From Tessaracoccus timonensis (GTDB lineage: Bacteria; Actinomycetota; Actinomycetes; Propionibacteriales; Propionibacteriaceae), in assembly GCF_900343145.1 (NCBI RefSeq), contig NZ_LT996886.1:1054001-1118000 (forward strand): DNA of 64,000 nt, written 5' to 3'. Under the pieces are notes generated by a model, which was given only the letters and a program-made list of their open reading frames with translations, was not told the origin of the DNA and did no database searches. The number at the start of each line of letters is the position of its first letter. The stretch's first letter is position 1. The position numbers and the translations under genes were made by a program. Below, in pieces: positions 1 to 64,000 of this stretch.

Positions 1-213
1 TTCATCACTGGTTACGCCCGGGCGTTTGCCGTGGTCGATCTCGTCTTGTCGCACCCATCTGCGCAGAGTTTCAGGGGATGAGACGCCAACAGATTTGGCA
101 ACTTCGCCCATCGCCGCCCAATCCCCGTCACAGTTCGGGCGAATCTCGTGATACATCTGCACCGCCCGAACCCTCAGTTCAGGTGGATATGGCTTTCTCG
201 TGCTACTTGGCAT
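1..213 (-). CDS. IS3-family transposase OrfA, C-terminal part cut by the window edge
   Basis: Reading the minus strand from an ATG at 211-213 gives an open frame that runs off the left edge (71 codons seen). It starts MPSSTRKPYPPELRVRAVQM and contains SPETLRRWVRQ, the helix-turn-helix signature of IS3-type OrfA proteins, which bind the IS ends and are followed by the OrfB integrase. The terminal inverted repeat should lie a short way to the right; a GAACTGAATCCCC-like string near 257-269 on the minus strand is a possible end, but I cannot place it exactly. The IS ends just outside the CRISPR locus, as often seen next to defence islands. Whether it is intact cannot be seen. Confidence 0.8.
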   Translation of the reverse strand, partial: MPSSTRKPYPPELRVRAVQMYHEIRPNCDGDWAAMGEVAKSVGVSSPETLRRWVRQDEIDHGKRPGVTSDE

Positions 214-350
214 TCTTGCAACCTTCCTGGGGGTTCGGAGTACTCAAACGCCCCGCGGGGATTCAGTTCGATCTCTTCGAACCTCCAAGGATCTGAAATG
301 GCGAACCGTTGCGATCAGGTTGGCTGACCACAACGCGGGCTGCCCGAACT

Positions 351-443
351 GCACAGCGAAGGCGCGGTCGGCACCGCGTGTTTAGAGAGTTTCATACTAA
401 GAAGCTCTTCCAGACAATGCCTCAACGAAGTCGGGCAGCCCGC
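351..443 (-). ncRNA. Candidate crRNA-like RNA (mini-CRISPR; CreA/CreR-type) upstream of the cas operon
   Basis: On the minus strand the 14 bases GACTTCGTTGAGGC (432-419) are identical to the 3' end of the array repeat. They are preceded by a small hairpin (CGGG-CTG-CCCG, 442-432), just as the array repeat has a hairpin before this handle. After a pseudo-spacer (418 to about 382; 37 nt) comes a second degenerate repeat: a perfect 6-bp hairpin (378-363, loop GCCG) followed by CCTTCGCTGTGC (362-351), which resembles the handle CTTCGTTGAGGC. Seen: two degenerate repeats flanking a spacer of the same length as the array spacers (34-38 nt mostly). Known: CreA and CreR RNAs of other type I systems have this structure. 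Inferred: the csb2 protein (Cas5-Cas6) processes it and the effector complex uses it for gene control rather than immunity. Confidence 0.6.
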
Positions 444-465
444 ATCGACCATGCTACCACGGCGT

Positions 466-495
466 CCATATACATTGTTTGGAAAAGGTTTGGAA
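466..495 (-). promoter_or_regulatory. Possible promoter of the mini-CRISPR RNA
   Basis: On the minus strand TATATG (472-467) could be a -10 element, with TTCCAA/TTTCCA at 496-490 as the -35 at 17-18 bp. Transcription would start near 460, about 15 bases before the first degenerate repeat. The site overlaps the pseudo-spacer match at 474-490, so a bound effector complex would also block this promoter. Prediction from sequence only. Confidence 0.3.
474..490 (+). promoter_or_regulatory. Partial target of the mini-CRISPR pseudo-spacer
   Basis: The plus strand reads ATTGTTTGGAAAAGGTT. The pseudo-spacer begins ATTGTCTGGAAGAGCTT. They agree at 14 of 17 positions; mismatches are at 6, 12 and 15, and positions 1-5 and 7-11 (the seed) match perfectly. 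In type I crRNAs every sixth base is flipped out and not read, so two of the three mismatches would be neutral. The PAM-side bases on the plus strand are TAC (471-473). The site lies 196 bp before csb1 and includes one of two tandem copies of GTTTGGAAAAG (477-487, 488-498). Confidence 0.5.
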
Positions 496-501
496 AAGAT
501 C

Positions 502-588
502 ATGTTTCTCTCGAATTCGGTGTATGCTGTGATTGAAGCGGCAGCCGAAGCGGTGTTCCATGCCACGCAGGCTATGGGGGACCACTGA
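502..588 (+). CDS. Possible 28-residue small ORF between the pseudo-spacer target and csb1
   Basis: ATG at 502 is preceded by GGAAAAG (492-498), a weak ribosome-binding sequence. The frame runs to TGA at 586-588 and would give a short, Ala-rich, mostly helical peptide starting MFLSNSVYAVIEAAAEAV. It starts 12 bp after the pseudo-spacer match, inside the footprint that a 37-bp R-loop would cover. In CreTA modules a small toxin RNA or mini-ORF sits under control of the crRNA-like antitoxin, so position makes this a candidate creT. An ORF this short can occur by chance and I recognise no family. Confidence 0.25.
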   Translation: MFLSNSVYAVIEAAAEAVFHATQAMGDH

Positions 589-669
589 CAACTCTGCAGG
601 CTCGTCACAGTTCAAGGACGTACTGACCGGTTCACTGTCCGGATAAGAACAAGACAGGAAGTATGAGGC

Positions 670-1932
670 ATGGAAACCACACAGAGATCGCTAGAACTCA
701 AGGACCTCCTGCGGGCGTGCGCGCCAGGCGGAGGCACATCGCTACGTGTACTGACCGAACTGGCGCCAGCTGGAGGGGTGGGAGCTCTCGTGGCGCCTGC
801 TCGAGTGCTCGACGACAAGGAACCAACGTACGCCTTTGAACGTCGACTTGTAGAGCTATCCGAGTCGACGACACCCGAACCTGCCTGGACCGTGGTAATT
901 GATTCCAAGCAGTCGGTACTCAACCGCGACGAGGACGCGGTCCTATCAGCGAGACGCGACGGTGAGACGCCAGAAGGACGAGCACTATTGCGCGTTCCAA
1001 CAATCGAAGTATCTGCAGGAAGTGAGGTGTTCTCGGATCTCTCGCTCCCCCACCGCGTCTTTGACGGGCACATACGATCTGCAACTCTCGAGGGGACGCC
1101 TGTGTCCCAAACCGCCGTATACCGACAGGCCAGAAACGCGACCCGACGCAATGCACGTGCCCTACTTGAGCTTGCGCCAACGTCGCTCGTCCTCGGCGCG
1201 TGGGACTCAACACGGAAGTTCAATCAGGGCCGATACCAGTCTTGCATTGTGGGAGAGATCGTCGGAGTACTCGCAGACCAAGACCCGAAGATTCGTCCCG
1301 TCGCGACTAGAAGGGCAGCTTCTCGAATAGATCCTGTGGCTGCCAGCGTGCGACCTACACAAAGCGCCGTCGAACGTCTCGTCGAGGCTCAATCCGAGGA
1401 ACTCAGTGAGAAACTGAAGGAAAAGATTCTCAACGAGGCAAAAAAGAAAGGTTCTGCCGGCTCATCCATGTCGACGTTGGGCCTCGGTAACATCCCACCT
1501 TCCTTGGACGGCCCACCTTCCTTGAAAGGACTCGGCGGTGTCTCTTGTCGCGCAATCACCCGTCGACGCGTGCTCTCATTCTCGGCACTGCGGCAGCTGC
1601 GCTTCGGCGGCCCCACCGAAGCCGATATCGCGTGTCGAGCGCTCTTGGCGGCGTATGGCCTGCTCGGGATGGCGTTGTCCGACCGTGAGCTGTACCTCCG
1701 GGCAAACTGCGACCTCATTGAGCTCAGCGTGCCGCAGGTGGTGATCGATCAGCGATTCGGCCAAGAAGAACAGCTCGCCCCCATCACTCCTGAGAACGCG
1801 CTCGCGGTCTTCGAGGAGGCCCTGAGGCACGCCGAAGACGTGGCTGATGTGCAGTGGCAAGGGCAGGTTCTACACCTCGAAGGCAACCCTGACATCCTCG
1901 GTTCCCTCAGCGCCGACGACCCCGAGAAGTGA
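670..1932 (+). CDS. csb1: Type I-G (I-U) CRISPR Cas7 protein Csb1 (GSU0053 family)
   Basis: First gene of the cas operon; 420 residues starting METTQRSLELKDLLRACAPG. The family is the Cas7-type RAMP that forms the backbone of the type I-G Cascade, wrapping the crRNA spacer. Assignment rests on length and on position directly before csb2 and cas3. A Glu/Lys-rich stretch near residues 240-265 is followed by the Gly/Leu/Pro-rich part GLGNIPPSLDGPPSLKGLGG; both look like surface loops. ATG at 670 follows GACAGGAAG, a fair ribosome-binding site. The stop overlaps the start region of csb2, so the two are translationally coupled. Confidence 0.8.
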   Translation: METTQRSLELKDLLRACAPGGGTSLRVLTELAPAGGVGALVAPARVLDDKEPTYAFERRLVELSESTTPEPAWTVVIDSKQSVLNRDEDAVLSARRDGETPEGRALLRVPTIEVSAGSEVFSDLSLPHRVFDGHIRSATLEGTPVSQTAVYRQARNATRRNARALLELAPTSLVLGAWDSTRKFNQGRYQSCIVGEIVGVLADQDPKIRPVATRRAASRIDPVAASVRPTQSAVERLVEAQSEELSEKLKEKILNEAKKKGSAGSSMSTLGLGNIPPSLDGPPSLKGLGGVSCRAITRRRVLSFSALRQLRFGGPTEADIACRALLAAYGLLGMALSDRELYLRANCDLIELSVPQVVIDQRFGQEEQLAPITPENALAVFEEALRHAEDVADVQWQGQVLHLEGNPDILGSLSADDPEK

Positions 1933-1934
1933 TC

Positions 1935-3482
1935 ATGTCTGGCATCGCCATCTCCGCGTCCTTTCCTTTGGGGACATACACGGGGCACGCCAACGACGGT
2001 CAGGCAGAACTGATTCCACATCCGGCCCGTCTCTATTCGGCACTGGTGCAGGCCGCTGCCCTTGGCAGCCTTTCGACTGGCAAGGCTGACTCACCGTACT
2101 CTCAAGCAGCCTTGAATGCTCTCGATTGGCTTGAAGCCAATCCTCCGACAGGACTACGCATTCCGCACTGTGTGAAGCTCAGCGACCGCGCTCGTACCAT
2201 CGCTTATCGCAAGGAGGGCGTGTTCTTCAAAGAGCAGGGGAGTATCAACTACAAGGTCACCCCACGCAGGCTGTCCGACGGTACATCCTTGTTGGGCTCG
2301 TTGCAGTGGATGTGGGATAATCCACCGAGTGAAGCCGTCATACGCACATTGGACACCCTTTGCGCCGATGTTCCTCACCTCGGCGAAGCTTCATCGCCGG
2401 TCACCCTTCGTGTAGTGAAAGCCGAGACTCCTACTCACCGTTTGGATATTGAAGCACGGTTCCTTCTAGCCCCAGGTGCACTGCGCCAGCGATGCGCGAC
2501 GGTGGGGCGCCGTGAGGTCCTCGACAGGGCTCACGCAGCCGTAGCGCTGGGGAAGCAGCCCTCAGTGGCGGATGACAAGCACAACGTCTCGACGCTGCCG
2601 GGTTTGGAGTTGCCGCCACAAGATTGTCTCGCTACTGCGGTCTATCAGCCTGAGACGCAACCAGAGCCCGATGTGCCTTGGAGTAACGTCATCGCCATCC
2701 CGATCGTGCGGTCCGCGGGGCAAATACCTGACGAATCCATCGTGTCCGTGTGCCTCGCCATGCATCGAGCCATCGTAAGCCAGCTTGGCGAAAACGCAGC
2801 CCCCGAGATCACCGGCCACTACCCGATCGGCGTTTCCCCGTCTGCCAATCGCGTCGCCATCCATCTGCTTTCAGGAGATACCTATGCTTCGCCTTTCAAT
2901 GACGATCGTGACCGCTTCCTCATTTTGATACCCCGTGGAATGGGATCCGTGGCGATGTCATCGTTGGGTGAAGCATTGGCTCGAATTACCAGAGTCACTA
3001 CACGCTTTCATCAGCTCTCCTTAGCCCCCGAAGAGCTCACCGTGTTGGATGGCACGTCATTTTGGCGTAAACCCCCGCCCGATTGTCAACGGCTGTGGGA
3101 AGCAGCGCCAGGGTTCGTTCCTGAGCGGCACATCAAGTCAAGGGACGCACACTCTGTACTAGAGCTCGCGGGTGCTTGGTCACTCGGCAATGTTATGCGG
3201 GAACTACTTCCTGATGTAGCAGCCTCTAATCCGATCGGACGTCTGAATGCCCTGACTCCACACGGCGTCAGTATCCGCGGCCGGGCCCTACGAACGTCTC
3301 GGCCACGAGCGTTTGTCCACCGAACCGATCGCCGATCTCCGGTGATGCCCTACAGACTGTCGCTTCGTCTCGGCAGTCTCCTCCCCGAACAGGCCATCGC
3401 GGCAGTCGGGCAGTCACGACATTTGGGATGCGGTCTGCTCCTGCCCCTGGATTTTCCCAGCAACGCCGAGGAGGTGCAGTGA
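1935..3482 (+). CDS. csb2: Type I-G Cas5-Cas6 fusion protein Csb2 (GSU0054 family)
   Basis: About 515 residues starting MSGIAISASFPLGTYTGHAN; the N-terminal pattern followed by PHPARLYSALVQAA is typical of the GSU0054 family, the signature protein of subtype I-G. The N-terminal part is a Cas5-type RAMP and the C-terminal part a Cas6-type endoribonuclease, which cuts pre-crRNA inside the repeat and stays on the 5' handle; no separate cas6 exists in this locus. I chose ATG 1935 rather than GTG 1929; both overlap or touch the csb1 stop. The stop TGA overlaps the cas3 ATG by one base. It would also be the enzyme expected to process the mini-CRISPR RNA at 351-443. Confidence 0.85.
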   Translation: MSGIAISASFPLGTYTGHANDGQAELIPHPARLYSALVQAAALGSLSTGKADSPYSQAALNALDWLEANPPTGLRIPHCVKLSDRARTIAYRKEGVFFKEQGSINYKVTPRRLSDGTSLLGSLQWMWDNPPSEAVIRTLDTLCADVPHLGEASSPVTLRVVKAETPTHRLDIEARFLLAPGALRQRCATVGRREVLDRAHAAVALGKQPSVADDKHNVSTLPGLELPPQDCLATAVYQPETQPEPDVPWSNVIAIPIVRSAGQIPDESIVSVCLAMHRAIVSQLGENAAPEITGHYPIGVSPSANRVAIHLLSGDTYASPFNDDRDRFLILIPRGMGSVAMSSLGEALARITRVTTRFHQLSLAPEELTVLDGTSFWRKPPPDCQRLWEAAPGFVPERHIKSRDAHSVLELAGAWSLGNVMRELLPDVAASNPIGRLNALTPHGVSIRGRALRTSRPRAFVHRTDRRSPVMPYRLSLRLGSLLPEQAIAAVGQSRHLGCGLLLPLDFPSNAEEVQ

Positions 3483-6301
3483 TGGCGACGATGCCACTCA
3501 CATCAGACGATTTCGCTGACTTTTTCGCAGCTGTGAATCAGGGCGCTCAACCTTATGCCTGGCAACGTCGTTTAGCAGAGCAGATCATCCGTACAGGTCG
3601 CTGGCCACAAGTCATTGGCGCGCCCACAGGGTCAGGTAAGTCTGCGGTGGTCGACATTCATGTTTTTGCGGTAGCGGTGACGCTTGCCACGGCTAATCCC
3701 ACAAATGTTCGGGTTCCGCGTCGACTATTCCACGTTGTTGGTCGCAGGGCACTCGTCGATGATGTTGCGCTGAGAGCAGCCTCCATCCGCGCTCATCTGG
3801 TGTCAGCGCTCGATGGTGACGAGGATGATGTCCTCCACCGTGTGGCGACTGCCCTCGAATCCCTCGCCTTGGAGGACGACCCCCTGCGGATAGCTGTCCT
3901 ACGCGGTGGTGTTCCGCCCCAGCGTGGATGGCAGGACGACCCGCTCTCCTGCCAGGTCATCTGCGCCACACCCGACATGTTGGGTAGCCGACTGCTCTTT
4001 CGTGGTTACGGGTCATCGACGGGCATGCGGCCTCGTGAGGCGGGGCTCCTTGGCTACGACTCGGTGTTGATCGTCGACGAAGCGCATCTCAACCGTCAAC
4101 TCCTAGCGACATCAAGGAGAGTTGCCGAACTGGCCGATGAGTCCCCGTTGACTGATCATGTTGATGCACTCCAGGTCGTCGAGATGACGGCTACCCCGGA
4201 CGGTGCGCACGAGTCTCAAGCTGCTGGAGTCTCGGCCGCTGAGATCCGTCAAGGCGGGTTGGAACCCTCTCTGCAGCGACGCCTCGTCCGCCCCAAGCCC
4301 GTCACCATCCACACCGATGGCGTCTGGATACCCGGAACGACGAAGACACAAACGAATCGTGCTGCGAATCGGATTGCTGACCTGATTGAGGATGCTCGCG
4401 CGCTCGGCCAGACGCCCGTCGGAGTCGTGTTGAACCGCGTCGACTCGGTGTTGCGTGTGCGCGAGGCCCTCAGAACCAGGTCCGAGGATCGAGACGAAAC
4501 CGGATCGGTAGCGATCCTTGTCGGTCCCCGGCGTCGTTGGGAAGACTTCATCGACAAGGGAATCACGTCTCCGGACGTTTACCTGGCCACTCAGACTATC
4601 GAGGTCGGCGTAGATCTTGACTTCGGCTGCCTCATCACAGACTTGGCGGTGGGTACGGCGCTGGTGCAGCGCGGAGGCAGGGTCAACCGCACCGGACTTA
4701 GGGCGGAGGCACCCATCCATGTCCTCTGCCCCGCGAACTTGGACCACATGAAACACTCTGCGGCAGCGCCATACACCATTGATGAGATGCGTGAGGCAGC
4801 AGCTTGGCTGGATCGACTCGGCGAAGAGGGAATGACTCCTCTAGCCGCTCTCGAATATCCTCCGCCCGCAGCAAAACCCAGGCGTCTAGCGCTGAGCCAT
4901 CTCGATCAGGCAAGAGCCGTCCTCCTCAGCCACACCTCAGAACGGTTTGCTGCGGACCCGGATCTCGCATTCTGGCTCCGAGATTCCCTGGATGCGGACG
5001 CTGACGTCGCGGTGGTGGGGCGACGTCTACCGAGGCTCGTTGGTGCACCAGACGGAGGATCCGCGGACAGGACCGCCGCCGTTGACACCGAGGCGTCACT
5101 CTCGCTCCTCTCAGCCATTCCGCCGCAACCTCACGAGGTGTATCCAACGAGTTTGCGTACACTTCAGGCGCTGCTCGATCGGCTGGGACCATCATCCCCG
5201 GCTTTCGTCCAACGTGGAGCGGGGTGGACGCTCGTCACCTCGGACGACAGGTCTACCCAGCCTCAACCTGGAGACATCGTCTGTCTGTCGCACGATGCGC
5301 GCTGTGCCGAGGAAGGAGTGCTCGCCATTGACGGAAGCGCCACCATCGGCGACGTGCTCGACCCCAGAGACTCGCATGCTCGGCCGTTGCCCTTGTCGAA
5401 GTATGCATCCAACCGCACGACGCTGTTCGTCGCCGGCGCCCCTGTTCCACATCTGGACACCAACTGGCAAGCCTCCATGCTCGAGATCGCGTTGGAACTC
5501 ACCGAAGCTGGCCAAGACACCACCATCGAGGCGTTCTACGATGCCGCAATCGACCGTGGCCAAGAGGCGTTACTGAAGTCATACCTGGGACTTGACCAAT
5601 CATTGCGCCCGGATGGCACCGGTCAAGTGCACATCCGCTGCGGGGCACGCTCGGCCGGATATCCTAGTCAGGCCGCGTGGCTTGCCTTCGAGGTCCTGCG
5701 CTCCTCGGATGGCGACGACGATCTGCTCTCGGAAGTGTCGCCGAAGGGCCTCGTCACTCTTCAGGCTCACCAAAACGCGGTGTCCCAACGGTCCCGAGAG
5801 ATAGGTGAGCGCCTTGGTCTTCCGGAAACACTCATTACAGCCCTCGAACAAGCGGGATTGCACCACGACGATGGAAAGGCTGATGAACGCTTCCAGCAAT
5901 GGCTCTCTCAGGGTACTTCTAACGGAGGTCTCGAGATAGCAAAAAGCGCACTCGATGTACTCCCCTTGCGGCAGACTCGGTTCTTGCCAGCAGGGTGGCG
6001 ACATGAGCAGCTGTCCGTCGTGATGACGTACGCCGCGGATCACGAAGTCAGTCCATTGGTCCTCCGACTGGTCGGTACAAGCCATGGTCAAGGCCGCGCT
6101 GGTTTTGTGATGGGGTCTCAATCATTGCTACCGCAAGGAGCTCCCGAAGCCTTACGCAATGCGGCACACGAGCTGTTCGATCTCGGTCGGTGGGACTCGC
6201 TCATGGCCGGCCTGGATCGATACTGGGGCATCTGGGCCATCGCTTGGCTCGAGGCCGTTCTGCGGTCAGCAGATGTGACCGTCTCAAAGGAGGGGAGCTG
6301 A
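3482..6301 (+). CDS. cas3: CRISPR-associated helicase-nuclease Cas3 with C-terminal HD domain
   Basis: 939 residues. The helicase comes first: Walker A GAPTGSGKS (about 46-54), DEAH box in LIVDEAHLNR (about 197-206), the TAT motif in EMTATPDG and motif VI QRGGRVNRTG (about 395). The HD nuclease lies at the C terminus, LHHDDGKADERF near residue 793. This order (helicase then HD) is the one found in type I-G Cas3 (GSU0051 family), the reverse of most Cas3 proteins. It is recruited by the effector complex to unwind and degrade the target strand. Start ATG 3482 follows GAGGAGG at an ideal distance and overlaps the csb2 stop. Confidence 0.92.
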   Translation: MATMPLTSDDFADFFAAVNQGAQPYAWQRRLAEQIIRTGRWPQVIGAPTGSGKSAVVDIHVFAVAVTLATANPTNVRVPRRLFHVVGRRALVDDVALRAASIRAHLVSALDGDEDDVLHRVATALESLALEDDPLRIAVLRGGVPPQRGWQDDPLSCQVICATPDMLGSRLLFRGYGSSTGMRPREAGLLGYDSVLIVDEAHLNRQLLATSRRVAELADESPLTDHVDALQVVEMTATPDGAHESQAAGVSAAEIRQGGLEPSLQRRLVRPKPVTIHTDGVWIPGTTKTQTNRAANRIADLIEDARALGQTPVGVVLNRVDSVLRVREALRTRSEDRDETGSVAILVGPRRRWEDFIDKGITSPDVYLATQTIEVGVDLDFGCLITDLAVGTALVQRGGRVNRTGLRAEAPIHVLCPANLDHMKHSAAAPYTIDEMREAAAWLDRLGEEGMTPLAALEYPPPAAKPRRLALSHLDQARAVLLSHTSERFAADPDLAFWLRDSLDADADVAVVGRRLPRLVGAPDGGSADRTAAVDTEASLSLLSAIPPQPHEVYPTSLRTLQALLDRLGPSSPAFVQRGAGWTLVTSDDRSTQPQPGDIVCLSHDARCAEEGVLAIDGSATIGDVLDPRDSHARPLPLSKYASNRTTLFVAGAPVPHLDTNWQASMLEIALELTEAGQDTTIEAFYDAAIDRGQEALLKSYLGLDQSLRPDGTGQVHIRCGARSAGYPSQAAWLAFEVLRSSDGDDDLLSEVSPKGLVTLQAHQNAVSQRSREIGERLGLPETLITALEQAGLHHDDGKADERFQQWLSQGTSNGGLEIAKSALDVLPLRQTRFLPAGWRHEQLSVVMTYAADHEVSPLVLRLVGTSHGQGRAGFVMGSQSLLPQGAPEALRNAAHELFDLGRWDSLMAGLDRYWGIWAIAWLEAVLRSADVTVSKEGS

Positions 6302-6302
6302 C

Positions 6303-7331
6303 GTGCAGAGTCATGTCGTGACGTTGGCAGGAAGCCACCAAGTTCTCTTGGCGCATATGTCGTTGCTTGGCACCGCCTTGATTTTGGAAGACGCGATTGG
6401 TCCAGGCAAGGTGGTCCTGCGCTGGACTGATGAGGTGGATCCCCGACCTCAGCTGGGCGTTCTGGAAGCTACTCCAGCGATAATCGGGGATTTGATTCGT
6501 GAGCACGCATCGGGCCACGCGAGTGGTTCCGACACGTGGTTGGAAGCGGTCGACCCGAACGTGGGTTCACTCTTCTCGACGCGGACGAAGGCACCAAACT
6601 CCGACGAGGCCTGGATCCGGGTCCTTAATGTCAGAGCATCCTCAGCCAATGATCTGCGAGACCTTGATTCTCAGATGGTCGTAGGGCTAGGTGAGCGTGC
6701 TTGGTGGTACATGGAAGGCAAGCAACAGCGGCCAGATCGCGGCGCGTCTGCCTGGGAAATGCGCACCCGTAATAGGGGGGTCGAGTTCGTCGCCGGCACG
6801 TTGCTACCGCTTGCGAACGCGATGGCGAGCAGAACACCCCAACAAGTGTTAGACGGGCTCACCGGTATCTCGGTAAATGATGAAACCGGCAAGAACAAGC
6901 CGGATTCCAGGACTGCCACTGGCCTCGCGGCACCCGGCCCGACCGACTCAGCGATTGCATGGACCGCTCTCTGGGGCCTTGCCGCGATGCCCGTATGGCA
7001 TCACCCTCAAGCACGGTCAACATCCTCGGCATCGCTCCCACCCAAACGTGGCCGCAGAGGACAGCTCCTCATGCCAATGGCCACGCAATGGGTCACGCCT
7101 GCACGCGCGCAGATGGCGATACGTTCACGAGCCTTGCTAGATGCAGCCCAACCCGACGTTGACGGTGTCGAGGTAGGAACTACAGCACTCGCTGCTCGCC
7201 GGCAGCTGGCAGAGTGGGGCTTCTTCACGTTACTGCGTTTCCCTGTCCAGGTCAGCGGGAGCACATCAGCCCCGGAACGGCGCGCGCTCGCTGCCGTCGT
7301 AGTAGGAGCCACCGATGACTTCAGAGGATGA
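6303..7331 (+). CDS. csb3: Type I-G Cas8-like protein, Csb3/GSU0052-type
   Basis: 342 residues from a GTG at 6303, one base after the cas3 stop. It begins MQSHVVTLAGSHQVLLAHMS. In the Geobacter-type order (cas3, GSU0052, GSU0053, GSU0054, cas4-cas1, cas2) the remaining gene is the small Cas8-like subunit, and this protein fits it by size and position. In other type I-G loci the place is taken by Csx17, which is about twice as long. A Cas8 subunit reads the PAM and recruits Cas3. I recognise no catalytic motif. The last 17 bases overlap cas4-cas1. The csb3 versus Csx17 assignment is the uncertain part. Confidence 0.65.
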   Translation: MQSHVVTLAGSHQVLLAHMSLLGTALILEDAIGPGKVVLRWTDEVDPRPQLGVLEATPAIIGDLIREHASGHASGSDTWLEAVDPNVGSLFSTRTKAPNSDEAWIRVLNVRASSANDLRDLDSQMVVGLGERAWWYMEGKQQRPDRGASAWEMRTRNRGVEFVAGTLLPLANAMASRTPQQVLDGLTGISVNDETGKNKPDSRTATGLAAPGPTDSAIAWTALWGLAAMPVWHHPQARSTSSASLPPKRGRRGQLLMPMATQWVTPARAQMAIRSRALLDAAQPDVDGVEVGTTALAARRQLAEWGFFTLLRFPVQVSGSTSAPERRALAAVVVGATDDFRG

Positions 7332-8916
7332 CTCCATCCCAATCAGTCTCATAGCAAACTGGGTCTTTTGCCCTCGCCGAGCTTGGTTAGAGGCCGTGGG
7401 GGAGGCGCCTCCTCAAGTGGCGCAGATTGCTGAAGGGACAGAAGCCCACCAGGTCACAGACGTGCCAAAGGAGCGGGCTGCTGACTTGCGCTCAGTGAAT
7501 GTGCGCCACACACAGCTGGGCTTCCATGGCAGGATCGATCGTCTCGAACGATTGGAATCCGGTGCGCTTCGGGTGGTCGAGTACAAGGCGACCCCAGTCA
7601 AGCAATCACCTTCAATCACAGATGCCAACCGCATACAGCTGACTCTTCAGGTGATGGCACTTGAATCGGACGGAGAGCTTGTAGCTGGGGCTGATATTTA
7701 CTTCACCTCCCATCACCGGAGAGTCCCCGTCGAGTTGTCCACAGAAGACCGAGAGGTAGCCGAACAGGCTATCTCTGCAACTCGATCCATGCTGGAGGGA
7801 CAGACCCCTCCCAAGCCGCTGGTTGATGATCCCAAATGCATGAGTTGCTCGCACGCCAGCATTTGTCTTCCAGACGAGCACCAACTGCAACAGATCCGGC
7901 GTCGCATCATCCCTCCTGACTCAGCTTCTCAGCCGCTTCACCTGACTGCTGCTGGAAGTAGAGCTCGGCTTTCGAAGGGCCGATTGATCGTGGATGTAAG
8001 GGGCGAGCAACTAGCTTCCGTGCCAATAGAGCGAGTCGCTTCTGTCACGGTTCATGGCAATGTTGACCTTTCAGGTGCGCTTGTTCGGGAGCTGCTCTGG
8101 CGCGGCATCCCGATCGTCTGGTGCACCGGTTCAGGGCGCGTTGTCGGTTGGGCTAGCGGTGCTACTCCCCCCAATGGCGGCGCACGCTTCAAACAGTTCG
8201 CAGCCTCAGCTGATGGAAGAATCGATCTCGCGCGTGAGATGGTCAGCGCCAAGGTGGGGAATCAGGCGACAATCTTGCGTCGCTTTGGCGGCAACAATGA
8301 GATCGTGGGGGAATTGCGTCGCTTATCTCGTTCAGCGCTGGATGCGCCGTCGTTGTCACAGCTATTTGGGGCGGAAGGCAAGGCCGCGGCTCACTACTTC
8401 GAACTGTTCCCAACTTTGCTCACTGGCTCGGTCGATGGATCGATCGCAGAGAGCTTTCCAGGACGAGTGGGCCGAGGCGCAGTAGATCCCCTGAATGTCT
8501 CCCTCAACTACTGCTACGGACTCCTCTTGGGGGAAGTGACCCGAGCGGTCCTGGCGTGCGGACTCGACCCTCATGCAGGTGTCCTGCACAGCTCAAAGCG
8601 CAACAAGCCCGCGCTGGCGCTGGATCTCATGGAGGAGTTCCGAGCTCCTGTGGCTGACGCAGCGGTACTCGCTGCATTCAACAATGGGGAATTGCGGTCG
8701 CGGTCGTTCACCAACGTACTGGAAGGGACGAGACTCACGCCGGAGGGGCGCAAGAAACTAATCGCCGCTCATGAGCGGCGGATGTCTACGGAGTTCACCC
8801 ACCCGCTCTTCAAGTACCGAGTTTCTTGGCGACGCGCCATCGAAGTGCAGGCAAGGCTCTTTCTAGGCGTTGTCGACGGCACTCAGCCCAGCTATAAGGG
8901 AGTTCGCGTACGATGA
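7315..8916 (+). CDS. cas4-cas1: Cas4-Cas1 fusion protein (CRISPR adaptation)
   Basis: 533 residues. Residues 1 to about 195 are Cas4: Cys19 in WVFCPRRAW and Cys175, Cys178 and Cys184 in CMSCSHASIC bind the Fe-S cluster, and GRIDRLE plus VVEYKA supply the RecB-type Asp/Glu/Lys nuclease residues. From about 208 on it is Cas1 (HLTAAGSRARLSKGRLIVDV), with the integrase residues in AEGKAAAHYF, GLDPHAGVLHS and ALDLMEEFR. The fusion is characteristic of type I-G and joins PAM-directed spacer trimming to integration. ATG at 7315 overlaps the csb3 end; the stop overlaps cas2 by four bases. Confidence 0.95.
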   Translation: MTSEDDSIPISLIANWVFCPRRAWLEAVGEAPPQVAQIAEGTEAHQVTDVPKERAADLRSVNVRHTQLGFHGRIDRLERLESGALRVVEYKATPVKQSPSITDANRIQLTLQVMALESDGELVAGADIYFTSHHRRVPVELSTEDREVAEQAISATRSMLEGQTPPKPLVDDPKCMSCSHASICLPDEHQLQQIRRRIIPPDSASQPLHLTAAGSRARLSKGRLIVDVRGEQLASVPIERVASVTVHGNVDLSGALVRELLWRGIPIVWCTGSGRVVGWASGATPPNGGARFKQFAASADGRIDLAREMVSAKVGNQATILRRFGGNNEIVGELRRLSRSALDAPSLSQLFGAEGKAAAHYFELFPTLLTGSVDGSIAESFPGRVGRGAVDPLNVSLNYCYGLLLGEVTRAVLACGLDPHAGVLHSSKRNKPALALDLMEEFRAPVADAAVLAAFNNGELRSRSFTNVLEGTRLTPEGRKKLIAAHERRMSTEFTHPLFKYRVSWRRAIEVQARLFLGVVDGTQPSYKGVRVR

Positions 8917-9218
8917 CCGGACGAGATCGTGTCAAGCGCACGCTGATTGCTTACGACATCCCAGATGATCGACGGCGGGCTAAGGTCGCCAAGATTCTTC
9001 TGGGGTTCGGTGACCGGGTGCAGTATTCGGTGTTTGTTGTTGATCTCCTCCCTGCCGCATTGATTCGGCTACGGAGCCTTCTCAGTAATGCCATTGATGG
9101 CAACGACGACAGCGTGCTGATGTGTGATCTAGGCTTTCTGACGACGTTGTCTGATGCGCAGTTTTACTATCTCGGTCGAACGCGTGAAATCACTGAAGAA
9201 GGGCCGCTCATCATTTGA
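8913..9218 (+). CDS. cas2: CRISPR-associated protein Cas2
   Basis: 101 residues, normal for Cas2. The N-terminal beta strand LIAYDIPDDRRRAKVAKIL carries the conserved Asp, followed by GFGDRVQYSVFVVDL, the second family signature. Cas2 dimers bridge two Cas1 dimers in the spacer-integration complex. ATG overlaps the cas4-cas1 stop (ATGA), so the six cas genes form one tightly coupled transcription unit ending here. Confidence 0.95.
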   Translation: MTGRDRVKRTLIAYDIPDDRRRAKVAKILLGFGDRVQYSVFVVDLLPAALIRLRSLLSNAIDGNDDSVLMCDLGFLTTLSDAQFYYLGRTREITEEGPLII

Positions 9219-9401
9219 GTCAGCGCGAGACCTGCATCGAGGCGTGTCTCTCACAAGCACCCCTCGCACTGCATAGATGCTTGTCAACTACATAGTGTGA
9301 ACTGTTCTTCTAGTATTTGTCTTGGCAACGCCGGGGAACTACCCGAACCTCTCGCAAGACCGTGTAAAGTCCCATGTCAGCCAACAGATTTTCAGCCTGC
9401 T
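9219..9401 (+). promoter_or_regulatory. CRISPR leader
   Basis: The 183 bp between cas2 and the first repeat contain no ORF and are AT-richer than the surroundings. TTGTCA near 9272 is a possible -35 element for array transcription; no clear -10 was identified. Leader placement is supported by the array itself: repeats next to this side match the consensus, while those at the far end are mutated. Confidence 0.6.
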
Positions 9402-10454
9402 GTCTCCGCTCCTTCATGGAGCGGACTTCGTTGAGGCATCTTCACGCACACGCGCAGAAACCATGTTCATTAACGTCTCCGCTCCTTCATGGAGCGGACT
9501 TCGTTGAGGCCGATAGTGTTGCTCGCGATTTCGAACACGCCGCACCAGTCTCCGCTCCTTCATGGAGCGGACTTCGTTGAGGCTCGTCTGAATGGAATCC
9601 ACAATCGGAATGTTCTGATAGGTCTCCGCTCCTTCATGGAGCGGACTTCGTTGAGGCTTTTCACGCGTCACCCGGGCATGCAGACGATCCAGGCGTCTCC
9701 GCTCCTTCATGGAGCGGACTTCGTTGAGGCAACAACCATGTCGGCGACGCGATCATCGACGTCGAGGAAGAGGGTCTCCGCTCCTTCATGGAGCCGACTT
9801 CGTTGAGGCTGGCACTTTCAGCCCCCCAGCGAAAAAACCACTATCAGGTCTCCGCTCCTTCATGGAGCGGACTTCGTTGAGGCGGCAAAGTCATTGTTGA
9901 AGCCGGCGAATCAGCTGAGGTCTCCGCTCCTTCATGGAGCGGACTTCGTTGAGGCCGAACGTCGGAGATCTCCGAGTCGTCTTGGATCAGTCTCCGCTCC
10001 TTCATGGAGCGGACTTCGTTGAGGCAACACAGATTGGTGGCCGCTATGAGCGACTCGAGAAAAGTCTCCGCTCCTTCATGGAGCGGACTTCGTTGAGGCC
10101 AGAGGTCGAGTGCACGGTGCTTCGCGGCCTCGTGGTCTCCGCTCCTTCATGGAGCGGACTTCGTTGAGGCTACGACGACCTGCACGCCAAGATCGGTGAC
10201 GACGGGGTCTCCGCTCCTTCACGGAGCGGACTTCGTTGAGGCGATCGGAGCTCGTTTGAAGAGCGCGACGCGATCTTGTCTCCGCTCCTTCATGGAGCGG
10301 ACTTCGTTGAGGCAGGCCTCCTAGCAGGGGATCGTTGGAGGGCGCGCGTCTCCGCTCCTTCACGGAGCGGACTTCGTTGAGGCAAGGAGGCGAAGGCGGC
10401 TGCGGAAGCGGAGGGGAAGTCTCCGCTCCTTCACGGAGCGGACTTCAAATGGCA
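9402..10454 (+). CRISPR. CRISPR array, 15 repeats of 36 bp and 14 spacers
   Basis: The repeat starts GTCTCCGCTCC and ends GGACTTCGTTGAGGC. Its core TCCGCTCC/GGAGCGGA forms an 8-bp stem with loop TTCAT, leaving CTTCGTTGAGGC as 3' handle. Repeats start at 9402, 9475, 9548, 9622, 9695, 9774, 9848, 9920, 9990, 10064, 10135, 10207, 10278, 10348 and 10419. Spacer lengths in order are 37, 37, 38, 37, 43, 38, 36, 34, 38, 35, 36, 35, 34 and 35. Repeat 6 has a stem-breaking GGAGCC. Repeats 12, 14 and 15 have C for T in the loop. Repeat 15 loses identity after GACTTC (10446), marking the trailer end. Spacer targets cannot be judged from the window. Confidence 0.98.
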
Positions 10455-10672
10455 CGCAGGATCGGCCCTCCAGATAGCGCCTAACCTCGGTAAACCCTGC
10501 TCCAGAATCAACTTTAACCCCTTGAACTTGATTCAACCGGGGTGATCGTCAAGGATAAGCGCTGTCCCATTAGTGCTGGGGGCAACTGTCGATCCCTCGT
10601 CGAGCGCCCCCAGGCTCCCTCAAGGCACCTCCGCTTCGCGGGGGGGGAACGCCGGAGGGCCCCGCGCAAGCG
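10455..10672. other. Trailer and intergenic region without gene
   Basis: I see no coding region here. It holds several GC-rich local hairpins (for example GGGGGC near 10578 pairing with GCGCCCCC near 10603, and CCGC-TTCG-CGGG near 10630), which could terminate the array transcript. Confidence 0.5.
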
Positions 10673-10780
10673 GGAACAAATAAGGAATGCTGGAACCCAC
10701 GGTTTCGGGTGGGTTCCAGCATTCCTTATTTGTTCCAATCCACATCACGGCGGTGGGGAGTGTCCAGAACAACGAAGGAG
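10673..10780. repeat. Hairpin repeat, copy 1
   Basis: A perfect 28-bp inverted repeat (10673-10700 and 10709-10736) with the 8-nt loop GGTTTCGG, followed by about 44 bp (10737-10780). Hairpin and tail recur almost unchanged at 13840-13941, so this is a dispersed repeat element, not a simple terminator. It sits between the CRISPR trailer and a Fic remnant. No transposase is attached; a MITE or REP-like element is possible. Confidence 0.85.
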
Positions 10781-11094
10781 AATGGGACACCCGATTTCAC
10801 GAGTGGCGAACGCGCGAGGGTCGGACGCGAGCGCTGCGCTCCGACTCCGCAGCATCCCTCATCCTCAGGGACCTGCCCTCAACCCCAGTGCTCACCTCCA
10901 CGAGCGTTCGTCGGATTCACGACGTGTCGGCCCAGGCCGCATCCACTGCCCTGGAAGAGCTGTGCAGCGCGGGCATTCTGCGCCGGTCCCGCAGGCAACG
11001 GATCGTGTTGTACCAATGCGACGACGTGCTCGACCTGGTCGCGTCGCCCTGGCCGAACGTCGCCTCGCCAGCACACGGTTCGACACATGCGTAA
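10762..11094 (+). pseudogene. Remnant of a Fic-family protein (C-terminal winged-helix part)
   Basis: The open frame has no credible start and begins inside the hairpin repeat. From about 10800 it reads like the C-terminal DNA-binding-like domain of Fic AMP-transferase family proteins: TRALRSDSAASLILRDLPS, then PVLTSTSVRRIHDVSAQAA, and ALEELCSAGILRR. The catalytic HPFxxGN motif is absent. I read it as a 5'-truncated remnant left after rearrangement next to the repeat. The family call rests on pattern recognition only. Confidence 0.5.
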
Positions 11095-11304
11095 GCACCC
11101 CGACGAAGCCCGTTCCCGCATATCTGGCGGAGCAGCGATAACCACAGCGGGAGCTAATGCGCTTGTCCCATCGCCGTCTGTGCCCCACTCCAGCGAGGAT
11201 GTCGGCATCACCCTGATGGCTTCGCTCCTCCTTTCTGCTCAGCACACCAAAAATGTCAGAGGTGCTTGCGATGCTGGGGACATCTCGAGAAAAGGAGCGT
11301 ACGC

Positions 11305-11736
11305 ATGTCCACCACGACGTTGAACCAGACCATGATTGATGAGCTCACTCAGATTTTGGCTGTACCAGATCCGCAACCGTCTGAGCCTTGGAAGTATCTC
11401 ATTGCAAGCCAGAAGTCCTCAGCAAAGCGCGACGGGATGCTGCAGTCCGTCGGGCAGCTACGAGACCTCCTCGCGTCGCTGGCAGACGAGGCATTCATCA
11501 TTGTCAGCAAGCCCTCACAACCTGGCGTGTTCACGCAAGCGCTGCGTACGGGCTCGCGGTTTGTGACGGAGTGCAGCATCCCCAACGAGATGGGAAATTT
11601 ACTGCACCAGTACCACGACGGCGACGGGAACCTACCGCTCGAGCTCGCGCACCTCGTCATGGGTGCCTACATCATGCGCGGAGGCCGACTCCCCCTCGAC
11701 TGGCAGGGCAAGCCCCCGGCCACCATGCAGTATTAA
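11305..11736 (+). CDS. Hypothetical protein, 143 residues
   Basis: ATG at 11305 (MSTTTLNQTMIDELTQILAV) follows AAAGGAGCG, a strong ribosome-binding site, which decides the start over the ATG at 11266. The protein appears soluble, with no signal peptide or membrane segment. I recognise no family. It lies alone in a variable region behind the CRISPR locus and the Fic remnant and is codirectional with cas. The next gene faces it. Confidence 0.6.
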   Translation: MSTTTLNQTMIDELTQILAVPDPQPSEPWKYLIASQKSSAKRDGMLQSVGQLRDLLASLADEAFIIVSKPSQPGVFTQALRTGSRFVTECSIPNEMGNLLHQYHDGDGNLPLELAHLVMGAYIMRGGRLPLDWQGKPPATMQY

Positions 11737-11907
11737 CTGCAGTTGGTCATGACGTTGTCGACGCCGATGTGATCGTGCCTCAGAGATTGCGGGAGGCTCC
11801 ACCGAAGGTTTTGCTGCCATCGCGAATACAGGCGACATCGCTCGACGATTTCCTATCTGGGCCAGCTCGGTCTGGCTCCGGCCTAGTCTCTGTGCATTCT
11901 CAGTGAG

Positions 11908-12555
11908 CTAGCGCCTCGACGACGATCCCTGCGGGGGCTGACCCGGACCTTGCTGGGGATACTGCGGCCCCCTCTGCGGAGGATATTGCTGCTGAGGATA
12001 GGGCTGCTGCCCCTGCCACTGCTGGTATTGGAGGGTGTTGTCGGGTTTGCGACGGCGCACCAGCCACACAATGCCCACAGCGACTCCAATAAGTACCAGG
12101 AAGCCGCCGCCGATCCACAGCAGGAGAATCGAGAGGTCAGAGGCGGAATTTTCATTGCCGGAGTCGTCGTCGGTCGAGTCTCCAGAGGGGGACGCGCTGG
12201 CAGAAGAATCGGACTCCGAGGGCGTTTGCGTCACTTCCGCCGACGATGGGCTACCAGGCTGTTGAGGCTTGTCGATGTGGCCGGTGCGCGTCGTCGGGGT
12301 CGCGACCTGGATAACGACATCGGTGCCCGTCGGCGCCTCACCTCCCGAGAACGTCACAGATGTTTCCTTCTCTGCGGTGTGGCAGGTCTCCTTGCCGTTG
12401 ACTGTGCAGTGCACCTGATCGATCTGCCAAGGCGTGGTAATCGTCACCTCCCAGCGCCTGATCAGTGGGTTGTCAGGCGAGAGATTGCGCCACGTGAAGG
12501 CGGTCTGATCCTGGTATTCGACGAGCAGGTTGCTGAGCGTGTACTCGACGGTCAC
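11908..12555 (-). CDS. DUF2207-like membrane protein, C-terminal part (frameshifted from the upstream ORF)
   Basis: 215 residues from a GTG that overlaps the previous stop (GTGA). It continues the beta-rich extracellular domain (AVTVEYTLSN, NLSPDNPLIRRWEVTITTPW), then a Ser/Thr-rich linker, one membrane helix (LSILLLWIGGGFLVLIGVAV) and a basic, then Gln/Pro-rich cytoplasmic tail (QQPYPQQQYPPQ). With the preceding ORF it reconstructs a DUF2207-type surface protein if one base is restored near 12556-12562. No ribosome-binding site precedes the GTG, so a frameshift is more likely than two genes. Confidence 0.6.
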   Translation of the reverse strand: MTVEYTLSNLLVEYQDQTAFTWRNLSPDNPLIRRWEVTITTPWQIDQVHCTVNGKETCHTAEKETSVTFSGGEAPTGTDVVIQVATPTTRTGHIDKPQQPGSPSSAEVTQTPSESDSSASASPSGDSTDDDSGNENSASDLSILLLWIGGGFLVLIGVAVGIVWLVRRRKPDNTLQYQQWQGQQPYPQQQYPPQRGPQYPQQGPGQPPQGSSSRR

Positions 12556-12917
12556 GGCCCCGACGCGATGGGGAAGTCCTTGGCAAGGATCTCGTAGCGG
12601 CGGACACGCTTGCCCTCGGGGCCCGTCTCCTCGGCCATCTGGGTTTTGGGCTCTTGCCCGTTCGGCGCCACAATCCGCACACCACTCAGCTCGTTCTCGC
12701 CCGGGATGCCACGAGGAACGGTGAAGTAGATGCGCTCCATCTCACCCTTGAAGCGCCACGGCATCCTCGACTTCACACTCACACTGCCATCAGCATGGAT
12801 CTCGTACGTCGTGACGTGATTGGAAATGTCGCCGACGTCGTCGGCGAATGCCGATCCCGGCATAAGGCTGAGCGTCATCACGATGGCACCAAGGAGCGCA
12901 AACAGTCGGGTACGCAT
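12552..12917 (-). CDS. DUF2207-like secreted/membrane protein, N-terminal part
   Basis: 121 residues from ATG 12917. A signal peptide (MRTRLFALLGAIVMTLSLMP, cleavage probably after SAFA) is followed by the start of a DUF2207-like domain: HVTTYEIHADGSVSVKSRMP and MERIYFTVPRGIPG. The frame ends in FPIASGP-stop, and the domain continues in the other frame in the next ORF. A frameshift, a sequencing error or ribosomal slippage near the GGGG run could explain it. Function of DUF2207 proteins is unknown. Confidence 0.6.
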   Translation of the reverse strand: MRTRLFALLGAIVMTLSLMPGSAFADDVGDISNHVTTYEIHADGSVSVKSRMPWRFKGEMERIYFTVPRGIPGENELSGVRIVAPNGQEPKTQMAEETGPEGKRVRRYEILAKDFPIASGP

Positions 12918-13171
12918 GCACGCAATGTACCGGCATCCTGGATGACGCAAAACGTGATAGCGGGCACCACAGTATCCGCCTCTGAGCATCGAAAACGCGC
13001 AGGAACCTTTGGCATGGTGCATGCGAACAGCACGCTGATCCTTACGTCAGCTACTTCCGCGAAGGGACCACCGTCGCCATTTTCACGCCGAGTTCCGCAA
13101 TCACACGCCGACCGTTCTGCTTGTCCACGATCGGGATTGAAGAGGCAAGATCATTTACATACCGTCGAGAT

Positions 13172-13816
13172 ATGAACAAGAAGATTGCCATCACAGCTAT
13201 CGCAGTCCTCGCCGTCTCGACGCTCGCCGCGTGTGGAGGCGATACAGAACAGTCCACCACCGGTGAACGCACTACCCCACAGACGACGGCTTCAGCCTCC
13301 ACCGCCGAGAGCCCCGAACAAGGAGAGACGCCGTCGGCTTCGCCATCCTCCAGCGAACCCGCAGAGGAGAAATCCCCGGCGCAGCCCCAGCCTGAGCCCG
13401 GTTCCCCCGAGGATGCCGCCCTGGCCCGCAGCATCGCAGTGAAGCAAGTAGCAGCAGAAGGCCACGACGGTGGGGTGGTCGTCGCACAGGATTTGGAAGA
13501 GAGCAACGACCGGTGGGAGGTTGACGTTCTCGCCGCGAATAAGCGCTACGAAGTGCAAGTAAACACCGCCGATTCCTCTGCAAAAATCGACGAAATTGAA
13601 GATGCCGACGATGAAGATCGGGCCGCTGCGAAGGCTGCTGTCACCATCGCTGCTGCCATCGACGCCGCCGTTGCACACACCGCAGGCATCATCGAAAACG
13701 TGGACTGGGAAGACGACGGGCATTGGCAGGTAGAGATCCGTCCTGATGGATCCAACGACGAGGTGGAGCTCACCGTCGACCCGAAATCTGGGTCCGTGTC
13801 TAAAGACGACGACTAG
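13172..13816 (+). CDS. Secreted lipoprotein with PepSY-like repeats
   Basis: 214 residues from ATG 13172, preferred over the upstream ATG because MNKKIAITAIAVLAVSTLAAC forms a complete lipoprotein signal with lipobox LAAC. A Ser/Thr/Pro/Glu-rich linker of about 65 residues follows, then two PepSY-like segments (ALARSIAVKQVAAEG with WEVDVLAANKRYEVQVNTA, and AKAAVTIAAAIDAAV with WQVEIRPDGSNDEVELTVD). PepSY domains are thought to inhibit or sense peptidases. The gene ends just before hairpin repeat copy 2 and converges with the metallophosphoesterase gene. Confidence 0.75.
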   Translation: MNKKIAITAIAVLAVSTLAACGGDTEQSTTGERTTPQTTASASTAESPEQGETPSASPSSSEPAEEKSPAQPQPEPGSPEDAALARSIAVKQVAAEGHDGGVVVAQDLEESNDRWEVDVLAANKRYEVQVNTADSSAKIDEIEDADDEDRAAAKAAVTIAAAIDAAVAHTAGIIENVDWEDDGHWQVEIRPDGSNDEVELTVDPKSGSVSKDDD

Positions 13817-13839
13817 TTGTACTACCCCCGGCAGTGGAA

Positions 13840-13941
13840 GCAAATAAGGAATGCTGGAACCCACGGTTTCGGGTGGGTTCCAGCATTCCTTATTCATCCA
13901 ACCACATCGCGACGGTGGGGGAGCGTCAAGAACAACGACGG
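13840..13941. repeat. Hairpin repeat, copy 2
   Basis: A 22-bp perfect inverted repeat (13843-13864 and 13873-13894) with the same loop GGTTTCGG and the same arms as the repeat at 10673, plus a similar tail (CCACATCGCGACGGTGGGG, then AACAACGACGGAG). The two copies differ in the outer stem and by several tail substitutions, so they are old. This one lies between convergent genes. Confidence 0.85.
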
Positions 13942-13976
13942 AGCCCGGCCCTCCGTGTAGGAAGGGCCGGGCTCCG
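13939..13976. terminator. Terminator-like hairpin between convergent genes
   Basis: Arms CGGAGCCCGGCCCT (13939-13952) and AGGGCCGGGCTCCG (13963-13976) form a perfect 14-bp stem with a 10-nt loop just after the end of the minus-strand metallophosphoesterase gene. It lacks a clear T run, which is common for terminators of high-GC actinobacteria. Confidence 0.6.
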
Positions 13977-13990
13977 CGTCGACGAGGTGG

Positions 13991-16900
13991 TCAGGCCGTC
14001 AGCACGTAGCCGGTCTTCGGCATGCCGGGAGTTGGGCGAACGGGCTTTTCAGAGCCCGGATCGTCCGAATCGCCGGGCTGTTCCGGCTTGGGAGCTCCCG
14101 GATCCGAGATCCCATCGTCGGAGTCGTCCCCACCCGGTTCCGGCTCACCCGGTTCGCCCGGTTCCGGCTCACCCGGTCCCGGCTCGTCCGGCTGTTCGCC
14201 GGCAGGCGCCAGGTTGATGAAGGTCACGTCGAAGGCCGAAGCGACGGTGCCACCCGAGGCATTGCGCGCCACAGCGATCCACGCGACGGGCACCCCGTCT
14301 TCCTGCGGCAGGCCGAGCTTGGCGTCGCTGAAGTCGACGTCGAGCGTCGCAGCCTCGTTCGTCTTCGCCTTAGCCTTACCCAGCTCATGCTCGGTGGGCG
14401 TGATCACCTGGAACGTGTCGGTGGCGAGCGACGTGGTGCGGCTGCTGAGCTGCAGCGGAACCCGCAACTCGTCGGAGCGACCGTCGTAGCGCTTCTCCTT
14501 GTCGTACTTTTCGGCGCCAAACTCGTTAAAGAACGGCGAGTAGGCGTTGATGACGAGCTCACCGCGCTTGACGTCGAACTGCAGGAGGCGGAAGAACGCA
14601 GCCCCGAACCGGAGCGTCTGATCATCCTTGTAGTTACCACGCAGGTCAGCGAGCTTCGGATGCGTGACGGGCACCTCGTAGAACTGGTAGTCAGCCAGCA
14701 TTTCGACGACGTGGTTGCCCACCTCACCAGCGTCGTTGCGCACGTTCAAACCGACGCCGTGGTGGTGCCCGCTGAGCGTCATCACGACGTTGGGGTTGGC
14801 GTCGACGATCTTGCGAGCCTGCTCGCGCCCCTGGGCGTTCGAGTAGGGCGCGTCACGCCCGTCGGCATCCTTCGACGTGGTCAGGTACGCGTGGCTGAAC
14901 AGCAGCCCGTTGCGGTTGGGGTACTTCTGGAAGATCTCGTTCGCCCAGTCGATTTCTTCCTGATCCACACCATAGGAGAGGTGCACTGCGACGAAGTCCA
15001 GTCCGCCTGCGCTGAACAGGTCGTAGTGGTTCTGGTTGTCGCCTTCCTTCCACGGGCCGCCATACTGGGCGTCCTCGCGCCACTGCTTGCTGGCTTCCTC
15101 GTACCGCTTCGGGCCGAAGTGCTCGTTGTACTGCGCGCCGTCAGTGCCCATGCGGTTGTCGTGGTTACCTGCCAGCACGCCGTTCGGGATGCCGCTATCG
15201 TCGAGCCGCTTCTGAATCTCAGAGGCGATCTCGAATTCGCGCTGCACCTGGTCCAGCATGTTCTGGTCGGTGTGCTTCGTGATGTTGTTCTCGATGATGT
15301 CACCCGTGTGCGCCGCGTAGGCGATCTTGCGCTCGTCGGCGTTGTCGATGATCCACTTGATGGTGTCTTCGTACGCGTCACGCCAGAGCTTGCGCTCGGC
15401 CTCCGGGTGCAGATCCTTGTTGTCGTCACGGTAGTCACCAGCCGCACCTTCCGAGAGATACTGCGTGTCGGTGAAGTGCGCGATGGAGAAGTCGTAGCTA
15501 TCCCGGTCCTGGAACTTACGGTCGACACTCTTGTTCATGTCGTCGGCAAACGGATCCGTGGCGGCCACCATCGCGCTCACGACGCCCGCCTTCACGTGGT
15601 CTGCACGCACGGAGCCACGCAGCGCCGTCTGACGATTCACGTTGCCACGCTGAGCAGCGAGCTCGTCCCACGCGTTCGACTTGTGATTCCACACCAGCAG
15701 GGTTGCGGTGCGCTGCGGGTCGACATCGCCCACCCACTGCACGAGGGAGCCCTCAGTAAACTCGCCGACCTTCACGTCGAAACGCTGCCAGCTGGTGTTC
15801 TTCGCAGCCGGACTGCGGTCAGACTTGTCGTCGGTGTTCGCCACATCGGTGAGGTTCACCTTGCTCTCCGACTTCGGGTTTAGCTCCGTCGGAATCTCCA
15901 CGCTCGTGCCCTCAAACCCAGCGGAAGGCTGGTTGGCCTTGGCCAGGTGGAAGGTGGTCTCGTACTCGGCGTCGCCCTCGTCGTGCACGGTGGCCGACAG
16001 CTGCTTCTTGGGCTTGCCGTCGTCGGCGGCCTTGGTGGACACATGGCCGCCGGGGATCGCTGCGCTGGTGAAGGTCACCGTCGACTCGGACTCGATGCCA
16101 AGCCGGTCTTTCGCCTTCACGGCGAGGGTGTGCTCGCCTTCCTTGAAGCCGGCGCCAATCTTGTCACCTGCCTTGACGGGGGTTCCGTCGAGGGTGATCT
16201 GCGTCGCGGATTCGTCGACGCCCACAACGTCTTCAAGCTCAATGGCGAGCTCGGTGGCCTTGGTGAGCTTCGAGCCTTCAGCCGGCGTGCTGCTCACGAG
16301 CTTCGGGCCGTTGTTGTTGAAGATCACCGTGCGGGTGATGCGCTTGCCACCCGTGGTCACGGCAGAGACGGTGTGCGCACCGTCGGGATACTTCGCAGTG
16401 TCGAGCGACAGGGCGAGGCCGGTCGTCGACGAATCGAGATCGAACTCAAAGGTGGCCTCGCGAAGCTTCTTAGAGTTCACGTCGCAGTTACCGTCGCCCA
16501 TGGCGTACTTGTCCTTGATATCGACGGGGGTGACGCTGCCCTTGGGGAACTCCAGACCAATCTTGGTCAGGTCGAAGTCGTCGTGGTTCGTGCCGCAGCC
16601 GGCCTGAATCGTGCCGGTGACCATCGTGATCTTGTTACGGCCGGGCTTCAAGTACGCGTTCGGAATCTCGATGGCAACGTCTTCATCGGCGTAGTTGCGG
16701 TCGGTCAGCGGGTAGCGGATGTCGTTGAAGTACAAGGTGTTCCCGTAACGGGCCTCGCTCGAGTTCTTGCCAATGTGGAACTTGAACTTCGACGTCCCCT
16801 CACCCATCGTCTCGATGGCATCGACGGGTTTGCCGTCCAGCTCGTACCGGTCGACGGGTTCGCTACCCTCGCGAGGGATGTCGTAGAAGATCGTCTGCGC

Positions 16901-17683
16901 GTGAGCGATGTCGCCATCCTTGACATTCAGATCGGGGGTGCCGGGCTCACCGTTGTTCACAATGATGGTGTGCTCGGTCTGACCACCCTGGGCGGTCTTG
17001 GCGAGCAGCGTGTGCTCGCCATCTGTGAGCGTGGTGGTGTCCAGCTCAGTGTTCAAACCGACGGTGGCGTTGGGGTCGTCGCCCAGGATGAAGGCGACGT
17101 CGAGTTCCTTCAGCGAGGTGGAGTTGGGGTTACACAGGCCATCGCCCATGTTGTAGCTGATCTTATTGCTCTCCGCCGGTTTCGACGGGCCGCCGGTGAC
17201 GAGTTCCATATCGAAAATCTCGAAGTCGTCATAGTTCAAGCCGCAGCTCTCGTTGAGGGCACCCACCTGCAGATGCACGGTGTTCTCGCCCTTCTTCAGC
17301 CACGCGTTCGGCACCTCAACGTCGTAGGTGGAGCTTACGTACACGGGGTCCGAGAGATCGATGCGCTGATCCTTCTTGCCGTTGATCGTGAAGTAGCTCC
17401 CGAAGCGGCCCTCAATGGAGTTATCGCCCACGCTGAAGCGCAGCTTCGACGAGCCGGCGTCAGCCTTCGCGTCGAGCTTGTCACCATCGACGGTGATCGA
17501 CGTCACCTTGTCGCCCCGAGTCGTGGGGAACGATTCGACGGGGACACTGCCGGAAACAGTGGCGCCGTCCTCGGGCGTGAGGGTGGGTTCAGAGGCTGCA
17601 CTCGCCGGCGTGGGCGAGATCAACAGCGTCGAAGCTGTGAGCGCCACAGCGGTCAGCGCGCTGAGCATTCTGGAGGTGGCCAT
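13991..17683 (-). CDS. Large secreted calcineurin-like metallophosphoesterase with N-terminal surface repeats
   Basis: 1230 residues from ATG 17683, chosen because AAGGAAG precedes it and MATSRMLSALTAVALTASTL is a good signal peptide (cut after ASA). Two tandem modules of about 200 residues follow (each with NAWLKKGEN/NAYLKPGRN and NYDDFEI/NHDDFDL patterns), then Ig-like segments and a phosphoesterase domain: HFTDTQYLS, AAHTGDIIEN, LAGNHDNRMG and LSGHHHGVG supply metal ligands. The C terminus is a Pro/Glu/Gly/Asp-rich stalk ending PGMPKTGYVLTA, an LPXTG-like motif without the hydrophobic anchor. Substrate unknown; extracellular phosphodiester or phosphomonoester cleavage is likely. Confidence 0.85.
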   Translation of the reverse strand: MATSRMLSALTAVALTASTLLISPTPASAASEPTLTPEDGATVSGSVPVESFPTTRGDKVTSITVDGDKLDAKADAGSSKLRFSVGDNSIEGRFGSYFTINGKKDQRIDLSDPVYVSSTYDVEVPNAWLKKGENTVHLQVGALNESCGLNYDDFEIFDMELVTGGPSKPAESNKISYNMGDGLCNPNSTSLKELDVAFILGDDPNATVGLNTELDTTTLTDGEHTLLAKTAQGGQTEHTIIVNNGEPGTPDLNVKDGDIAHAQTIFYDIPREGSEPVDRYELDGKPVDAIETMGEGTSKFKFHIGKNSSEARYGNTLYFNDIRYPLTDRNYADEDVAIEIPNAYLKPGRNKITMVTGTIQAGCGTNHDDFDLTKIGLEFPKGSVTPVDIKDKYAMGDGNCDVNSKKLREATFEFDLDSSTTGLALSLDTAKYPDGAHTVSAVTTGGKRITRTVIFNNNGPKLVSSTPAEGSKLTKATELAIELEDVVGVDESATQITLDGTPVKAGDKIGAGFKEGEHTLAVKAKDRLGIESESTVTFTSAAIPGGHVSTKAADDGKPKKQLSATVHDEGDAEYETTFHLAKANQPSAGFEGTSVEIPTELNPKSESKVNLTDVANTDDKSDRSPAAKNTSWQRFDVKVGEFTEGSLVQWVGDVDPQRTATLLVWNHKSNAWDELAAQRGNVNRQTALRGSVRADHVKAGVVSAMVAATDPFADDMNKSVDRKFQDRDSYDFSIAHFTDTQYLSEGAAGDYRDDNKDLHPEAERKLWRDAYEDTIKWIIDNADERKIAYAAHTGDIIENNITKHTDQNMLDQVQREFEIASEIQKRLDDSGIPNGVLAGNHDNRMGTDGAQYNEHFGPKRYEEASKQWREDAQYGGPWKEGDNQNHYDLFSAGGLDFVAVHLSYGVDQEEIDWANEIFQKYPNRNGLLFSHAYLTTSKDADGRDAPYSNAQGREQARKIVDANPNVVMTLSGHHHGVGLNVRNDAGEVGNHVVEMLADYQFYEVPVTHPKLADLRGNYKDDQTLRFGAAFFRLLQFDVKRGELVINAYSPFFNEFGAEKYDKEKRYDGRSDELRVPLQLSSRTTSLATDTFQVITPTEHELGKAKAKTNEAATLDVDFSDAKLGLPQEDGVPVAWIAVARNASGGTVASAFDVTFINLAPAGEQPDEPGPGEPEPGEPGEPEPGGDDSDDGISDPGAPKPEQPGDSDDPGSEKPVRPTPGMPKTGYVLTA

Positions 17684-17840
17684 GAACTTCCTTCCAAGGA
17701 TAAACGACAACAGCCGGCCTCGAATTAACCAGCAGCTCAGGTCACTCGCTAGCTCAGAAGTGACAGTTCGCTCACTGTTCACCAAGTGTTCTTTTGCCTT
17801 GCCAAACGAATACCGGGACGAGTTCGTTCACCCCGACTCA

Positions 17841-19175
17841 TCACTGCGTGGCAGGTGCTTCGTCGTGCAGCGCGCGCTCGCGGGCGTGCTTCGGATCCTT
17901 GATCGGAATGAGCGCGACGAGCCCCAGCCCCAGTACGACGACGATGCCCAAAATGCCCGCGTACTGCACCGATTCTTCATTGCCGCCGCTCAGCATGATC
18001 ACGAGTGAAATGGACACCGCCCACGCCGTCGACGACAGGAAGCTCACGGCACGACCCGTCGTCGCATACAAGCCGAAAATCTCACCCGTCTGTCCCTCGG
18101 GCGCGAGCCGCGCGAGGTAGGAGCGCGACGCCGACTGCGCCGGCCCGACGAACAACGTCAGCAGCAGTCCGCACACCCAGAACACGATCTTCCCCTGCGC
18201 GTGCAGGAAGAACACCAGCAGCCCCAGCACCACCATCGACACCAGTGAGAACGTGATCACAGCCTTCGGCCCGAGCTTGTCGTCGAGCATGCCGAACAGC
18301 AGCGTCGAGAGCCCCGCGACGAGGTTGGCGGCCACGCCGAAAATTAGCACCTCGGTGAACTCGAACTGGAACGTGCCTTGGGCGAGAATGGCGCCGAACG
18401 TAAACACACCAGCCAAGCCGTCGCGGAACACCGCGGATGCGACGAGGAAGTACAGCGTCGCGCGTGAGCTGTGCCACAGCCGCTTGATCGACCGGCCCAG
18501 CTCCACATACGCACCCACCACACCGACGCGCTCCTGCGGCGTGGCCGGTTTGCGGTCTTTCAGCATGACGAAGATCGGGATGGAAAACACCACTGTCCAC
18601 AGGCCGCACAGCAGCATCGCGGTGCGGATCCCGTCGGGTTTGGTCACCGGCAAGGTGGCGACGATGAGCACCATGATGGTGATGCCACCCAAGTACCCCA
18701 TGCCCCAGCCAAGCCCCGAGACGCGCCCCACGTTCTCGGGCGTCGAGACCCGATCGATGGCCGAGTAGTAGTTGACGTTCGCGATTTCTGCGACGATGTT
18801 GCCCACCCCCAGCAGCGCCACGCCGAGCCAGAAATACTCCGGCGACGGAGCGACGAACCACAGTGACGCCGAGATCACCGCGAGGAGCACCGTCGTGATG
18901 AGGAGGTTGCGCATGCGATGGCCGGAACGGTCGGAGCCTTGGCCCAATACCGGCGCGAGCAGCGCGATGAGCACACCGACGGCGGCCATCGCCCAGCCGT
19001 AATCGATGGAGAGTTTGTCGGTGTCGGCACCGAACGCAGAGCTCGTGATGTAGACGCCAAACACGAAGGTGGTGATCACCGTCGCGAAGGGCTGCGTCGC
19101 CCAATCCCACAATGCCCACGACACCACTTTGGCTTTGCTAGCTTTCGTGGAGCGCAGCGCTTCCCCTGGAACCAT
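17841..19175 (-). CDS. MFS transporter, Atg22/UMF1-like
   Basis: About 444 residues with roughly 12 membrane segments. The N-terminal pattern VVSWALWDWATQPFATVITTF is diagnostic of the Atg22/UMF1 branch of the major facilitator superfamily, whose eukaryotic members export amino acids from the vacuole; bacterial substrates are mostly unknown. The loop after TM2 has GQGSDRSGHRMRN, the MFS-type charged loop. I chose ATG 19175 over GTG 19211; neither has a clear ribosome-binding site. It is divergent from citrate synthase, with about 205 bp between the starts for both promoters. Confidence 0.85.
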   Translation of the reverse strand: MVPGEALRSTKASKAKVVSWALWDWATQPFATVITTFVFGVYITSSAFGADTDKLSIDYGWAMAAVGVLIALLAPVLGQGSDRSGHRMRNLLITTVLLAVISASLWFVAPSPEYFWLGVALLGVGNIVAEIANVNYYSAIDRVSTPENVGRVSGLGWGMGYLGGITIMVLIVATLPVTKPDGIRTAMLLCGLWTVVFSIPIFVMLKDRKPATPQERVGVVGAYVELGRSIKRLWHSSRATLYFLVASAVFRDGLAGVFTFGAILAQGTFQFEFTEVLIFGVAANLVAGLSTLLFGMLDDKLGPKAVITFSLVSMVVLGLLVFFLHAQGKIVFWVCGLLLTLFVGPAQSASRSYLARLAPEGQTGEIFGLYATTGRAVSFLSSTAWAVSISLVIMLSGGNEESVQYAGILGIVVVLGLGLVALIPIKDPKHARERALHDEAPATQ

Positions 19176-19381
19176 CTCGGTATTCGTCAAAACTTCCGGC
19201 ACCCGCAACACGCTAACCCGTCCAGATGAACAATGGGTGAAGTCAGGGGAACTCCGCGCACCAAGGTGGGGCAGCCTTCAACCAACGCCTTTCTGGAAGC
19301 CCCCAGTGGCGCTAGTATCGGTGCGAACCAAGCCCCAGACGGCGCCATCGATGCTGCTGAACTCCAAGAAGGGAATGACAG

Positions 19382-20665
<1,284 letters not shown>

Positions 20666-20679
20666 TCGAGTTCCCTTCG

Positions 20680-20718
20680 CGACGACGCCCCTCGGCTCCC
20701 GGCCGGGGGGCGTCGTCG
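20680..20718 (+). terminator. Intrinsic terminator of gltA
   Basis: Arms CGACGACGCCCC (20680-20691) and GGGGCGTCGTCG (20707-20718) form a perfect 12-bp stem, starting 15 bp after the gltA stop and followed by TTGC. Confidence 0.8.
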
Positions 20719-20831
20719 TTGCGCGGTCGGGGCGCTGGGCGGGTGCCCGCGCTGGGGCGGGGGCGTCGTCGGTGCATTTGCCACTGGTAGGTACATCCAC
20801 CAGTAGTAGATTCTCCGCCCCGGACACGCCA

Positions 20832-20859
20832 GGTGGCCGCCCCCGGAGGGACGGCCACC
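20832..20859 (-). terminator. Terminator-like hairpin after the GH35 gene
   Basis: GGTGGCCG (20832-20839) pairs with CGGCCACC (20852-20859). It lies 19 bp beyond the stop of the minus-strand beta-galactosidase gene and, with the gltA terminator, separates the converging genes. Confidence 0.6.
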
Positions 20860-20877
20860 CGTTGGTGCCGACTGGCG

Positions 20878-23800
20878 TCAGCGGCCGGTCTGCGGTAGGC
20901 CCGGCCTCGGCTTGCCGGGCCTACCCGGGTCGGATGGCGACGGCATTGCTGTCGGCGTCACCGTTGGGCCCTGCGTGGGCTGCACCGTCGGCGTGCCCGT
21001 GGGCGCCGCCGTCGGCGCTGGATCGGTCGGCTCACCCGTCGGAGCGGGGCCCGTCGGGGCAGGATTGGTCGGCTGATCCGTCGGTTCCTCCGACGGCCCA
21101 TCACCGGCGACGACCCGCCCGATCGCAGCGCGGGCCAGCTCCTGACCCGACACCGCGTCGCGGGCCACCGCGACAACCTCGTACGAGCCGTCGGCCGAGT
21201 ACGAGTGCGACGCCTCGGCGGTCGCCTGCGTGGAGTCGCCCCACAGGTACTCGACGCGGACACGCTCACCGCCAGCCAACGGTGCCCCGGTCAGCGACGC
21301 CTTCGCCGTGACCGCAGCCCCGGCCGCCACCTTCTCCGCCGAGACGGAACCCTCGACGACACGCTTCGGGTACGCGGGCGCGTCGTTCTGGCCGCCGACG
21401 ACCGACCCGGTCGTCGCCGCCACGGGCACCACCTTCACGTCCTCCGGCCCGGCACCAGCACTCTTCGCCGCGACGGCGAGCGTGAGGCGGTTGGTGCCGC
21501 GCAGGTTGAGGAACTGCGCCGGGATCGTGAACCTCGTCTGCGGACCGATGTCACCGATGTAGACGCCGGTGTTCCAGCCGTTGACGAAGATCGTCACCTG
21601 CGAGTGGTCGTTACGGATGCCGCCGCGCGGGGTGATCTGCACCTCGTACGCCTGATCCTGACCCTGCGGAACGTCGAGCGTGAAGTCCGTGGCGTACCAC
21701 TGGAGTCCGCCCTCGTCGGACGCAAACGTCGTCGCCTTCGCCCAGTCACCGGTCGGGTATCCGGGCAGGTGCCAGCCTGCGCGCTCACCGTACAGGCCGC
21801 CGTTGTTGTACATCGTGCGGGCCGGGTCGGTCTTCCCGACGGGGTCCTGCGCCCCCTGGATGCGCCAAGTGACGGGCCCCGTCGAGTTGAGGCTCGCGTC
21901 GTACAGGCCGCGGTTCTGCCGGGAGAGGCCGTCGTCGGACCAGTCGAGGTTCTGGCCGAGGTTGTGCACGAGCACGGCCAGCTCCACCTGTTCGCCCGCG
22001 CTCACCGGCAGCGTCAGCGACTTCGACGAGCCGTCGGCCGCCACCGCGCCGACGTACTTCCCGTTTGCCCACACTTGCAGGAACGCTGGGTTGCGCCCGT
22101 GGCCCGGCACGCCGGAGCCGCCGTTGCCCTTGAGGCTGATGGTCGGGCCGGCCGCCTTGTAGCTGGCGCGGTACCACACGTCGCCCTCGAAGAACCCGTA
22201 GTGGTTGGAGTCGAGCACGATGCCCTGCTGCGGGCCGGGGCCCTGTCGGGCGTTGTCGGCCTTCGTCGAGTCGGCCACCTTCCAGCCGCTGACGTCGAAC
22301 GTCGGGTCCGCCTCGGGGGCGCCGACGGCCGTCCGCCACTCGAGCGTCGGGGTCGCCACCTGCTCGGGGCCGGGCACCGCACCAGTCGACGCGGTCCCGT
22401 TCCAGGTCCACTGGTCCACACCGTCGGCGACGACGCGCAGCGTGCCCGCCTTGGCCATGGAGCCGGTGAGGTGGAGCGTCGTGCCGTCGTACTTGGCGCC
22501 CCGCACGAGGTGCGCCCCCTCGACGGTGACCGGCCGGTTGCCGTCGAACACCTGCCAGACGTCGGCCGCGAACTCACGCGAGACCGCCCGCAGAACGAGC
22601 GGCTTGCCGTCGCCCTTCACAACGATGTCCTTCGGCTGGGCGGCGGTGGTCCAGGCCAGCAGCAGCTCGCCCTTCTCGGCGTTCCACGTCTTCGTCACGC
22701 CCGCGGGCGCCTCGACGATGGGCTCCGACTTCGCCCGGAGCACGATCTCGGCCGGGTCGCCGTCGACGCCCATGAGGTACTGCACGACGCCCTTGGCGGT
22801 GGGCTGTGGAGCCGCGAAGAGCTGCGCGGTGCTGTAGCCGACGCGGTTGCCGGCGAGGTCGAAGTTGACCGCCAGCGCGATCGCATCGCGCCCGTGGACG
22901 TGCAGCTTGGCGCCCTGGGTCTGCGGGACGCGCGCCCAGCCGACCTCGTGCTGCTGCCCGCCGCCCAGGCTGTCGGCGTTCGGGTGGACGCGCACGGCAT
23001 CGAGGCTCACGAACGTCCCGCTCGAGCCCTCGAACGACTCGCCCGTCACCACGACGCGCACCGTGTGCTCGCCCTGCGCGAGGTCCTTCTTGCTGAAGAC
23101 CACCTGCTGCGGGTTCGCCGTCGTCGTGGTCTGCTCCTGCGTGCGGCCCACGAGGGTGCCGTCGACGTACACCTCGGCCGGCCCGTGGTTTTCGGAGAAC
23201 GGCGCGATGAGGTCGAAGCCGACGCCGGTGAACTTGAACGTGTACTCGTCGCCCTTGCGGGCGCTGAACGTCTCGTCACCGCCGATGTCGCCGGCGGTCC
23301 ACGCCTTCCCGCTGGCGTGCTCCCAGCCGTCGCCGAAGGTGACGAAGCCCGACGAGTCGTTGTGCACCTTCGCTGCGTTCGGGTCGGGGGCGCCGGCGAT
23401 CTGGAACGCGTCGACGGAGACCTTCGTACCTCCCGACGGGTCCGCCTGCTCCCCCAGCGCGGTCACCGTGATCGTGTGCTCGCCCGGCGCGAGGTCCTGC
23501 ACGTCGGCGAGGACCACCTGCGACGGCTTGTTCTGGTTGCTGGACACCCAGGCGTGGGCCACCTCGGCGGGGCGGTCGTCGACCTGCACCCGCACCTTGC
23601 CGAAGTCCGTGCCGGAGGCGGACAGGTACTTGACCCCCGTGCCGGTGAACGTCAGCGTCGCGGAGGCGCCCTTCGCCGTCGCGGTGCGGACGGTGCCGCC
23701 CGACGCGGTGGTGTCCGCCTGCTCGCTCCACTCGCCCGAGTAGCTGATCGCGGCGTCGCCGTCCTCGACGACGACCGGCTTCGTCCCTGCGTCCTCCGAG

Positions 23801-25185
23801 TCCAGCCACAGCGAGGTGGTGAACGACGTCTCGGCCGTGCTGTTGCTGTCCGCCAGGCGGAAGGCGACGAAGCGCTCCGCCTCCGTGCCCCCGCTGGCCG
23901 CGATCCGCTGGTACCCCTTCACTGCGCCGCCGGAGTGCTCGGCGAGGGCGGGGGCCCCGGCCGGATCCATGGCCGCGAGTGCGGGGAGGGCACGGTGGAA
24001 GTAGCCTGCCTCCTTCTGGGCGGCGAGTTTGCCGGTGATGGCCCGGGACTCGGCGAGGGCCGCGCCGTAGTCGTAACTGGTGAAGCCCGACGCGGGGGCG
24101 CCGGTCCAGCCCCAGTTGGTGCCGCCGTGGGTCATGTAGTAGCTGAACGCCGTCACACCGTTGGCCATGCCCATGACGCTCCACTGGCGCGTGTAGGCCG
24201 CGTCGGTGAACTTCGCGCACTGCTCGGGTGTGAACGACGCCCCCCACGGGGTGAACGCGCCGCCCTGCGACTCCGCGATCATGTGCGGGGTGTCGGGCGC
24301 GAACTGCCGGAACTGGTCCTCGCCGTCGGGGAGCTGGTTGCGTGGCGCGCTGCAGTTGAAGCCGAGCGGGTAGACGTCGCTGGCATAGAAGTCGGTGCCG
24401 TACTTGTCGACGTCCTTGAACCGGCCGGCCGTGTTCCAGTCGTTGTGGAACAGCGGCACGTCGATCCCGTCGGCCTTCACCACGTCGACGAGCGCCTTCA
24501 GGAACTCCTCGTAGCGGGGCTGCTGCGCGATGATCTCGTTCTCGACCTGGTAGAGGAAGACCGAGCCGCCGCCGTCGGTGACGAGGTGCTTCTTCGCGAT
24601 CTTGTTGAACGCGTTCAGCCACGCCTTCGACGCCTGGAGATTCTCGACGCTCCGCAGCGACGCGTGGCCTTTGTTGGCGAGCCACGCGGGTAGGCCTCCC
24701 ATGGAGATCTCGGCGTTGACGTACGGCCCGGGGCGGGCGATGACGAAGAGCCCCTCTTCCTCGGCCATGGTGAGCAGCTTGTCGATGTCCTTGATGCCGG
24801 AGAAGTCGAACTGGCCGCCCTCCTCACTCTGGTGAAGGCCCCAGAAGAAGTACAGCGAGACGGCGTTGAAACCGGACGCCTTGATCTTCTGGAGGACGTC
24901 GCGCCACGCGTCGGGCGACGGGAGGCGCCAGTAGTGGAACTCGCCGGAGTACACGTTGAGGCGCTGGCCGTCGATCTTGAAGCTGTACTTGTCGAACGTG
25001 ACCTTGTGGGGTTTGCCGTCGCCGATGAGGGTGGCGGGCTCGGACTGCGACGACGCAGCCGGCCCCAGCGCGGCCCCGGCCGGAGGAGCGACCGCGGGGA
25101 GGAGCCCCGACGTGGCGAGCAGCGCCGCCGCACCGAGGGTCGATACCACCCCCTTCGCGAGGGATTTCGAGCGCAAGAGGGACAA
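20878..25185 (-). CDS. Secreted multidomain GH35 beta-galactosidase
   Basis: About 1435 residues. TTG 25185 is preferred because AAAGGAGC precedes it at the right distance and the product starts with a clean signal peptide (RSKSLAKGVVSTLGAAALLA); ATG 25251 is the alternative. The GH35 barrel has PGPYVNAEISMGGLPAWL, acid/base Glu in QVENEI (about 212) and nucleophile Glu in MIAESQGGAF (about 302). Beta-sandwich domains follow, including the jelly-roll TGPVTWRIQG region, then a PKD-like module, a Thr/Pro stalk and the C terminus PRPGLPQTGR-stop. The role is removal of terminal galactose from glycans outside the cell. It is followed upstream by a sugar ABC transporter. Confidence 0.9.
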   Translation of the reverse strand: MSLLRSKSLAKGVVSTLGAAALLATSGLLPAVAPPAGAALGPAASSQSEPATLIGDGKPHKVTFDKYSFKIDGQRLNVYSGEFHYWRLPSPDAWRDVLQKIKASGFNAVSLYFFWGLHQSEEGGQFDFSGIKDIDKLLTMAEEEGLFVIARPGPYVNAEISMGGLPAWLANKGHASLRSVENLQASKAWLNAFNKIAKKHLVTDGGGSVFLYQVENEIIAQQPRYEEFLKALVDVVKADGIDVPLFHNDWNTAGRFKDVDKYGTDFYASDVYPLGFNCSAPRNQLPDGEDQFRQFAPDTPHMIAESQGGAFTPWGASFTPEQCAKFTDAAYTRQWSVMGMANGVTAFSYYMTHGGTNWGWTGAPASGFTSYDYGAALAESRAITGKLAAQKEAGYFHRALPALAAMDPAGAPALAEHSGGAVKGYQRIAASGGTEAERFVAFRLADSNSTAETSFTTSLWLDSEDAGTKPVVVEDGDAAISYSGEWSEQADTTASGGTVRTATAKGASATLTFTGTGVKYLSASGTDFGKVRVQVDDRPAEVAHAWVSSNQNKPSQVVLADVQDLAPGEHTITVTALGEQADPSGGTKVSVDAFQIAGAPDPNAAKVHNDSSGFVTFGDGWEHASGKAWTAGDIGGDETFSARKGDEYTFKFTGVGFDLIAPFSENHGPAEVYVDGTLVGRTQEQTTTTANPQQVVFSKKDLAQGEHTVRVVVTGESFEGSSGTFVSLDAVRVHPNADSLGGGQQHEVGWARVPQTQGAKLHVHGRDAIALAVNFDLAGNRVGYSTAQLFAAPQPTAKGVVQYLMGVDGDPAEIVLRAKSEPIVEAPAGVTKTWNAEKGELLLAWTTAAQPKDIVVKGDGKPLVLRAVSREFAADVWQVFDGNRPVTVEGAHLVRGAKYDGTTLHLTGSMAKAGTLRVVADGVDQWTWNGTASTGAVPGPEQVATPTLEWRTAVGAPEADPTFDVSGWKVADSTKADNARQGPGPQQGIVLDSNHYGFFEGDVWYRASYKAAGPTISLKGNGGSGVPGHGRNPAFLQVWANGKYVGAVAADGSSKSLTLPVSAGEQVELAVLVHNLGQNLDWSDDGLSRQNRGLYDASLNSTGPVTWRIQGAQDPVGKTDPARTMYNNGGLYGERAGWHLPGYPTGDWAKATTFASDEGGLQWYATDFTLDVPQGQDQAYEVQITPRGGIRNDHSQVTIFVNGWNTGVYIGDIGPQTRFTIPAQFLNLRGTNRLTLAVAAKSAGAGPEDVKVVPVAATTGSVVGGQNDAPAYPKRVVEGSVSAEKVAAGAAVTAKASLTGAPLAGGERVRVEYLWGDSTQATAEASHSYSADGSYEVVAVARDAVSGQELARAAIGRVVAGDGPSEEPTDQPTNPAPTGPAPTGEPTDPAPTAAPTGTPTVQPTQGPTVTPTAMPSPSDPGRPGKPRPGLPQTGR

Positions 25186-25269
25186 GGCCCTGCTCCTTTC
25201 GATTCGGAGGGTCTGTGTGGGTTGCGGTGTTCGGTTGTGGTGATCCGTCATGGGGGTCGCTGCTCGCGG

Positions 25270-26160
25270 CTACTTCACCGAGCCGCTCATGAGGCCGCTC
25301 ACGAAGTAGCGTCCGAGCAGGATGTAGACGAGCAGGGTGGGCAGCGAGGCGACGAGCACGCCCGCCATCATGCGGGAGTAGTCGGGGTTCTGCGCCGACG
25401 CGAGCTCCTGGAGCGCAAACGTCACCGGGCCGGTGTTGCGGTCGGTGAGGAACAGCGCAAACAGGAAGTCGTTCCACGCCGACGTGAACTGCCAGATGAG
25501 CGTCACAACGAACGCAGGCGCGCTGACCGGGAGCACGATCGACGCGAACGTTCGCAGCATGCCGGCGCCGTCGACGCGGGCCGCCTCGATGATGTCGCTC
25601 GGGACGGCCGTGGCGTAGTAGTTGCGGAAGATCAGCGTACAGATCGGAATGCCGTAGATGACGTGCACGAGGATCAGCGTCGGGATGCCCACCATGAACG
25701 GGGCGCCGACGTTCATCTGGATCATGATCTTCTGCAGCGGAATCATGACGGCCTGGTACGGGATGAACATGCCGAACAGGAACATCGTGAAGATCACGTT
25801 GGCGCCAGGGAAGCGCCACTTGGAGAACACGAAGCCGTTCATGGAGCCGAGGAACGACGAGATGATCGCGGCCGACAGTGCCATCACAACAGAGCGGCCC
25901 AGGGCTGGCGCGAGCGCTTCCCAAGCTGCCTTCCAGCCATGGACATCAAGCTTCGCGGGCAGATTCCAGGCCTCCGCCACACGGAAGTCACCGGGAGCCT
26001 TGAAACTCGTGACGAGCACCACGTAGATGGGCATCAGCACGAGCGCGACGAACAGGATCAGCAGGGCCATGCGGACGGTGCGCCACGCGATGGCGCCACC
26101 GGTTGCGCGCCGTCGACGCGTTGGCGCCGGAGGTACCCTTTCAATCACAGCGGCGGTCAC
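25270..26160 (-). CDS. Sugar ABC transporter permease, CUT1 (MalG-like)
   Basis: About 296 residues from GTG 26160, which overlaps the stop of the upstream permease by four bases (GTGA) and follows GGAGGG. Six membrane segments are visible, and the EAA loop is recognisable in DIIEAARVDGAGMLRTFASI, the contact site for the ATPase. It pairs with the MalF-like permease to move a di- or oligosaccharide. The operon has no ATPase gene, so a shared MsmK/MalK-type ATPase elsewhere must power it. Confidence 0.9.
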   Translation of the reverse strand: MTAAVIERVPPAPTRRRRATGGAIAWRTVRMALLILFVALVLMPIYVVLVTSFKAPGDFRVAEAWNLPAKLDVHGWKAAWEALAPALGRSVVMALSAAIISSFLGSMNGFVFSKWRFPGANVIFTMFLFGMFIPYQAVMIPLQKIMIQMNVGAPFMVGIPTLILVHVIYGIPICTLIFRNYYATAVPSDIIEAARVDGAGMLRTFASIVLPVSAPAFVVTLIWQFTSAWNDFLFALFLTDRNTGPVTFALQELASAQNPDYSRMMAGVLVASLPTLLVYILLGRYFVSGLMSGSVK

Positions 26161-27065
26161 CGTCGACCCTCCTTCTCGGTGCGGTTGGTGTAGACGAGAT
26201 ACGGGATGACCACGAGTGCGACGATCAGCAGCAGCACCGTCGCGTTCGCGGCCGCGATGGGCGCGTTGTGCTGCGAGAACAACTGGGTCCACATGAGGGT
26301 CGCCGGCACGTCGGCGACGTAGTTGTTCTGGCCTGCAATCGCGTAGATCAGGTCGAACGTTTTCATGGACATGTGGCCGATGATGATGAGCGCCGACAGC
26401 GCGATCGGCGAGAGCTGCGGAAACAGCACGTGGCGGTAGATGCGGAACTCAGTGGCACCGTCGACGCGGGCAGCTTCACGCTGGTCCTCGGAGATCCCAC
26501 GGAAACCGGCGAGGAAGAGCGCCATCACGTAACCCGAGAGCTGCCAGACGGCAGGCAGCGCCATTGCCGCCATGTTGAAGGGCCCAGGATCGGACCACCA
26601 TTTGGATTGGAGCTCCGGCAGACCCAACATCAGGAAGAGCCGGTTGAGGCCGATCGCCTCATGATCGCCAATGCCAGGCGACAACAGCCACTTCCAGACG
26701 AGGCCCGAGGCGATGAATGACACCGCCATCGGAAACAGGTAGATGGAGCGGAAGAAGCCCTCACCTGTCACACCTTTCTCGAGCAACAGCGCCCAGAGCA
26801 GGCCGAAGATCATCGTGCCGCCGACGAACACGATCGTCAGCACGAGAAGATTCCACAGCGAGCGCTGGTAGCGCTCGTCGGTGAGCAACGTCACGTAGTT
26901 GCTGAAGCCACCGGGGCTCACGATCTGCTCGTTGCCGGCGAAGGTCTTCTTGGTGAGCGGAGCCAGCGACGTGGCGAAGGTCTGCGCGATCAGGCCGTAC
27001 ACGAACACGAGTACGAGTAGGATCGACGGGACGACGAGCAGGAGTCCCTGCCACTTCTTCCACAT
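26157..27065 (-). CDS. Sugar ABC transporter permease, CUT1 (MalF-like)
   Basis: 302 residues, six or more membrane helices. The EAA motif appears in QREAARVDGATEFRIYRHVL. It belongs between the binding-protein gene (59 bp upstream) and the second permease (4-base overlap). The transported glycan is not known; neighbours (GH35 and double GH20) suggest galactose- or HexNAc-containing oligosaccharides. Confidence 0.9.
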   Translation of the reverse strand: MWKKWQGLLLVVPSILLVLVFVYGLIAQTFATSLAPLTKKTFAGNEQIVSPGGFSNYVTLLTDERYQRSLWNLLVLTIVFVGGTMIFGLLWALLLEKGVTGEGFFRSIYLFPMAVSFIASGLVWKWLLSPGIGDHEAIGLNRLFLMLGLPELQSKWWSDPGPFNMAAMALPAVWQLSGYVMALFLAGFRGISEDQREAARVDGATEFRIYRHVLFPQLSPIALSALIIIGHMSMKTFDLIYAIAGQNNYVADVPATLMWTQLFSQHNAPIAAANATVLLLIVALVVIPYLVYTNRTEKEGRR

Positions 27066-27124
27066 ACGAATGCCTTTCAGTGTGGGGAGGGGCCCCGGGG
27101 CGTTCCGAAGGCCCCTCCCACGGA

Positions 27125-28441
27125 TCAGCGGTTCTTTGCCGCGGCGTCAACGAGCGCCTTGTGGAAGGCGTCGGCGTTCTTGTCGGTCCAATACTTGGAG
27201 ACAGCCGTGGAAATGTCGGCGCTCCAGGCCATCTGCGCGGCGGCACCGTGCGCGATGGACGAGGCGATCTTGTCCTCCTTGAAGGACTTCATCGCAGTCT
27301 GCTGGTAGGCAGGGAACTCGTCGGTGGCGACGTCGGTGCGCGCCGGGATCGAGCCCTTGGCGAGGTTGAAGGCCTTCTGGCCCTCGGCCGAGCCGATGGT
27401 GCGCAGCCAGTCCTTGGCGCCCTCGGGGTTCTTCGCCCCCTTCGGGAGGGTGAAGGAGTCAGCCAGGAACAGGAACGTGCCGTCGGTGCCCGGTGTCGGC
27501 CAGTACAGGTAGTCCGTGCCGTCCTTCTTGCCGGCCTGCGTGAACTGCGCGACGGCCCAGTCACCCATGACGTTGTAGGCAGCCTTGCCGTCGATCACCA
27601 TGTCGGTGGCCTGTGGCCAGTCGTCGGCGCCACCGGTGTTGGCGTAGGTGAGGAGTTTGCCGTACTTCTCGACGGCGGCCTTCACCTCGGGGGCGTTCCA
27701 GTCGCCGTCGGTGAACAGCTTGTTGTAGCCATCAGTGCCGACCTCGGCGAGGAGGACCGATTCGAACAGGTGGAGCTGCGTCCACGGAGCGGTGCCGACG
27801 GCCAGTGGTGTCTGCACACCGGCTGCCTTCAGCTTCTCCATGTCGGCAAGCCAGGCGTCGATGTCCTTCGGGGCCTCCTTGGCGACGCCGCCCTTCTCGA
27901 GCACGGCGGGGTTGACCCACACGACGTTGGAACGGTGGACGTTGGACGGGACAGAATAGATCTTGTCCTCGACGGTGAGCAGCGTGATGAGGTTCTCCGG
28001 GAAGACCTTCGTGCCACCGAGTTCATCGATGATGTCGTTCACGGGCTCGATCTGCCCGTTGGAGATGTAATCGAACAGCTCCGCGCCCGCATGGCCCTGG
28101 AAGGAGTCCGGCGGGTTGTTGTTCTGGAGGTCGGCCTCCAGCTTGGCCTTCGCGTTCGAGCCGGCGCCGCCCGAGACAGCGAGATTGACGAACTTGTCGT
28201 TGGGGAACTGCTTGCCGAACTCGGCTGTCAGCGCGTCAAGGCCGACCTTCTCGGAACCCTCGGCCCACCAGGTGAACACGCCGACGTCGCCGCCCGCGCC
28301 ACCCTCCTTGGGCTTGTCTGCCGGCTTCGACATTCCTTCGGTGGTCTTCTCGCTGCCACCGCCGGTGGTGCCCCCACCCGCACAGCCGGCCAGTGCCAGC
28401 ACACTGGCCATGCCGAACGCGACCAGAGTCTTGAATCGCAT
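27125..28441 (-). CDS. Sugar-binding lipoprotein of ABC transporter (CUT1)
   Basis: 438 residues. The lipoprotein signal MRFKTLVAFGMASVLALAGC ends in lipobox LAGC, then a Gly/Ser-rich tether. The rest is a typical solute-binding protein of the MalE/UgpB class (VGVFTWWAEGSEKVGLDAL; PDSFQGHAGAELFDYI; NVMGDWAVAQF). ATG 28441 follows GAGGAGGAAAAC, a strong ribosome-binding site. It is the first gene of the ABC operon; the 195 bp upstream hold its promoter, perhaps with CATAAT (28492-28487, minus strand) as -10. Confidence 0.92.
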   Translation of the reverse strand: MRFKTLVAFGMASVLALAGCAGGGTTGGGSEKTTEGMSKPADKPKEGGAGGDVGVFTWWAEGSEKVGLDALTAEFGKQFPNDKFVNLAVSGGAGSNAKAKLEADLQNNNPPDSFQGHAGAELFDYISNGQIEPVNDIIDELGGTKVFPENLITLLTVEDKIYSVPSNVHRSNVVWVNPAVLEKGGVAKEAPKDIDAWLADMEKLKAAGVQTPLAVGTAPWTQLHLFESVLLAEVGTDGYNKLFTDGDWNAPEVKAAVEKYGKLLTYANTGGADDWPQATDMVIDGKAAYNVMGDWAVAQFTQAGKKDGTDYLYWPTPGTDGTFLFLADSFTLPKGAKNPEGAKDWLRTIGSAEGQKAFNLAKGSIPARTDVATDEFPAYQQTAMKSFKEDKIASSIAHGAAAQMAWSADISTAVSKYWTDKNADAFHKALVDAAAKNR

Positions 28442-28636
28442 TGTTTTCCTCCTCGTTGAGTCCCACAGTGTCGTGGGGATACATCAATTATGTTCCTAAG
28501 TGTTCCGCTGCGGGTGATGGGTCGGATACCAGATGACTCGTGATTCACCGTTGGAATCCGACGTTCCATCCCATGTCCGCGGCTGAAGTCGGGGCCGATC
28601 TGGACCGACCCGACCTGAATGATCAATGACCGACGA

Positions 28637-31600
28637 TCACCGTCCCGTCTGCGGCAGGCCGGGTCGCGGCTTGCCCGGGTCGGAGGGCTCAGGCGTCGCC
28701 GTCGGTGCGCCCGTGGGCCTGCCTGTGGGTGTCGCCGTCGGCCGATCCGTCGGGGCAGGCTCGGTCGGCTCGGCCGTCGGATCGACGGTGGGCTGGCCCG
28801 TCGGGGCGGGATCCGTGGGCGTCGGGTCGGTGGGCTCTTCCGTCGGCGTGGGCTCGGTCGGCTCCGGGTCCGGGGTCGCGCAGTCGTCGGCGGGCTTCCA
28901 CTGCTCCGCGACGACCGGCGCCGGCTCCGTCGGCTGCTGACCCTCGGGGAGACCGCGGAACGAAACCTCGCCCACGGTGGCCCAGACCTGGTCTGCGGCC
29001 TGCGGCTCGAGCAGATCCATCTTCACGTAGCGGGCGGTGCCCTTCACGGAGAAGTTGGTCGGCTCGCCGCCCTGTGCGAACGGCGCCTTCTCGAGGATCT
29101 TCGTCCACGTCGTGCCGTCCTTGCTGACCGAGATGTCGCCGGTCTTCACACGCCCGTTCTCACTGTCCTGACGCGGCAGCCAGACGATCGACTCGAGGTC
29201 GTAGGACTTGCCGAGGTCGAAGGTCAGCGTGTGCGGGTAGGTGGCCTCCGGTGCCGCCCAGCGCGAGTGCCAGAAGGTGTTCGGGTTGCCGTCGACGGCG
29301 GCGGCCGCGAAGCCGTTCGGTGCCGTCTCGTTGTCGGCCTCCGAACTGGCCTTCACCGTCACGCCGGAGATGACCTCGCCAGTCGGGCGGGGCACCATGG
29401 ACTGCACGGTCACGACCGCCTCGACGAACTTCCCGTCCGGCGACTGGACGCGAAGCAGGTAGTCACCCGACGGGGTGCCGTGGTTCACGTAATGGCTCAC
29501 CTCGGCTGAACCCTCGGCGTCGGTCAGCACAGTGCCCTGCTTGTGACCGTTCCAGAGCAGGTCGACGAAGGCCTTGGGTTGCAGGCCCGTCACCTTCGCG
29601 ATGACGCGGGCGTCGTCGCGCACCTCCTTGTTCTCCACCTGGATCGTGGGCACCTTGCAGGAGTCGTAGACGAACCCTGCCGGGGCCTTCCAGCCGGCCT
29701 CGACGGTGACCCTCGAGGCGACCACGCGGCCGTCGGAGAACGTGACCTTCACGTCGTAGGTGCCGGGCGCGGCATACCTGTGCGTCGCGCCGACGCGGAA
29801 CGTGCCCGCGCTGTGCACGGCGTCACGAGCCTGGTCGGTGACGAACGTCGCCGCCACGGGCTTCGACTTGTCTCCGAAGTCGATCGTCGCGCTCAGCGGC
29901 GCCTTCAGGGCGCTGCCGGCCGGGACCTCGCTGGCGTCGACGGACACCTGCGCGCCGTCCTTGCTCGCCACGGTGCCCGGTGCTGCCAGGAGTGCGACGT
30001 CGACCCGCGCCTCGTCGGTGCCGGCCTTCGTCGGCGTGCCACCGACCTCGGCGTTCCATTGGACCTTGGGGCCGTCGTAGAAGTTGCTCCCGCGCACCTG
30101 GAGACGGGCGCCGACGGCGGCCATGCGCTGCAGGTACTCGTCCAGCTTGCGCGAGGTCTGGGGCGTCCAGCCGACCTCGGCGTGCGCGATCGCACGGGGG
30201 AACACCAGGAACTCCTTTTCGTACCCACCGCGGATGGTCTCGGACCACGTCGGGGCCTCGACGCCGAGCAGATGCTCCTCCGTCAGGCCCGAGATGATCT
30301 TCGCGGGATCCCACGAGTAGTACTTGTCCAGATCGCCGGTACCGGCCCAGGTGAGGCCGATCGGGGTCCAGGCGGCGTACTTCATGTCGAGGTACGCGCG
30401 GTCGGCCTGCGAGACGACGACCTTCGCGCCCTTGTTGAGGGCGGCGTCACGCGTGATCGACTTGTCGCCGATCCAGTAGTGGACGATGTCGCCGGGATTG
30501 AGGTCGGCGACGGCCGTCTCGTTCCAGCCCATGGCCGTGCGGCCGAGGGAGTGGACGAGATCCGTCGACTTCTTCACGAACCGGTTGAACTCCGCATGGC
30601 CAAAGGTCTGGACCATCGCATGCGACTCGTCGCCGCCCATGTGGAGGTACTGACCGGGCGTCATGTCCGCCAGTTGCTTGAAGATGTGCTTCAGCGACAC
30701 CCACGTCTGCGGATTGTCGACGTCGAGCGCCGAGTTGCCGACGTTGCCGTTGTTCTGCTCGGGGGCGGTGCCGTAGCCGGTCGGACGAGGCAGCGACTTC
30801 TCGGAGTTGAGCTGCGGGATGGCGTGGAGCAGGGCATTGGTGTGGCCCGGGACGTCGATCTCGGGGATCACGGTGATGTATCGCGACGCCGCGTAGGCGA
30901 CGAGGTCCTTGTACTCGGCCTGGGTGTAGTACCCGTGGTGGCCGAGCTCCTGCTTCCAGGTGTTGCTGCCCGCGAGCAGCATCGCCGACTTGCCCGAGAC
31001 CTTGGTGAGCTGCGTGTAGTCCACAGGGTCGTCGGCCGCCTTGCCCTCGTTGGTGATCTCGATGCGCCAGCCCTGGTCGTCGGCCAGGTGCAGGTGCAGG
31101 CGGTTCTGCTTGAACATCGCCATCGTGTCGATGATCGCCTTGACCTCCTCGGTCGTCAGGAACGAGCGCGCGACATCGACCTGCACCGAGCGGTGGCCGA
31201 AGCGCGGGGCGTCGGAGATCTCGACGGCCTGCGCCGCCCACTCGCCGAGCACGAGCGTCCTGGACTCGATGAGCGGCGGGAAGAGCTGCGCGAGCGTCTG
31301 GGTGCCATGGAAGACTCCGGCGGCGCTGGGCGCGGTGATGGTCACGCCGTCGGGCCTCACGCTGAGCGTGTAGCCCTCGGCCGCGGTACCGGCGGCCTTG
31401 TCGTCGGGGACGACCTTCATCACGATGGCGCCCTTGGCGTCGGCCTTGTCGACGACCTTCAGCGGGAAGCCGGTGGCCGTGCGCAGGCGGGCGGCGAACA
31501 GCTCGGCGGCGTGGGCGGCCTCACCGGGCGCGACGAGGAGGGTGTCCTTCGTGAGGAGGAACTGGCCCTCCTTCTCCTCCACCTTGGCCGGCAGCGGCAC

Positions 31601-33715
31601 CAGCGACAGCGGGCGCTTCGGCGTCGGGACCGGCCCGTCGCCGAGCTGGCCGTAGACCTCGAACTCGAACATCGAGATGCCCCACTTCGTGCCCTGGATG
31701 GGCGTGCGGTCGATGCCCTGCATGCGCACGTACTGCCACTCGCTCGACGCGGTGGCCGCGTTCAGCGTGACCTCCTCGGGCGAGCCGCAGGAGGGCTGGC
31801 GCACGTCGGAGGCGTCGACGAAGTCCTTGCCGTCGACGCTGACCTGCAGTTTGTACTTGGCGGCGCACGCCGCCTCCCAAAGGAAGCGGACGTGGTGGAT
31901 CTTCGCCGGCTTCGCGAGCTTGACGGTGATCGAGGCGTCGTCGGCCGTGTTGGACGACCAGCGCGAGCTCGAGTCGCCGTCGATGGCCAGCTCTGGGCCC
32001 CAATCGGCGGTCTCCTGGCCGGAGGCGGTCACGGTGCCGCCGTTGCTGGCCAGGGCGAGGTTGACGAGTTCGCCGCTGGGCGACGGGGCGAGCGAGTCCG
32101 GCTTGGCGAGGCCGTCGACGACGTTCACGACCTTCTCCCAGCGGGAGTAGTCGAAGCCGGCGGCGCGCTCGGCCTTCCACGTACGCTCGACCATCGCGGT
32201 CACGGGCAGGCGGATGCCGTCGGCCACCTGGGCCTCGGTCTCGAGATCGGGCTTGTCGGCCCAGATCGCGTACGAGGCGCCGGTGATGGACTCGGCCGCG
32301 ACGGGCTCGGAGTTGCCGGAGAACTTCGTCGGCAGCCACTCGGCGAGGATCTTCGACGCCGGGACGCGCGTGTGGTACGCGCACGTTGGGCAGCGCGGGA
32401 GCACGTAGTAGAAGTACCCGTCGTGCACGTTGAAGAGCTTGTGCCCCTTGCCGACGAGGGTCGCCGACGACGGCATCGCCCGGTGCCACTTGGTCCAGTA
32501 GGCGACCTCGATGTCCGACGGCAGGTTGAAGTGCTTGTTCACGTACAGGAGGTCGGACCACACGCGGACGTGCTTGGCGCCCAGGCCCTTGACGTGCGTC
32601 GCCACCTCGTCGAGGAAATGCATGTAGCCGTCCATGACATCCGCGTCGGCAACGCCGGTGACGTCCTTCGCGTAGGCGGCGAGCTGCGGGTAGCGGGAGC
32701 CGAGGCTCCAGAGCGTGTTCATGTCGAACACCTCGTCACCGCCGATGTGCCACGTGTCTGTCTCGAAGATGGGCGCGAACTCAGTGAAGAGGTCCTTCAC
32801 GAACTGCCGCACCTCGGGCTTCGAGTAGTCGAGCATCTTGCGGCCCTCGTCGGTGTCCGCAGCGGCGAACTCCGGCTTCCTCGAGATCACCTGACCCATG
32901 TGGCCCGGCACGTCGAGCGACGGCACGATCGTGATGTGGTGCTGCTTGGCGTAGGCAACGATGTCCTTCGCCTCCGCCTGGGTGATGTACGTGTCCGACA
33001 TGATCTCGGGATGCTTCTTCGACTCGAGGCGGAAGCCTTCGTTCTCGGAGAAGTGCCACTGGATCTGGTTGACCTTGTACGACGAGAGGCGGTCGATCTC
33101 CTGCTTGAACCACTCGGGCGAGTAGTACTTGCGGGCGGCGTCGACGTGGAGCGAGCGGTCGGGGTACGACGGCCAGTCGACGACCGTCGCCGCCTGCGCG
33201 CCGCCCGCGGTGCGGGCCGACTGCAGCAGCGTCTGCTCGGCGTAGAACAGGCCGGTGGCGGTCTTGGCGGTGGCGGTGGCGACGCCGTCGGCGACGACCA
33301 GCCCGTAGCCCTCAGCGGCCCTGGCCGCGTCGAGGCCGTCGACGGTGCCGAGGCGGAGGACGACGTCGCCGACCTTGGCGTCGCCGGGCTCGCCGGCCTG
33401 GACCTGGATGCCATCCTTGGCGCTGAGGACGGCTGCCAGCCTGGTGGCGAACGCCTTGGCGTCGCGCTTCACGACGGCGTCATCGCCCACGACGATGACC
33501 CGCGAGTCGGGCGTCGCGAGCCACGGAGTGCCGGTGGACTGCATTGTCATCTGCTGCAGGCCGGGGACGACGTCCTTCAGGCCTGCAGTGGGATTGGTGA
33601 GCCCTGGTGGGACTGTCTCAGGCGCCGCGGCAGCCGGTGCGACTGCCGTAGCGGCGCCACCCAGCGCCATCGTGGTGGCGACCACGACCGCGCCGATTCT
33701 GGCGAACACCTTCAT
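28637..33715 (-). CDS. Secreted beta-N-acetylhexosaminidase with two GH20 domains
   Basis: About 1692 residues from ATG 33715, preceded by GAAGGAGC; the upstream codons of the frame are not translated. Signal peptide MKVFARIGAVVVATTMALGG. Two catalytic GH20 units, each with its small N-terminal domain: the first has WHIGGDEVF (Asp-Glu near 325), the second LHMGGDES (near 1023). A discoidin/CBM32 domain (ASGQETADWGPELAIDGDSS) separates them, and a second (AAAVDGNPNTFWHSRWAAPE) lies near the C terminus, before a Thr/Pro stalk ending PRPGLPQTGR-stop. It should release GlcNAc/GalNAc from host glycans. The tandem arrangement recalls streptococcal StrH. Confidence 0.92.
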   Translation of the reverse strand: MKVFARIGAVVVATTMALGGAATAVAPAAAAPETVPPGLTNPTAGLKDVVPGLQQMTMQSTGTPWLATPDSRVIVVGDDAVVKRDAKAFATRLAAVLSAKDGIQVQAGEPGDAKVGDVVLRLGTVDGLDAARAAEGYGLVVADGVATATAKTATGLFYAEQTLLQSARTAGGAQAATVVDWPSYPDRSLHVDAARKYYSPEWFKQEIDRLSSYKVNQIQWHFSENEGFRLESKKHPEIMSDTYITQAEAKDIVAYAKQHHITIVPSLDVPGHMGQVISRKPEFAAADTDEGRKMLDYSKPEVRQFVKDLFTEFAPIFETDTWHIGGDEVFDMNTLWSLGSRYPQLAAYAKDVTGVADADVMDGYMHFLDEVATHVKGLGAKHVRVWSDLLYVNKHFNLPSDIEVAYWTKWHRAMPSSATLVGKGHKLFNVHDGYFYYVLPRCPTCAYHTRVPASKILAEWLPTKFSGNSEPVAAESITGASYAIWADKPDLETEAQVADGIRLPVTAMVERTWKAERAAGFDYSRWEKVVNVVDGLAKPDSLAPSPSGELVNLALASNGGTVTASGQETADWGPELAIDGDSSSRWSSNTADDASITVKLAKPAKIHHVRFLWEAACAAKYKLQVSVDGKDFVDASDVRQPSCGSPEEVTLNAATASSEWQYVRMQGIDRTPIQGTKWGISMFEFEVYGQLGDGPVPTPKRPLSLVPLPAKVEEKEGQFLLTKDTLLVAPGEAAHAAELFAARLRTATGFPLKVVDKADAKGAIVMKVVPDDKAAGTAAEGYTLSVRPDGVTITAPSAAGVFHGTQTLAQLFPPLIESRTLVLGEWAAQAVEISDAPRFGHRSVQVDVARSFLTTEEVKAIIDTMAMFKQNRLHLHLADDQGWRIEITNEGKAADDPVDYTQLTKVSGKSAMLLAGSNTWKQELGHHGYYTQAEYKDLVAYAASRYITVIPEIDVPGHTNALLHAIPQLNSEKSLPRPTGYGTAPEQNNGNVGNSALDVDNPQTWVSLKHIFKQLADMTPGQYLHMGGDESHAMVQTFGHAEFNRFVKKSTDLVHSLGRTAMGWNETAVADLNPGDIVHYWIGDKSITRDAALNKGAKVVVSQADRAYLDMKYAAWTPIGLTWAGTGDLDKYYSWDPAKIISGLTEEHLLGVEAPTWSETIRGGYEKEFLVFPRAIAHAEVGWTPQTSRKLDEYLQRMAAVGARLQVRGSNFYDGPKVQWNAEVGGTPTKAGTDEARVDVALLAAPGTVASKDGAQVSVDASEVPAGSALKAPLSATIDFGDKSKPVAATFVTDQARDAVHSAGTFRVGATHRYAAPGTYDVKVTFSDGRVVASRVTVEAGWKAPAGFVYDSCKVPTIQVENKEVRDDARVIAKVTGLQPKAFVDLLWNGHKQGTVLTDAEGSAEVSHYVNHGTPSGDYLLRVQSPDGKFVEAVVTVQSMVPRPTGEVISGVTVKASSEADNETAPNGFAAAAVDGNPNTFWHSRWAAPEATYPHTLTFDLGKSYDLESIVWLPRQDSENGRVKTGDISVSKDGTTWTKILEKAPFAQGGEPTNFSVKGTARYVKMDLLEPQAADQVWATVGEVSFRGLPEGQQPTEPAPVVAEQWKPADDCATPDPEPTEPTPTEEPTDPTPTDPAPTGQPTVDPTAEPTEPAPTDRPTATPTGRPTGAPTATPEPSDPGKPRPGLPQTGR

Positions 33716-33853
33716 TGGGTTCTGCTCCTTCTTGGGTGGAGTTGGGTGTCGAACTTCGCTGTTGCCGCTTGCGGCCGATGCCTCAGGTGCGCACCACCGC
33801 CTCCGGTCGGGCGGACAGGGCGATGACTTCGTGATTTCCGGGGCACACAAGCG

Positions 33854-35539
33854 TCACCCGATGAGTTCCAGTACGGACGGGTCCGCCTCGGCCGCGACGA
33901 CGCCTCTCGCATCGTGCGCGGTCCGGGCCGCGAGCGCTCGACCAGCGAGCGCTCGGCACTGCTCCAGGCTGTGGTGCCGCAAGGCCATCCGCACGGCGGG
34001 CACCTTGCCCGGAGACATCGACAGGCTCGACACACCGAGCCCGACAAGCACCAGCGCCAGCAGAGGATCTCCCGCCGCCTCCCCGCACACACCGATCTTC
34101 GCTCCCGTCGCCTCGCCGCCGGCGCAGGCGGCAGCGATCATGTGCAGCACGGCCGGCTGCCAGGGCGTGAGCAGGTGCGCGAGTGCGCCCTGCATGCGGT
34201 CGGCGGCCATCGTGTACTGGGTGAGGTCATTGGTGCCCAGCGACGCGAACTCGAGCCCGGCGAGGACGTGCCGGCTCGTGATGGCCGCAGCGGGGGTCTC
34301 GATCATGATCCCTACGGTGGTGAGCCCAGCGGCGCGCGCCCTGGCCGCGAACCACTGCGCCTCCTCGGCGGTGGCCACCATGGGAGCCATGACGCGCAGG
34401 TCGGCCCCGGTGGCCCGCTGGGCCGCTGCGAGAGCGGCGAGTTGGTCGTCGAGGAGTTCCTGGCGCACCTGGGACAGGCGCAGGCCGCGACGGCCGAGCG
34501 CCGGGTTCTCCTCCGCCCCGAGATCCGCGAAGTGCAGGGGCTTGTCGGCGCCGGCGTCGAGGGTGCGGATGACGACGCGACGATCCCCGAACGCCCGCAG
34601 CACGCGCGTGTAGGACTCGGTCTGCTCCTCGCAGGTGGGCGGCACCTCGCGGTCCAGGAACAGGAACTCGGTGCGGAACAGCCCCACACCCTCCACGTCC
34701 TTGTCAGCAGCCAGTTCGGCGTCCTCGACGGTGCCGACGTTGGCCAACAGCGCGACGGGGTGCCCGCAGGCGGTGCGGCCGGGGCCGGAGGCGTCACCGA
34801 GTGCGGCCCTACGGCGCTCCGCCCGCTCGGTGAACGCCGTCACGAGCTCGGGCGCCGGCCGGACGAAGACCTCGCCGGACCCGCCGTCGAGCAGCACCTT
34901 GGTGCCTTCCTCGACGGCAGTGATGCCCTCCGCCCGCACCACGGCGGGGATCCCGCGCCCGGAAGCGAGGATCGCGGTGTGGCTGGTGGGGCCGCCCTCA
35001 GCGGTGATGATGCCGAGCACGAGCGCCGGATCCAGCACGGCGGTCTCCGCCGGCGCGAGATCACGCGCGACGACGATCCCCGGCTCGGTCATGGCTGGCA
35101 CGCCCGGCTCGGGCAGCCCCCGCAGGCGCGCGATGGCGCGGTCGCGGACGTCGTTGAGGTCGGTGGAGCGCTGGGCCATGTAGCCGCCCAGCTTCTGCAG
35201 CTTCGCCACATAGGTGCCGACCGCGGCATCGACAGCCCTCGTGAGGCCGGCACCGCCGGCGAGCTGCTTGGCGATGGCTTTGCTGAGCCCCTTGTCGGTG
35301 GCGAGGCTCGCGGTCATCTCGAGGATCTCGCTGGCCTCCCCACTCGTGGCGGCGGCTCGTCGTCGGAGCCCCTCGGCCACCTCGGCCAGCGCCCGGGCCG
35401 CGCGCTCGCCGTCCGCGACCGGATCGGTGGAGCCCGGCTCGTCGGGATCGATGCCCGGTGCGGGCCGCACGGGGACGGCGGGCCCGAAGGAAACACCCTC
35501 GGACACGCCGATCCCCTGCAGGCGGAGCGCCTCGCTCAT
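33854..35539 (-). CDS. ptsI: PTS enzyme I (phosphoenolpyruvate-protein phosphotransferase)
   Basis: 561 residues, the normal size. The phosphorylated His is in GGPTSHTAILASGRGIPAV (about residue 183), and the PEP-binding C-terminal barrel has VGLFRTEFLFLDR and SLGTNDLTQYTMAADR. It transfers phosphate from PEP to HPr. The start overlaps the ptsH stop by four bases. It is the last gene of the PTS operon; the GH20 gene starts 138 bp further on. Confidence 0.96.
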   Translation of the reverse strand: MSEALRLQGIGVSEGVSFGPAVPVRPAPGIDPDEPGSTDPVADGERAARALAEVAEGLRRRAAATSGEASEILEMTASLATDKGLSKAIAKQLAGGAGLTRAVDAAVGTYVAKLQKLGGYMAQRSTDLNDVRDRAIARLRGLPEPGVPAMTEPGIVVARDLAPAETAVLDPALVLGIITAEGGPTSHTAILASGRGIPAVVRAEGITAVEEGTKVLLDGGSGEVFVRPAPELVTAFTERAERRRAALGDASGPGRTACGHPVALLANVGTVEDAELAADKDVEGVGLFRTEFLFLDREVPPTCEEQTESYTRVLRAFGDRRVVIRTLDAGADKPLHFADLGAEENPALGRRGLRLSQVRQELLDDQLAALAAAQRATGADLRVMAPMVATAEEAQWFAARARAAGLTTVGIMIETPAAAITSRHVLAGLEFASLGTNDLTQYTMAADRMQGALAHLLTPWQPAVLHMIAAACAGGEATGAKIGVCGEAAGDPLLALVLVGLGVSSLSMSPGKVPAVRMALRHHSLEQCRALAGRALAARTAHDARGVVAAEADPSVLELIG

Positions 35540-35793
35540 GCCTCGCCCTTCACGAGCAGCTCGGCGAGACGGTCGAGGGCCTCCTCGTTGCCGTCCTCGG
35601 CGGAGAGCTGCACCTCGTCGCCGTGCTCGGCGCCGAGGGTCATCACCTCCAGCAGGCTCGACGCATCGGCCTCCTCCCCGTCGAAGGTGATCGTGACGTC
35701 CACGCCGGTGGCCTCGACGGCCTCGACGAACACCGCTGCGGGACGCGCATGGAGGCCGTTCGCGGCGCGGATGGTGGCAGACCTGGTGATCAT
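35536..35793 (-). CDS. ptsH: PTS phosphocarrier protein HPr
   Basis: 85 residues. His15 in GLHARPAA is the phosphorylation site. Ser46 in ASSLLEVM occupies the regulatory-serine position used by HPr kinase in Firmicutes, although actinobacteria usually lack that kinase. It lies between crr and ptsI in one operon; the ATG follows an AAGGAGC-like site. Confidence 0.96.
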   Translation of the reverse strand: MITRSATIRAANGLHARPAAVFVEAVEATGVDVTITFDGEEADASSLLEVMTLGAEHGDEVQLSAEDGNEEALDRLAELLVKGEA

Positions 35794-35805
35794 GATTGCT
35801 CCTTG

Positions 35806-36285
35806 TCAGTTGAGGGTGACCGTCGCGGCCTGCTCGGCCGAGCCGGTGATGGCGAGTTCGGCGACCTGCTTGGCGTTGGTGCAGACGACGGGCGTGATCG
35901 GGTTGCGTCCGGCGGCGCGCACCTTCGTCAGGTCGACGCGGATGACGGGCTGTCCGGCCTCGACGTGGTCGCCGGTGCCGGCGAGCGCCTCGAAGCCCTC
36001 ACCCTTCATCTCCACCGTCTCCAGGCCGATGTGGACGAGCACCTCGAGCCCCTCGTCGGAGACCAGCGCAAATGCGTGCCCGGTCTTGAATACCTTCATG
36101 AGCTTGCCCGCGCAGGGGGCGACCACCTCGCACGTGGCTGCGTCGTCGTCGGGAACGACGGCGAACCCCTCACCCAGCATCCGCCCGGAGAACACCGGGT
36201 CCGGGACGTCGTCGAGGCCCACGATCTGCCCCTCGAACGGGGCGAGCAGGTCGACCTTCTTTCTACCGAAGCCAAACAGTGCCAC
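35806..36285 (-). CDS. crr: PTS EIIA component, glucose type (Crr-like)
   Basis: 159 residues. The active-site His85 in VLVHIGLETVEMKG and the paired His70 (KTGHAFAL) match EIIA-Glc. It accepts phosphate from HPr and passes it to the EIIB domain of the neighbouring EIICB, five bases upstream. In GlcNAc systems the EIIA is often shared with glucose. Confidence 0.94.
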   Translation of the reverse strand: MALFGFGRKKVDLLAPFEGQIVGLDDVPDPVFSGRMLGEGFAVVPDDDAATCEVVAPCAGKLMKVFKTGHAFALVSDEGLEVLVHIGLETVEMKGEGFEALAGTGDHVEAGQPVIRVDLTKVRAAGRNPITPVVCTNAKQVAELAITGSAEQAATVTLN

Positions 36286-36290
36286 GCCGC

Positions 36291-37877
36291 TCAGAGCTCC
36301 TGTTCGCCATGCAGAGCTGCGTCGCTGTGCCGCAACTGTGCCGCAGCCGCGTCGTAGACGAACTGCACCTTCGGCCCGATCACGACCTGGACCGACTTCT
36401 GCGACGGGCGGATCACGCCCGCCACACCGGCCTTCTTGATCTCGGACTCGCTGACCAGGGTGTAGTCGTTGATGCCCACGCGCAGGCGGGTGGCGCAGTA
36501 GTCGAGCGTGTCAATGTTGTCCGCACCGCCCAGGCCCTTGATGATCTGCGAGGCGACCTCGTCGGATTCTGCATCCGTGGAGAGCTCGGCGCCCTCGTCG
36601 GTGTCGTCTCCGCGACCGGGAGTCTTGAGGTTGAGCGCCGGGATCAGGAAGTAGAAGATCGCGAAGTAGGCCACGGCCCACACGAGGCCCTGGACGAGAA
36701 GCATGTACCACTTGTTGGCGATCGGGTTCTGGGAGCTCAGGAACATGTCGACGAAGCCCGCCGAGAAGCCGAAGCCGGCAGTCCACTGGAAGAATGCGGC
36801 GACCGCCACCGACAAGCCGGTGAGGATGGCATGCACGACGTACAGCAGCGGTGCGACGAACATGAAGGAGAACTCCAGCGGCTCGGTCACGCCGGTGAAG
36901 AACGAGGCCAGCGCTCCGGCGAGCATCAGGGAGCCGACGGCCTTCTTGCGCTTGGAGTCGGCACGCAGGTAGATCGCGAGCGCGGCGGCCGGAAGCCCGA
37001 ACATCATGACCGGGAAGAAGCCGGCCTGGTACATGCCCACGTTGCCGATGACCTCACAGGACTTCGCGGCGGCGTCCCAGACGCCCGGGCAGGATGCGGC
37101 GTCGGTGGCGGCCTTCGCGGCCTCGATGGTCTTGGCGCCGCCCAGGAAGTCGCCGATGTCGTTGATGCCCGCGACGTCGAACCAGAAGATCTGGTTGAGC
37201 GCGTGATGGAGACCGGTCGGGATCAGGAGACGGTTGAAGAAGCCGTAGATGCCCGCACCGATGGCGCCCTGCCCGACGATCCACTGGCCGAAGTGGAAGA
37301 GGATCGAGTAGAGCAACGGCCAGACGAAGTAGAGGATGCCCGAGAGAATCATCGAGAAGAACGACATCATGATCGGGACGAGGCGCCTGCCGGAGAAGAA
37401 CGCCAGCGCATCGGGCAGCTTGGTGGAGTGGAACTTGTTGTACGTCCACGCGGCGAGGACACCGACGAGAATGCCGACGAGCACGTTGCCGTTGTTCATC
37501 TTGGACCAACCCTCTGCGATCCAAGCGAGCTTGTCAGCGCCGGCGAGCTTTTCGAGATCGATGCCCTGGTAGCCGGCGACAGCCTTCTCACCAAGCAGTG
37601 CGGTCACGGTGCCGTAGCCGATGAAGCCGGCGAGCGCCGACGCGCCGTTGGAGTCCTTCGCCAGGCCGTAGGCGATCGCGATGGCGAAGATCCAGCCGAG
37701 GTAGTCGAGGATCGCGGAGCCGGCCTTGATCAGGATGGCGGCGACGATGCTCTCCGACCCCCAGCCGACCGGGTCGATCCAGTAACCGATGCCCATCAAG
37801 ATGGCGGCCACGGGCATCACTGCCACTGCCCCCATCAGGGCCTTTCCGAGCCGTTGCAGGCTCTGCATGACGTTCAT
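36291..37877 (-). CDS. nagE: PTS EIICB permease, glucose/N-acetylglucosamine family
   Basis: About 528 residues from ATG 37877, which follows GAAAGGAAACTCC. EIIC spans about ten helices (HALNQIFWFDVAGI, FFTGVTEPLEFSFMFVAPLL); the C-terminal EIIB has the phosphorylated Cys in LDYCATRLRVG (about residue 460). The family includes PtsG and NagE; a GlcNAc substrate is suggested by the nearby hexosaminidase and the EIIA encoded separately, but sequence reading alone cannot exclude glucose. Confidence 0.88.
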   Translation of the reverse strand: MNVMQSLQRLGKALMGAVAVMPVAAILMGIGYWIDPVGWGSESIVAAILIKAGSAILDYLGWIFAIAIAYGLAKDSNGASALAGFIGYGTVTALLGEKAVAGYQGIDLEKLAGADKLAWIAEGWSKMNNGNVLVGILVGVLAAWTYNKFHSTKLPDALAFFSGRRLVPIMMSFFSMILSGILYFVWPLLYSILFHFGQWIVGQGAIGAGIYGFFNRLLIPTGLHHALNQIFWFDVAGINDIGDFLGGAKTIEAAKAATDAASCPGVWDAAAKSCEVIGNVGMYQAGFFPVMMFGLPAAALAIYLRADSKRKKAVGSLMLAGALASFFTGVTEPLEFSFMFVAPLLYVVHAILTGLSVAVAAFFQWTAGFGFSAGFVDMFLSSQNPIANKWYMLLVQGLVWAVAYFAIFYFLIPALNLKTPGRGDDTDEGAELSTDAESDEVASQIIKGLGGADNIDTLDYCATRLRVGINDYTLVSESEIKKAGVAGVIRPSQKSVQVVIGPKVQFVYDAAAAQLRHSDAALHGEQEL

Positions 37878-37954
37878 TGGAGTTTCCTTTCGTGGTGTTG
37901 CCGCGCTCGATGGAGCCGGGACGTTGCTGGTCAACGGTGAGTTCCTCGAGCCGT

Positions 37955-38830
37955 TCAGGGGCGCCGACCCGAGGATGTCGGCGAGGGTTGTCGTCGGGAG
38001 GCTTCGGCGTCCTTGCGCCAACCGTGGATCAGCACCGCGAGGTAGGCTGTCTCACCCTCGGCCTGCCTCGGTACGGTGCTGGTGCCGAGGATCCGGCACA
38101 CGAGCGACTCCGCGATCGCGTGGTCGGCGGAGAGGTCCCGACGGATCGAGTGGCGGGCGTCGTTGGTGCGGAAGGTGCCGTGACGCAGGCGTTTCGTCGC
38201 GACGACCACCTCTCTCAGGATCGTCTCCCGCACCTCGGTGTCGTCGGTGCCCAGCAACGTGGTGATCTCGTCGACGAGGTCCGCCAACTCGTTGGCGCGC
38301 CTGAGCGGCTGCTTGACAGTCTCTCCCGTACGCGCGGCGTTGAGGTGGAGGGCGATGAAGCTGGCCTCGTCGTCGGGGAGCTTGACGCCCAGGCGGTCGT
38401 TCAGCCAGTGCAGCGCAATGGACGCGGCGGCGAACTCCTCGGGGAACATCTCCCGAATCTGGGGGCTGAGCGGGTTGGCGATCGTCTCGCCATGGCGTAC
38501 GCGCTGGACCGCAAATGCGAGGTGGTCGAGCAGCAGCACGTGGATCGCCGGGTGGAGGCCGCCCAAGGAATCGGCGGCCAGTTCGACGGCGTGCGCGATG
38601 TCGTCGACCGCGATCTCCCCGATCGAGGACACCCAACTGAGCAGTTGGACCCGTTCAGGCTCCATCTCGATGTACTGCTGCTGGATACCTGCTGGATCGA
38701 TGACGTCGCCATCCTTGCGTCCGTACCCGATCCCGCGTCCGACCAGCACCATCTCGTGCTCGTCCAAGCGTGCGAGCACGGCATTGTTGCTCAGCACACG
38801 AACGATGCGACGCTCTGATTGTTGGTCCAC
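37955..38830 (-). CDS. BglG/LicT-type transcription antiterminator
   Basis: 291 residues from GTG 38830. An N-terminal RNA-binding (CAT) domain of about 60 residues (RIVRVLSNNAVLARL, GRGIGYGRKDGD) is followed by two PRD domains with the regulatory His residues in LGGLHPAIHVLLLDH, SFIALHLNAA and AYLAVLIHGW. Such proteins bind a RAT site on the nascent RNA and prevent termination when sugar flows through the cognate PTS. A RAT-like sequence lies in its own leader at 38904-38879. It heads the PTS operon. Confidence 0.92.
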   Translation of the reverse strand: MDQQSERRIVRVLSNNAVLARLDEHEMVLVGRGIGYGRKDGDVIDPAGIQQQYIEMEPERVQLLSWVSSIGEIAVDDIAHAVELAADSLGGLHPAIHVLLLDHLAFAVQRVRHGETIANPLSPQIREMFPEEFAAASIALHWLNDRLGVKLPDDEASFIALHLNAARTGETVKQPLRRANELADLVDEITTLLGTDDTEVRETILREVVVATKRLRHGTFRTNDARHSIRRDLSADHAIAESLVCRILGTSTVPRQAEGETAYLAVLIHGWRKDAEASRRQPSPTSSGRRP

Positions 38831-38878
38831 AGGAGCTCCTCGGTGAGCATGACGGACGCACCCATGCGCCCGTCGTCC

Positions 38879-38904
38879 GGTAATGCCTGTGGTCAGTTAC
38901 ACCC
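38879..38904 (-). promoter_or_regulatory. Candidate RAT site (ribonucleic antiterminator) in the PTS operon leader
   Basis: On the minus strand GGGTGTAACTGACC followed by ACAGGCATTACC closely follows the RAT pattern GGnTGTTACTG...CAGGCAAAACC. A competing hairpin (GGACG...CGTCC, about 38877-38851) begins directly after it and could be the terminator. This would make the antiterminator autoregulatory. Confidence 0.6.
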
Positions 38905-39005
38905 GGGATGACGATCTGCCACTGAGCACACTAGGCCTTGGCTACGAACTGCGCAAGGGTTTGTCCTCAATTGCTCGAAGTGCTCACCGAAACTGCCCAT
39001 TGCCC

Positions 39006-39842
39006 TCAGCGGGCCAGATGCTCCCCGACGATCCGCCTCGCCTCGGCCGTGTCCTGGGCGTCGACGCGCGTCTGGCCGGGCGCGGGCGTGCTGAGGTGGA
39101 CAGCGCGCATCGGGGGGACGCAGATCGCGAGCCCGGCGCGGGTGAGCATGCCGCGGTCGTTCTCGGAGTCACCCATCGCGATGACCTCGCTCCAGTCGAC
39201 GCCGAGCGCCTTGACGATCACGTCGCCTCCCTTGGCATCGTGCGCGTCGCAGGTGACGAGGTCGGCGTAGCCGTGCCCGGAGACGACGATCTCCGTGCCG
39301 GGCCAGCGGACGCGGCGGCGGAGGTCGTCGAGCTGGGCGTCATCGTCGAAGAGGAAGAGGACCTTGCCGTAGCGGTCCGCGTGGGCGTGGAGGTCGCCGA
39401 TGACGGGATGGTCGTCGATGTAGCCGATCTCGTGCTCGACGCGCGCAGAGACATGCGAGATGTACCACTCACGGTCGGTGAATCCCCAGACCTCGACGCC
39501 CTCCTCGGCAGCGACGTCCAGCGCGAGTTCGGCGGCGCCGCGGGGCAGGGCGCGGTGAGCGAGGACCTGCCAGTCCTCGCCGAGGCGCTGCAGCACCGAG
39601 GCGCCCGAGCCGGAGGCGACGTACTCGACGCCGGGGATGTCGTCCACGATGTGGGTCAGCGAGCCGCTGGTGCGTCCCGAACACAGCGCGACGTGGACAC
39701 CGGCGACGTGCAGCTCGGTGAGCATGTCGAGGGTCCCCGGATTCCATCTGCCCTTGTGGCGGAGAGTTCCGTCGACATCGCACAGCGCCAGTCGGTACTG
39801 GCCGGGACTGTCGGCGACGGTCTGTTCGGTCTTGGCTGCCAC
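39006..39842 (-). CDS. HAD-superfamily hydrolase, Cof type (subfamily IIB)
   Basis: 278 residues from GTG 39842 after TGAAGGATC. Motif I is LCDVDGTLR (Asp22, Asp24), motif II CSGRTSG and motif IV GDSENDRGML, with a Cof-type cap between. Such enzymes dephosphorylate sugar phosphates or flavin/pyridoxal compounds. The minus-strand position just upstream of the PTS operon suggests sugar-phosphate turnover, but that is inference. Confidence 0.88.
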   Translation of the reverse strand: MAAKTEQTVADSPGQYRLALCDVDGTLRHKGRWNPGTLDMLTELHVAGVHVALCSGRTSGSLTHIVDDIPGVEYVASGSGASVLQRLGEDWQVLAHRALPRGAAELALDVAAEEGVEVWGFTDREWYISHVSARVEHEIGYIDDHPVIGDLHAHADRYGKVLFLFDDDAQLDDLRRRVRWPGTEIVVSGHGYADLVTCDAHDAKGGDVIVKALGVDWSEVIAMGDSENDRGMLTRAGLAICVPPMRAVHLSTPAPGQTRVDAQDTAEARRIVGEHLAR

Positions 39843-39963
39843 GATCCTTCAGGACTCCCTTCCACGCGCCCGGGCGCGCACGCCCAGTATTACCCACTGA
39901 TGCTCCAGTGGTTGTCCAGCGTGCACATCCCGCTCCCCCAAATCAGGGATCTTCCGGGGCTTT

Positions 39964-40041
39964 GAACCACCAATTCACACTCGATGCTCGATTGGTCGTC
40001 CAGCAATGCTTTTCTCAGATTCGAGTGTGAGCTGGTGGTTC
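39964..40041. repeat. Long inverted repeat A, overlapping the end of a gene
   Basis: Arms 39964-39984 (GAACCACCAATTCACACTCGA) and 40021-40041 pair at 19 of 21 positions around a 36-nt loop. The loop resembles that of the inverted repeat at 43087 in reverse orientation (GAAAA.GC, then TGCTGG.CGA and AATC.GCA). The right part encodes the last residues of the membrane protein ending at 39975. Confidence 0.75.
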
Positions 40042-41168
40042 GATGCCTCCAGATCCCCCCGCAAATCCCCTTGCTGGGGAGCCGGATCCGTCACCGGCAG
40101 ATCCCTCGCCGCCGCGACCACCGTACGAATGAACAGCATCATCCACACCAGCGCCAACGAGACGGCGAGCATCTCGAAGCCTGTGGTGCCCAAGGTGCCT
40201 GCCACCTTGAAGAGGTACGCGAGCAGGGCCAACAGCGCGAGCGTCGCGGCAGAGACCCAGCGAAACGCCCACGGAATCTGGCGCAGGATGATCGGCGAGA
40301 GGACAGCGAGCAGCATGAACGACAGCACTGCGCCGTAGGTGGCGATGAGGTGCCCCCGATGCGACAGCGTGACAGGAATGAGCCCGATGCCGCTCAGCAT
40401 CGCACCCATCGTGACGATCCCGCTGCGCACCACGTGTGACTTCCAGCGGCCCTGACCTGTGGCGTCGAGCCAGCGCTGCATGTCATGGGTGAGGAAGTCG
40501 GCCATCGTCATCATGACGAGCCCGGTGAGTGCGAGGGTGTAGTTGAACGCGAAGCCCGCGAGCCCCGGCGTCATTCCGAGCTGGGAGAAGTGGACCCGCC
40601 ACCAGAACTCATTGGAGGTGTTGACCGCGCTCAGCACGGCACCCATCACGAGAAACACCGACACGAGCACCGACAACAGCGCCGTGCTGAGCCGCCCCAC
40701 GATGCCGGAGACCACGTACCCGCTGATCGCGGAGGCGCCCGCGATGTAGGCGGTGCCGGACCACACATCAAACTGCAGCCCGATGAAGGCCGCATCGACG
40801 ACGCTGTTGAAGGACCGCATCGCGAAGTACATCAGCGTGCCGAGCATGAGGGTGAGCCCACCACCGCCGATCAGGCGTCGGACAGGGCTCACCTTCCCGT
40901 ACCACGGCACGATCCGCTCCCCGAAACGCAGCAACGTCACCAGACACACGACTGCAGCGAAGACACCTGCAGACATCGAGGCGATGGCACCCACCGACGA
41001 CCACGCGCTGCCCCGAAACGGAGTCAGGTCACGCAACTGCACGAGCCCGACCACGACGTCGACCAGTGCCCCGAAGGCACCCATCAGGAGGCTGGCGTTC
41101 TCAAGCTGGCGATCGCTGAGCTTGGCAGGGGTAGGGGAGATTGTGGCGGATGAGGACTCGAGGGTCAT
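39975..41168 (-). CDS. Multi-pass membrane protein, possibly DUF998-like
   Basis: 397 residues from ATG 41168, with about ten hydrophobic segments. The pattern NTSNEFWWRVHFSQLGM recalls DUF998-type proteins, which have no known function. The frame stays open further upstream, but that part is antisense to the ABC transporter and is not a gene. The last 22 residues are encoded by inverted repeat A and may not be original. Confidence 0.7.
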   Translation of the reverse strand: MTLESSSATISPTPAKLSDRQLENASLLMGAFGALVDVVVGLVQLRDLTPFRGSAWSSVGAIASMSAGVFAAVVCLVTLLRFGERIVPWYGKVSPVRRLIGGGGLTLMLGTLMYFAMRSFNSVVDAAFIGLQFDVWSGTAYIAGASAISGYVVSGIVGRLSTALLSVLVSVFLVMGAVLSAVNTSNEFWWRVHFSQLGMTPGLAGFAFNYTLALTGLVMMTMADFLTHDMQRWLDATGQGRWKSHVVRSGIVTMGAMLSGIGLIPVTLSHRGHLIATYGAVLSFMLLAVLSPIILRQIPWAFRWVSAATLALLALLAYLFKVAGTLGTTGFEMLAVSLALVWMMLFIRTVVAAARDLPVTDPAPQQGDLRGDLEASNHQLTLESEKSIAGRPIEHRV

Positions 41169-41279
41169 GACGCACCTTTCGATTCTCGGCCATCCCCAGC
41201 CTAGCGACGACGAGACCGCGGGTCGTCGTCGGATCCTTCGCTGGCGGGCACGAAGGTGCCCGATGGGTAGGGTTGGGGC

Positions 41280-43079
41280 GTGAAGAACATCTGGCGCATC
41301 GTCTCGGACGCCCGCGAGCTGTGGCCACTGTACGTGGGCATCATCGTCGGCGCCATCGTCACCACGGCCACCACCCTGGTGATGCCGTTCCTGATCGCAG
41401 AAGCGACGCAGGTCGTCGTCGACATGGCCACCGGCAGCCGGGCCGCATCGATCATGCCGTTGGTGTGGCTGGCGGTGTGGCTGCTGGTGGTGATGGTGGT
41501 CAACTCGCTCATCACCAACGTCACCGGCTACTGGGGCGACCTGATGAGCATGCGCGTGCGCCGGATCCTGTCGCACAACTATTTCGACAAGCTGCTGCGC
41601 CTGCCACAGCGCTGGTACGACGCGCAGCTGACGGGTTCGATCATCTCCAAGCTGGACCGTTCGATCCACACGGTGGTGCAGTTTCTGCAGGTCTTCGCCA
41701 ACTCGTTCTTCACGACGATCCTCACCATCGTGGTGGTGCTGGTCGTCGCAGGCTGGCACTCGCCGTGGCTGGCGCTGCTGCTGGTGGTCATCTATCCGAC
41801 GTTCGTGTGGCTGACCGCGCTCACCAGCCGCAGATGGCAGGTGTGGGAGAAACAGAAGAACGAGCACTTCGACGTCGCGGGCGGGCGGTTCGCGGAGGTG
41901 GTCTCGCAGCTTCGGGTGGTGAAGTCGTTCACCACTGAGCGCTCCGAGCTCGCACACTTCGACCGCCACTACGACGCGGCGGTGGAGCTCACGGGCGAGC
42001 AGTCGAGGTTCTGGCACTGGATGGATGTGGCTAGACGCGGCGCCCTCGACATCGTGTTCTTCGGCGTGTACCTGATCATCTTCGTCGCCACCGCGAAGGG
42101 GACGTTCACCGTCGGCTCGATGGTGCTGTTGATCCAGCTCATCCAGATCGCGAAGGCGCCCGTGACGTCAATGAGCTACTACGTCGACACCATGCAGCGC
42201 GCCGTCACCGGCTCCACCGAGTACTACAAGGTGATGGACGTGCCTGAGGAGCCGCTCAACCCGCTCGCCTGCGATGCCGCGACGGTCGTCGAGTGGAGCG
42301 ACGGGGAAAAGGTGGTGGAGTTCCGCGACGTCAGCTTCGGCTACGACGAGGACCGGCTCGTCCTGCACGACATCGACCTGGCCATCAAGCGCGGCGAACG
42401 CATCGCGCTCGTCGGTGAGTCCGGAGGGGGCAAGTCGACGCTGGTCAATCTCGTCATGCGGCTCTACGCCCCCACCTCGGGCGAGGTCCACGTGCTCGGG
42501 CACGACGTCACGACCGTGCCGGTGACGGCGCTGCGTCGCGAGATCGGGATGGTGTTCCAGGACGCGAGCCTGTTCTCGGGCACGATCCGGGAGAACCTCC
42601 ACTACGGAGACCCGAACGCCGACGACGACCAGTTGCGGGAGGCGCTGCGTCGCTCCAACGCGCTGCGCTTCGTCGATGATCTTCCAGCAGGCCTCGACAC
42701 CGAGATCGGTGAGCGCGGCGTGAAGCTCTCCGGCGGGCAGAAGCAGCGGATCGCCGTCGCCCGCGCGATGCTGAAGGACGCGCCGATCCTCATCCTCGAC
42801 GAGGCCACCTCGGCCCTCGACACGAAGGCGGAGCGGCAGGTGCAGGCCGGTCTTGAGGAGCTCATGGCCGGACGGACCGCGATCATCATCGCGCACCGGC
42901 TCTCGACGATCTCCTCCGTCGACCGCATCGTCACGCTGCGCGGCGGCACCATCGACGAGGTGGGATCCCCTGCGGAACTCGCGAAGACGAACGGCATCTA
43001 CGCACAGCTGCTGGCGCTGCAAGCGTCGGATTCCGCCACCGGACGGAAGATCCTCAAGCGGTTCGGGCTCATCGGCTAA
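41280..43079 (+). CDS. ABC transporter, fused permease and ATPase (exporter type)
   Basis: 599 residues from GTG 41280. Six membrane helices (residues about 15-300) precede the ATPase: Walker A GESGGGKST, Q-loop MVFQDASLFSG, signature LSGGQKQR, Walker B ILILDEATSALD and the H-loop IIAHRLST. As a half-transporter it must dimerise. Substrate unknown (lipid, peptide or drug). It is divergent from the DUF998-like gene, with 111 bp between starts. Confidence 0.93.
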   Translation: MKNIWRIVSDARELWPLYVGIIVGAIVTTATTLVMPFLIAEATQVVVDMATGSRAASIMPLVWLAVWLLVVMVVNSLITNVTGYWGDLMSMRVRRILSHNYFDKLLRLPQRWYDAQLTGSIISKLDRSIHTVVQFLQVFANSFFTTILTIVVVLVVAGWHSPWLALLLVVIYPTFVWLTALTSRRWQVWEKQKNEHFDVAGGRFAEVVSQLRVVKSFTTERSELAHFDRHYDAAVELTGEQSRFWHWMDVARRGALDIVFFGVYLIIFVATAKGTFTVGSMVLLIQLIQIAKAPVTSMSYYVDTMQRAVTGSTEYYKVMDVPEEPLNPLACDAATVVEWSDGEKVVEFRDVSFGYDEDRLVLHDIDLAIKRGERIALVGESGGGKSTLVNLVMRLYAPTSGEVHVLGHDVTTVPVTALRREIGMVFQDASLFSGTIRENLHYGDPNADDDQLREALRRSNALRFVDDLPAGLDTEIGERGVKLSGGQKQRIAVARAMLKDAPILILDEATSALDTKAERQVQAGLEELMAGRTAIIIAHRLSTISSVDRIVTLRGGTIDEVGSPAELAKTNGIYAQLLALQASDSATGRKILKRFGLIG

Positions 43080-43086
43080 TCCCGAA

Positions 43087-43167
43087 TGTGCGACTGAGCG
43101 CACTCCAGTTGCTGATTTTCGCCCAGCAGAGGGCATTTTCATGATCTGGAGTGCGCTCAGTCGCGCA
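43087..43167. repeat. Long inverted repeat B between convergent genes
   Basis: Arms 43087-43108 and 43146-43167 (CTGGAGTGCGCTCAGTCGCG core) pair at 21 of 22 positions around a 37-nt loop. It lies between the ends of the ABC exporter and the exchanger and could terminate both, but its loop resembles that of inverted repeat A, which is not between gene ends. Confidence 0.8.
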
Positions 43168-43229
43168 TCTGCGTTTACACGTTGCGCTGCAGCAGTGATT
43201 GCTCGACGCCGGGTTGCGGCCGCCGGGGT

Positions 43230-44816
43230 TTAGAACGCAACCACAAGCTGGACGAACACGATCTTCGCGATAATCCCCAGCGCGAACAGGGCGGTGTAAC
43301 CGGCGTCGGTGCGGTCGTCGTCGATGAGGGAATTGGCGTGGTTCAAGATGGCCGGCTGTCCGACGAGGCCCGCCATCGCGCCGGCGACGCGCGCCGTCGA
43401 GTGCCCGAGGAGATAGCCGAGCACCCAGAAGACTCCGAGCAGGATCACCAAGGCAACGGCAGCGGTGAGGCCCACTTTGAGGCCGGTGAGCGAAAACGCG
43501 GTGGACGCGAAGGCCTGCCCGCTGGAGAGGCCGACGCAAGCGAGGAAGAGCACGAGGCCGAGCTGGCGGATGGTGAGATTGGCGGCGTTTGGGATGGTCC
43601 ACACGAGCGGACCGGAGCGATCGAGGTAGCCCAGGATGAGGCCGACGACGAGCGGTCCTGCGGCGCTGCCGAGCGCGATGGCGCCCGCGCCGAAGGGGAT
43701 CGAGATCAGCCCGAGCGCGATGCCCAGCGCCATGCCAAGACCCATCGAGAAGAAGTCGACTTCGGTAACCTTCCGCTCGCTGTCGCCGAATACGCCGGCC
43801 AATTCGTCGAGGCGCCCTGAGGGGGCGACGGCCAGCACGCGGTCGCCCAGCTGGAGGCGCATCTCGGCGTGGGCGAGCAGTTCGGTGTCGCCGCGGCGTA
43901 CGCGGGTGATGATGCCGTCGAAGCGGGCGGGAATGCGCAGTTCGTTCACGGTGCGGCCTGCGGTGCGCGGGTTGGAGACGACGAAGTGGCGGAAGTCGAC
44001 GGCGCGACGGTCGTGGAGGAGATGCTCCTCCACTTCGTCGCCGACCTGTTCCGCCGCGCGGTGCACACCGTCGGAGGTGCCGACGAGCACCACGCGGTCG
44101 CCGCGGTGGAGGAGCTGGTCGGGGCGGGCGACGGTCATCTCCCCGTCGCGCATCATGTAGGAGATGCGCACCTCGCCGCCCACTTTGCCGGGGACCTCCG
44201 CGATGCCGGGCACGTCGTGGACGTAGATGTCGTCGTGGAGTTCGACGGTGATGGCTTCGAGGCGGGCGCGCGCAGCGCGGTCGGGGTCGTTGCGGGCGGG
44301 GAGCCGAACGCGGGTCACGAACGTGACCATGATCATGGTGATGATCACGCCCACGGGATAGGTGATGGCGTAACCCACGGCGGGTGCCGGGGAGCCGCCC
44401 GATGCGCTCTGTGCCGCGGCGAGCGCGGGGGTGGTGGTGAGCGAGCCTGCGAACAGTCCGCCGCCCATGGCTGGATCGATGCCGAGCAGCGCATCGGCGC
44501 CGACGATCAGCGCCGCATACCCGCCCAGCAGCACCACTGCGCCCAGCATGAGGGGGGCTTGTTTGGCGAAGTCACGGAAGAAAGATTCACCCGCCGCCAA
44601 ACCGATGGTGTAGACGAACAGCCCGAGCCCGATGGCCTGCACCAAGCCAAGCCCCTCCCCCAGTGCGGGGTCGAGCGCACCCAGAGCCAGGCCGACGAAC
44701 AACGCGCCGGCCGGACCAAATCTCAGGGGGCCAAAGGGGATCGCACCGAGCAGCGTCCCCAGCGCCACTGCCAGGAACAGCGTCAGCAGTGGTGCCCCAG
44801 CAAGGATCTCAACCAC
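43230..44816 (-). CDS. Putative transporter, AspT/YidE-YbjL (aspartate-alanine exchanger) family
   Basis: 528 residues from GTG 44816. Two hydrophobic duplication domains of five or so helices flank a central soluble part with two TrkA-C/RCK-like domains (VELHDDIYVHDVPGIAE; VNELRIPARFDGIITRVRRG). This layout is typical of the AAE family. Signature GGGLFAGSLTTTPALAAAQSA carries the TTPAL motif. AspT exchanges aspartate for alanine; most members have no known substrate. Confidence 0.88.
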   Translation of the reverse strand: MVEILAGAPLLTLFLAVALGTLLGAIPFGPLRFGPAGALFVGLALGALDPALGEGLGLVQAIGLGLFVYTIGLAAGESFFRDFAKQAPLMLGAVVLLGGYAALIVGADALLGIDPAMGGGLFAGSLTTTPALAAAQSASGGSPAPAVGYAITYPVGVIITMIMVTFVTRVRLPARNDPDRAARARLEAITVELHDDIYVHDVPGIAEVPGKVGGEVRISYMMRDGEMTVARPDQLLHRGDRVVLVGTSDGVHRAAEQVGDEVEEHLLHDRRAVDFRHFVVSNPRTAGRTVNELRIPARFDGIITRVRRGDTELLAHAEMRLQLGDRVLAVAPSGRLDELAGVFGDSERKVTEVDFFSMGLGMALGIALGLISIPFGAGAIALGSAAGPLVVGLILGYLDRSGPLVWTIPNAANLTIRQLGLVLFLACVGLSSGQAFASTAFSLTGLKVGLTAAVALVILLGVFWVLGYLLGHSTARVAGAMAGLVGQPAILNHANSLIDDDRTDAGYTALFALGIIAKIVFVQLVVAF

Positions 44817-44902
44817 ATTGTCATCCTACGATGGTGGGTTTCTCGCGCGCCTTGGGCCTCGAGTATCCCCTTCGCCGGTGGGGGGGGTACCTCGCCCGAG
44901 CT

Positions 44903-44977
44903 AACCCGATATCCACATTCGTTTGCTCAGATCGGCGATTTCGGGCGTTTTCGGCAAACGAATGTGGATATCGGGTT
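44903..44977. repeat. Long inverted repeat C, in a divergent intergenic region
   Basis: Perfect 23-bp arms, 44903-44925 and 44955-44977 (CAAACGAATGTGGATATCGG core), around a 29-nt loop containing GGGCGTTTTC. It lies between the starts of two divergent genes, which argues against a terminator. Confidence 0.85.
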
Positions 44978-45002
44978 GGTCATGGCCCGGTAGGGTGGCG
45001 GC

Positions 45003-45416
45003 ATGGCAGGTGGCGATCGCGCAGAGGCAGCACGGATCCGGCTCCAGTTGGCGGAACAGCAGGCCCGGTCGGAGGCGCTGGAGGCACAAGTGCTCATTGA
45101 TGAGTTCGTGCGGCAAGCGAACGAGCAAGGCCTCGCGCCCGTTCCACTGAAGGCCACCACCTACAGCGGGCACAAAGTGAAGACTGACAAGCGCGGATGG
45201 TACCTGCGCCAGAATCACTCTGTGGCCATCGACGAGGACGGTGGTTTCCATCACCTGGTGGTGGGCGGAGGGCTCAAGGAACGCCTGCGTGGAGTGAAAC
45301 TTCCCGGCACGCAACCCACCCTCGTCGTCGGGCGCGGAGGCCGCGATGGCGAGACGGGATACCTCCGCGAGTTCCTCCAATGGGTGCTCGAGGGCAAGGT
45401 CAACCAAGCTGACTAG
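45003..45416 (+). CDS. Hypothetical protein, 137 residues
   Basis: ATG 45003 follows GGTAGGGTGG. The N-terminal third is a probable amphipathic helix (AEAARIRLQLAEQQARSEAL), followed by a compact beta-rich part (GHKVKTDKRGWYLRQNHSVA; GGFHHLVVGGGLKER). No signal peptide or membrane helix. I recognise no family name. It stands 26 bp after inverted repeat C and before a DnaA-box cluster. Confidence 0.65.
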   Translation: MAGGDRAEAARIRLQLAEQQARSEALEAQVLIDEFVRQANEQGLAPVPLKATTYSGHKVKTDKRGWYLRQNHSVAIDEDGGFHHLVVGGGLKERLRGVKLPGTQPTLVVGRGGRDGETGYLREFLQWVLEGKVNQAD

Positions 45417-45458
45417 GCCCATCGCCCCAACGCACGCGTTTCCCACATTTCCCCACCG

Positions 45459-45520
45459 TTATCCACATAACCTGTGGATAACTAGACCTGAATCTGTGAA
45501 ATCTCGGAAAGTTTTCCACA
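45459..45520. promoter_or_regulatory. DnaA-box cluster upstream of the Tad pilus genes
   Basis: Perfect boxes TTATCCACA (45459-45467) and TGTGGATAA (45473-45481) face each other 5 bp apart, and TTTTCCACA (45512-45520) is a near match. The cluster lies in the promoter region of the cpaB-like gene (start 45586), about 14 kb from oriC. Confidence 0.7.
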
Positions 45521-45585
45521 GTTGTCGCAAAAACCGCTGAAGTGACCCCGTCGACCACATAGTTTTCGTCACGGAGGTGCCAGCT

Positions 45586-46224
45586 ATGGGTGCAACTGAA
45601 GCTGACGCGGGGGCAACGAAGCTCCCCCGCCCCGATGCAGTGCAAATGCGTGCACGGCGGAGCCCGAAACTGATCGCGGGTGGAGTGCTCGCCGTGGTAC
45701 TCGGTGCGCTCGGATTCGCGTACATCTACGAGTCTTCGACGAACTACGCCTCGGTGGTCGCCGTCGCCCAACCCATCGCGCGCGGTTCCGTCGTCACGCA
45801 AGAACAGTTGCGCGTCGTGCAGGTGCCGGAGGGATTCTCGACGCAAACCCTCGCCGCAGATGCGCTGGACGATCTCGTCGGGCGCACCGCGCTCACTGAT
45901 CTCCCGATGGGGTCGTTCCCGCTCGCCTCCCACGTGGGCGACAACCCGCTGCCAGGCGGCGAGGCGCTCGTCGGGCTACGGCTCACCCATGGGCAGCTCC
46001 CCACCGCTGCGTTGCCGGCGGGCACCGCGGTGGAACTCGTCGGCGTCGGAGATGCCGCAGATGCCTCGAAGGCAGTCCCGGCCGTTGTCGCAACCGCTCC
46101 GCTGCTGCTCGACGACGGCGCCTCGTTCGTGGTCGACGTGCGCGTGGCCCACGAGGAAGCCGGCGCTGTGGCCCGCTTGGCCGCACGCAATGAGTTGGCG
46201 CTGTTCGCCGTCGGGGGGCGATGA
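45586..46224 (+). CDS. SAF-domain protein, CpaB/RcpC-like pilus assembly protein
   Basis: 212 residues. ATG 45586 is placed by GGAGG (45573-45577); GTG 45577 lies within that site. One membrane helix (LIAGGVLAVVLGALGFAYIY) is followed by a SAF domain (VVAVAQPIARGSVVTQEQLR; DLVGRTALTDLPMGSFPLAS). CpaB-like proteins act in the periplasm/cell wall in Flp pilus assembly. First gene of the Tad operon. Confidence 0.8.
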   Translation: MGATEADAGATKLPRPDAVQMRARRSPKLIAGGVLAVVLGALGFAYIYESSTNYASVVAVAQPIARGSVVTQEQLRVVQVPEGFSTQTLAADALDDLVGRTALTDLPMGSFPLASHVGDNPLPGGEALVGLRLTHGQLPTAALPAGTAVELVGVGDAADASKAVPAVVATAPLLLDDGASFVVDVRVAHEEAGAVARLAARNELALFAVGGR

Positions 46225-46227
46225 GCA

Positions 46228-47022
46228 ATGGCAGTGATCGTGTTCACGTCGGGGCCGGGCTCCCCCGGAGTTACGACGACGTCCCTCGCCCTCGCGCTGG
46301 CTTGGCCCCGCGGCGTACTCCTGGCCGACTGCGACCGTGACCCAGCGCAGGCCGTGCTCGCCGGCTACCTGCGCGGCCTCGACACGGGAGGAAGAGGGTT
46401 GGCTTCGGTGGCCCAGGCACACCGTGAAAACCGGCGCGTCCACGATGAGCTGTGGATGCACACTTGCCCGCTGACTTCGGAAGATGCACCGAAAAGGCGG
46501 TTTCTCCCCGGCTTCAGCCAGCCGGCGGCGGTGCGGCTGTTCGACGGCGTCTGGGCCGGGCTCGGCGAGGCGTTCGAGGGGCTCGACGCGCTGGGCGTCG
46601 ACGTGCTCGTAGACGCGGGGCGTATCGGCGTGGGTGGGGTACCAATGGGGTTGCTGGCGGCGGCGGACCTCGTCGTCGCTATCGCGCGGAGCCATCTGCG
46701 GTCGCTCGCAGCGCTGCGACTCCACCTCCCCACTTTGCGCGACCAACTCACCTCGCTGCCAGTCGACGTGCCGCTGGGGCTGGGCATCATCGGGGCGAAT
46801 CAGCCGTACTCCACGAAGGAGATTGCGCAGCAGTTCGCCGTGCCGGCGTGGTTCGAGCTGCCTCACGATGCGCAGGCGGCGGGCGTGCTGCTCGATGCGC
46901 AGCCCGAGCCGAGGCGGTTCATGGAGCAGAGCTTCATGGGCAAGGCGCGCTCGGTGGCGAAACAGCTGGGCGAGCGGGTGCATGGCATCAAGGCGAGTAG
47001 AGAGGCGTTGATGCATGTCTGA
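46228..47022 (+). CDS. tadZ: ParA/MinD-like ATPase, CpaE/TadZ-like
   Basis: 264 residues. N terminus AVIVFTSGPGSPGVTTTSLA is a deviant Walker A (a Lys is missing: SPGVTTT instead of KGGVGKTT), as in many degenerate TadZ proteins. It continues LLADCDRDPAQAVL. TadZ proteins position the Flp secretion machine at the cell pole. It is four bases downstream of the CpaB-like gene and overlaps tadA. Confidence 0.78.
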   Translation: MAVIVFTSGPGSPGVTTTSLALALAWPRGVLLADCDRDPAQAVLAGYLRGLDTGGRGLASVAQAHRENRRVHDELWMHTCPLTSEDAPKRRFLPGFSQPAAVRLFDGVWAGLGEAFEGLDALGVDVLVDAGRIGVGGVPMGLLAAADLVVAIARSHLRSLAALRLHLPTLRDQLTSLPVDVPLGLGIIGANQPYSTKEIAQQFAVPAWFELPHDAQAAGVLLDAQPEPRRFMEQSFMGKARSVAKQLGERVHGIKASREALMHV

Positions 47023-48427
47023 CTTGGCAAGCAGCCTCGGCCTCCTCGGCCCGGCTCCTGAGATGCTTCGCGACGGCGACGTCACCATCGCGGAGCCCCC
47101 TCGGCGCGCCGAGCTGACGGAGGCTGAGCTCGATTGGCCCCTCGTCGTGCAGCTGCGTCGCGAGGCTGCCGAGCAGGTATCGGCGGCCGACACACAATGG
47201 CACGACGAGCGCGGGAGCGCCATGCCCGACGAGGACCGCCGCGTGCGCGCCCGCGCCATCATTCGAGGCGTGGTGCATGCCACCGCGCAGCGGTTGAGCG
47301 ACGACGGTGAGGCGCTGTGGAGCCTCGCGCTCGAAAACCGGTATGCCGACGCGGTGGAGTCGGCGATGTTCGGCTACGGACGCCTGCAGCCGCTGTTCGA
47401 GATTCCCGACGCCGAGAACATCGAGATTCACGGCCACGACTGCGTCATGGTGCAGTACGGCGACGGTCACCGCGTCGAGCATCCACCCGTCGCGGATTCC
47501 GACGACGAGCTCGTCGAGGCCATCCGCTTCCTCGGTGAGACGGCCAAGCCACCTCGGCCGTTCGACGATGCCCACCCGACGATGACCCTCGCGCTCGGCT
47601 CGAAGTTCCGGCTCCACGCCATTGGGTTTGGGTTGTCGTACCGCCCGTCCGTGGTGATCCGGCAGCACCGTTTGACGGACGTCACGCTCGACGACCTCGC
47701 CCAAACGGGCATGTTCCCCCGCGAGCTTGGGGGGTTGCTGCGTGCGGCGGTGCTTGGCCGGAAGTCCATCGTGATCGCTGGTGACCAGGGCGCCGGTAAA
47801 ACCACCTTGCTGCGCGCGCTCATCGACGCGATCCCCGCCAGCGAGCGGTTCGGCACCCTGGAAACCGACTATGAGCTGCTCACCCACCTGCACGAGCATC
47901 GTCGCAACATGCTGGCCTTGCAGGCCCGCATCGGGCTGGGTGAATCGGCCGCTGGCAAGGTTGTTGGCGCGTACACCGTCGCAGATCTCATCCCGGAGGC
48001 ACTGCGCCAGAACCTGTCACGCCTCGTGGTCGGTGAGGTGCGCGGTGAAGAGGCCGGGGCGATGTTCGAGGCGATGCAGTCGGGTGCGGGTTCGCTGTCG
48101 ACGACGCACTCGCACTCGGCATCATCGACGATCGACCGCCTCGCCTCCCGCGTCGCGCAGGGCGGCGTGTTGGGCGTCGACGAAGCGATGCGTCAGATCG
48201 CGCACCACATCGGGTTGATCGTGCACGTGGTGCTCCGCGACGACACGTGGCGCGGGGGCACGCGCCGGCGTTTCGTAAGCGAGGTGCGGCAGCTGACGGG
48301 CTCGATGGAGGCCGGGCGCCCCACCACGCACCTGTTATATAAGGCGTCAGCCGACGGCTCCCCCGAACTGTTCGACCCCAGCGCGGAATTGCTCACCGAG
48401 CTGGCCGAATTCTGGGAGCGACGATGA
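47015..48427 (+). CDS. tadA: Tad pilus secretion ATPase TadA/CpaF
   Basis: 470 residues. Walker A GDQGAGKTTLLRAL (about 256-269), Walker B region RLVVGEVRGEEAGAMFEAMQ (about 337-356), and the His-box THSHSAS. This hexameric ATPase of the type II/IV secretion superfamily drives Flp pilin assembly. Its start overlaps tadZ and its end overlaps tadB by four bases. Confidence 0.93.
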   Translation: MSDLASSLGLLGPAPEMLRDGDVTIAEPPRRAELTEAELDWPLVVQLRREAAEQVSAADTQWHDERGSAMPDEDRRVRARAIIRGVVHATAQRLSDDGEALWSLALENRYADAVESAMFGYGRLQPLFEIPDAENIEIHGHDCVMVQYGDGHRVEHPPVADSDDELVEAIRFLGETAKPPRPFDDAHPTMTLALGSKFRLHAIGFGLSYRPSVVIRQHRLTDVTLDDLAQTGMFPRELGGLLRAAVLGRKSIVIAGDQGAGKTTLLRALIDAIPASERFGTLETDYELLTHLHEHRRNMLALQARIGLGESAAGKVVGAYTVADLIPEALRQNLSRLVVGEVRGEEAGAMFEAMQSGAGSLSTTHSHSASSTIDRLASRVAQGGVLGVDEAMRQIAHHIGLIVHVVLRDDTWRGGTRRRFVSEVRQLTGSMEAGRPTTHLLYKASADGSPELFDPSAELLTELAEFWERR

Positions 48428-49269
48428 CCCTCGCGGCCGCTGCACTGGGCGGCCTCGTCGCATTCGGCCTTGTCCTCGTCCTGTTGGGGTGGACTTCCCC
48501 ACCGCCTCCACCACAATCCACAAGCCTGTGGAAAACTCTGTGGACACGGTGGGAAAGTATCCCTCTTCGGCGCCGTTCGTGGGTGGTCGGGTCGGTCGTC
48601 GCGGGGTTCGCCGTGGCGGCGATCACTCAGTTTCTGCCGGCCATCGTGCTCATACCCGCGCTCGTCATCGCGGTGCCGTGGCTATTGGGCGAACCGCCCA
48701 CGCGTGAACTCGATCTGCTCGCCGGTTTGGATCGCTGGGTGCGGCTGCTCTCCACCTCCATCGGCACCGGCAAGTCCATCCGCGATGCCATCTTCGCCAC
48801 CCGCGCCCAGGCGCCCGAGGCGATCCGCGACGCCGTCGACCGACTCTGCGCCCGCCTCGATCAGCGCACCACCACGAAAGACGCACTGTTGCGCTTCGCC
48901 GACGAGCTCGATTCTGCCGACGCCGACGCGGTAGCCGCCGCGCTCGCCATCGCCTCGACGCGCGGCGGGGTAGGCACGCGGGCTACGCTCATGGGCTTGT
49001 CAGACACCATTCAAGACCGCCTTCGAGCGTTGCGAGAGGTGGCGACGGAGCGCGCCAAGCCGCGCGCGGTAGTGCGACAAGTCACGACGATCACCCTCAC
49101 CGTGATCATCGGTGCGGTGGTGCTGAACGGGCCATTCTTCGAGCCGTACCTCACGCCGATCGGCGGGGTGATCGCCCTCACGCTTGCCGCCTGCTACGCG
49201 GGCTGTCTGCTCATGCTGCGCCGCATGTCGACGCCCCCACCCGCCCCACGATTCTTGCGGGGGCAATGA
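48424..49269 (+). CDS. tadB: Tad pilus inner-membrane protein TadB (type II secretion F family)
   Basis: 281 residues. Membrane helices at the N terminus and near 55-85 precede the cytoplasmic GspF-like domain (LDRWVRLLSTSIGTGKSIRD; ASTRGGVGTRATLMGLSDTI), and two helices close the C terminus. It forms the platform with TadC. Overlaps tadA and tadC by four bases each. Confidence 0.88.
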   Translation: MTLAAAALGGLVAFGLVLVLLGWTSPPPPPQSTSLWKTLWTRWESIPLRRRSWVVGSVVAGFAVAAITQFLPAIVLIPALVIAVPWLLGEPPTRELDLLAGLDRWVRLLSTSIGTGKSIRDAIFATRAQAPEAIRDAVDRLCARLDQRTTTKDALLRFADELDSADADAVAAALAIASTRGGVGTRATLMGLSDTIQDRLRALREVATERAKPRAVVRQVTTITLTVIIGAVVLNGPFFEPYLTPIGGVIALTLAACYAGCLLMLRRMSTPPPAPRFLRGQ

Positions 49270-50120
49270 TGGGGTTCGCGATTGCCTTCGGAATGCTCGT
49301 TGGCTTGGGTGTTTGCGTGATTGTGGCGGGGGCCGTGCCGGCACCGGTTCGGCTCGGCGACGCCCTTGCCGTGCTCGACCGCCGCCCCTCGCAACCGGCC
49401 GCAGGTGCGTCGTCGACGACGAATTCGAGGCGTTGGCGTCTGCCGCTCACGCAGGAACAGCAGCGCTTGCTGGCCATGCAGGACCGCGACGCCGCCGATT
49501 TCTTCACCGAAAAACTCATCCTCGGTGTGGCCGGGCTACTACTGCCTGGGCTGTGGGTGGCGCTGCAGTTTTTGATGGGCAACTCCCCCACGCTGCTTCC
49601 GCTGTTCATCGCTCCGCTGGGGGCGCTCGTCGGATATTTGGTGCCTGACTTGCGCCTTCGACGCGGTCAGCGTCAGCAACAGCGGGCGATGCACGACGCA
49701 CTCCACACTTTCTTTGATCTCGTCGCGCTCGAGCGCCTCGCCAACGCTTCGGCCACCCAGGCAACGCTGTCAGCCGCGGAAATCTCGGACGCCCCGCTGT
49801 TTCGTCGCATCACTTCCGGCCTCCAGCGGGCCCGCATGGAGCAGGTGCCGCCGTGGGACGAGCTGCGTTCGGTGGCCGATGAGTGGCGCGTGCCGGAGCT
49901 CGCCGACTTCGCCGACGTCATGCAGCTCGAAGAGCAGGGCGCGGGCCTGGCCGAGGTGCTCCAGGCCCGCGTGAAGGAGCTGCGCGACGCGCACCTCACC
50001 CAGGTCAAGATCGAGGCCAACGTCGCTAGCGAGCGAATGACCTTGTGGATGACCATTCCAGCCATGTTGTTGGGGTTGGCGTTCCTCGCGCCGGCCCTGC
50101 TGAGGATCACAGGGACGTGA
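49266..50120 (+). CDS. tadC: Tad pilus inner-membrane protein TadC (type II secretion F family)
   Basis: 284 residues. N-terminal helix, a central helix pair (LLLPGLWVALQFLMG, LFIAPLGALVGYLVPDLRLR), then the GspF-like domain (HDALHTFFDLVALERLANAS; ADFADVMQLEEQGAGLAEVL) and a C-terminal helix. Partner of TadB. The gap after it carries a DnaA-box cluster, which separates it from the pilin gene. Confidence 0.88.
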   Translation: MMGFAIAFGMLVGLGVCVIVAGAVPAPVRLGDALAVLDRRPSQPAAGASSTTNSRRWRLPLTQEQQRLLAMQDRDAADFFTEKLILGVAGLLLPGLWVALQFLMGNSPTLLPLFIAPLGALVGYLVPDLRLRRGQRQQQRAMHDALHTFFDLVALERLANASATQATLSAAEISDAPLFRRITSGLQRARMEQVPPWDELRSVADEWRVPELADFADVMQLEEQGAGLAEVLQARVKELRDAHLTQVKIEANVASERMTLWMTIPAMLLGLAFLAPALLRITGT

Positions 50121-50128
50121 TCGCCCCT

Positions 50129-50156
50129 TGTGGATAACTTTCCACAGTTATCCACA
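50129..50156. promoter_or_regulatory. Second DnaA-box cluster, upstream of the pilin gene
   Basis: TGTGGATAA (50129-50137), CTTTCCACA (50138-50146) and TTATCCACA (50148-50156) are packed end to end, 62 bp before the Flp-like pilin start. Two are perfect DnaA boxes in opposite orientation. Confidence 0.7.
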
Positions 50157-50218
50157 GCATTGAGGAAATGTGGGAATCACCCACACCGAACTGCCACAGT
50201 GAAGATCAGGAGAACACC

Positions 50219-50392
50219 ATGAAAGCCATTCACACACTCATCGGCCTCACCGTGCAGGCCCGCACGCCCCGCGACGAGCGCGGCCTCTCACAGTCGACGG
50301 AGAACGCCATCCTGCTCGCCGGTGCGGCGGCCATCGCGCTCATCATCATCACCGTCATTACCGAATACGTCCGCAACAACCTCCCCAGCTAA
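50219..50392 (+). CDS. Flp-like pilin subunit
   Basis: 57 residues from ATG 50219, placed by AGATCAGGAG. A short basic leader ends in DERG, followed by LSQSTENAILLAGAAAIALI and a 20-residue hydrophobic helix, then VRNNLPS. Size and layout match Flp pilins, cut by a prepilin peptidase after the Gly. Position of the Glu is +6, not the usual +5. No prepilin peptidase gene is in the window. Confidence 0.75.
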   Translation: MKAIHTLIGLTVQARTPRDERGLSQSTENAILLAGAAAIALIIITVITEYVRNNLPS

Positions 50393-50403
50393 AGGAGCCC
50401 GGT

Positions 50404-53025
50404 ATGAAGTGGCTGCGCGCCGCCGCATCACTCGCCCTCCTGGTGGGCGTGCTCGTCGGCGTGCCTATGCTCCTCTTCGCGAGCACCAACCCCGCGGGGT
50501 TGCTGGACGTGGATTGGGCTCGCGCGCTGATGCGCCCCGACGACGGCCGCATCGTGCTCGAACTCCTCGGGCTCATCGGCTGGCTCGCGTGGGCAGTGTT
50601 GGCGGCGACGATCATCGTCGAGGTGGTCGCCGTCGCCACCAGTCGCCGCATCGACGTACGGCTGCCCGGCACGCAGTGGTTCCGGCCGGCTATCACCGCG
50701 CTGGTCGCCGCCGTGATGCTGGCGCCGGTGGGTACCGCATCGGCAGCCCCACCCGCTGCCCCGGAACCACACGCGACGGCACACGTCCCGCAAGGCGATC
50801 CGTCGTCGTCGGCAGCAGCTGCCGACAGCACCTCGACCGACGATGCGCCACCCGCCGCCACGACGCGCACTGGGCGCGAGTATGTGGTGCAACCTGGCGA
50901 CGAGCTGTGGACGCTCGCCAAGCAGCACCTCGGTTCCGGGGAACGCTGGCGCGACATCCTCGCGGTGAACCCGGGGCTCACCGCCGACGCACGTCTCCAG
51001 CCCGGAACCACACTGCAGCTGCCACCCGACGTGCAGGTGGCGCGCGGCGATTCGCTGTGGAAGCTCGCCGCCAGGCATCTGGGAGACGGCGAACGGTGGC
51101 CGGAAATCCACGAGCTCAACGCCGATCTCATTCTTAACCCTGACGAGATCGACGTCGGATGGCGCTTGCTGCTCCCCAGCACCACACCCGCTGCGGAAGC
51201 TCCGGAGGAGCCGACGATTCCCGAGGCGGCGAGCGCGCACGCTGTCCCAGAGTCACCCGAGCCATCCAGCCCGGCCACGTCCGCGCTCACCTCGTCCGCA
51301 CCGCCTCCGTCGGCACCGGTTGCAACTCAGCCAGCTGCGTCAGCTCCGGCATCAGCCGCGCCCAGCTCGGAGGCGCAGCACGTCGCCGTTGCCACAGCGG
51401 ATGACGCGCCTGAGAGCTCCGACTCGGTGTCAGAACTCGACGAAGAATCGCACGGCCTGGTGGGTGCCATCGGCGGCATGTTGGCCAGCACCATCGTCGT
51501 GGGCGTCGCCGCGCGGCGTCGGCTGCAACTGGTGGGCCGGGCGCTGGGCAGGAGGCTCGTGCCGCTCAGCCCTGAGGCCACGAAGTTCTGGACGGCCCTC
51601 GCCCGTAAGGCGGAGACCTCCACCGAGGCGCCCACCGACGTCGAGCCCACGAGCGTGGTGCTCGGTTGGCGCAGCGACGAGTCGGAGGTCACCCTGGATC
51701 TGGAACAGGCCGGGGCGACGGGCCTCGTCGGGGCTGCCGAGCCACAGGCAGTCGTCGGCGCCATGGCAACGAGTTTGCTGTGCGCACCGTGGTCGAGCGA
51801 CGTCGAGGTGGTGCTCGTGGGCGCCGATCAGCCCTGGGCGAAAGCCATCGACGACCCCCGCCTGCGGGAGCTCTCCGTCGACGAGGCATGCGAGTACCTC
51901 ACGACGATGTGCGCGACGCGTCGCCTCGAACTCGGCGCACGCCTCCTCGACGATGTGCGCGCCTGCCCAGACCTCGCGCCCGCATGGCACCCGGTGGTCG
52001 CGCTGTTCGCCGAACCCGTCACCGCATCGCAAGCACACACCATCGAGGCCGCACTCGAGCTTGGCCGGACGGGCGTCTCCGCAGTGATCCCTGGTTGGCA
52101 AGGGAAGACGCAGGTGCAGTTCGACGACGACATGGCCTCGCTCGATGGTGAATGCTTCCGCCCGCAGCTGCTCACCACGCCCGCCCGTCGCGCGCTGGTG
52201 GAGCTCTTCGCCGGCACGCTCGAGGACGCCACTGAACCGGCCGGATGGTGGTCGCCCACTGCGCCACGACGCTCGTTGACCGGCCGCTTCCTCGACCCGG
52301 AGCCAGAACCGCCGCTGCCGCCCGCTCCGTCGCTCGTGCTGTTGGGCGAGCCCGCGCTGGAAGGCGCCACCGGGCAGGAACCCCGTCGAGCCCAGCAGCA
52401 GTGCATCGAGTACGCGGCATGGCTCCTGCTACACCCCGGCTCCACCGCCACCACCATGTCCCGCGCCCTGTGCGTAGCGGAAGGCACACGCCGCTCGAAC
52501 CTCTCCCGACTGCGCACCTGGCTCGGATGCGACGAGGCCGGTCACCGCTTCCTTCCCGAGGCCTACCAGGGGCGCATCTCGCTCGATGAGCGCGTCACCT
52601 CCGACTGGCACCGCGTGCGCGCACTTATCCCGGGCATTGTCAATGAGGCGTCAGACCGCGCGCTGCGCCACGCCCTCACCTTGGTGTCCGGGCCGCCGCT
52701 GGGCACCGCCGTCGCGCGGTGGCCGTGGGCACGCACCATCCATGACGACATGGTGGCGTTCCTCGTCGACGTGGCATGCGAGCTCACCGACCGCTGCCTC
52801 GCGGGCGGCTACTTCGACGAAGCACTCTGGGCACTTGAGCAGGGCCGAAGCGTCGGGCCGAACCACGACGAGCTCCGCATCCGCGCGGTGCGAGCCCGGC
52901 ACCTGATGGGCGACGCCGCCGCCACCCAAGAGGAGGTTGCCAGCCTGATCCAAACCATCCGCGACGAGAACCGCCAGATGCAGCCCGAGCACGCCGCCGA
53001 GCTCGCGCGCATCGGTGCCGTTTAG
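50404..53025 (+). CDS. Large membrane protein with LysM repeats and C-terminal BTAD-like domain
   Basis: 873 residues. Two or three membrane helices in the first 120 residues, a Pro/Ala-rich linker, then two LysM motifs (YVVQPGDELWTLAKQHLG at about 160; VARGDSLWKLAARHLGDGER at about 215), a long Ala/Pro/Ser region, another helix (GAIGGMLASTIVVGVAA) and a cytoplasmic part that ends in a BTAD-like helical repeat (DVACELTDRCLAGGYFDEAL). LysM binds peptidoglycan; BTAD occurs in SARP regulators. Such proteins accompany actinobacterial Tad loci; role unknown. Confidence 0.75.
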   Translation: MKWLRAAASLALLVGVLVGVPMLLFASTNPAGLLDVDWARALMRPDDGRIVLELLGLIGWLAWAVLAATIIVEVVAVATSRRIDVRLPGTQWFRPAITALVAAVMLAPVGTASAAPPAAPEPHATAHVPQGDPSSSAAAADSTSTDDAPPAATTRTGREYVVQPGDELWTLAKQHLGSGERWRDILAVNPGLTADARLQPGTTLQLPPDVQVARGDSLWKLAARHLGDGERWPEIHELNADLILNPDEIDVGWRLLLPSTTPAAEAPEEPTIPEAASAHAVPESPEPSSPATSALTSSAPPPSAPVATQPAASAPASAAPSSEAQHVAVATADDAPESSDSVSELDEESHGLVGAIGGMLASTIVVGVAARRRLQLVGRALGRRLVPLSPEATKFWTALARKAETSTEAPTDVEPTSVVLGWRSDESEVTLDLEQAGATGLVGAAEPQAVVGAMATSLLCAPWSSDVEVVLVGADQPWAKAIDDPRLRELSVDEACEYLTTMCATRRLELGARLLDDVRACPDLAPAWHPVVALFAEPVTASQAHTIEAALELGRTGVSAVIPGWQGKTQVQFDDDMASLDGECFRPQLLTTPARRALVELFAGTLEDATEPAGWWSPTAPRRSLTGRFLDPEPEPPLPPAPSLVLLGEPALEGATGQEPRRAQQQCIEYAAWLLLHPGSTATTMSRALCVAEGTRRSNLSRLRTWLGCDEAGHRFLPEAYQGRISLDERVTSDWHRVRALIPGIVNEASDRALRHALTLVSGPPLGTAVARWPWARTIHDDMVAFLVDVACELTDRCLAGGYFDEALWALEQGRSVGPNHDELRIRAVRARHLMGDAAATQEEVASLIQTIRDENRQMQPEHAAELARIGAV

Positions 53026-53567
53026 CCGTAGGTGTCTCTCGGGCCGCGCCCGTCGCGCACCGACCTCGGCCCGTGCTTCCAGCTGCGCTGCGGCGGGCCG
53101 ACGATATCCACCCGCTTCACCGTGCGATCACCAAGCTCACGGTTAAGCTTCGCCACCAACTGCGAGGCGGAGTACTTCATGCCGGTGGCCCAGGCCGTCG
53201 AGTCGCACTGCACCTTGAGCACACCGTCGCGGAAATCCACGGGCTGTGAGTGCTCGGCATTCGCGTCGCCGACGAGGTCAGCCCAGTTGCGCAGCACCGT
53301 CGACAGCGAGAGGCGTTTCGTCCAACCTCGTCGCTCCACCACCGTCTCGAACACGGAACCGATGAGCTGGGGGTCGCGGTCGTCGGGATGTGCGCCCGAG
53401 CGCTGCTGCTCGCCGGTGAACCGTCGGCGTTTCACCGGTTTGCGCGGCTCGGGAAGCGCCGGCGCATAGGGTTTACCCAACACGGTGGCGCGGGCGATCT
53501 GGGCGGCGAGGTCGAGCCCGGTCGGGTCGTGGGGCATGGGGTTGTCGGTTGCGGGCTCGTCGGTCAT
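53022..53567 (-). CDS. DUF721 protein (next to recF)
   Basis: 181 residues. The DUF721 core is visible (IGSVFETVVERRGWTKRLSL; WADLVGDANAEHSQPVDFRD; DSTAWATGMKYSASQLVAKL). This family is found between recF and gyrB in most actinobacteria; RNA or DNA binding has been proposed. It overlaps recF by four bases and converges with the LysM protein. Confidence 0.85.
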   Translation of the reverse strand: MTDEPATDNPMPHDPTGLDLAAQIARATVLGKPYAPALPEPRKPVKRRRFTGEQQRSGAHPDDRDPQLIGSVFETVVERRGWTKRLSLSTVLRNWADLVGDANAEHSQPVDFRDGVLKVQCDSTAWATGMKYSASQLVAKLNRELGDRTVKRVDIVGPPQRSWKHGPRSVRDGRGPRDTYG

Positions 53568-54715
53568 GATGCCTCCTCGGCCACGCTGCCAGCCTCGACG
53601 CGAAACCTGCGCTCACTAGGGAACTCGGGCACATCCGAGCCCACCGCCGCGGTGATGAGCACCTGCTCCGCGTGCCCGATGGCATCAGCCAAGCGAGCAC
53701 GCCGCGACGAGTCCAGCTCGGCGAACACGTCGTCGAGTACCAGCACGGGCTCGGTGCCGTCATCGCGCACGAGTTCAAAACCTCCGAGGCGCAGCGCCAG
53801 CGCCAGCGACCATGACTCCCCATGCGACGCGTATCCCTTCGCGGGCAGCGCTCCGATGAACAACTCGATGTCGTCGCGTTGCGGCCCGACGAGCGTCACA
53901 CCCCGTCGAAGCTCCTCGTCGCGCACCTTTTCCAACGCATCGAGAATGCGACGCTGCAACTCCGCCTGCACGTCGTCGGCCTCGGAAGCCCCAGCGAGAT
54001 CGACCGCCGACTTGTAGTGCGCCTCGATCTCATTGTTCACCGGGGCGATCGCGGCATACGCGCCCTGCGCGAACGGGCGGACGTCGGCGAGCGTGTCGAG
54101 CCTGGCATGCAGCAGTTCCGCCCCGATCCGGGCGAGCTGCTCATCCCAGATCTGCAGCGTGATGGCATCGTCGCCCATGCCGGCGTCGAACCGCTTGCCT
54201 GCCATGCCCTTCAACAACGCGTTGCGCTGCTTGAGCACCTTGTCGAAATCCTGTTTCACCCCGGCCATGCGTGGCCACCGCGTGACGATCAGCGAATCGA
54301 TCCAGCGTCGCCGATCCGACGGGTCACCCCGCACGATCGCCAGATCCATCGGGGAGAACACCACCGTGCGCAGCATCCCGACGAGATCCCTCGCCCTCGG
54401 CAGCGGCCCGCGGTTAAGCCGGGCCTGATGCTGCCTGCCCTTCGTGATCTCGAGTTCGAGCAGCAGCTCGCGCTCATCGTCGACGCCCGCCTGCACCCTC
54501 GCCCGCACCAGCGCCGACTCCTCCCCCGCCCGGATCAGCGGCACCACGCTCGCGACCCGGTGCGAGGACGCCGTCGACAGATACTCGACTGCCTCAACCA
54601 GATTTGTCTTCCCCTGCCCATTCGAGCCGACGAATACGTTCACACCCGAAGTCAGCGCGATGTTGGCTTCGGGGTAATTGCGGAAATTCGTGAGTTCGAG
54701 AGCAGTGACAAACAT
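53564..54715 (-). CDS. recF: DNA replication and repair protein RecF
   Basis: 383 residues. N-terminal Walker A GSNGQGKTNL (about 30-39), ABC-type signature and Walker B near the C terminus (PVLVLDDVFAELDSSRRARL). RecF loads RecA at gaps with RecO and RecR. 156 bp lie between its start and the end of dnaN. Confidence 0.96.
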   Translation of the reverse strand: MFVTALELTNFRNYPEANIALTSGVNVFVGSNGQGKTNLVEAVEYLSTASSHRVASVVPLIRAGEESALVRARVQAGVDDERELLLELEITKGRQHQARLNRGPLPRARDLVGMLRTVVFSPMDLAIVRGDPSDRRRWIDSLIVTRWPRMAGVKQDFDKVLKQRNALLKGMAGKRFDAGMGDDAITLQIWDEQLARIGAELLHARLDTLADVRPFAQGAYAAIAPVNNEIEAHYKSAVDLAGASEADDVQAELQRRILDALEKVRDEELRRGVTLVGPQRDDIELFIGALPAKGYASHGESWSLALALRLGGFELVRDDGTEPVLVLDDVFAELDSSRRARLADAIGHAEQVLITAAVGSDVPEFPSERRFRVEAGSVAEEAS

Positions 54716-54871
54716 GTGCAGCCAAGCCTAGCTGGCGTGCCCACGTCGCGAGCCGACCAGCCCGGCCCCTCGATGACCGAAATCCTCCACACGTGCAAGA
54801 ATCCGCGAAAACCCGCCCCTCACATGCTTCTCGTGGAGGATAACGGTCAACTTGCAGCCCGCACCCAGCAA

Positions 54872-56032
54872 CTAGCTGGGCAGGCGCATCAGCATGATGA
54901 CGTGGCGGTAGTCGAGCAGCTGCTCACCATCCATGCTTGCCAGGCCCGTAATCAGGCAGGGCTTGCCCGGCGCGGTGAACGCGAAGTGCGCGTACGGGGC
55001 GTCGAGCGCACCCAGCGCGTCGAGCAGGTACTGCGGGTTGAAGCCCGCGGCCTCGATCGTCTGCTCATCGCCGACGATCTCCACGCCCGCGGGGATCGCT
55101 TCCGTGCCCTGCGCCTGGTCGCCGGTGGCGGCCTCGAGGGTGACGTGATCGTCGTTGATGACCATGCGCAGCGGGGTGTTGCGCTCGGCGACAAGCTTCA
55201 CGCGCTTGACCGCGCCGAGCAGCTCGTCGCGGGAGACGCGGACGTTCACGGTGCCGTCGACGTCCATCAGATGCCGCACCTTCGGGAACGACTGCGACAG
55301 CAACCGCGTCGTGGCCTCCCGCTTGCCGTAGCTGCCCTCGCCGACGAAGCCCGCCAGGCCTTCGCCTTCGGCCTCGGTGGTGGACAGCGAGATCGTGACC
55401 TCGTCGCCGCCCGTCATCGCCTTCGCCGTGTCGGAGAGCACCTTGCCCGGGATGAGCACGGCGCCCTCGGCGTCGGGCGTCGACGGGTTCCAGGTGATCT
55501 CCTTCAGCGCCATGCGGTAGCGGTCGGTGGCCAGCAGGGACAGCGTTTCGCCGTCGATTTCCACCCGCACGCCAGTGAACACCGACAGCAACTCGTCGCG
55601 CCCGGCCGCCACGAACACCTGCGCGACGGCGCGCTCGAACGTGGAAGCGTCGACGGTGCCCGCCTGCGTGGGCATGTCGGGCAGGGTGGGGTACTCGTCG
55701 ACCGGCAGTGTCTGCAACGTGAAGCGCGCCGAACCGCAGGTGAGCTCGACCTTCGAGTGGTCCGCATCCAGTTCGACTGGCTTGTTCGGCAGCGAACGCG
55801 CGATCTCAGCGAGCAGACGCCCCGAGACGAGGACAGTACCCTCGTCATGCACCTGCGCGGGCAGCGCCACCTTCGCGGAGGTGGTGGAATCAAAGCTGGA
55901 TAGCGTCACCGCATCACCGTCGGCGCTCAGCAGCATGCCTGAGAGGATCGGTGCGGTGGGACGGTTCGGCAGGCTGCGGGCAACCCAGGCAACGGCGTCG
56001 GCCAGCGCGTCGCGCTCCACACGGATTTTCAC
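54872..56032 (-). CDS. dnaN: DNA polymerase III beta subunit (sliding clamp)
   Basis: 386 residues starting MKIRVERDALADAVAWVARS, three clamp domains; the partner-binding C terminus is RHVIMLMRLPS. It is the ring clamp of the replicative polymerase. The usual dnaA-dnaN adjacency is broken by an ABC transporter pair and oriC. Confidence 0.97.
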   Translation of the reverse strand: MKIRVERDALADAVAWVARSLPNRPTAPILSGMLLSADGDAVTLSSFDSTTSAKVALPAQVHDEGTVLVSGRLLAEIARSLPNKPVELDADHSKVELTCGSARFTLQTLPVDEYPTLPDMPTQAGTVDASTFERAVAQVFVAAGRDELLSVFTGVRVEIDGETLSLLATDRYRMALKEITWNPSTPDAEGAVLIPGKVLSDTAKAMTGGDEVTISLSTTEAEGEGLAGFVGEGSYGKREATTRLLSQSFPKVRHLMDVDGTVNVRVSRDELLGAVKRVKLVAERNTPLRMVINDDHVTLEAATGDQAQGTEAIPAGVEIVGDEQTIEAAGFNPQYLLDALGALDAPYAHFAFTAPGKPCLITGLASMDGEQLLDYRHVIMLMRLPS

Positions 56033-56123
56033 TTGCTTCTCCTCGTTCTTCCACAGGTGTAGCCCACGGCGGTCACACTCCGACGATCATATCGGCCACA
56101 CCTTCTCTGCGGTAGCGCTACCG

Positions 56124-58676
56124 CTACAGCGTCGCAATTGAATCCAGCACCGGCAGCTTCGCGGCGCGCCGCGCAGGCGAGATCGCGGCGAGCATGCCGA
56201 ACACCGCAGCCACCACGAGCATGAGCACAAGCTGCAGCCACGGCACATCCAGCGTGTCGATCCCCGCATCGACGTTCGCACGCTGCAGCACCACGCCAAA
56301 CAGCAGCCCGAGCAGCACACCCAACACGGATCCCATCACCGTGACGAGCACGGATTCGAGAGTGATCATGCGACGAATCTGCCGCCTCGTCACCCCCACC
56401 GCACGCAGCAGTCCGATCTCGCGCGTGCGCTCGATCACGCTCAGCGACAGCGTGTTGACAATGCCGAGTACCGAAATCACCAACGCCAGCCCGAGCAGCC
56501 CGTAGAGCAACCCGACCACCTGCTGGAACTGATCGACGCGATCCTGCACATACTCGTGCACGTCCGACACCGCGACCGTCTTCATCTCGTTCGTCGCGCT
56601 CAGCAATCCCTGACGAACCTGCTCGGCGTCGGCGCCGTCAGCGGTGAACACGACGAGCTTCCGAACCACTCGCGAGTCGGCGATCTTATCCAGCGTCGCC
56701 TTGTTGACGATGACCTGCGCCGGAGCATCGTCATCGGCGATACCCGTCACCAGCAACTGCTGCGTGCCCACCGAGCCCGCGAGCTCGAACGTCATGCCGA
56801 GCGACAGCTGCTGATCGCTGGCGAACTTCGCGGAAATCACCGCGGAATCTGGTTCGTCGGTCATGGTGCCCGCGACGATCTCCGTCGCGGTGCCTTCGTG
56901 GAGGCCCCGCGGCGTGGTGCCGGCCATCGTGACCGGTTTCTGCTCACCGGGGAGCTGCGCCTGCGCTGGCCACAGCGTCGCAACCCAATCGACACCATCG
57001 ACGCCCTCCACCTGCTCGGCCAGTTTGCCGTCGAAGGGAGTCATGGTGAGGGGCGCGACGACGAAGTCACCGCGCTGATCTGCCGACAACTGAGTCTTGA
57101 GCGACGTGCTGATGCTCGCTGCAAGCACCGCGACCGTCGTGACGAGGGCCAACCCGATCGTGAGCGTGGCCGCCGTGGCCGCGGTGCGGCCGGGCTGCCG
57201 CGTGGAGTTGCGCCCAGCGAGCGTGCCGACGGTGCCGAATACGCGTCTAAACACCCAACTCGCGCACGCGATGACAGGCGCGCCGAGCCACGGCATGGCA
57301 AGCACGGCGCCGACGAGCATCGTCGCGCATCCGATACCGATCCACCACAGTGGGCCCGGCACATCGATCCACAACCCACACACAATGAGCGCGATGGCGA
57401 TCTCCACCATCACGACTCCGACCAGGGCGAGCGCACCGCCGTCGGGTTTCGAGCTCGAGTGGCTGGCCTCGGCGAGCGCTTCGACGGGGCGGGTGCGCGA
57501 CGCCCGAACCGCCGGCACCAACGCCGCGATGGCCGTAATCACGATGCCGACGGCGTACGACGCGACGATCGACTGCCACGTGAGCTGCGGTTGGGCCGCG
57601 CCCAGATCGACGCCGGCTGAGCCCATGAGCGCCATGAGGCCCCACACCAGCAGGTACCCAACGCCGATGCCCAGCGTCGCGCCAATCACACCCATGACGA
57701 TGGCTTCGAGCAGCACTGACGTGCGCACCTGCGCCCTCGTGGCGCCGATGGCGCGCAGCACCGCGAGCTCGCGGGAGCGTTGGGCGACGAGGATCGAGAA
57801 CGTGTTGACGATGAGCATGGTGGCGACGAGCAACGCGATGGCCGCGAAGATCAGCAGCACCGTGTTGACAAAGCCCATGCCAGCACCCAGCGCGTCGCGG
57901 ATCTCGTCGGCGAGCTTCGCGCCCGTCTCGGCCTTCCAGCCCTCGGGAAGTACCTCGGATACCGCCTTGGCTACGTCATTCGCATCCTTGGACTGGTCGA
58001 TGCTGACCCACACCGCCTGGTAGACGTCCTTGCCCCCTACAAAGAGCTGCTGCGCCTCGTCGAGCGTGAAGAACAGATACGCCGCGCCCGCCGTCGAGCC
58101 GGAGCCGTATGTGCCGGTGCCGACGAGCGTGAATTCCTGCACTCCGTCGAAGGGGGTGGCGACGCGGACCGTATCCCCAATGCTGCGCCCGGCGCGTTCG
58201 GCGGTGCCCGGATCGATGACCACTTCGTTGTTGGTCTTCGGAGCGCGCCCGTCGATGATACGCGCGCTCTGTATACCGCCGACGGCGGGGGTGTCGTGCC
58301 AGTTGGCTCCGATGCCTGGTGCTCCGGGGATGCCGACGACGCGGTCATTCGCGTCGAGTACGAATACCTGAGCGTTGAGCACCGAACCGACCGCCTTGCT
58401 CACACCGTCGACGGCCTGGATCTTCTCAATGTCGGCGGGCGTCAGGGCCCGGGTGGGCTGCGCACCGTCAGCAGGAGAAGAATCGGCGCCGAGGTTCTCG
58501 TCGCTCACGTTGACGTCCGCCACTGTGGACTGGACGATCTCGTCGAATCCACGTGACAGCAGGTTGGTGAACATCAACGAGCCGGCGATGAATGCGATGC
58601 CGAGCATGATCGACAGTGCGCTCAGCACCAGGCGGAATTTGCGTGCGAGCAGCGACTTGAATGTGGCCTTCCACAT
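56124..58676 (-). CDS. ABC transporter permease, FtsX/MacB type
   Basis: 850 residues. N-terminal membrane helix, large extracellular MacB-PCD domain, a FtsX domain with three helices (residues about 260-390), a middle pair of helices, a second extracellular part and a second FtsX domain at the C terminus. This is the two-FtsX layout of MacB-like systems that work as mechanotransmitters or exporters of peptides and lipoproteins. It lies six bases downstream of its ATPase. Confidence 0.9.
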   Translation of the reverse strand: MWKATFKSLLARKFRLVLSALSIMLGIAFIAGSLMFTNLLSRGFDEIVQSTVADVNVSDENLGADSSPADGAQPTRALTPADIEKIQAVDGVSKAVGSVLNAQVFVLDANDRVVGIPGAPGIGANWHDTPAVGGIQSARIIDGRAPKTNNEVVIDPGTAERAGRSIGDTVRVATPFDGVQEFTLVGTGTYGSGSTAGAAYLFFTLDEAQQLFVGGKDVYQAVWVSIDQSKDANDVAKAVSEVLPEGWKAETGAKLADEIRDALGAGMGFVNTVLLIFAAIALLVATMLIVNTFSILVAQRSRELAVLRAIGATRAQVRTSVLLEAIVMGVIGATLGIGVGYLLVWGLMALMGSAGVDLGAAQPQLTWQSIVASYAVGIVITAIAALVPAVRASRTRPVEALAEASHSSSKPDGGALALVGVVMVEIAIALIVCGLWIDVPGPLWWIGIGCATMLVGAVLAMPWLGAPVIACASWVFRRVFGTVGTLAGRNSTRQPGRTAATAATLTIGLALVTTVAVLAASISTSLKTQLSADQRGDFVVAPLTMTPFDGKLAEQVEGVDGVDWVATLWPAQAQLPGEQKPVTMAGTTPRGLHEGTATEIVAGTMTDEPDSAVISAKFASDQQLSLGMTFELAGSVGTQQLLVTGIADDDAPAQVIVNKATLDKIADSRVVRKLVVFTADGADAEQVRQGLLSATNEMKTVAVSDVHEYVQDRVDQFQQVVGLLYGLLGLALVISVLGIVNTLSLSVIERTREIGLLRAVGVTRRQIRRMITLESVLVTVMGSVLGVLLGLLFGVVLQRANVDAGIDTLDVPWLQLVLMLVVAAVFGMLAAISPARRAAKLPVLDSIATL

Positions 58677-58682
58677 GGGCGA

Positions 58683-59492
58683 TCACAACGCCCGTCGCGG
58701 CTTGGCCGACGGCTCGCTCGGCTGCGCGTCATCGTCGGCAACCACCGGATTGCCTTGCTCGTCGAGGCGTGGGTAGAGGCGTGCCATTGTTTGCAGCAGG
58801 TCGTCTTGCGTCGGGTGCTGCACCTCGTCGACGATGCGCCCGTCGGAGAGGAACACGGCGCGGTCGGCGTAGCTCGCGGCGGTGGCGTCGTGGGTGACCA
58901 TGACGACGGTTTGGCCGAAGTCGTCCACGCTGGCGCGCAGGAATGACAACACTTCTGCGGCCGCGAGGGAGTCGAGGTTGCCGGTGGGTTCGTCGCCGAA
59001 CACAATCTCGGGGCGATTCATGAGCGCTCGGGCGCACGCGACGCGCTGCTGCTGGCCGCCGGAGAGTTCCGACGGGGTGTGGCCCAGTCGGTCGCGCAGA
59101 TCGAGCATGTCGACGACCTTGTCAAACCACGCTCGATCGACCTTGCCGCCTGCGATGGAGACCGGAAGCACAATGTTTTCTTCCGCAGAGAGCGTGGGGA
59201 TGAGATTGAAGGCTTGGAAGATGAAGCCAATACGCTCGCGTCGAAGCTTCGTGAGTGTGGTGTCGTCGAGGGCTGCGACGTCGGTGTCGCCAATGAATAC
59301 CTGCCCCGAGGTGGGCGCATCGAGGGCGGCAAGCAGGTGCATCAGCGTGGATTTGCCGGAGCCCGACGGGCCCATGATCGCCGTGAACTTTCCCTGTTCG
59401 ATCGCAAAGTCGACGCCGTCCAGGGCAACCACAGTGGTGTCGCCGCTGCCGTACTGCTTGGTAAGGGACACTGCCCTGGCTGCTACCGTCAC
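58683..59492 (-). CDS. ABC transporter ATPase, MacB/LolD type
   Basis: 269 residues from GTG 59492. Walker A GPSGSGKST, signature LSGGQQQR, Walker B VFGDEPTGNLD, His switch VTHD. The DEPTGNLD box is characteristic of the MacB/LolD/FtsE branch. It begins immediately next to oriC and forms an operon with the FtsX-type permease. Confidence 0.92.
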   Translation of the reverse strand: MTVAARAVSLTKQYGSGDTTVVALDGVDFAIEQGKFTAIMGPSGSGKSTLMHLLAALDAPTSGQVFIGDTDVAALDDTTLTKLRRERIGFIFQAFNLIPTLSAEENIVLPVSIAGGKVDRAWFDKVVDMLDLRDRLGHTPSELSGGQQQRVACARALMNRPEIVFGDEPTGNLDSLAAAEVLSFLRASVDDFGQTVVMVTHDATAASYADRAVFLSDGRIVDEVQHPTQDDLLQTMARLYPRLDEQGNPVVADDDAQPSEPSAKPRRAL

Positions 59493-59557
59493 GCCTCAAC
59501 CGTACCTGGCGAACTTTTTGTGTTTCCACGCTGGAGAGTTTGAAGACTCTTGGTTGT

Positions 59558-59749
59558 ATATCTACTCATAATAGTAGTAGGTGCTGTGGACACTGTGGAT
59601 AACTTCCATCCATCCTTGTCGTACTCGCAATGAAGACTGTGGATAAGTACAACCAAGATGTCGAATTACACGCTGAGGATTTGTGGACAGCCGTCGTAGA
59701 AAAGTTTTCCACAGAAGAATCCACACCCGAACAACAGCACTTATCCACA
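59558..59749. other. Chromosomal replication origin (oriC)
   Basis: Between dnaA and the ABC ATPase gene, this gap of about 320 bp has DnaA boxes TGTGGATAA at 59594-59602 and 59638-59646 and TTATCCACA at 59741-59749, plus near matches TGTGGACAC (59585), TGTGGACAG (59682) and TTTTCCACA (59705). The AT-rich stretch TATCTACTCATAATAGTAG (59559-59577) could be the unwinding element. Neighbouring dnaA and the rnpA-rpmH block support the assignment. Confidence 0.88.
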
Positions 59750-59810
59750 GGCAGGAGTGGGGACGTGAGAGCGCCGCGTTGAACCGCGGGAACCTAGGAG
59801 AAAAGATCGC

Positions 59811-61172
59811 TCAGCGCTGTTTGATCTTGTTGGTGAGCTCGGTCACCTGCGTGAACAACGACCGATCTTCACTGATCCGCTCAGTCACGCGACGTACGGA
59901 GTTCAGCACTGTCGAATGGTCGCGGCCCCCGAATTTGGCGCCGATCTTGGGCAGGGAGAGTTCCGTCAGCTCTCGGCACAGATAGATAGCGATGTGGCGA
60001 GGCATCGCAATCCCCGCGACGCGGCTCGTCCCGGTGAGATCGTCCATCGAAATATTGAAGTACTCGCTGGTGGCTTCCATGATCGTCTGGGCGTCCACCT
60101 GCACCTCGCCCTCGGGCATGAGGCTGTCGAGCACTTCGGTGGCGAGCTCCGTCGTGATCTCCTGCTGATCCAGCGACGCGAGCGCGGCAATGCGGGTGAG
60201 CGCACCCTCGAGCTCACGGATGTTCGTCGTAATCCGAGCCGCGATGAGTTCCAGCACTTGCGTACCTGCGGTCAGACGCTGTGAGGCCACCTTCTTGCGC
60301 AAAATAGCGATGCGGGTTTCGAGGTCGGGCGGCTGAATGTCGGTCATCAACCCCCACTCGAAGCGCGAACGCAGACGCGGTTCCAGCGCCTCCAGCAACT
60401 TCGGCGGGCGGTCGGAGGTCATCACGATCTGCTTCTGCGCATTGTGCAGCGTGTTGAACGTGTGGAAGAACTCTTCCTGGGTCTGGATCTTCTGCGCCAG
60501 GAACTGAATGTCGTCGACGAGCAACACGTCGATGTCGCGATACGTGCTTCGGAACTCGGCAGTGCGGTTGCTCGAGATGGCGTTGATGAAATCGTTGGTG
60601 AGCTCCTCCGTCGACACGTACTTTACGCGGAGATTCTCGTAATAGCTCATCACGTAGTGCCCGATGGCGTGCAGCAGATGCGTCTTACCCAACCCCGACG
60701 CGCCGTAAATGAGCAGTGGGTTGTACGCCTTGCCGGGAGTTTCCGCGACGGCGGCGGCCGCCGCGTGCGCGAAACGGTTCGACGATCCCGCGACGAAACT
60801 CTCGAAGGTGTAGCGGGGGTTGAGCCGAACGTCGGACTGGGGTCGAGGCTTCGCCAAGATGGGCTCGGGAAGCTGCGACGCTACCTCCTCGTCGACTTCC
60901 GCAGCGGCCGGGCGCTGCTCGGGCACCTGATCTGGATCAATCATCACCGCGAGGTGCGTCGGGGTATTGAAATGATCGGACAGCTGCTCCTCGAGGGCGA
61001 CGCGCAGCCGGGTCTCGATGCGTTCGCGGGTGGGTTCGTCGCTCACGGCCAGCATCATCGTCGAACCGTGCATCGCGATGGGTTTGGTGCGACGCAGCCA
61101 CGCGCGGGTTGGCGCGTCGGCGGAATCAATGACGCTGTCCCACATGACATCGAGGTCGATAGCGTCAGTCAC
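59811..61172 (-). CDS. dnaA: Chromosomal replication initiator protein DnaA
   Basis: 453 residues from GTG 61172. Walker [15 protein letters not shown] (about 160), Walker [12 protein letters not shown] (about 217), and the DNA-binding C terminus with [20 protein letters not shown] and [14 protein letters not shown]. The linker between domains I and III is short compared with Streptomyces DnaA. It binds the boxes at oriC and unwinds it. Confidence 0.98.
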
Positions 61173-61466
61173 AAAGACCCCTTGTCACACTCGTGAGCGC
61201 ATGCTCATTGTCCACATTTCCACAGAGTTTCCCACAGAAGCGGGTGACACCTGAACCTAGTATACCCTCGCTGATGTTCTGCAACCTGTTTGAGGGAATA
61301 CATCGGCGTGTCGGCTGGACTACATTGATGTAATTTGCATCGGCGGGGTTTGGGTTTGGAGAAACGCCCCTCAAGCGCGTATCGTTACATAGCCGCTGTC
61401 TCGGACAGCCCACGTCCTCAGGCCCTCGGGCTTGTGATTACCAGCATCGTTACGGAGAATTCTCGC
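61173..61466. promoter_or_regulatory. Divergent dnaA-rpmH promoter region
   Basis: 294 bp without a gene. TTGTCCACA (61208-61216) and adjacent TTTCCACA and TCCCACAG strings near 61217-61238 are near-matches to DnaA boxes before the dnaA start and suggest autoregulation. The stretch ACATTGATGTAATTTGC near 61321-61337 is AT-richer and is a plausible promoter for rpmH. No other structure was recognised. Confidence 0.55.
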
Positions 61467-61604
61467 ATGAGCAAGCGTACCTTCCAGCCGAGCAATCGTC
61501 GTCGCAGCCGCACCCACGGCTTCCGCAGCCGCATGCGCACTCGGGCCGGCCGCCGGATCCTGGCCGCTCGTCGTCGCAAGGGCCGCGCCGAGCTGTCGGC
61601 CTGA
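61467..61604 (+). CDS. rpmH: 50S ribosomal protein L34
   Basis: 45 residues, [20 protein letters not shown] then [20 protein letters not shown]; unmistakable L34. ATG 61467 follows ACGGAGAA. It starts the rpmH-rnpA-yidD-yidC-khpB-rsmG block. Confidence 0.98.
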
Positions 61605-61613
61605 TCCTGCTCC

Positions 61614-61964
61614 GTGCTGCCCACCTCGCGCCGTCTGAAAGCTCCCGCAGACTTCACTGCCTGCTTTCGTGACGGCGTGAAAGCGGCAGGAGCGTCGGTC
61701 GTCGTGCACGTAGGCCGACCACCCCACACGAATCCACCCGAGGTGACCCGGGTGGGTTTTGTTGTGTCCAAGAAAGTGGGCAATGCCGTCACCAGGAACC
61801 GCGTCAAGCGTCGGCTGCGGCACATCGTCGCAGATCTGCCCACCCCCATGCACACCGACGTCGTCGTGCGCGCCCTACCTTCGATTGCGGACGCAGGCCC
61901 TGAGCTACGTGACGACGTCGCTTCCGCGTGGCGCAGAGCCTTCAAGAAGGCATGCCAATGCTGA
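61614..61964 (+). CDS. rnpA: Ribonuclease P protein component
   Basis: 116 residues from GTG 61614, nine bases after rpmH. The RNR signature is [20 protein letters not shown]. It helps the RNase P RNA mature tRNA 5' ends. Confidence 0.97.
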
Positions 61965-62236
61965 AGTATCCGCTCATTTGGTTCGTCAAAGGTTGGCGAC
62001 GTTGGATCTCGCCGTTGTACGGGGATGTGTGCAAGTTTCATCCGACGTGCTCCGCGTACGGGTTGAGAGCGCTGGAGGTGCACGGAGCGGTGCGCGGATG
62101 CTGGTTGATTGCTCGACGTCTGGTGCGCTGCCATCCGTGGTCGATGGGCGGCGTGGATTACGTTCCTGGCACCAAGGAATACGACACCTGGGAGGCAGAG
62201 ATGACCTCGCAGAAGACACTTGAGGTGAGTATCTGA
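61958..62236 (+). CDS. yidD: Membrane protein insertion efficiency factor YidD
   Basis: 92 residues. ATG 61958 is well placed after AGAAGG; ATG 61952 is possible. Core motif [20 protein letters not shown] and [12 protein letters not shown]. Overlaps rnpA, and its stop overlaps the yidC start. Confidence 0.94.
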
Positions 62237-63360
62237 TGGAGTTTGTTGTCCCCCTGGGCATCGGCGACGCCTTCATGGGCTTGTTGTCGACGATGATGCA
62301 GCCGCTCTACTGGGCGGTCTCCGGGCTGCTGGTGATGTTCCACTGGGTCTGGGGTGTGTGGCTGAGCTTGCCGAAGGGTGCTGCGTGGGCGCTGGCGATT
62401 GTCTCGCTCACCGTCGTGGTGCGTACGGCGATGATTCCGCTGTTCGTGAAGCAGATCAACAGTTCTCGGAACATGCAGCTGCTCCAGCCCAAGATGCAGG
62501 AGCTGCAGAAGAAGTACGGCAGCGACCGCGAGCGTCTCGGCCAGGAGACAATGAAGCTGTACAAGGAAGAAGGCGTCAACCCCATGGCGTCGTGCTTCCC
62601 TCTCCTCATTCAGATGCCCATCTTCCTCGCGTTGTTCCGTGTGCTGCAGGGTGCATCCGACGGTCCCGTGCGCGGCCAGTGGTTGAAGGACCGCCCGGAA
62701 CTGGTCGAATCGCTCCAGAGCGCGAAACTGTTCGGCGCCGAGCTCGCGTCGCGGATTTTCCCGCTCACGCCCTTTGGCATGACGCAGATTCTCGGCATCA
62801 TCCTGGTGATTTTGATGGTGGGGGCGCTGTTCATCACGCAGCTGCAGCTCATGCGCAAGAACATGCCGCCGGAGGCGCTCACGGGGCCGATGGCGCAGCA
62901 GCAAAAGATCATGCTGTACGTGTTCCCCGTTATCTACGCCATGTCGTCCGTGGTGATCCCCATTGGCGTCTTGCTGTACTGGTTTGCGTCGAATGTGTGG
63001 ACGATGGCGCAGCAGGGCATCCTCATTCGCAACAACCCTGCCCCCAATACTCCTGCCTACATCGACTGGGAAGAGCGGATGCGCGCGAAGGGTCAAGACC
63101 CGGATCAGATCATGCGCGAGCGCCGCGAGAAGGCTCGTCGTAAGCGTAGGGGCGCGACGAACGCTCCCACCACCCGCAAGGTGCGCGGGCAGGATGTGAC
63201 ACCCACCGACGACGTCGACGAGACGACGAGCCCCACTCCCCCCAGGGTGCAGCGGCAGCAGGTGACCCGCTCTACCGTCCGCGTGGATGCGGACGGCAAG
63301 CGCGTGGTGACCAGGCAGCAGCCCCGCCAGCAATCGCGTGCTCAGCGCAAGAAGAAGTGA
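62236..63360 (+). CDS. yidC: Membrane protein insertase YidC/Oxa1
   Basis: 374 residues with five helices: near 15-40, the conserved ALAIVSLTVVVRTAMIPLF (Arg in the groove), the hairpin KMQELQKKYGSDRERLGQE, and CFPLLIQMPIFLALFRVLQ, ILGIILVILMVGALFI, IYAMSSVVIPIGVLLYWFAS. The C-terminal tail is basic. It inserts membrane proteins with or without Sec. Confidence 0.96.
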   Translation: MEFVVPLGIGDAFMGLLSTMMQPLYWAVSGLLVMFHWVWGVWLSLPKGAAWALAIVSLTVVVRTAMIPLFVKQINSSRNMQLLQPKMQELQKKYGSDRERLGQETMKLYKEEGVNPMASCFPLLIQMPIFLALFRVLQGASDGPVRGQWLKDRPELVESLQSAKLFGAELASRIFPLTPFGMTQILGIILVILMVGALFITQLQLMRKNMPPEALTGPMAQQQKIMLYVFPVIYAMSSVVIPIGVLLYWFASNVWTMAQQGILIRNNPAPNTPAYIDWEERMRAKGQDPDQIMRERREKARRKRRGATNAPTTRKVRGQDVTPTDDVDETTSPTPPRVQRQQVTRSTVRVDADGKRVVTRQQPRQQSRAQRKKK

Positions 63361-63370
63361 AAGGACGCTC

Positions 63371-63835
63371 ATGAGTGATAGCGAATCCAGCCTCCTGGCT
63401 GAAGGCGACCTCGTCGCGGATTACCTCGAAGAATTGCTCGACATCGCCGATCTCGACGGTGACATTGAGAACTCTGTCTCGGAGGGGCGAGCGTTCGTCG
63501 CCATCGACACCGACTCTGACTTGCTCGTGGGCAAGGACGGCAAGGTGCTCGACGCACTCCAGGAGCTCTCGCGTCTCGTCGTGATGACGGAGACAGGTCA
63601 CCGCTCTAGGCTGATGGTTGACGTGGCTGGTTTCCGCGAGCGTCGCCGTGCGGAACTCGTGGCGATGGCGCGCGACGCGATCGCCGAGGTGCAGGAGACC
63701 GGCGACCCGGTACGCATGATGCCGCTGAACGCGTACGAGCGGAAGATCGTTCACGACGAGGTTGCCGGCGCCGGGTTGATGAGCGAGTCGGAGGGCGAGC
63801 CCCCGAACCGCCGCGTCGTGGTGCAGAAGGCATGA
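63371..63835 (+). CDS. khpB: KH-R3H RNA-binding protein KhpB (Jag-like)
   Basis: 154 residues from ATG 63371 after AAAGGACGC. KH domain (LLVGKDGKVLDALQELSRLV) then R3H (RRAELVAMARDAIAEVQETG; MPLNAYERKIVHDEV). It lacks the Jag-N domain of Firmicutes, as usual in actinobacteria. The stop overlaps the rsmG start (ATGA). Confidence 0.92.
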   Translation: MSDSESSLLAEGDLVADYLEELLDIADLDGDIENSVSEGRAFVAIDTDSDLLVGKDGKVLDALQELSRLVVMTETGHRSRLMVDVAGFRERRRAELVAMARDAIAEVQETGDPVRMMPLNAYERKIVHDEVAGAGLMSESEGEPPNRRVVVQKA

Positions 63836-64000
63836 CCGATCTCGGCCCAGTGTCAATGGATGAAAGCGCGGCTCGGTCCGCGCTTTCATCTTTATATCCA
63901 CAAGCCGCTAAGCAGTTAAATCGATATGTCGATATATTACTAGACGAGGGTATTACGTGGGGGCTCCTTGGCCCGCGAGAGGGTGAACGTGTGTGGACAC
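63832..64000 (+). CDS. rsmG: 16S rRNA (guanine-N7) methyltransferase RsmG, N-terminal part
   Basis: Open from ATG 63832 (overlapping the khpB stop) to the window edge. RYVDILLDEGITWGLLGPRE followed by GERVWT matches the start of RsmG/GidB, which methylates G527 of 16S rRNA. An internal ATG at 63856 is an alternative start. The part from about 63890 is AT-richer and has three TTA codons, unlike neighbours. Gene is truncated by the window. Confidence 0.88.
   Translation, partial: MTDLGPVSMDESAARSALSSLYPQAAKQLNRYVDILLDEGITWGLLGPREGERVWT
63859..63890 (+). terminator. Terminator-like hairpin inside the start of rsmG
   Basis: GATGAAAGCGCGG (63859-63871) and CCGCGCTTTCATC (63878-63890) form a perfect 13-bp stem with a 6-nt loop, followed by TTTATAT. 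It resembles an intrinsic terminator but lies within the reading frame, so it may attenuate rsmG expression. Confidence 0.55.

Follow-up and report, generated by a model that had tools for sequence, protein, structure and literature searches.

Clusters of DnaA-type boxes stand in front of Tad pilus genes in a 64,000-nt stretch of Tessaracoccus timonensis DNA (called the window), and the original prediction was that they might either titrate DnaA near the origin or couple pilus expression to the replication cycle.

DnaA-type boxes at the tad locus

The window boxes conform to the DnaA-box 9-mer TTWTNCACA, which occurs ten times in the 64,000 nt, compared with a mean of 0.77 and a largest count of 5 in 100 dinucleotide shuffles; four of the ten form the cluster adjoining dnaA (Table 1). 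Both clusters predicted at the tad transcription units were recovered: the first comprises two opposed TTATCCACA boxes and one TTTTCCACA, the second an opposed TTATCCACA pair (the plus-strand member at 50148-50156) with CTTTCCACA in between, and they precede the start codons of the cpaB-like gene (ATG 45586) and the Flp-type pilin gene (ATG 50219), respectively. A further cluster at the 5' end of tadB had been overlooked. The gene linking cpaB and tadA probably takes the CpaE/TadZ place, judging from gene order. Inspection by eye also found AGTGACCC in four leaders, those of the lipoprotein-like genes L010, L013, L014 and L019.

Table 1. Boxes, promoter elements and genes of the window tad locus, with the dnaA region for comparison.
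Feature	Position	Strand	Remarks
TTATCCACA, DnaA-type box upstream of cpaB	45459..45467	+	sequence scan
TTATCCACA, DnaA-type box, orientation reversed	45473..45481	-	sequence scan
TTTTCCACAG, promoter-position box	45512..45521	+	TTTTCCACA at 45512-45520; cpaB ATG 74 nt on
AAGTGACCCC	45540..45549	+	3' of the box before cpaB also in relatives G026 and G031; by eye
TAGTTT, putative -10-like element	45560..45565	+	48 nt from start of the 45512 box
CpaB-like gene, SAF domain	45586..46224	+	CpaB model score under its cut-off
Gene linking cpaB and tadA	46228..47022	+	no family match
TadA/CpaF-type ATPase	47015..48427	+	Pfam T2SSE over cut-off; NCBIfam TadA model under cut-off
TadB (T2SSF)	48424..49269	+	
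Third cluster, in the tadB 5' end	48514..48546		CAATCCACA (+); TTTTCCACA (-) 48527-48535; TGTCCACAG (-) 48538-48546
TadC (T2SSF)	49266..50120	+	
TTATCCACA, DnaA-type box upstream of pilin gene	50129..50137	-	sequence scan
TTATCCACAG, promoter-position box	50148..50157	+	pilin ATG 71 nt on; composite pattern matched exactly
TGGGAAT, -35-like	50171..50177	+	23 nt from box start
CACAGT, putative -10-like element	50195..50200	+	
Flp-type major pilin, 57 aa	50219..50392	+	position and sequence; no family match
Likely oriC cluster	59594..59749	.	three TTATCCACA, one TTTTCCACA; comparison site adjoining dnaA
dnaA	59811-61172	-	

Conservation at the tad loci of relatives

The original prediction could have fallen on a lack of conservation, and the boxes proved to be conserved. 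Of the 35 other genomes that gave a strong match, 20 supplied counterparts of the window locus (tad1); their tad genes were positioned by distance from tadA and not by annotation. Three places, chosen after the sequences had been inspected, hold boxes in 19, 17 and 17 of the 20 loci, with 76 boxes inside them versus 7 outside; at the place in the tadB 5' end the box is strict in 17/20. Boxes at the pilin place are reversed in many relatives. With a profile derived from comEA, 30 sites were found in tad1 loci and 23 in loci of the second tad cluster (tad2), versus 2.4 and 1.6 in shuffles. The strict box was present in 11/20 of the tad2 windows at Ssd and in only 3/20 of those at the pilin gene. 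Four genomes outside the fetched tad1 promoter set (G001, G003, G004 and G062) have tad1 and dnaA ~0.9-1.2 Mb apart.

Promoter layout and gene set in T. timonensis

The pilin promoter has a near-rigid layout, in which the TTNTCCACAG box is followed by a -35-like TGnnAA and by a -10 element starting ~47-49 nt after the box; the spacer of the cpaB promoter is unlike this pilin-type spacer. A genome scan with box-N33-CTGMCANA, a pattern derived from sites already seen in this genome, returned 8 exact sites and 2 with 1-2 mismatches, and none with the reversed control. These ten composite sites belong to the window pilin gene, the Ssd and pilin genes of tad2, recA, ssb, tag, two DUF559-type genes, a DUF4192 gene and an M23 gene. 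With at most 2 mismatches allowed, the comEA gene of T. timonensis has no composite match. When one mismatch was allowed, 13/60 genomes matched, T. timonensis included, and the relatives gave 14 matches versus 3 for the reversed control; four of the 14 stand upstream of recA (G008, G035) and ssb (G029, G031).

The box itself is a candidate operator common to comEA, tad1, tad2, ssb and recA of T. timonensis, in promoter orientation, and it also stands upstream of dnaX, tag, hflX and DUF559 genes. Of the 19 box-gene pairs listed, 12 have the box 58-63 nt from the gene start, and in eight of them the distance is exactly 60 nt, the dnaX start being taken as an in-frame GTG. At yraN-comM-dprA a box is present but inverted. 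Among the box-bearing genes, dnaX, hflX and a DUF421 gene are not competence genes, and several boxes of this genome lie within genes or upstream of unrelated ones.

The element at recA, ssb and comEA in the genus and the class

Upstream of recA, the strict TTNTCCACA was found in 28/30 loci of the genus, while the opposite strand, followed over 400 nt, gave none in any of the 30; in 30/30 a -10 element begins 46-48 nt after the box, by a pattern that took in variants added once the sequences had been read. For ssb the strict box was present in 12/30 loci and missing in 18/30, and one locus (L411) reads TTCTACACAG, which is not strict.

At comEA, sampled in 30 of the 38 genomes of the genus with a match, the best match reached 9-10 of 10 positions in 22/30 loci; the opposite strand gave 0/30 and the shuffles 0.1. 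At a threshold of at least 8 of 10 the counts were 29/30, 4 and 2.65, so that the weaker matches are only partly supported. The comEA variants include TTTCCAACAG in 4/30 loci and TTTTCAACAG in one, and a second conserved element, TGRnRA, lies at +23 of the box.

Across Actinomycetia, comEA was sampled at 76 loci among 290 genomes with a match, hand-picked for family spread. TCCACAG lies upstream on the strand of the gene at 49/76 loci and is missing at 27/76, versus 8 on the other strand and a mean of 2.8 (maximum 8) in shuffles. TANN[GT]T has 30 occurrences starting 47-52 nt after the box and 27 elsewhere in the interval 10-89 nt; 16 of these 27 sit at 75-78 nt, as expected given a second box upstream. 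Outside Actinomycetia the counts were 1/31 in other phyla and 1/9 in other actinobacterial classes.

Candidate readers of the box

If the promoter boxes are activator operators, DnaA is the most likely protein to bind them, at about even chances. C at position 3 occurs in 8/76 of the tad1 boxes and in 8/84 of the boxes around dnaA (p = 1.0), so tad1 groups with the dnaA region, whereas the recA and comEA elements are set apart with 25/60 (p = 1e-5, relatives not being independent). The main rival to DnaA is a dedicated competence or DNA-repair regulator that reads TTNTCCACAG, the likeness to DnaA boxes then being convergent. Such a protein would account for position 3 being free at recA and comEA and never C in the 51 boxes upstream of dnaA, and also for the TTTCCAACAG variants and the TGRnRA element; given the variant boxes at comEA and the position-3 C at recA and comEA, the protein bound there could be one other than DnaA. 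On the other side stand the fit of the tad1 boxes to the DnaA base preference and the occurrence of TTCTCCACAG among the boxes downstream of dnaA in G016, G027 and G035, from which it follows that the DnaA of this genus probably tolerates TTCTCCACAG. We consider a dedicated regulator unlikely, if a serious candidate. Position 3 as a means of telling recA and comEA elements from DnaA boxes was contradicted in a first look at the boxes downstream of dnaA, but the wider count above does set recA and comEA apart from the dnaA region, though not tad1; in locus L178 the region downstream of dnaA has no box.

Another proposal would make the box part of a DNA-damage promoter of the PafBC (RecA-NDp) type, with the tad and com genes being DNA-damage genes in this clade. 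The formula of these promoters is TTGTCRGTG-N8-TANNNT. In T. timonensis, TTGTCAGTG follows the box by 20 nt at recA and dnaX, TGTCAGT is found at ssb and hflX, and the related CGGGCGTG occupies the same place in the com promoters; in the genus, TGTCRG precedes recA in 22/30 loci and the exact TTGTCRGTG in 6/30. However, TTGTCRGTG is absent from both window promoters, from 40/40 cpaB and pilin regions of tad1, from 30/30 comEA loci of the genus and from 60/60 class comEA fragments, which leaves the window promoters, tad1 regions and comEA outside the formula; even at recA and dnaX of T. timonensis, which carry TTGTCRGTG, TANNNT accompanies it at dnaX only. PafB reads a motif at -26 according to the available part of PMC11804915, and the box lies ~20 nt further upstream. 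Compared with the mycobacterial promoters in the accessible portions of PMC11804915 and PMC8223512, recA and dnaX share TTGTCAGTG at the -26 place, while TTNTCCACAG is an addition upstream and the com and tad promoters do without TTGTCRGTG. That the box is part of a PafBC-type promoter is improbable.

Titration of DnaA by a datA-like sink, in which the clusters would bind DnaA and delay initiation with no role in tad transcription, is very improbable. Each cluster has two to three good boxes within 10-15 kb of oriC, and clustering near the origin is also seen in the titration sites near oriC described in the available text of PMC12371093; here, by contrast, position tracks the gene and not the origin. 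The distance to dnaA and the near-fixed spacing led us to reject this half of the original prediction: the boxes stay by their genes while dnaA lies 13-326 kb away among the fetched tad1 loci with both on one contig, their relation to gene starts and to the -10 element is near-rigid, and the same element recurs far from oriC in T. timonensis, at comEA (~1.1 Mb), tad2 (~0.5 Mb) and recA. Matches arising by chance or from local base composition, for which the shortness of the 9-mer and its other copies within genes of the genome might speak, are hardly credible in view of the shuffle, reversed-pattern and opposite-strand controls and are contradicted by the conservation at tad1, recA and comEA loci.

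Discussion

The boxes are probably activator operators of a competence and DNA-repair regulon and not a titration sink, as far as sequence comparison can tell. The predicted control of pilus expression survives in modified form: the boxes are conserved, keep near-fixed distances to the gene starts and recur at other competence and DNA-repair genes. The data suggest that the window pilus is part of a shared DNA-uptake programme, in cells that would presumably be transformable. One box per promoter would lie ~50-59 nt before the predicted transcript start, upstream of the TGnnAA -35-like and -10 elements, and the protein on it would most likely activate RNA polymerase, at the Tad pilus genes as well as at comEA, tad2 and further genes of DNA processing such as recA and ssb. 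The extra boxes at tad, reversed or within tadB, may provide higher occupancy or added regulation. With DnaA as the binder, DNA uptake and repair would be tied to the replication state. It is conceivable, although we regard it as somewhat doubtful, that throughout Actinomycetia DnaA is the ancestral activator of natural competence and of part of the DNA-repair response, acting via a TTNTCCACAG box at ~-55 of promoters that are often leaderless; replication that stalls or initiates too often would then induce the Tad uptake pilus together with ComEA, RecA and SSB.

In Firmicutes, a common promoter signal controls the genes for DNA uptake and the pilus along with ssb, recA and dprA, and ComK governs one such competence regulon. 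The signal described here is alike in spanning uptake and repair genes and differs in the box and in the machinery, Tad pili. SigX is a further Firmicutes example in the available sections of PMC8467076. Micrococcus luteus, likened here by its genes, reportedly lacks a ComK cascade and requires both tad loci for transformation (PMC4322843, in the part available), and comEA/EC together with two tad loci are described as needed in the accessible text of PMC4322843, PMC8467076 and PMC12849477; the last, from 2026, calls its competence regulon currently unknown in the portion available. DnaA acts as a transcription factor at E. coli nrdAB and B. subtilis sda, according to the available text of PMC8203912 and PMC4447404, in which the word 'competence' has no match. 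DnaA-type boxes in promoters of DNA metabolism are the shared feature; here, in contrast, a box at near-fixed distance extends over many promoters and class-wide. Among the papers searched, none reports a box signal shared by competence and DNA-repair promoters.

How Actinomycetota regulate competence has yet to be settled, and a signal with defined bases and spacing, by predicting the regulon from sequence, opens this question to direct testing. It would tell which tad and comEA genes, widespread as these are in high-GC Gram-positives, are wired for DNA uptake and offers a concrete route to the unknown switch of the DNA-uptake programme. If DnaA binds the box, replication state and horizontal gene transfer would be directly coupled.

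Box clusters and genes of the tad1 locus

The DnaA-box-like 9-mer TTWTNCACA (the box; TTWTCCACAG in its promoter form) occurs 10 times in the window against a shuffle mean of 0.77, and the clusters that the original prediction had placed in front of the cpaB-like and pilin genes were confirmed in the window sequence. The Tad pilus locus of the window (tad1; a second locus elsewhere in the genome is called tad2) is ordered CpaB-like, unassigned gene, TadA-type ATPase, TadB, TadC, 57-aa Flp-type pilin and LysM protein. The LysM protein has 873 aa and the end of its gene overlaps the convergent dciA. The inverted repeat upstream of the locus has the arms AACCCGATATCCACATTCGTTTG and CAAACGAATGTGGATATCGGGTT with a near-DnaA box in each, and its core found no match among 421 fetched loci. 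The gene dnaN usually comes after dnaA; here, dnaN is separated from dnaA/oriC by permease and ABC ATPase genes.

Features of the window discussed in the text
Feature	Position	Strand	Remark
Inverted repeat	44903-44976		upstream of tad locus
Box cluster	45459-45520		before cpaB-like gene
Box cluster	48514-48546		within tadB 5' end
Box cluster	50129-50156		before pilin gene
LysM protein gene	50404-53025		after pilin gene
dciA	53022-53567	-	
dnaN	54872-56032	-	
Permease and ABC ATPase genes	56124-59492		FtsX/MacB-type permease
Four boxes	59594-59749		likely oriC
dnaA	59811-61172	-	

Box-containing promoters in the genome

The genome (2.759 Mb; the window is C1:1054001-1118000) contains 66 TTWTNCACA sites, 52 of them TTWTCCACA, and the surroundings of the latter were examined for all but one (1601977). 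The composite pattern TTWTCCACAG-N33-CTGMCANA, derived from an alignment of such sites, gave 8 exact matches, a further 2 with 1-2 mismatches and none in the reversed control. The exact matches precede a DUF559 gene, an AbiEi/DUF559 gene, the pilin gene of the window, an M23 peptidase gene, a DUF4192 gene, recA, and the Ssd and pilin genes of tad2 (0.53 Mb from oriC); those with mismatches precede tag and ssb. Because the pattern was built from such sites, its fair support consists of the empty reversed control and the two extra genes. The comEA gene of this genome (1.1 Mb from oriC) carries TTTTCCACAG at equal distance with a diverged -10 region, and gave no composite match within 2 mismatches. 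TTWTCCACAG also stands 58-63 nt before the start of dnaX, hflX, DUF421 and DUF559-type genes. Among 19 compiled box-gene pairs, the box start lies 58-63 nt from the start codon in 12 and exactly 60 nt in 8, with the in-frame GTG taken as the dnaX start; where the -10 lies at 47-52, a distance of 60 nt would make the message leaderless.

Other box sites are arranged differently. The yraN-comM-dprA genes are preceded by an inverted box, as are four similar small lipoprotein-like genes (L010, L013, L014, L019) whose conserved leader holds the inverted box and AGTGACCC; the two of these that were scanned had no Pfam match. Some sites seem to be located within coding sequences (e.g. L016, L022, L355). 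A perfect palindrome, TTATCCACA-n5-TGTGGATAA, precedes a CsoR-family gene (L009:5519-5541, C1:1393518) in an arrangement matching window 45459-45481 and could be a true DnaA site. Six AbiEi/DUF559-type genes (L007, L023, L024, L026, L350, L357; some assignments score below Pfam cut-offs) have a box 50-63 nt before the start and may be part of a DNA-uptake programme. A dispersed repeat, AACTGCAAAACTCGCCA, was seen at L006, L010, L014, L026, L028 and L041, in 5/6 loci as opposite-orientation pairs ~60 nt apart.

Conservation in the genus

At recA, strict TTNTCCACA was found in 28/30 fetched genus loci and the variants TTCTGCACAG and TTGTACACAG in the remaining two, and the opposite strand had no box within 400 nt in any of the 30 loci; the -10 begins 46-48 nt after the box in 30/30, by a pattern that included variants added after reading the sequences. 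For comEA, present in 38/39 genus genomes, the best TTWTCCACAG match was sought in the 250 nt upstream of 30 loci. It reached 9 or 10 of 10 positions in 22/30 (other strand 0/30, shuffles 0.1/30) and at least 8 in 29/30 (other strand 4, shuffles 2.65), at 59-90 nt upstream measured to the match start. Strict TTNTCCACA was present in 20/30 and variants such as TAATCCACA, CTATCCACA and TTTCCAACA in the others, with TGRnRA at +23 from the box in most loci. For ssb, 12/30 loci had a strict box, several had weaker ones and at least 10 had nothing recognisable as a box.

Among 20 fetched tad1 loci, a strict box was kept at the cpaB place in 19 and at the tadB and pilin places in 17 each, the pilin-place boxes being reversed in many relatives. 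The three places (790 nt per locus) hold 76 boxes vs 7 elsewhere in ~10 kb, a ratio that is descriptive only, the places having been set after the boxes were seen. A profile made from comEA without tad sequences gave 30 sites on tad1 loci vs 2.4 in shuffles and 23 on tad2 loci vs 1.6; strict boxes at tad2 precede Ssd in 11/20 and fall in the pilin window in 3/20.

comEA upstream regions across the class and beyond

In the class, comEA is present in 290/295 genomes. Among 76 upstream regions spread over many families, TCCACAG occurs on the gene's strand in 49 and on the other strand in 8 (shuffle mean 2.8, maximum 8), the signal being scant or absent in some families (f32 and f34 genomes of the survey). 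In 30 cases a TANN[GT]T starts 47-52 nt past the box, compared with 27 cases elsewhere in 10-89; 16 of these 27 fall at 75-78, as expected if the same -10 is viewed from a second box ~29 bp upstream. The typical layout is TTGTCCACAG-N37-CCTAGCGT, then the start codon. Among 80 named loci, TCCACAG was found in 20/40 from Actinomycetes or unspecified Actinomycetota (other strand 3), 1/9 from other actinobacterial classes and 1/31 from other phyla.

Titration and the protein that reads the box

The proposal that the boxes titrate DnaA near the origin was not upheld: the dnaA-tadA gap on the same contig runs from ~13 kb (G016) through 20 (G027), 66 (G026), 71 (G011), 77 (G025), 124 (G024), 143 (G002), 192 (G020), 305 (G015) and 307 (G019) to 326 kb (G028), and the strict box before cpaB is kept in all 11 of these fetched loci except G020, which has TTGTCAACAG. 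In G001, G003, G004 and G062 the gap is ~0.9-1.2 Mb and the tad1 promoters lie outside the fetched set.

In form, the 10-mer is that of a DnaA box. At position 3, all 51 strict genus boxes upstream of dnaA carry A, G or T; C occupies this position in 8/33 boxes downstream of dnaA (seven from G016, G027 and G035), in 8/76 tad1 boxes (p = 1.0 vs the dnaA region) and in 25/60 recA and comEA elements (p = 1e-5 vs the same region), p-values that are optimistic because the sequences are related. By this comparison the tad1 boxes resemble typical DnaA boxes; the recA and comEA elements are looser and would be weak DnaA sites or targets of another factor. Upstream of dnaA itself (L157-L186) a box pair, TTATCCACAG at ~-136 and inverted TTGTCCACAA at ~-84, is kept in most of the 30 loci and likely reflects autoregulation.

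A PafBC-like TTGTCAGTG starts 20 nt after the box at recA and dnaX of T. timonensis. TGTCRG is present in 22/30 genus recA loci, with exact TTGTCRGTG in 6/30, and TTGTCRGTG was found in none of the genus comEA or tad1 promoters. The box is thus an extra upstream element common to DNA-damage-type and competence-type promoters.

A putative operator of competence and DNA-repair genes

A search of open-licence PMC literature, as far as the texts were available, returned no report of the promoter element. Transformation of M. luteus requires both tad loci (PMC4322843), and a further paper calls the competence regulon of this species currently unknown (PMC12849477). In the portions available, a text on M. 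luteus com gene expression (PMC8467076) contains 'DnaA' 0 times and two on DnaA as transcription factor (PMC8203912, PMC4447404) contain 'competence' 0 times, which is weak evidence that no link between the two has been reported.

The argument for an operator rests on recA, tad1 and the class counts, so its odds are unaffected by whether comEA is counted as 22 clear loci or as 29 with background of 30. That the element activates, what binds it and which signal it conveys are matters that we infer. The proposed regulation of the pilus genes holds after modification: on sequence evidence the box is well supported as a putative promoter operator, at a near-fixed position, of a competence/DNA-repair regulon to which the Tad pilus genes would belong.
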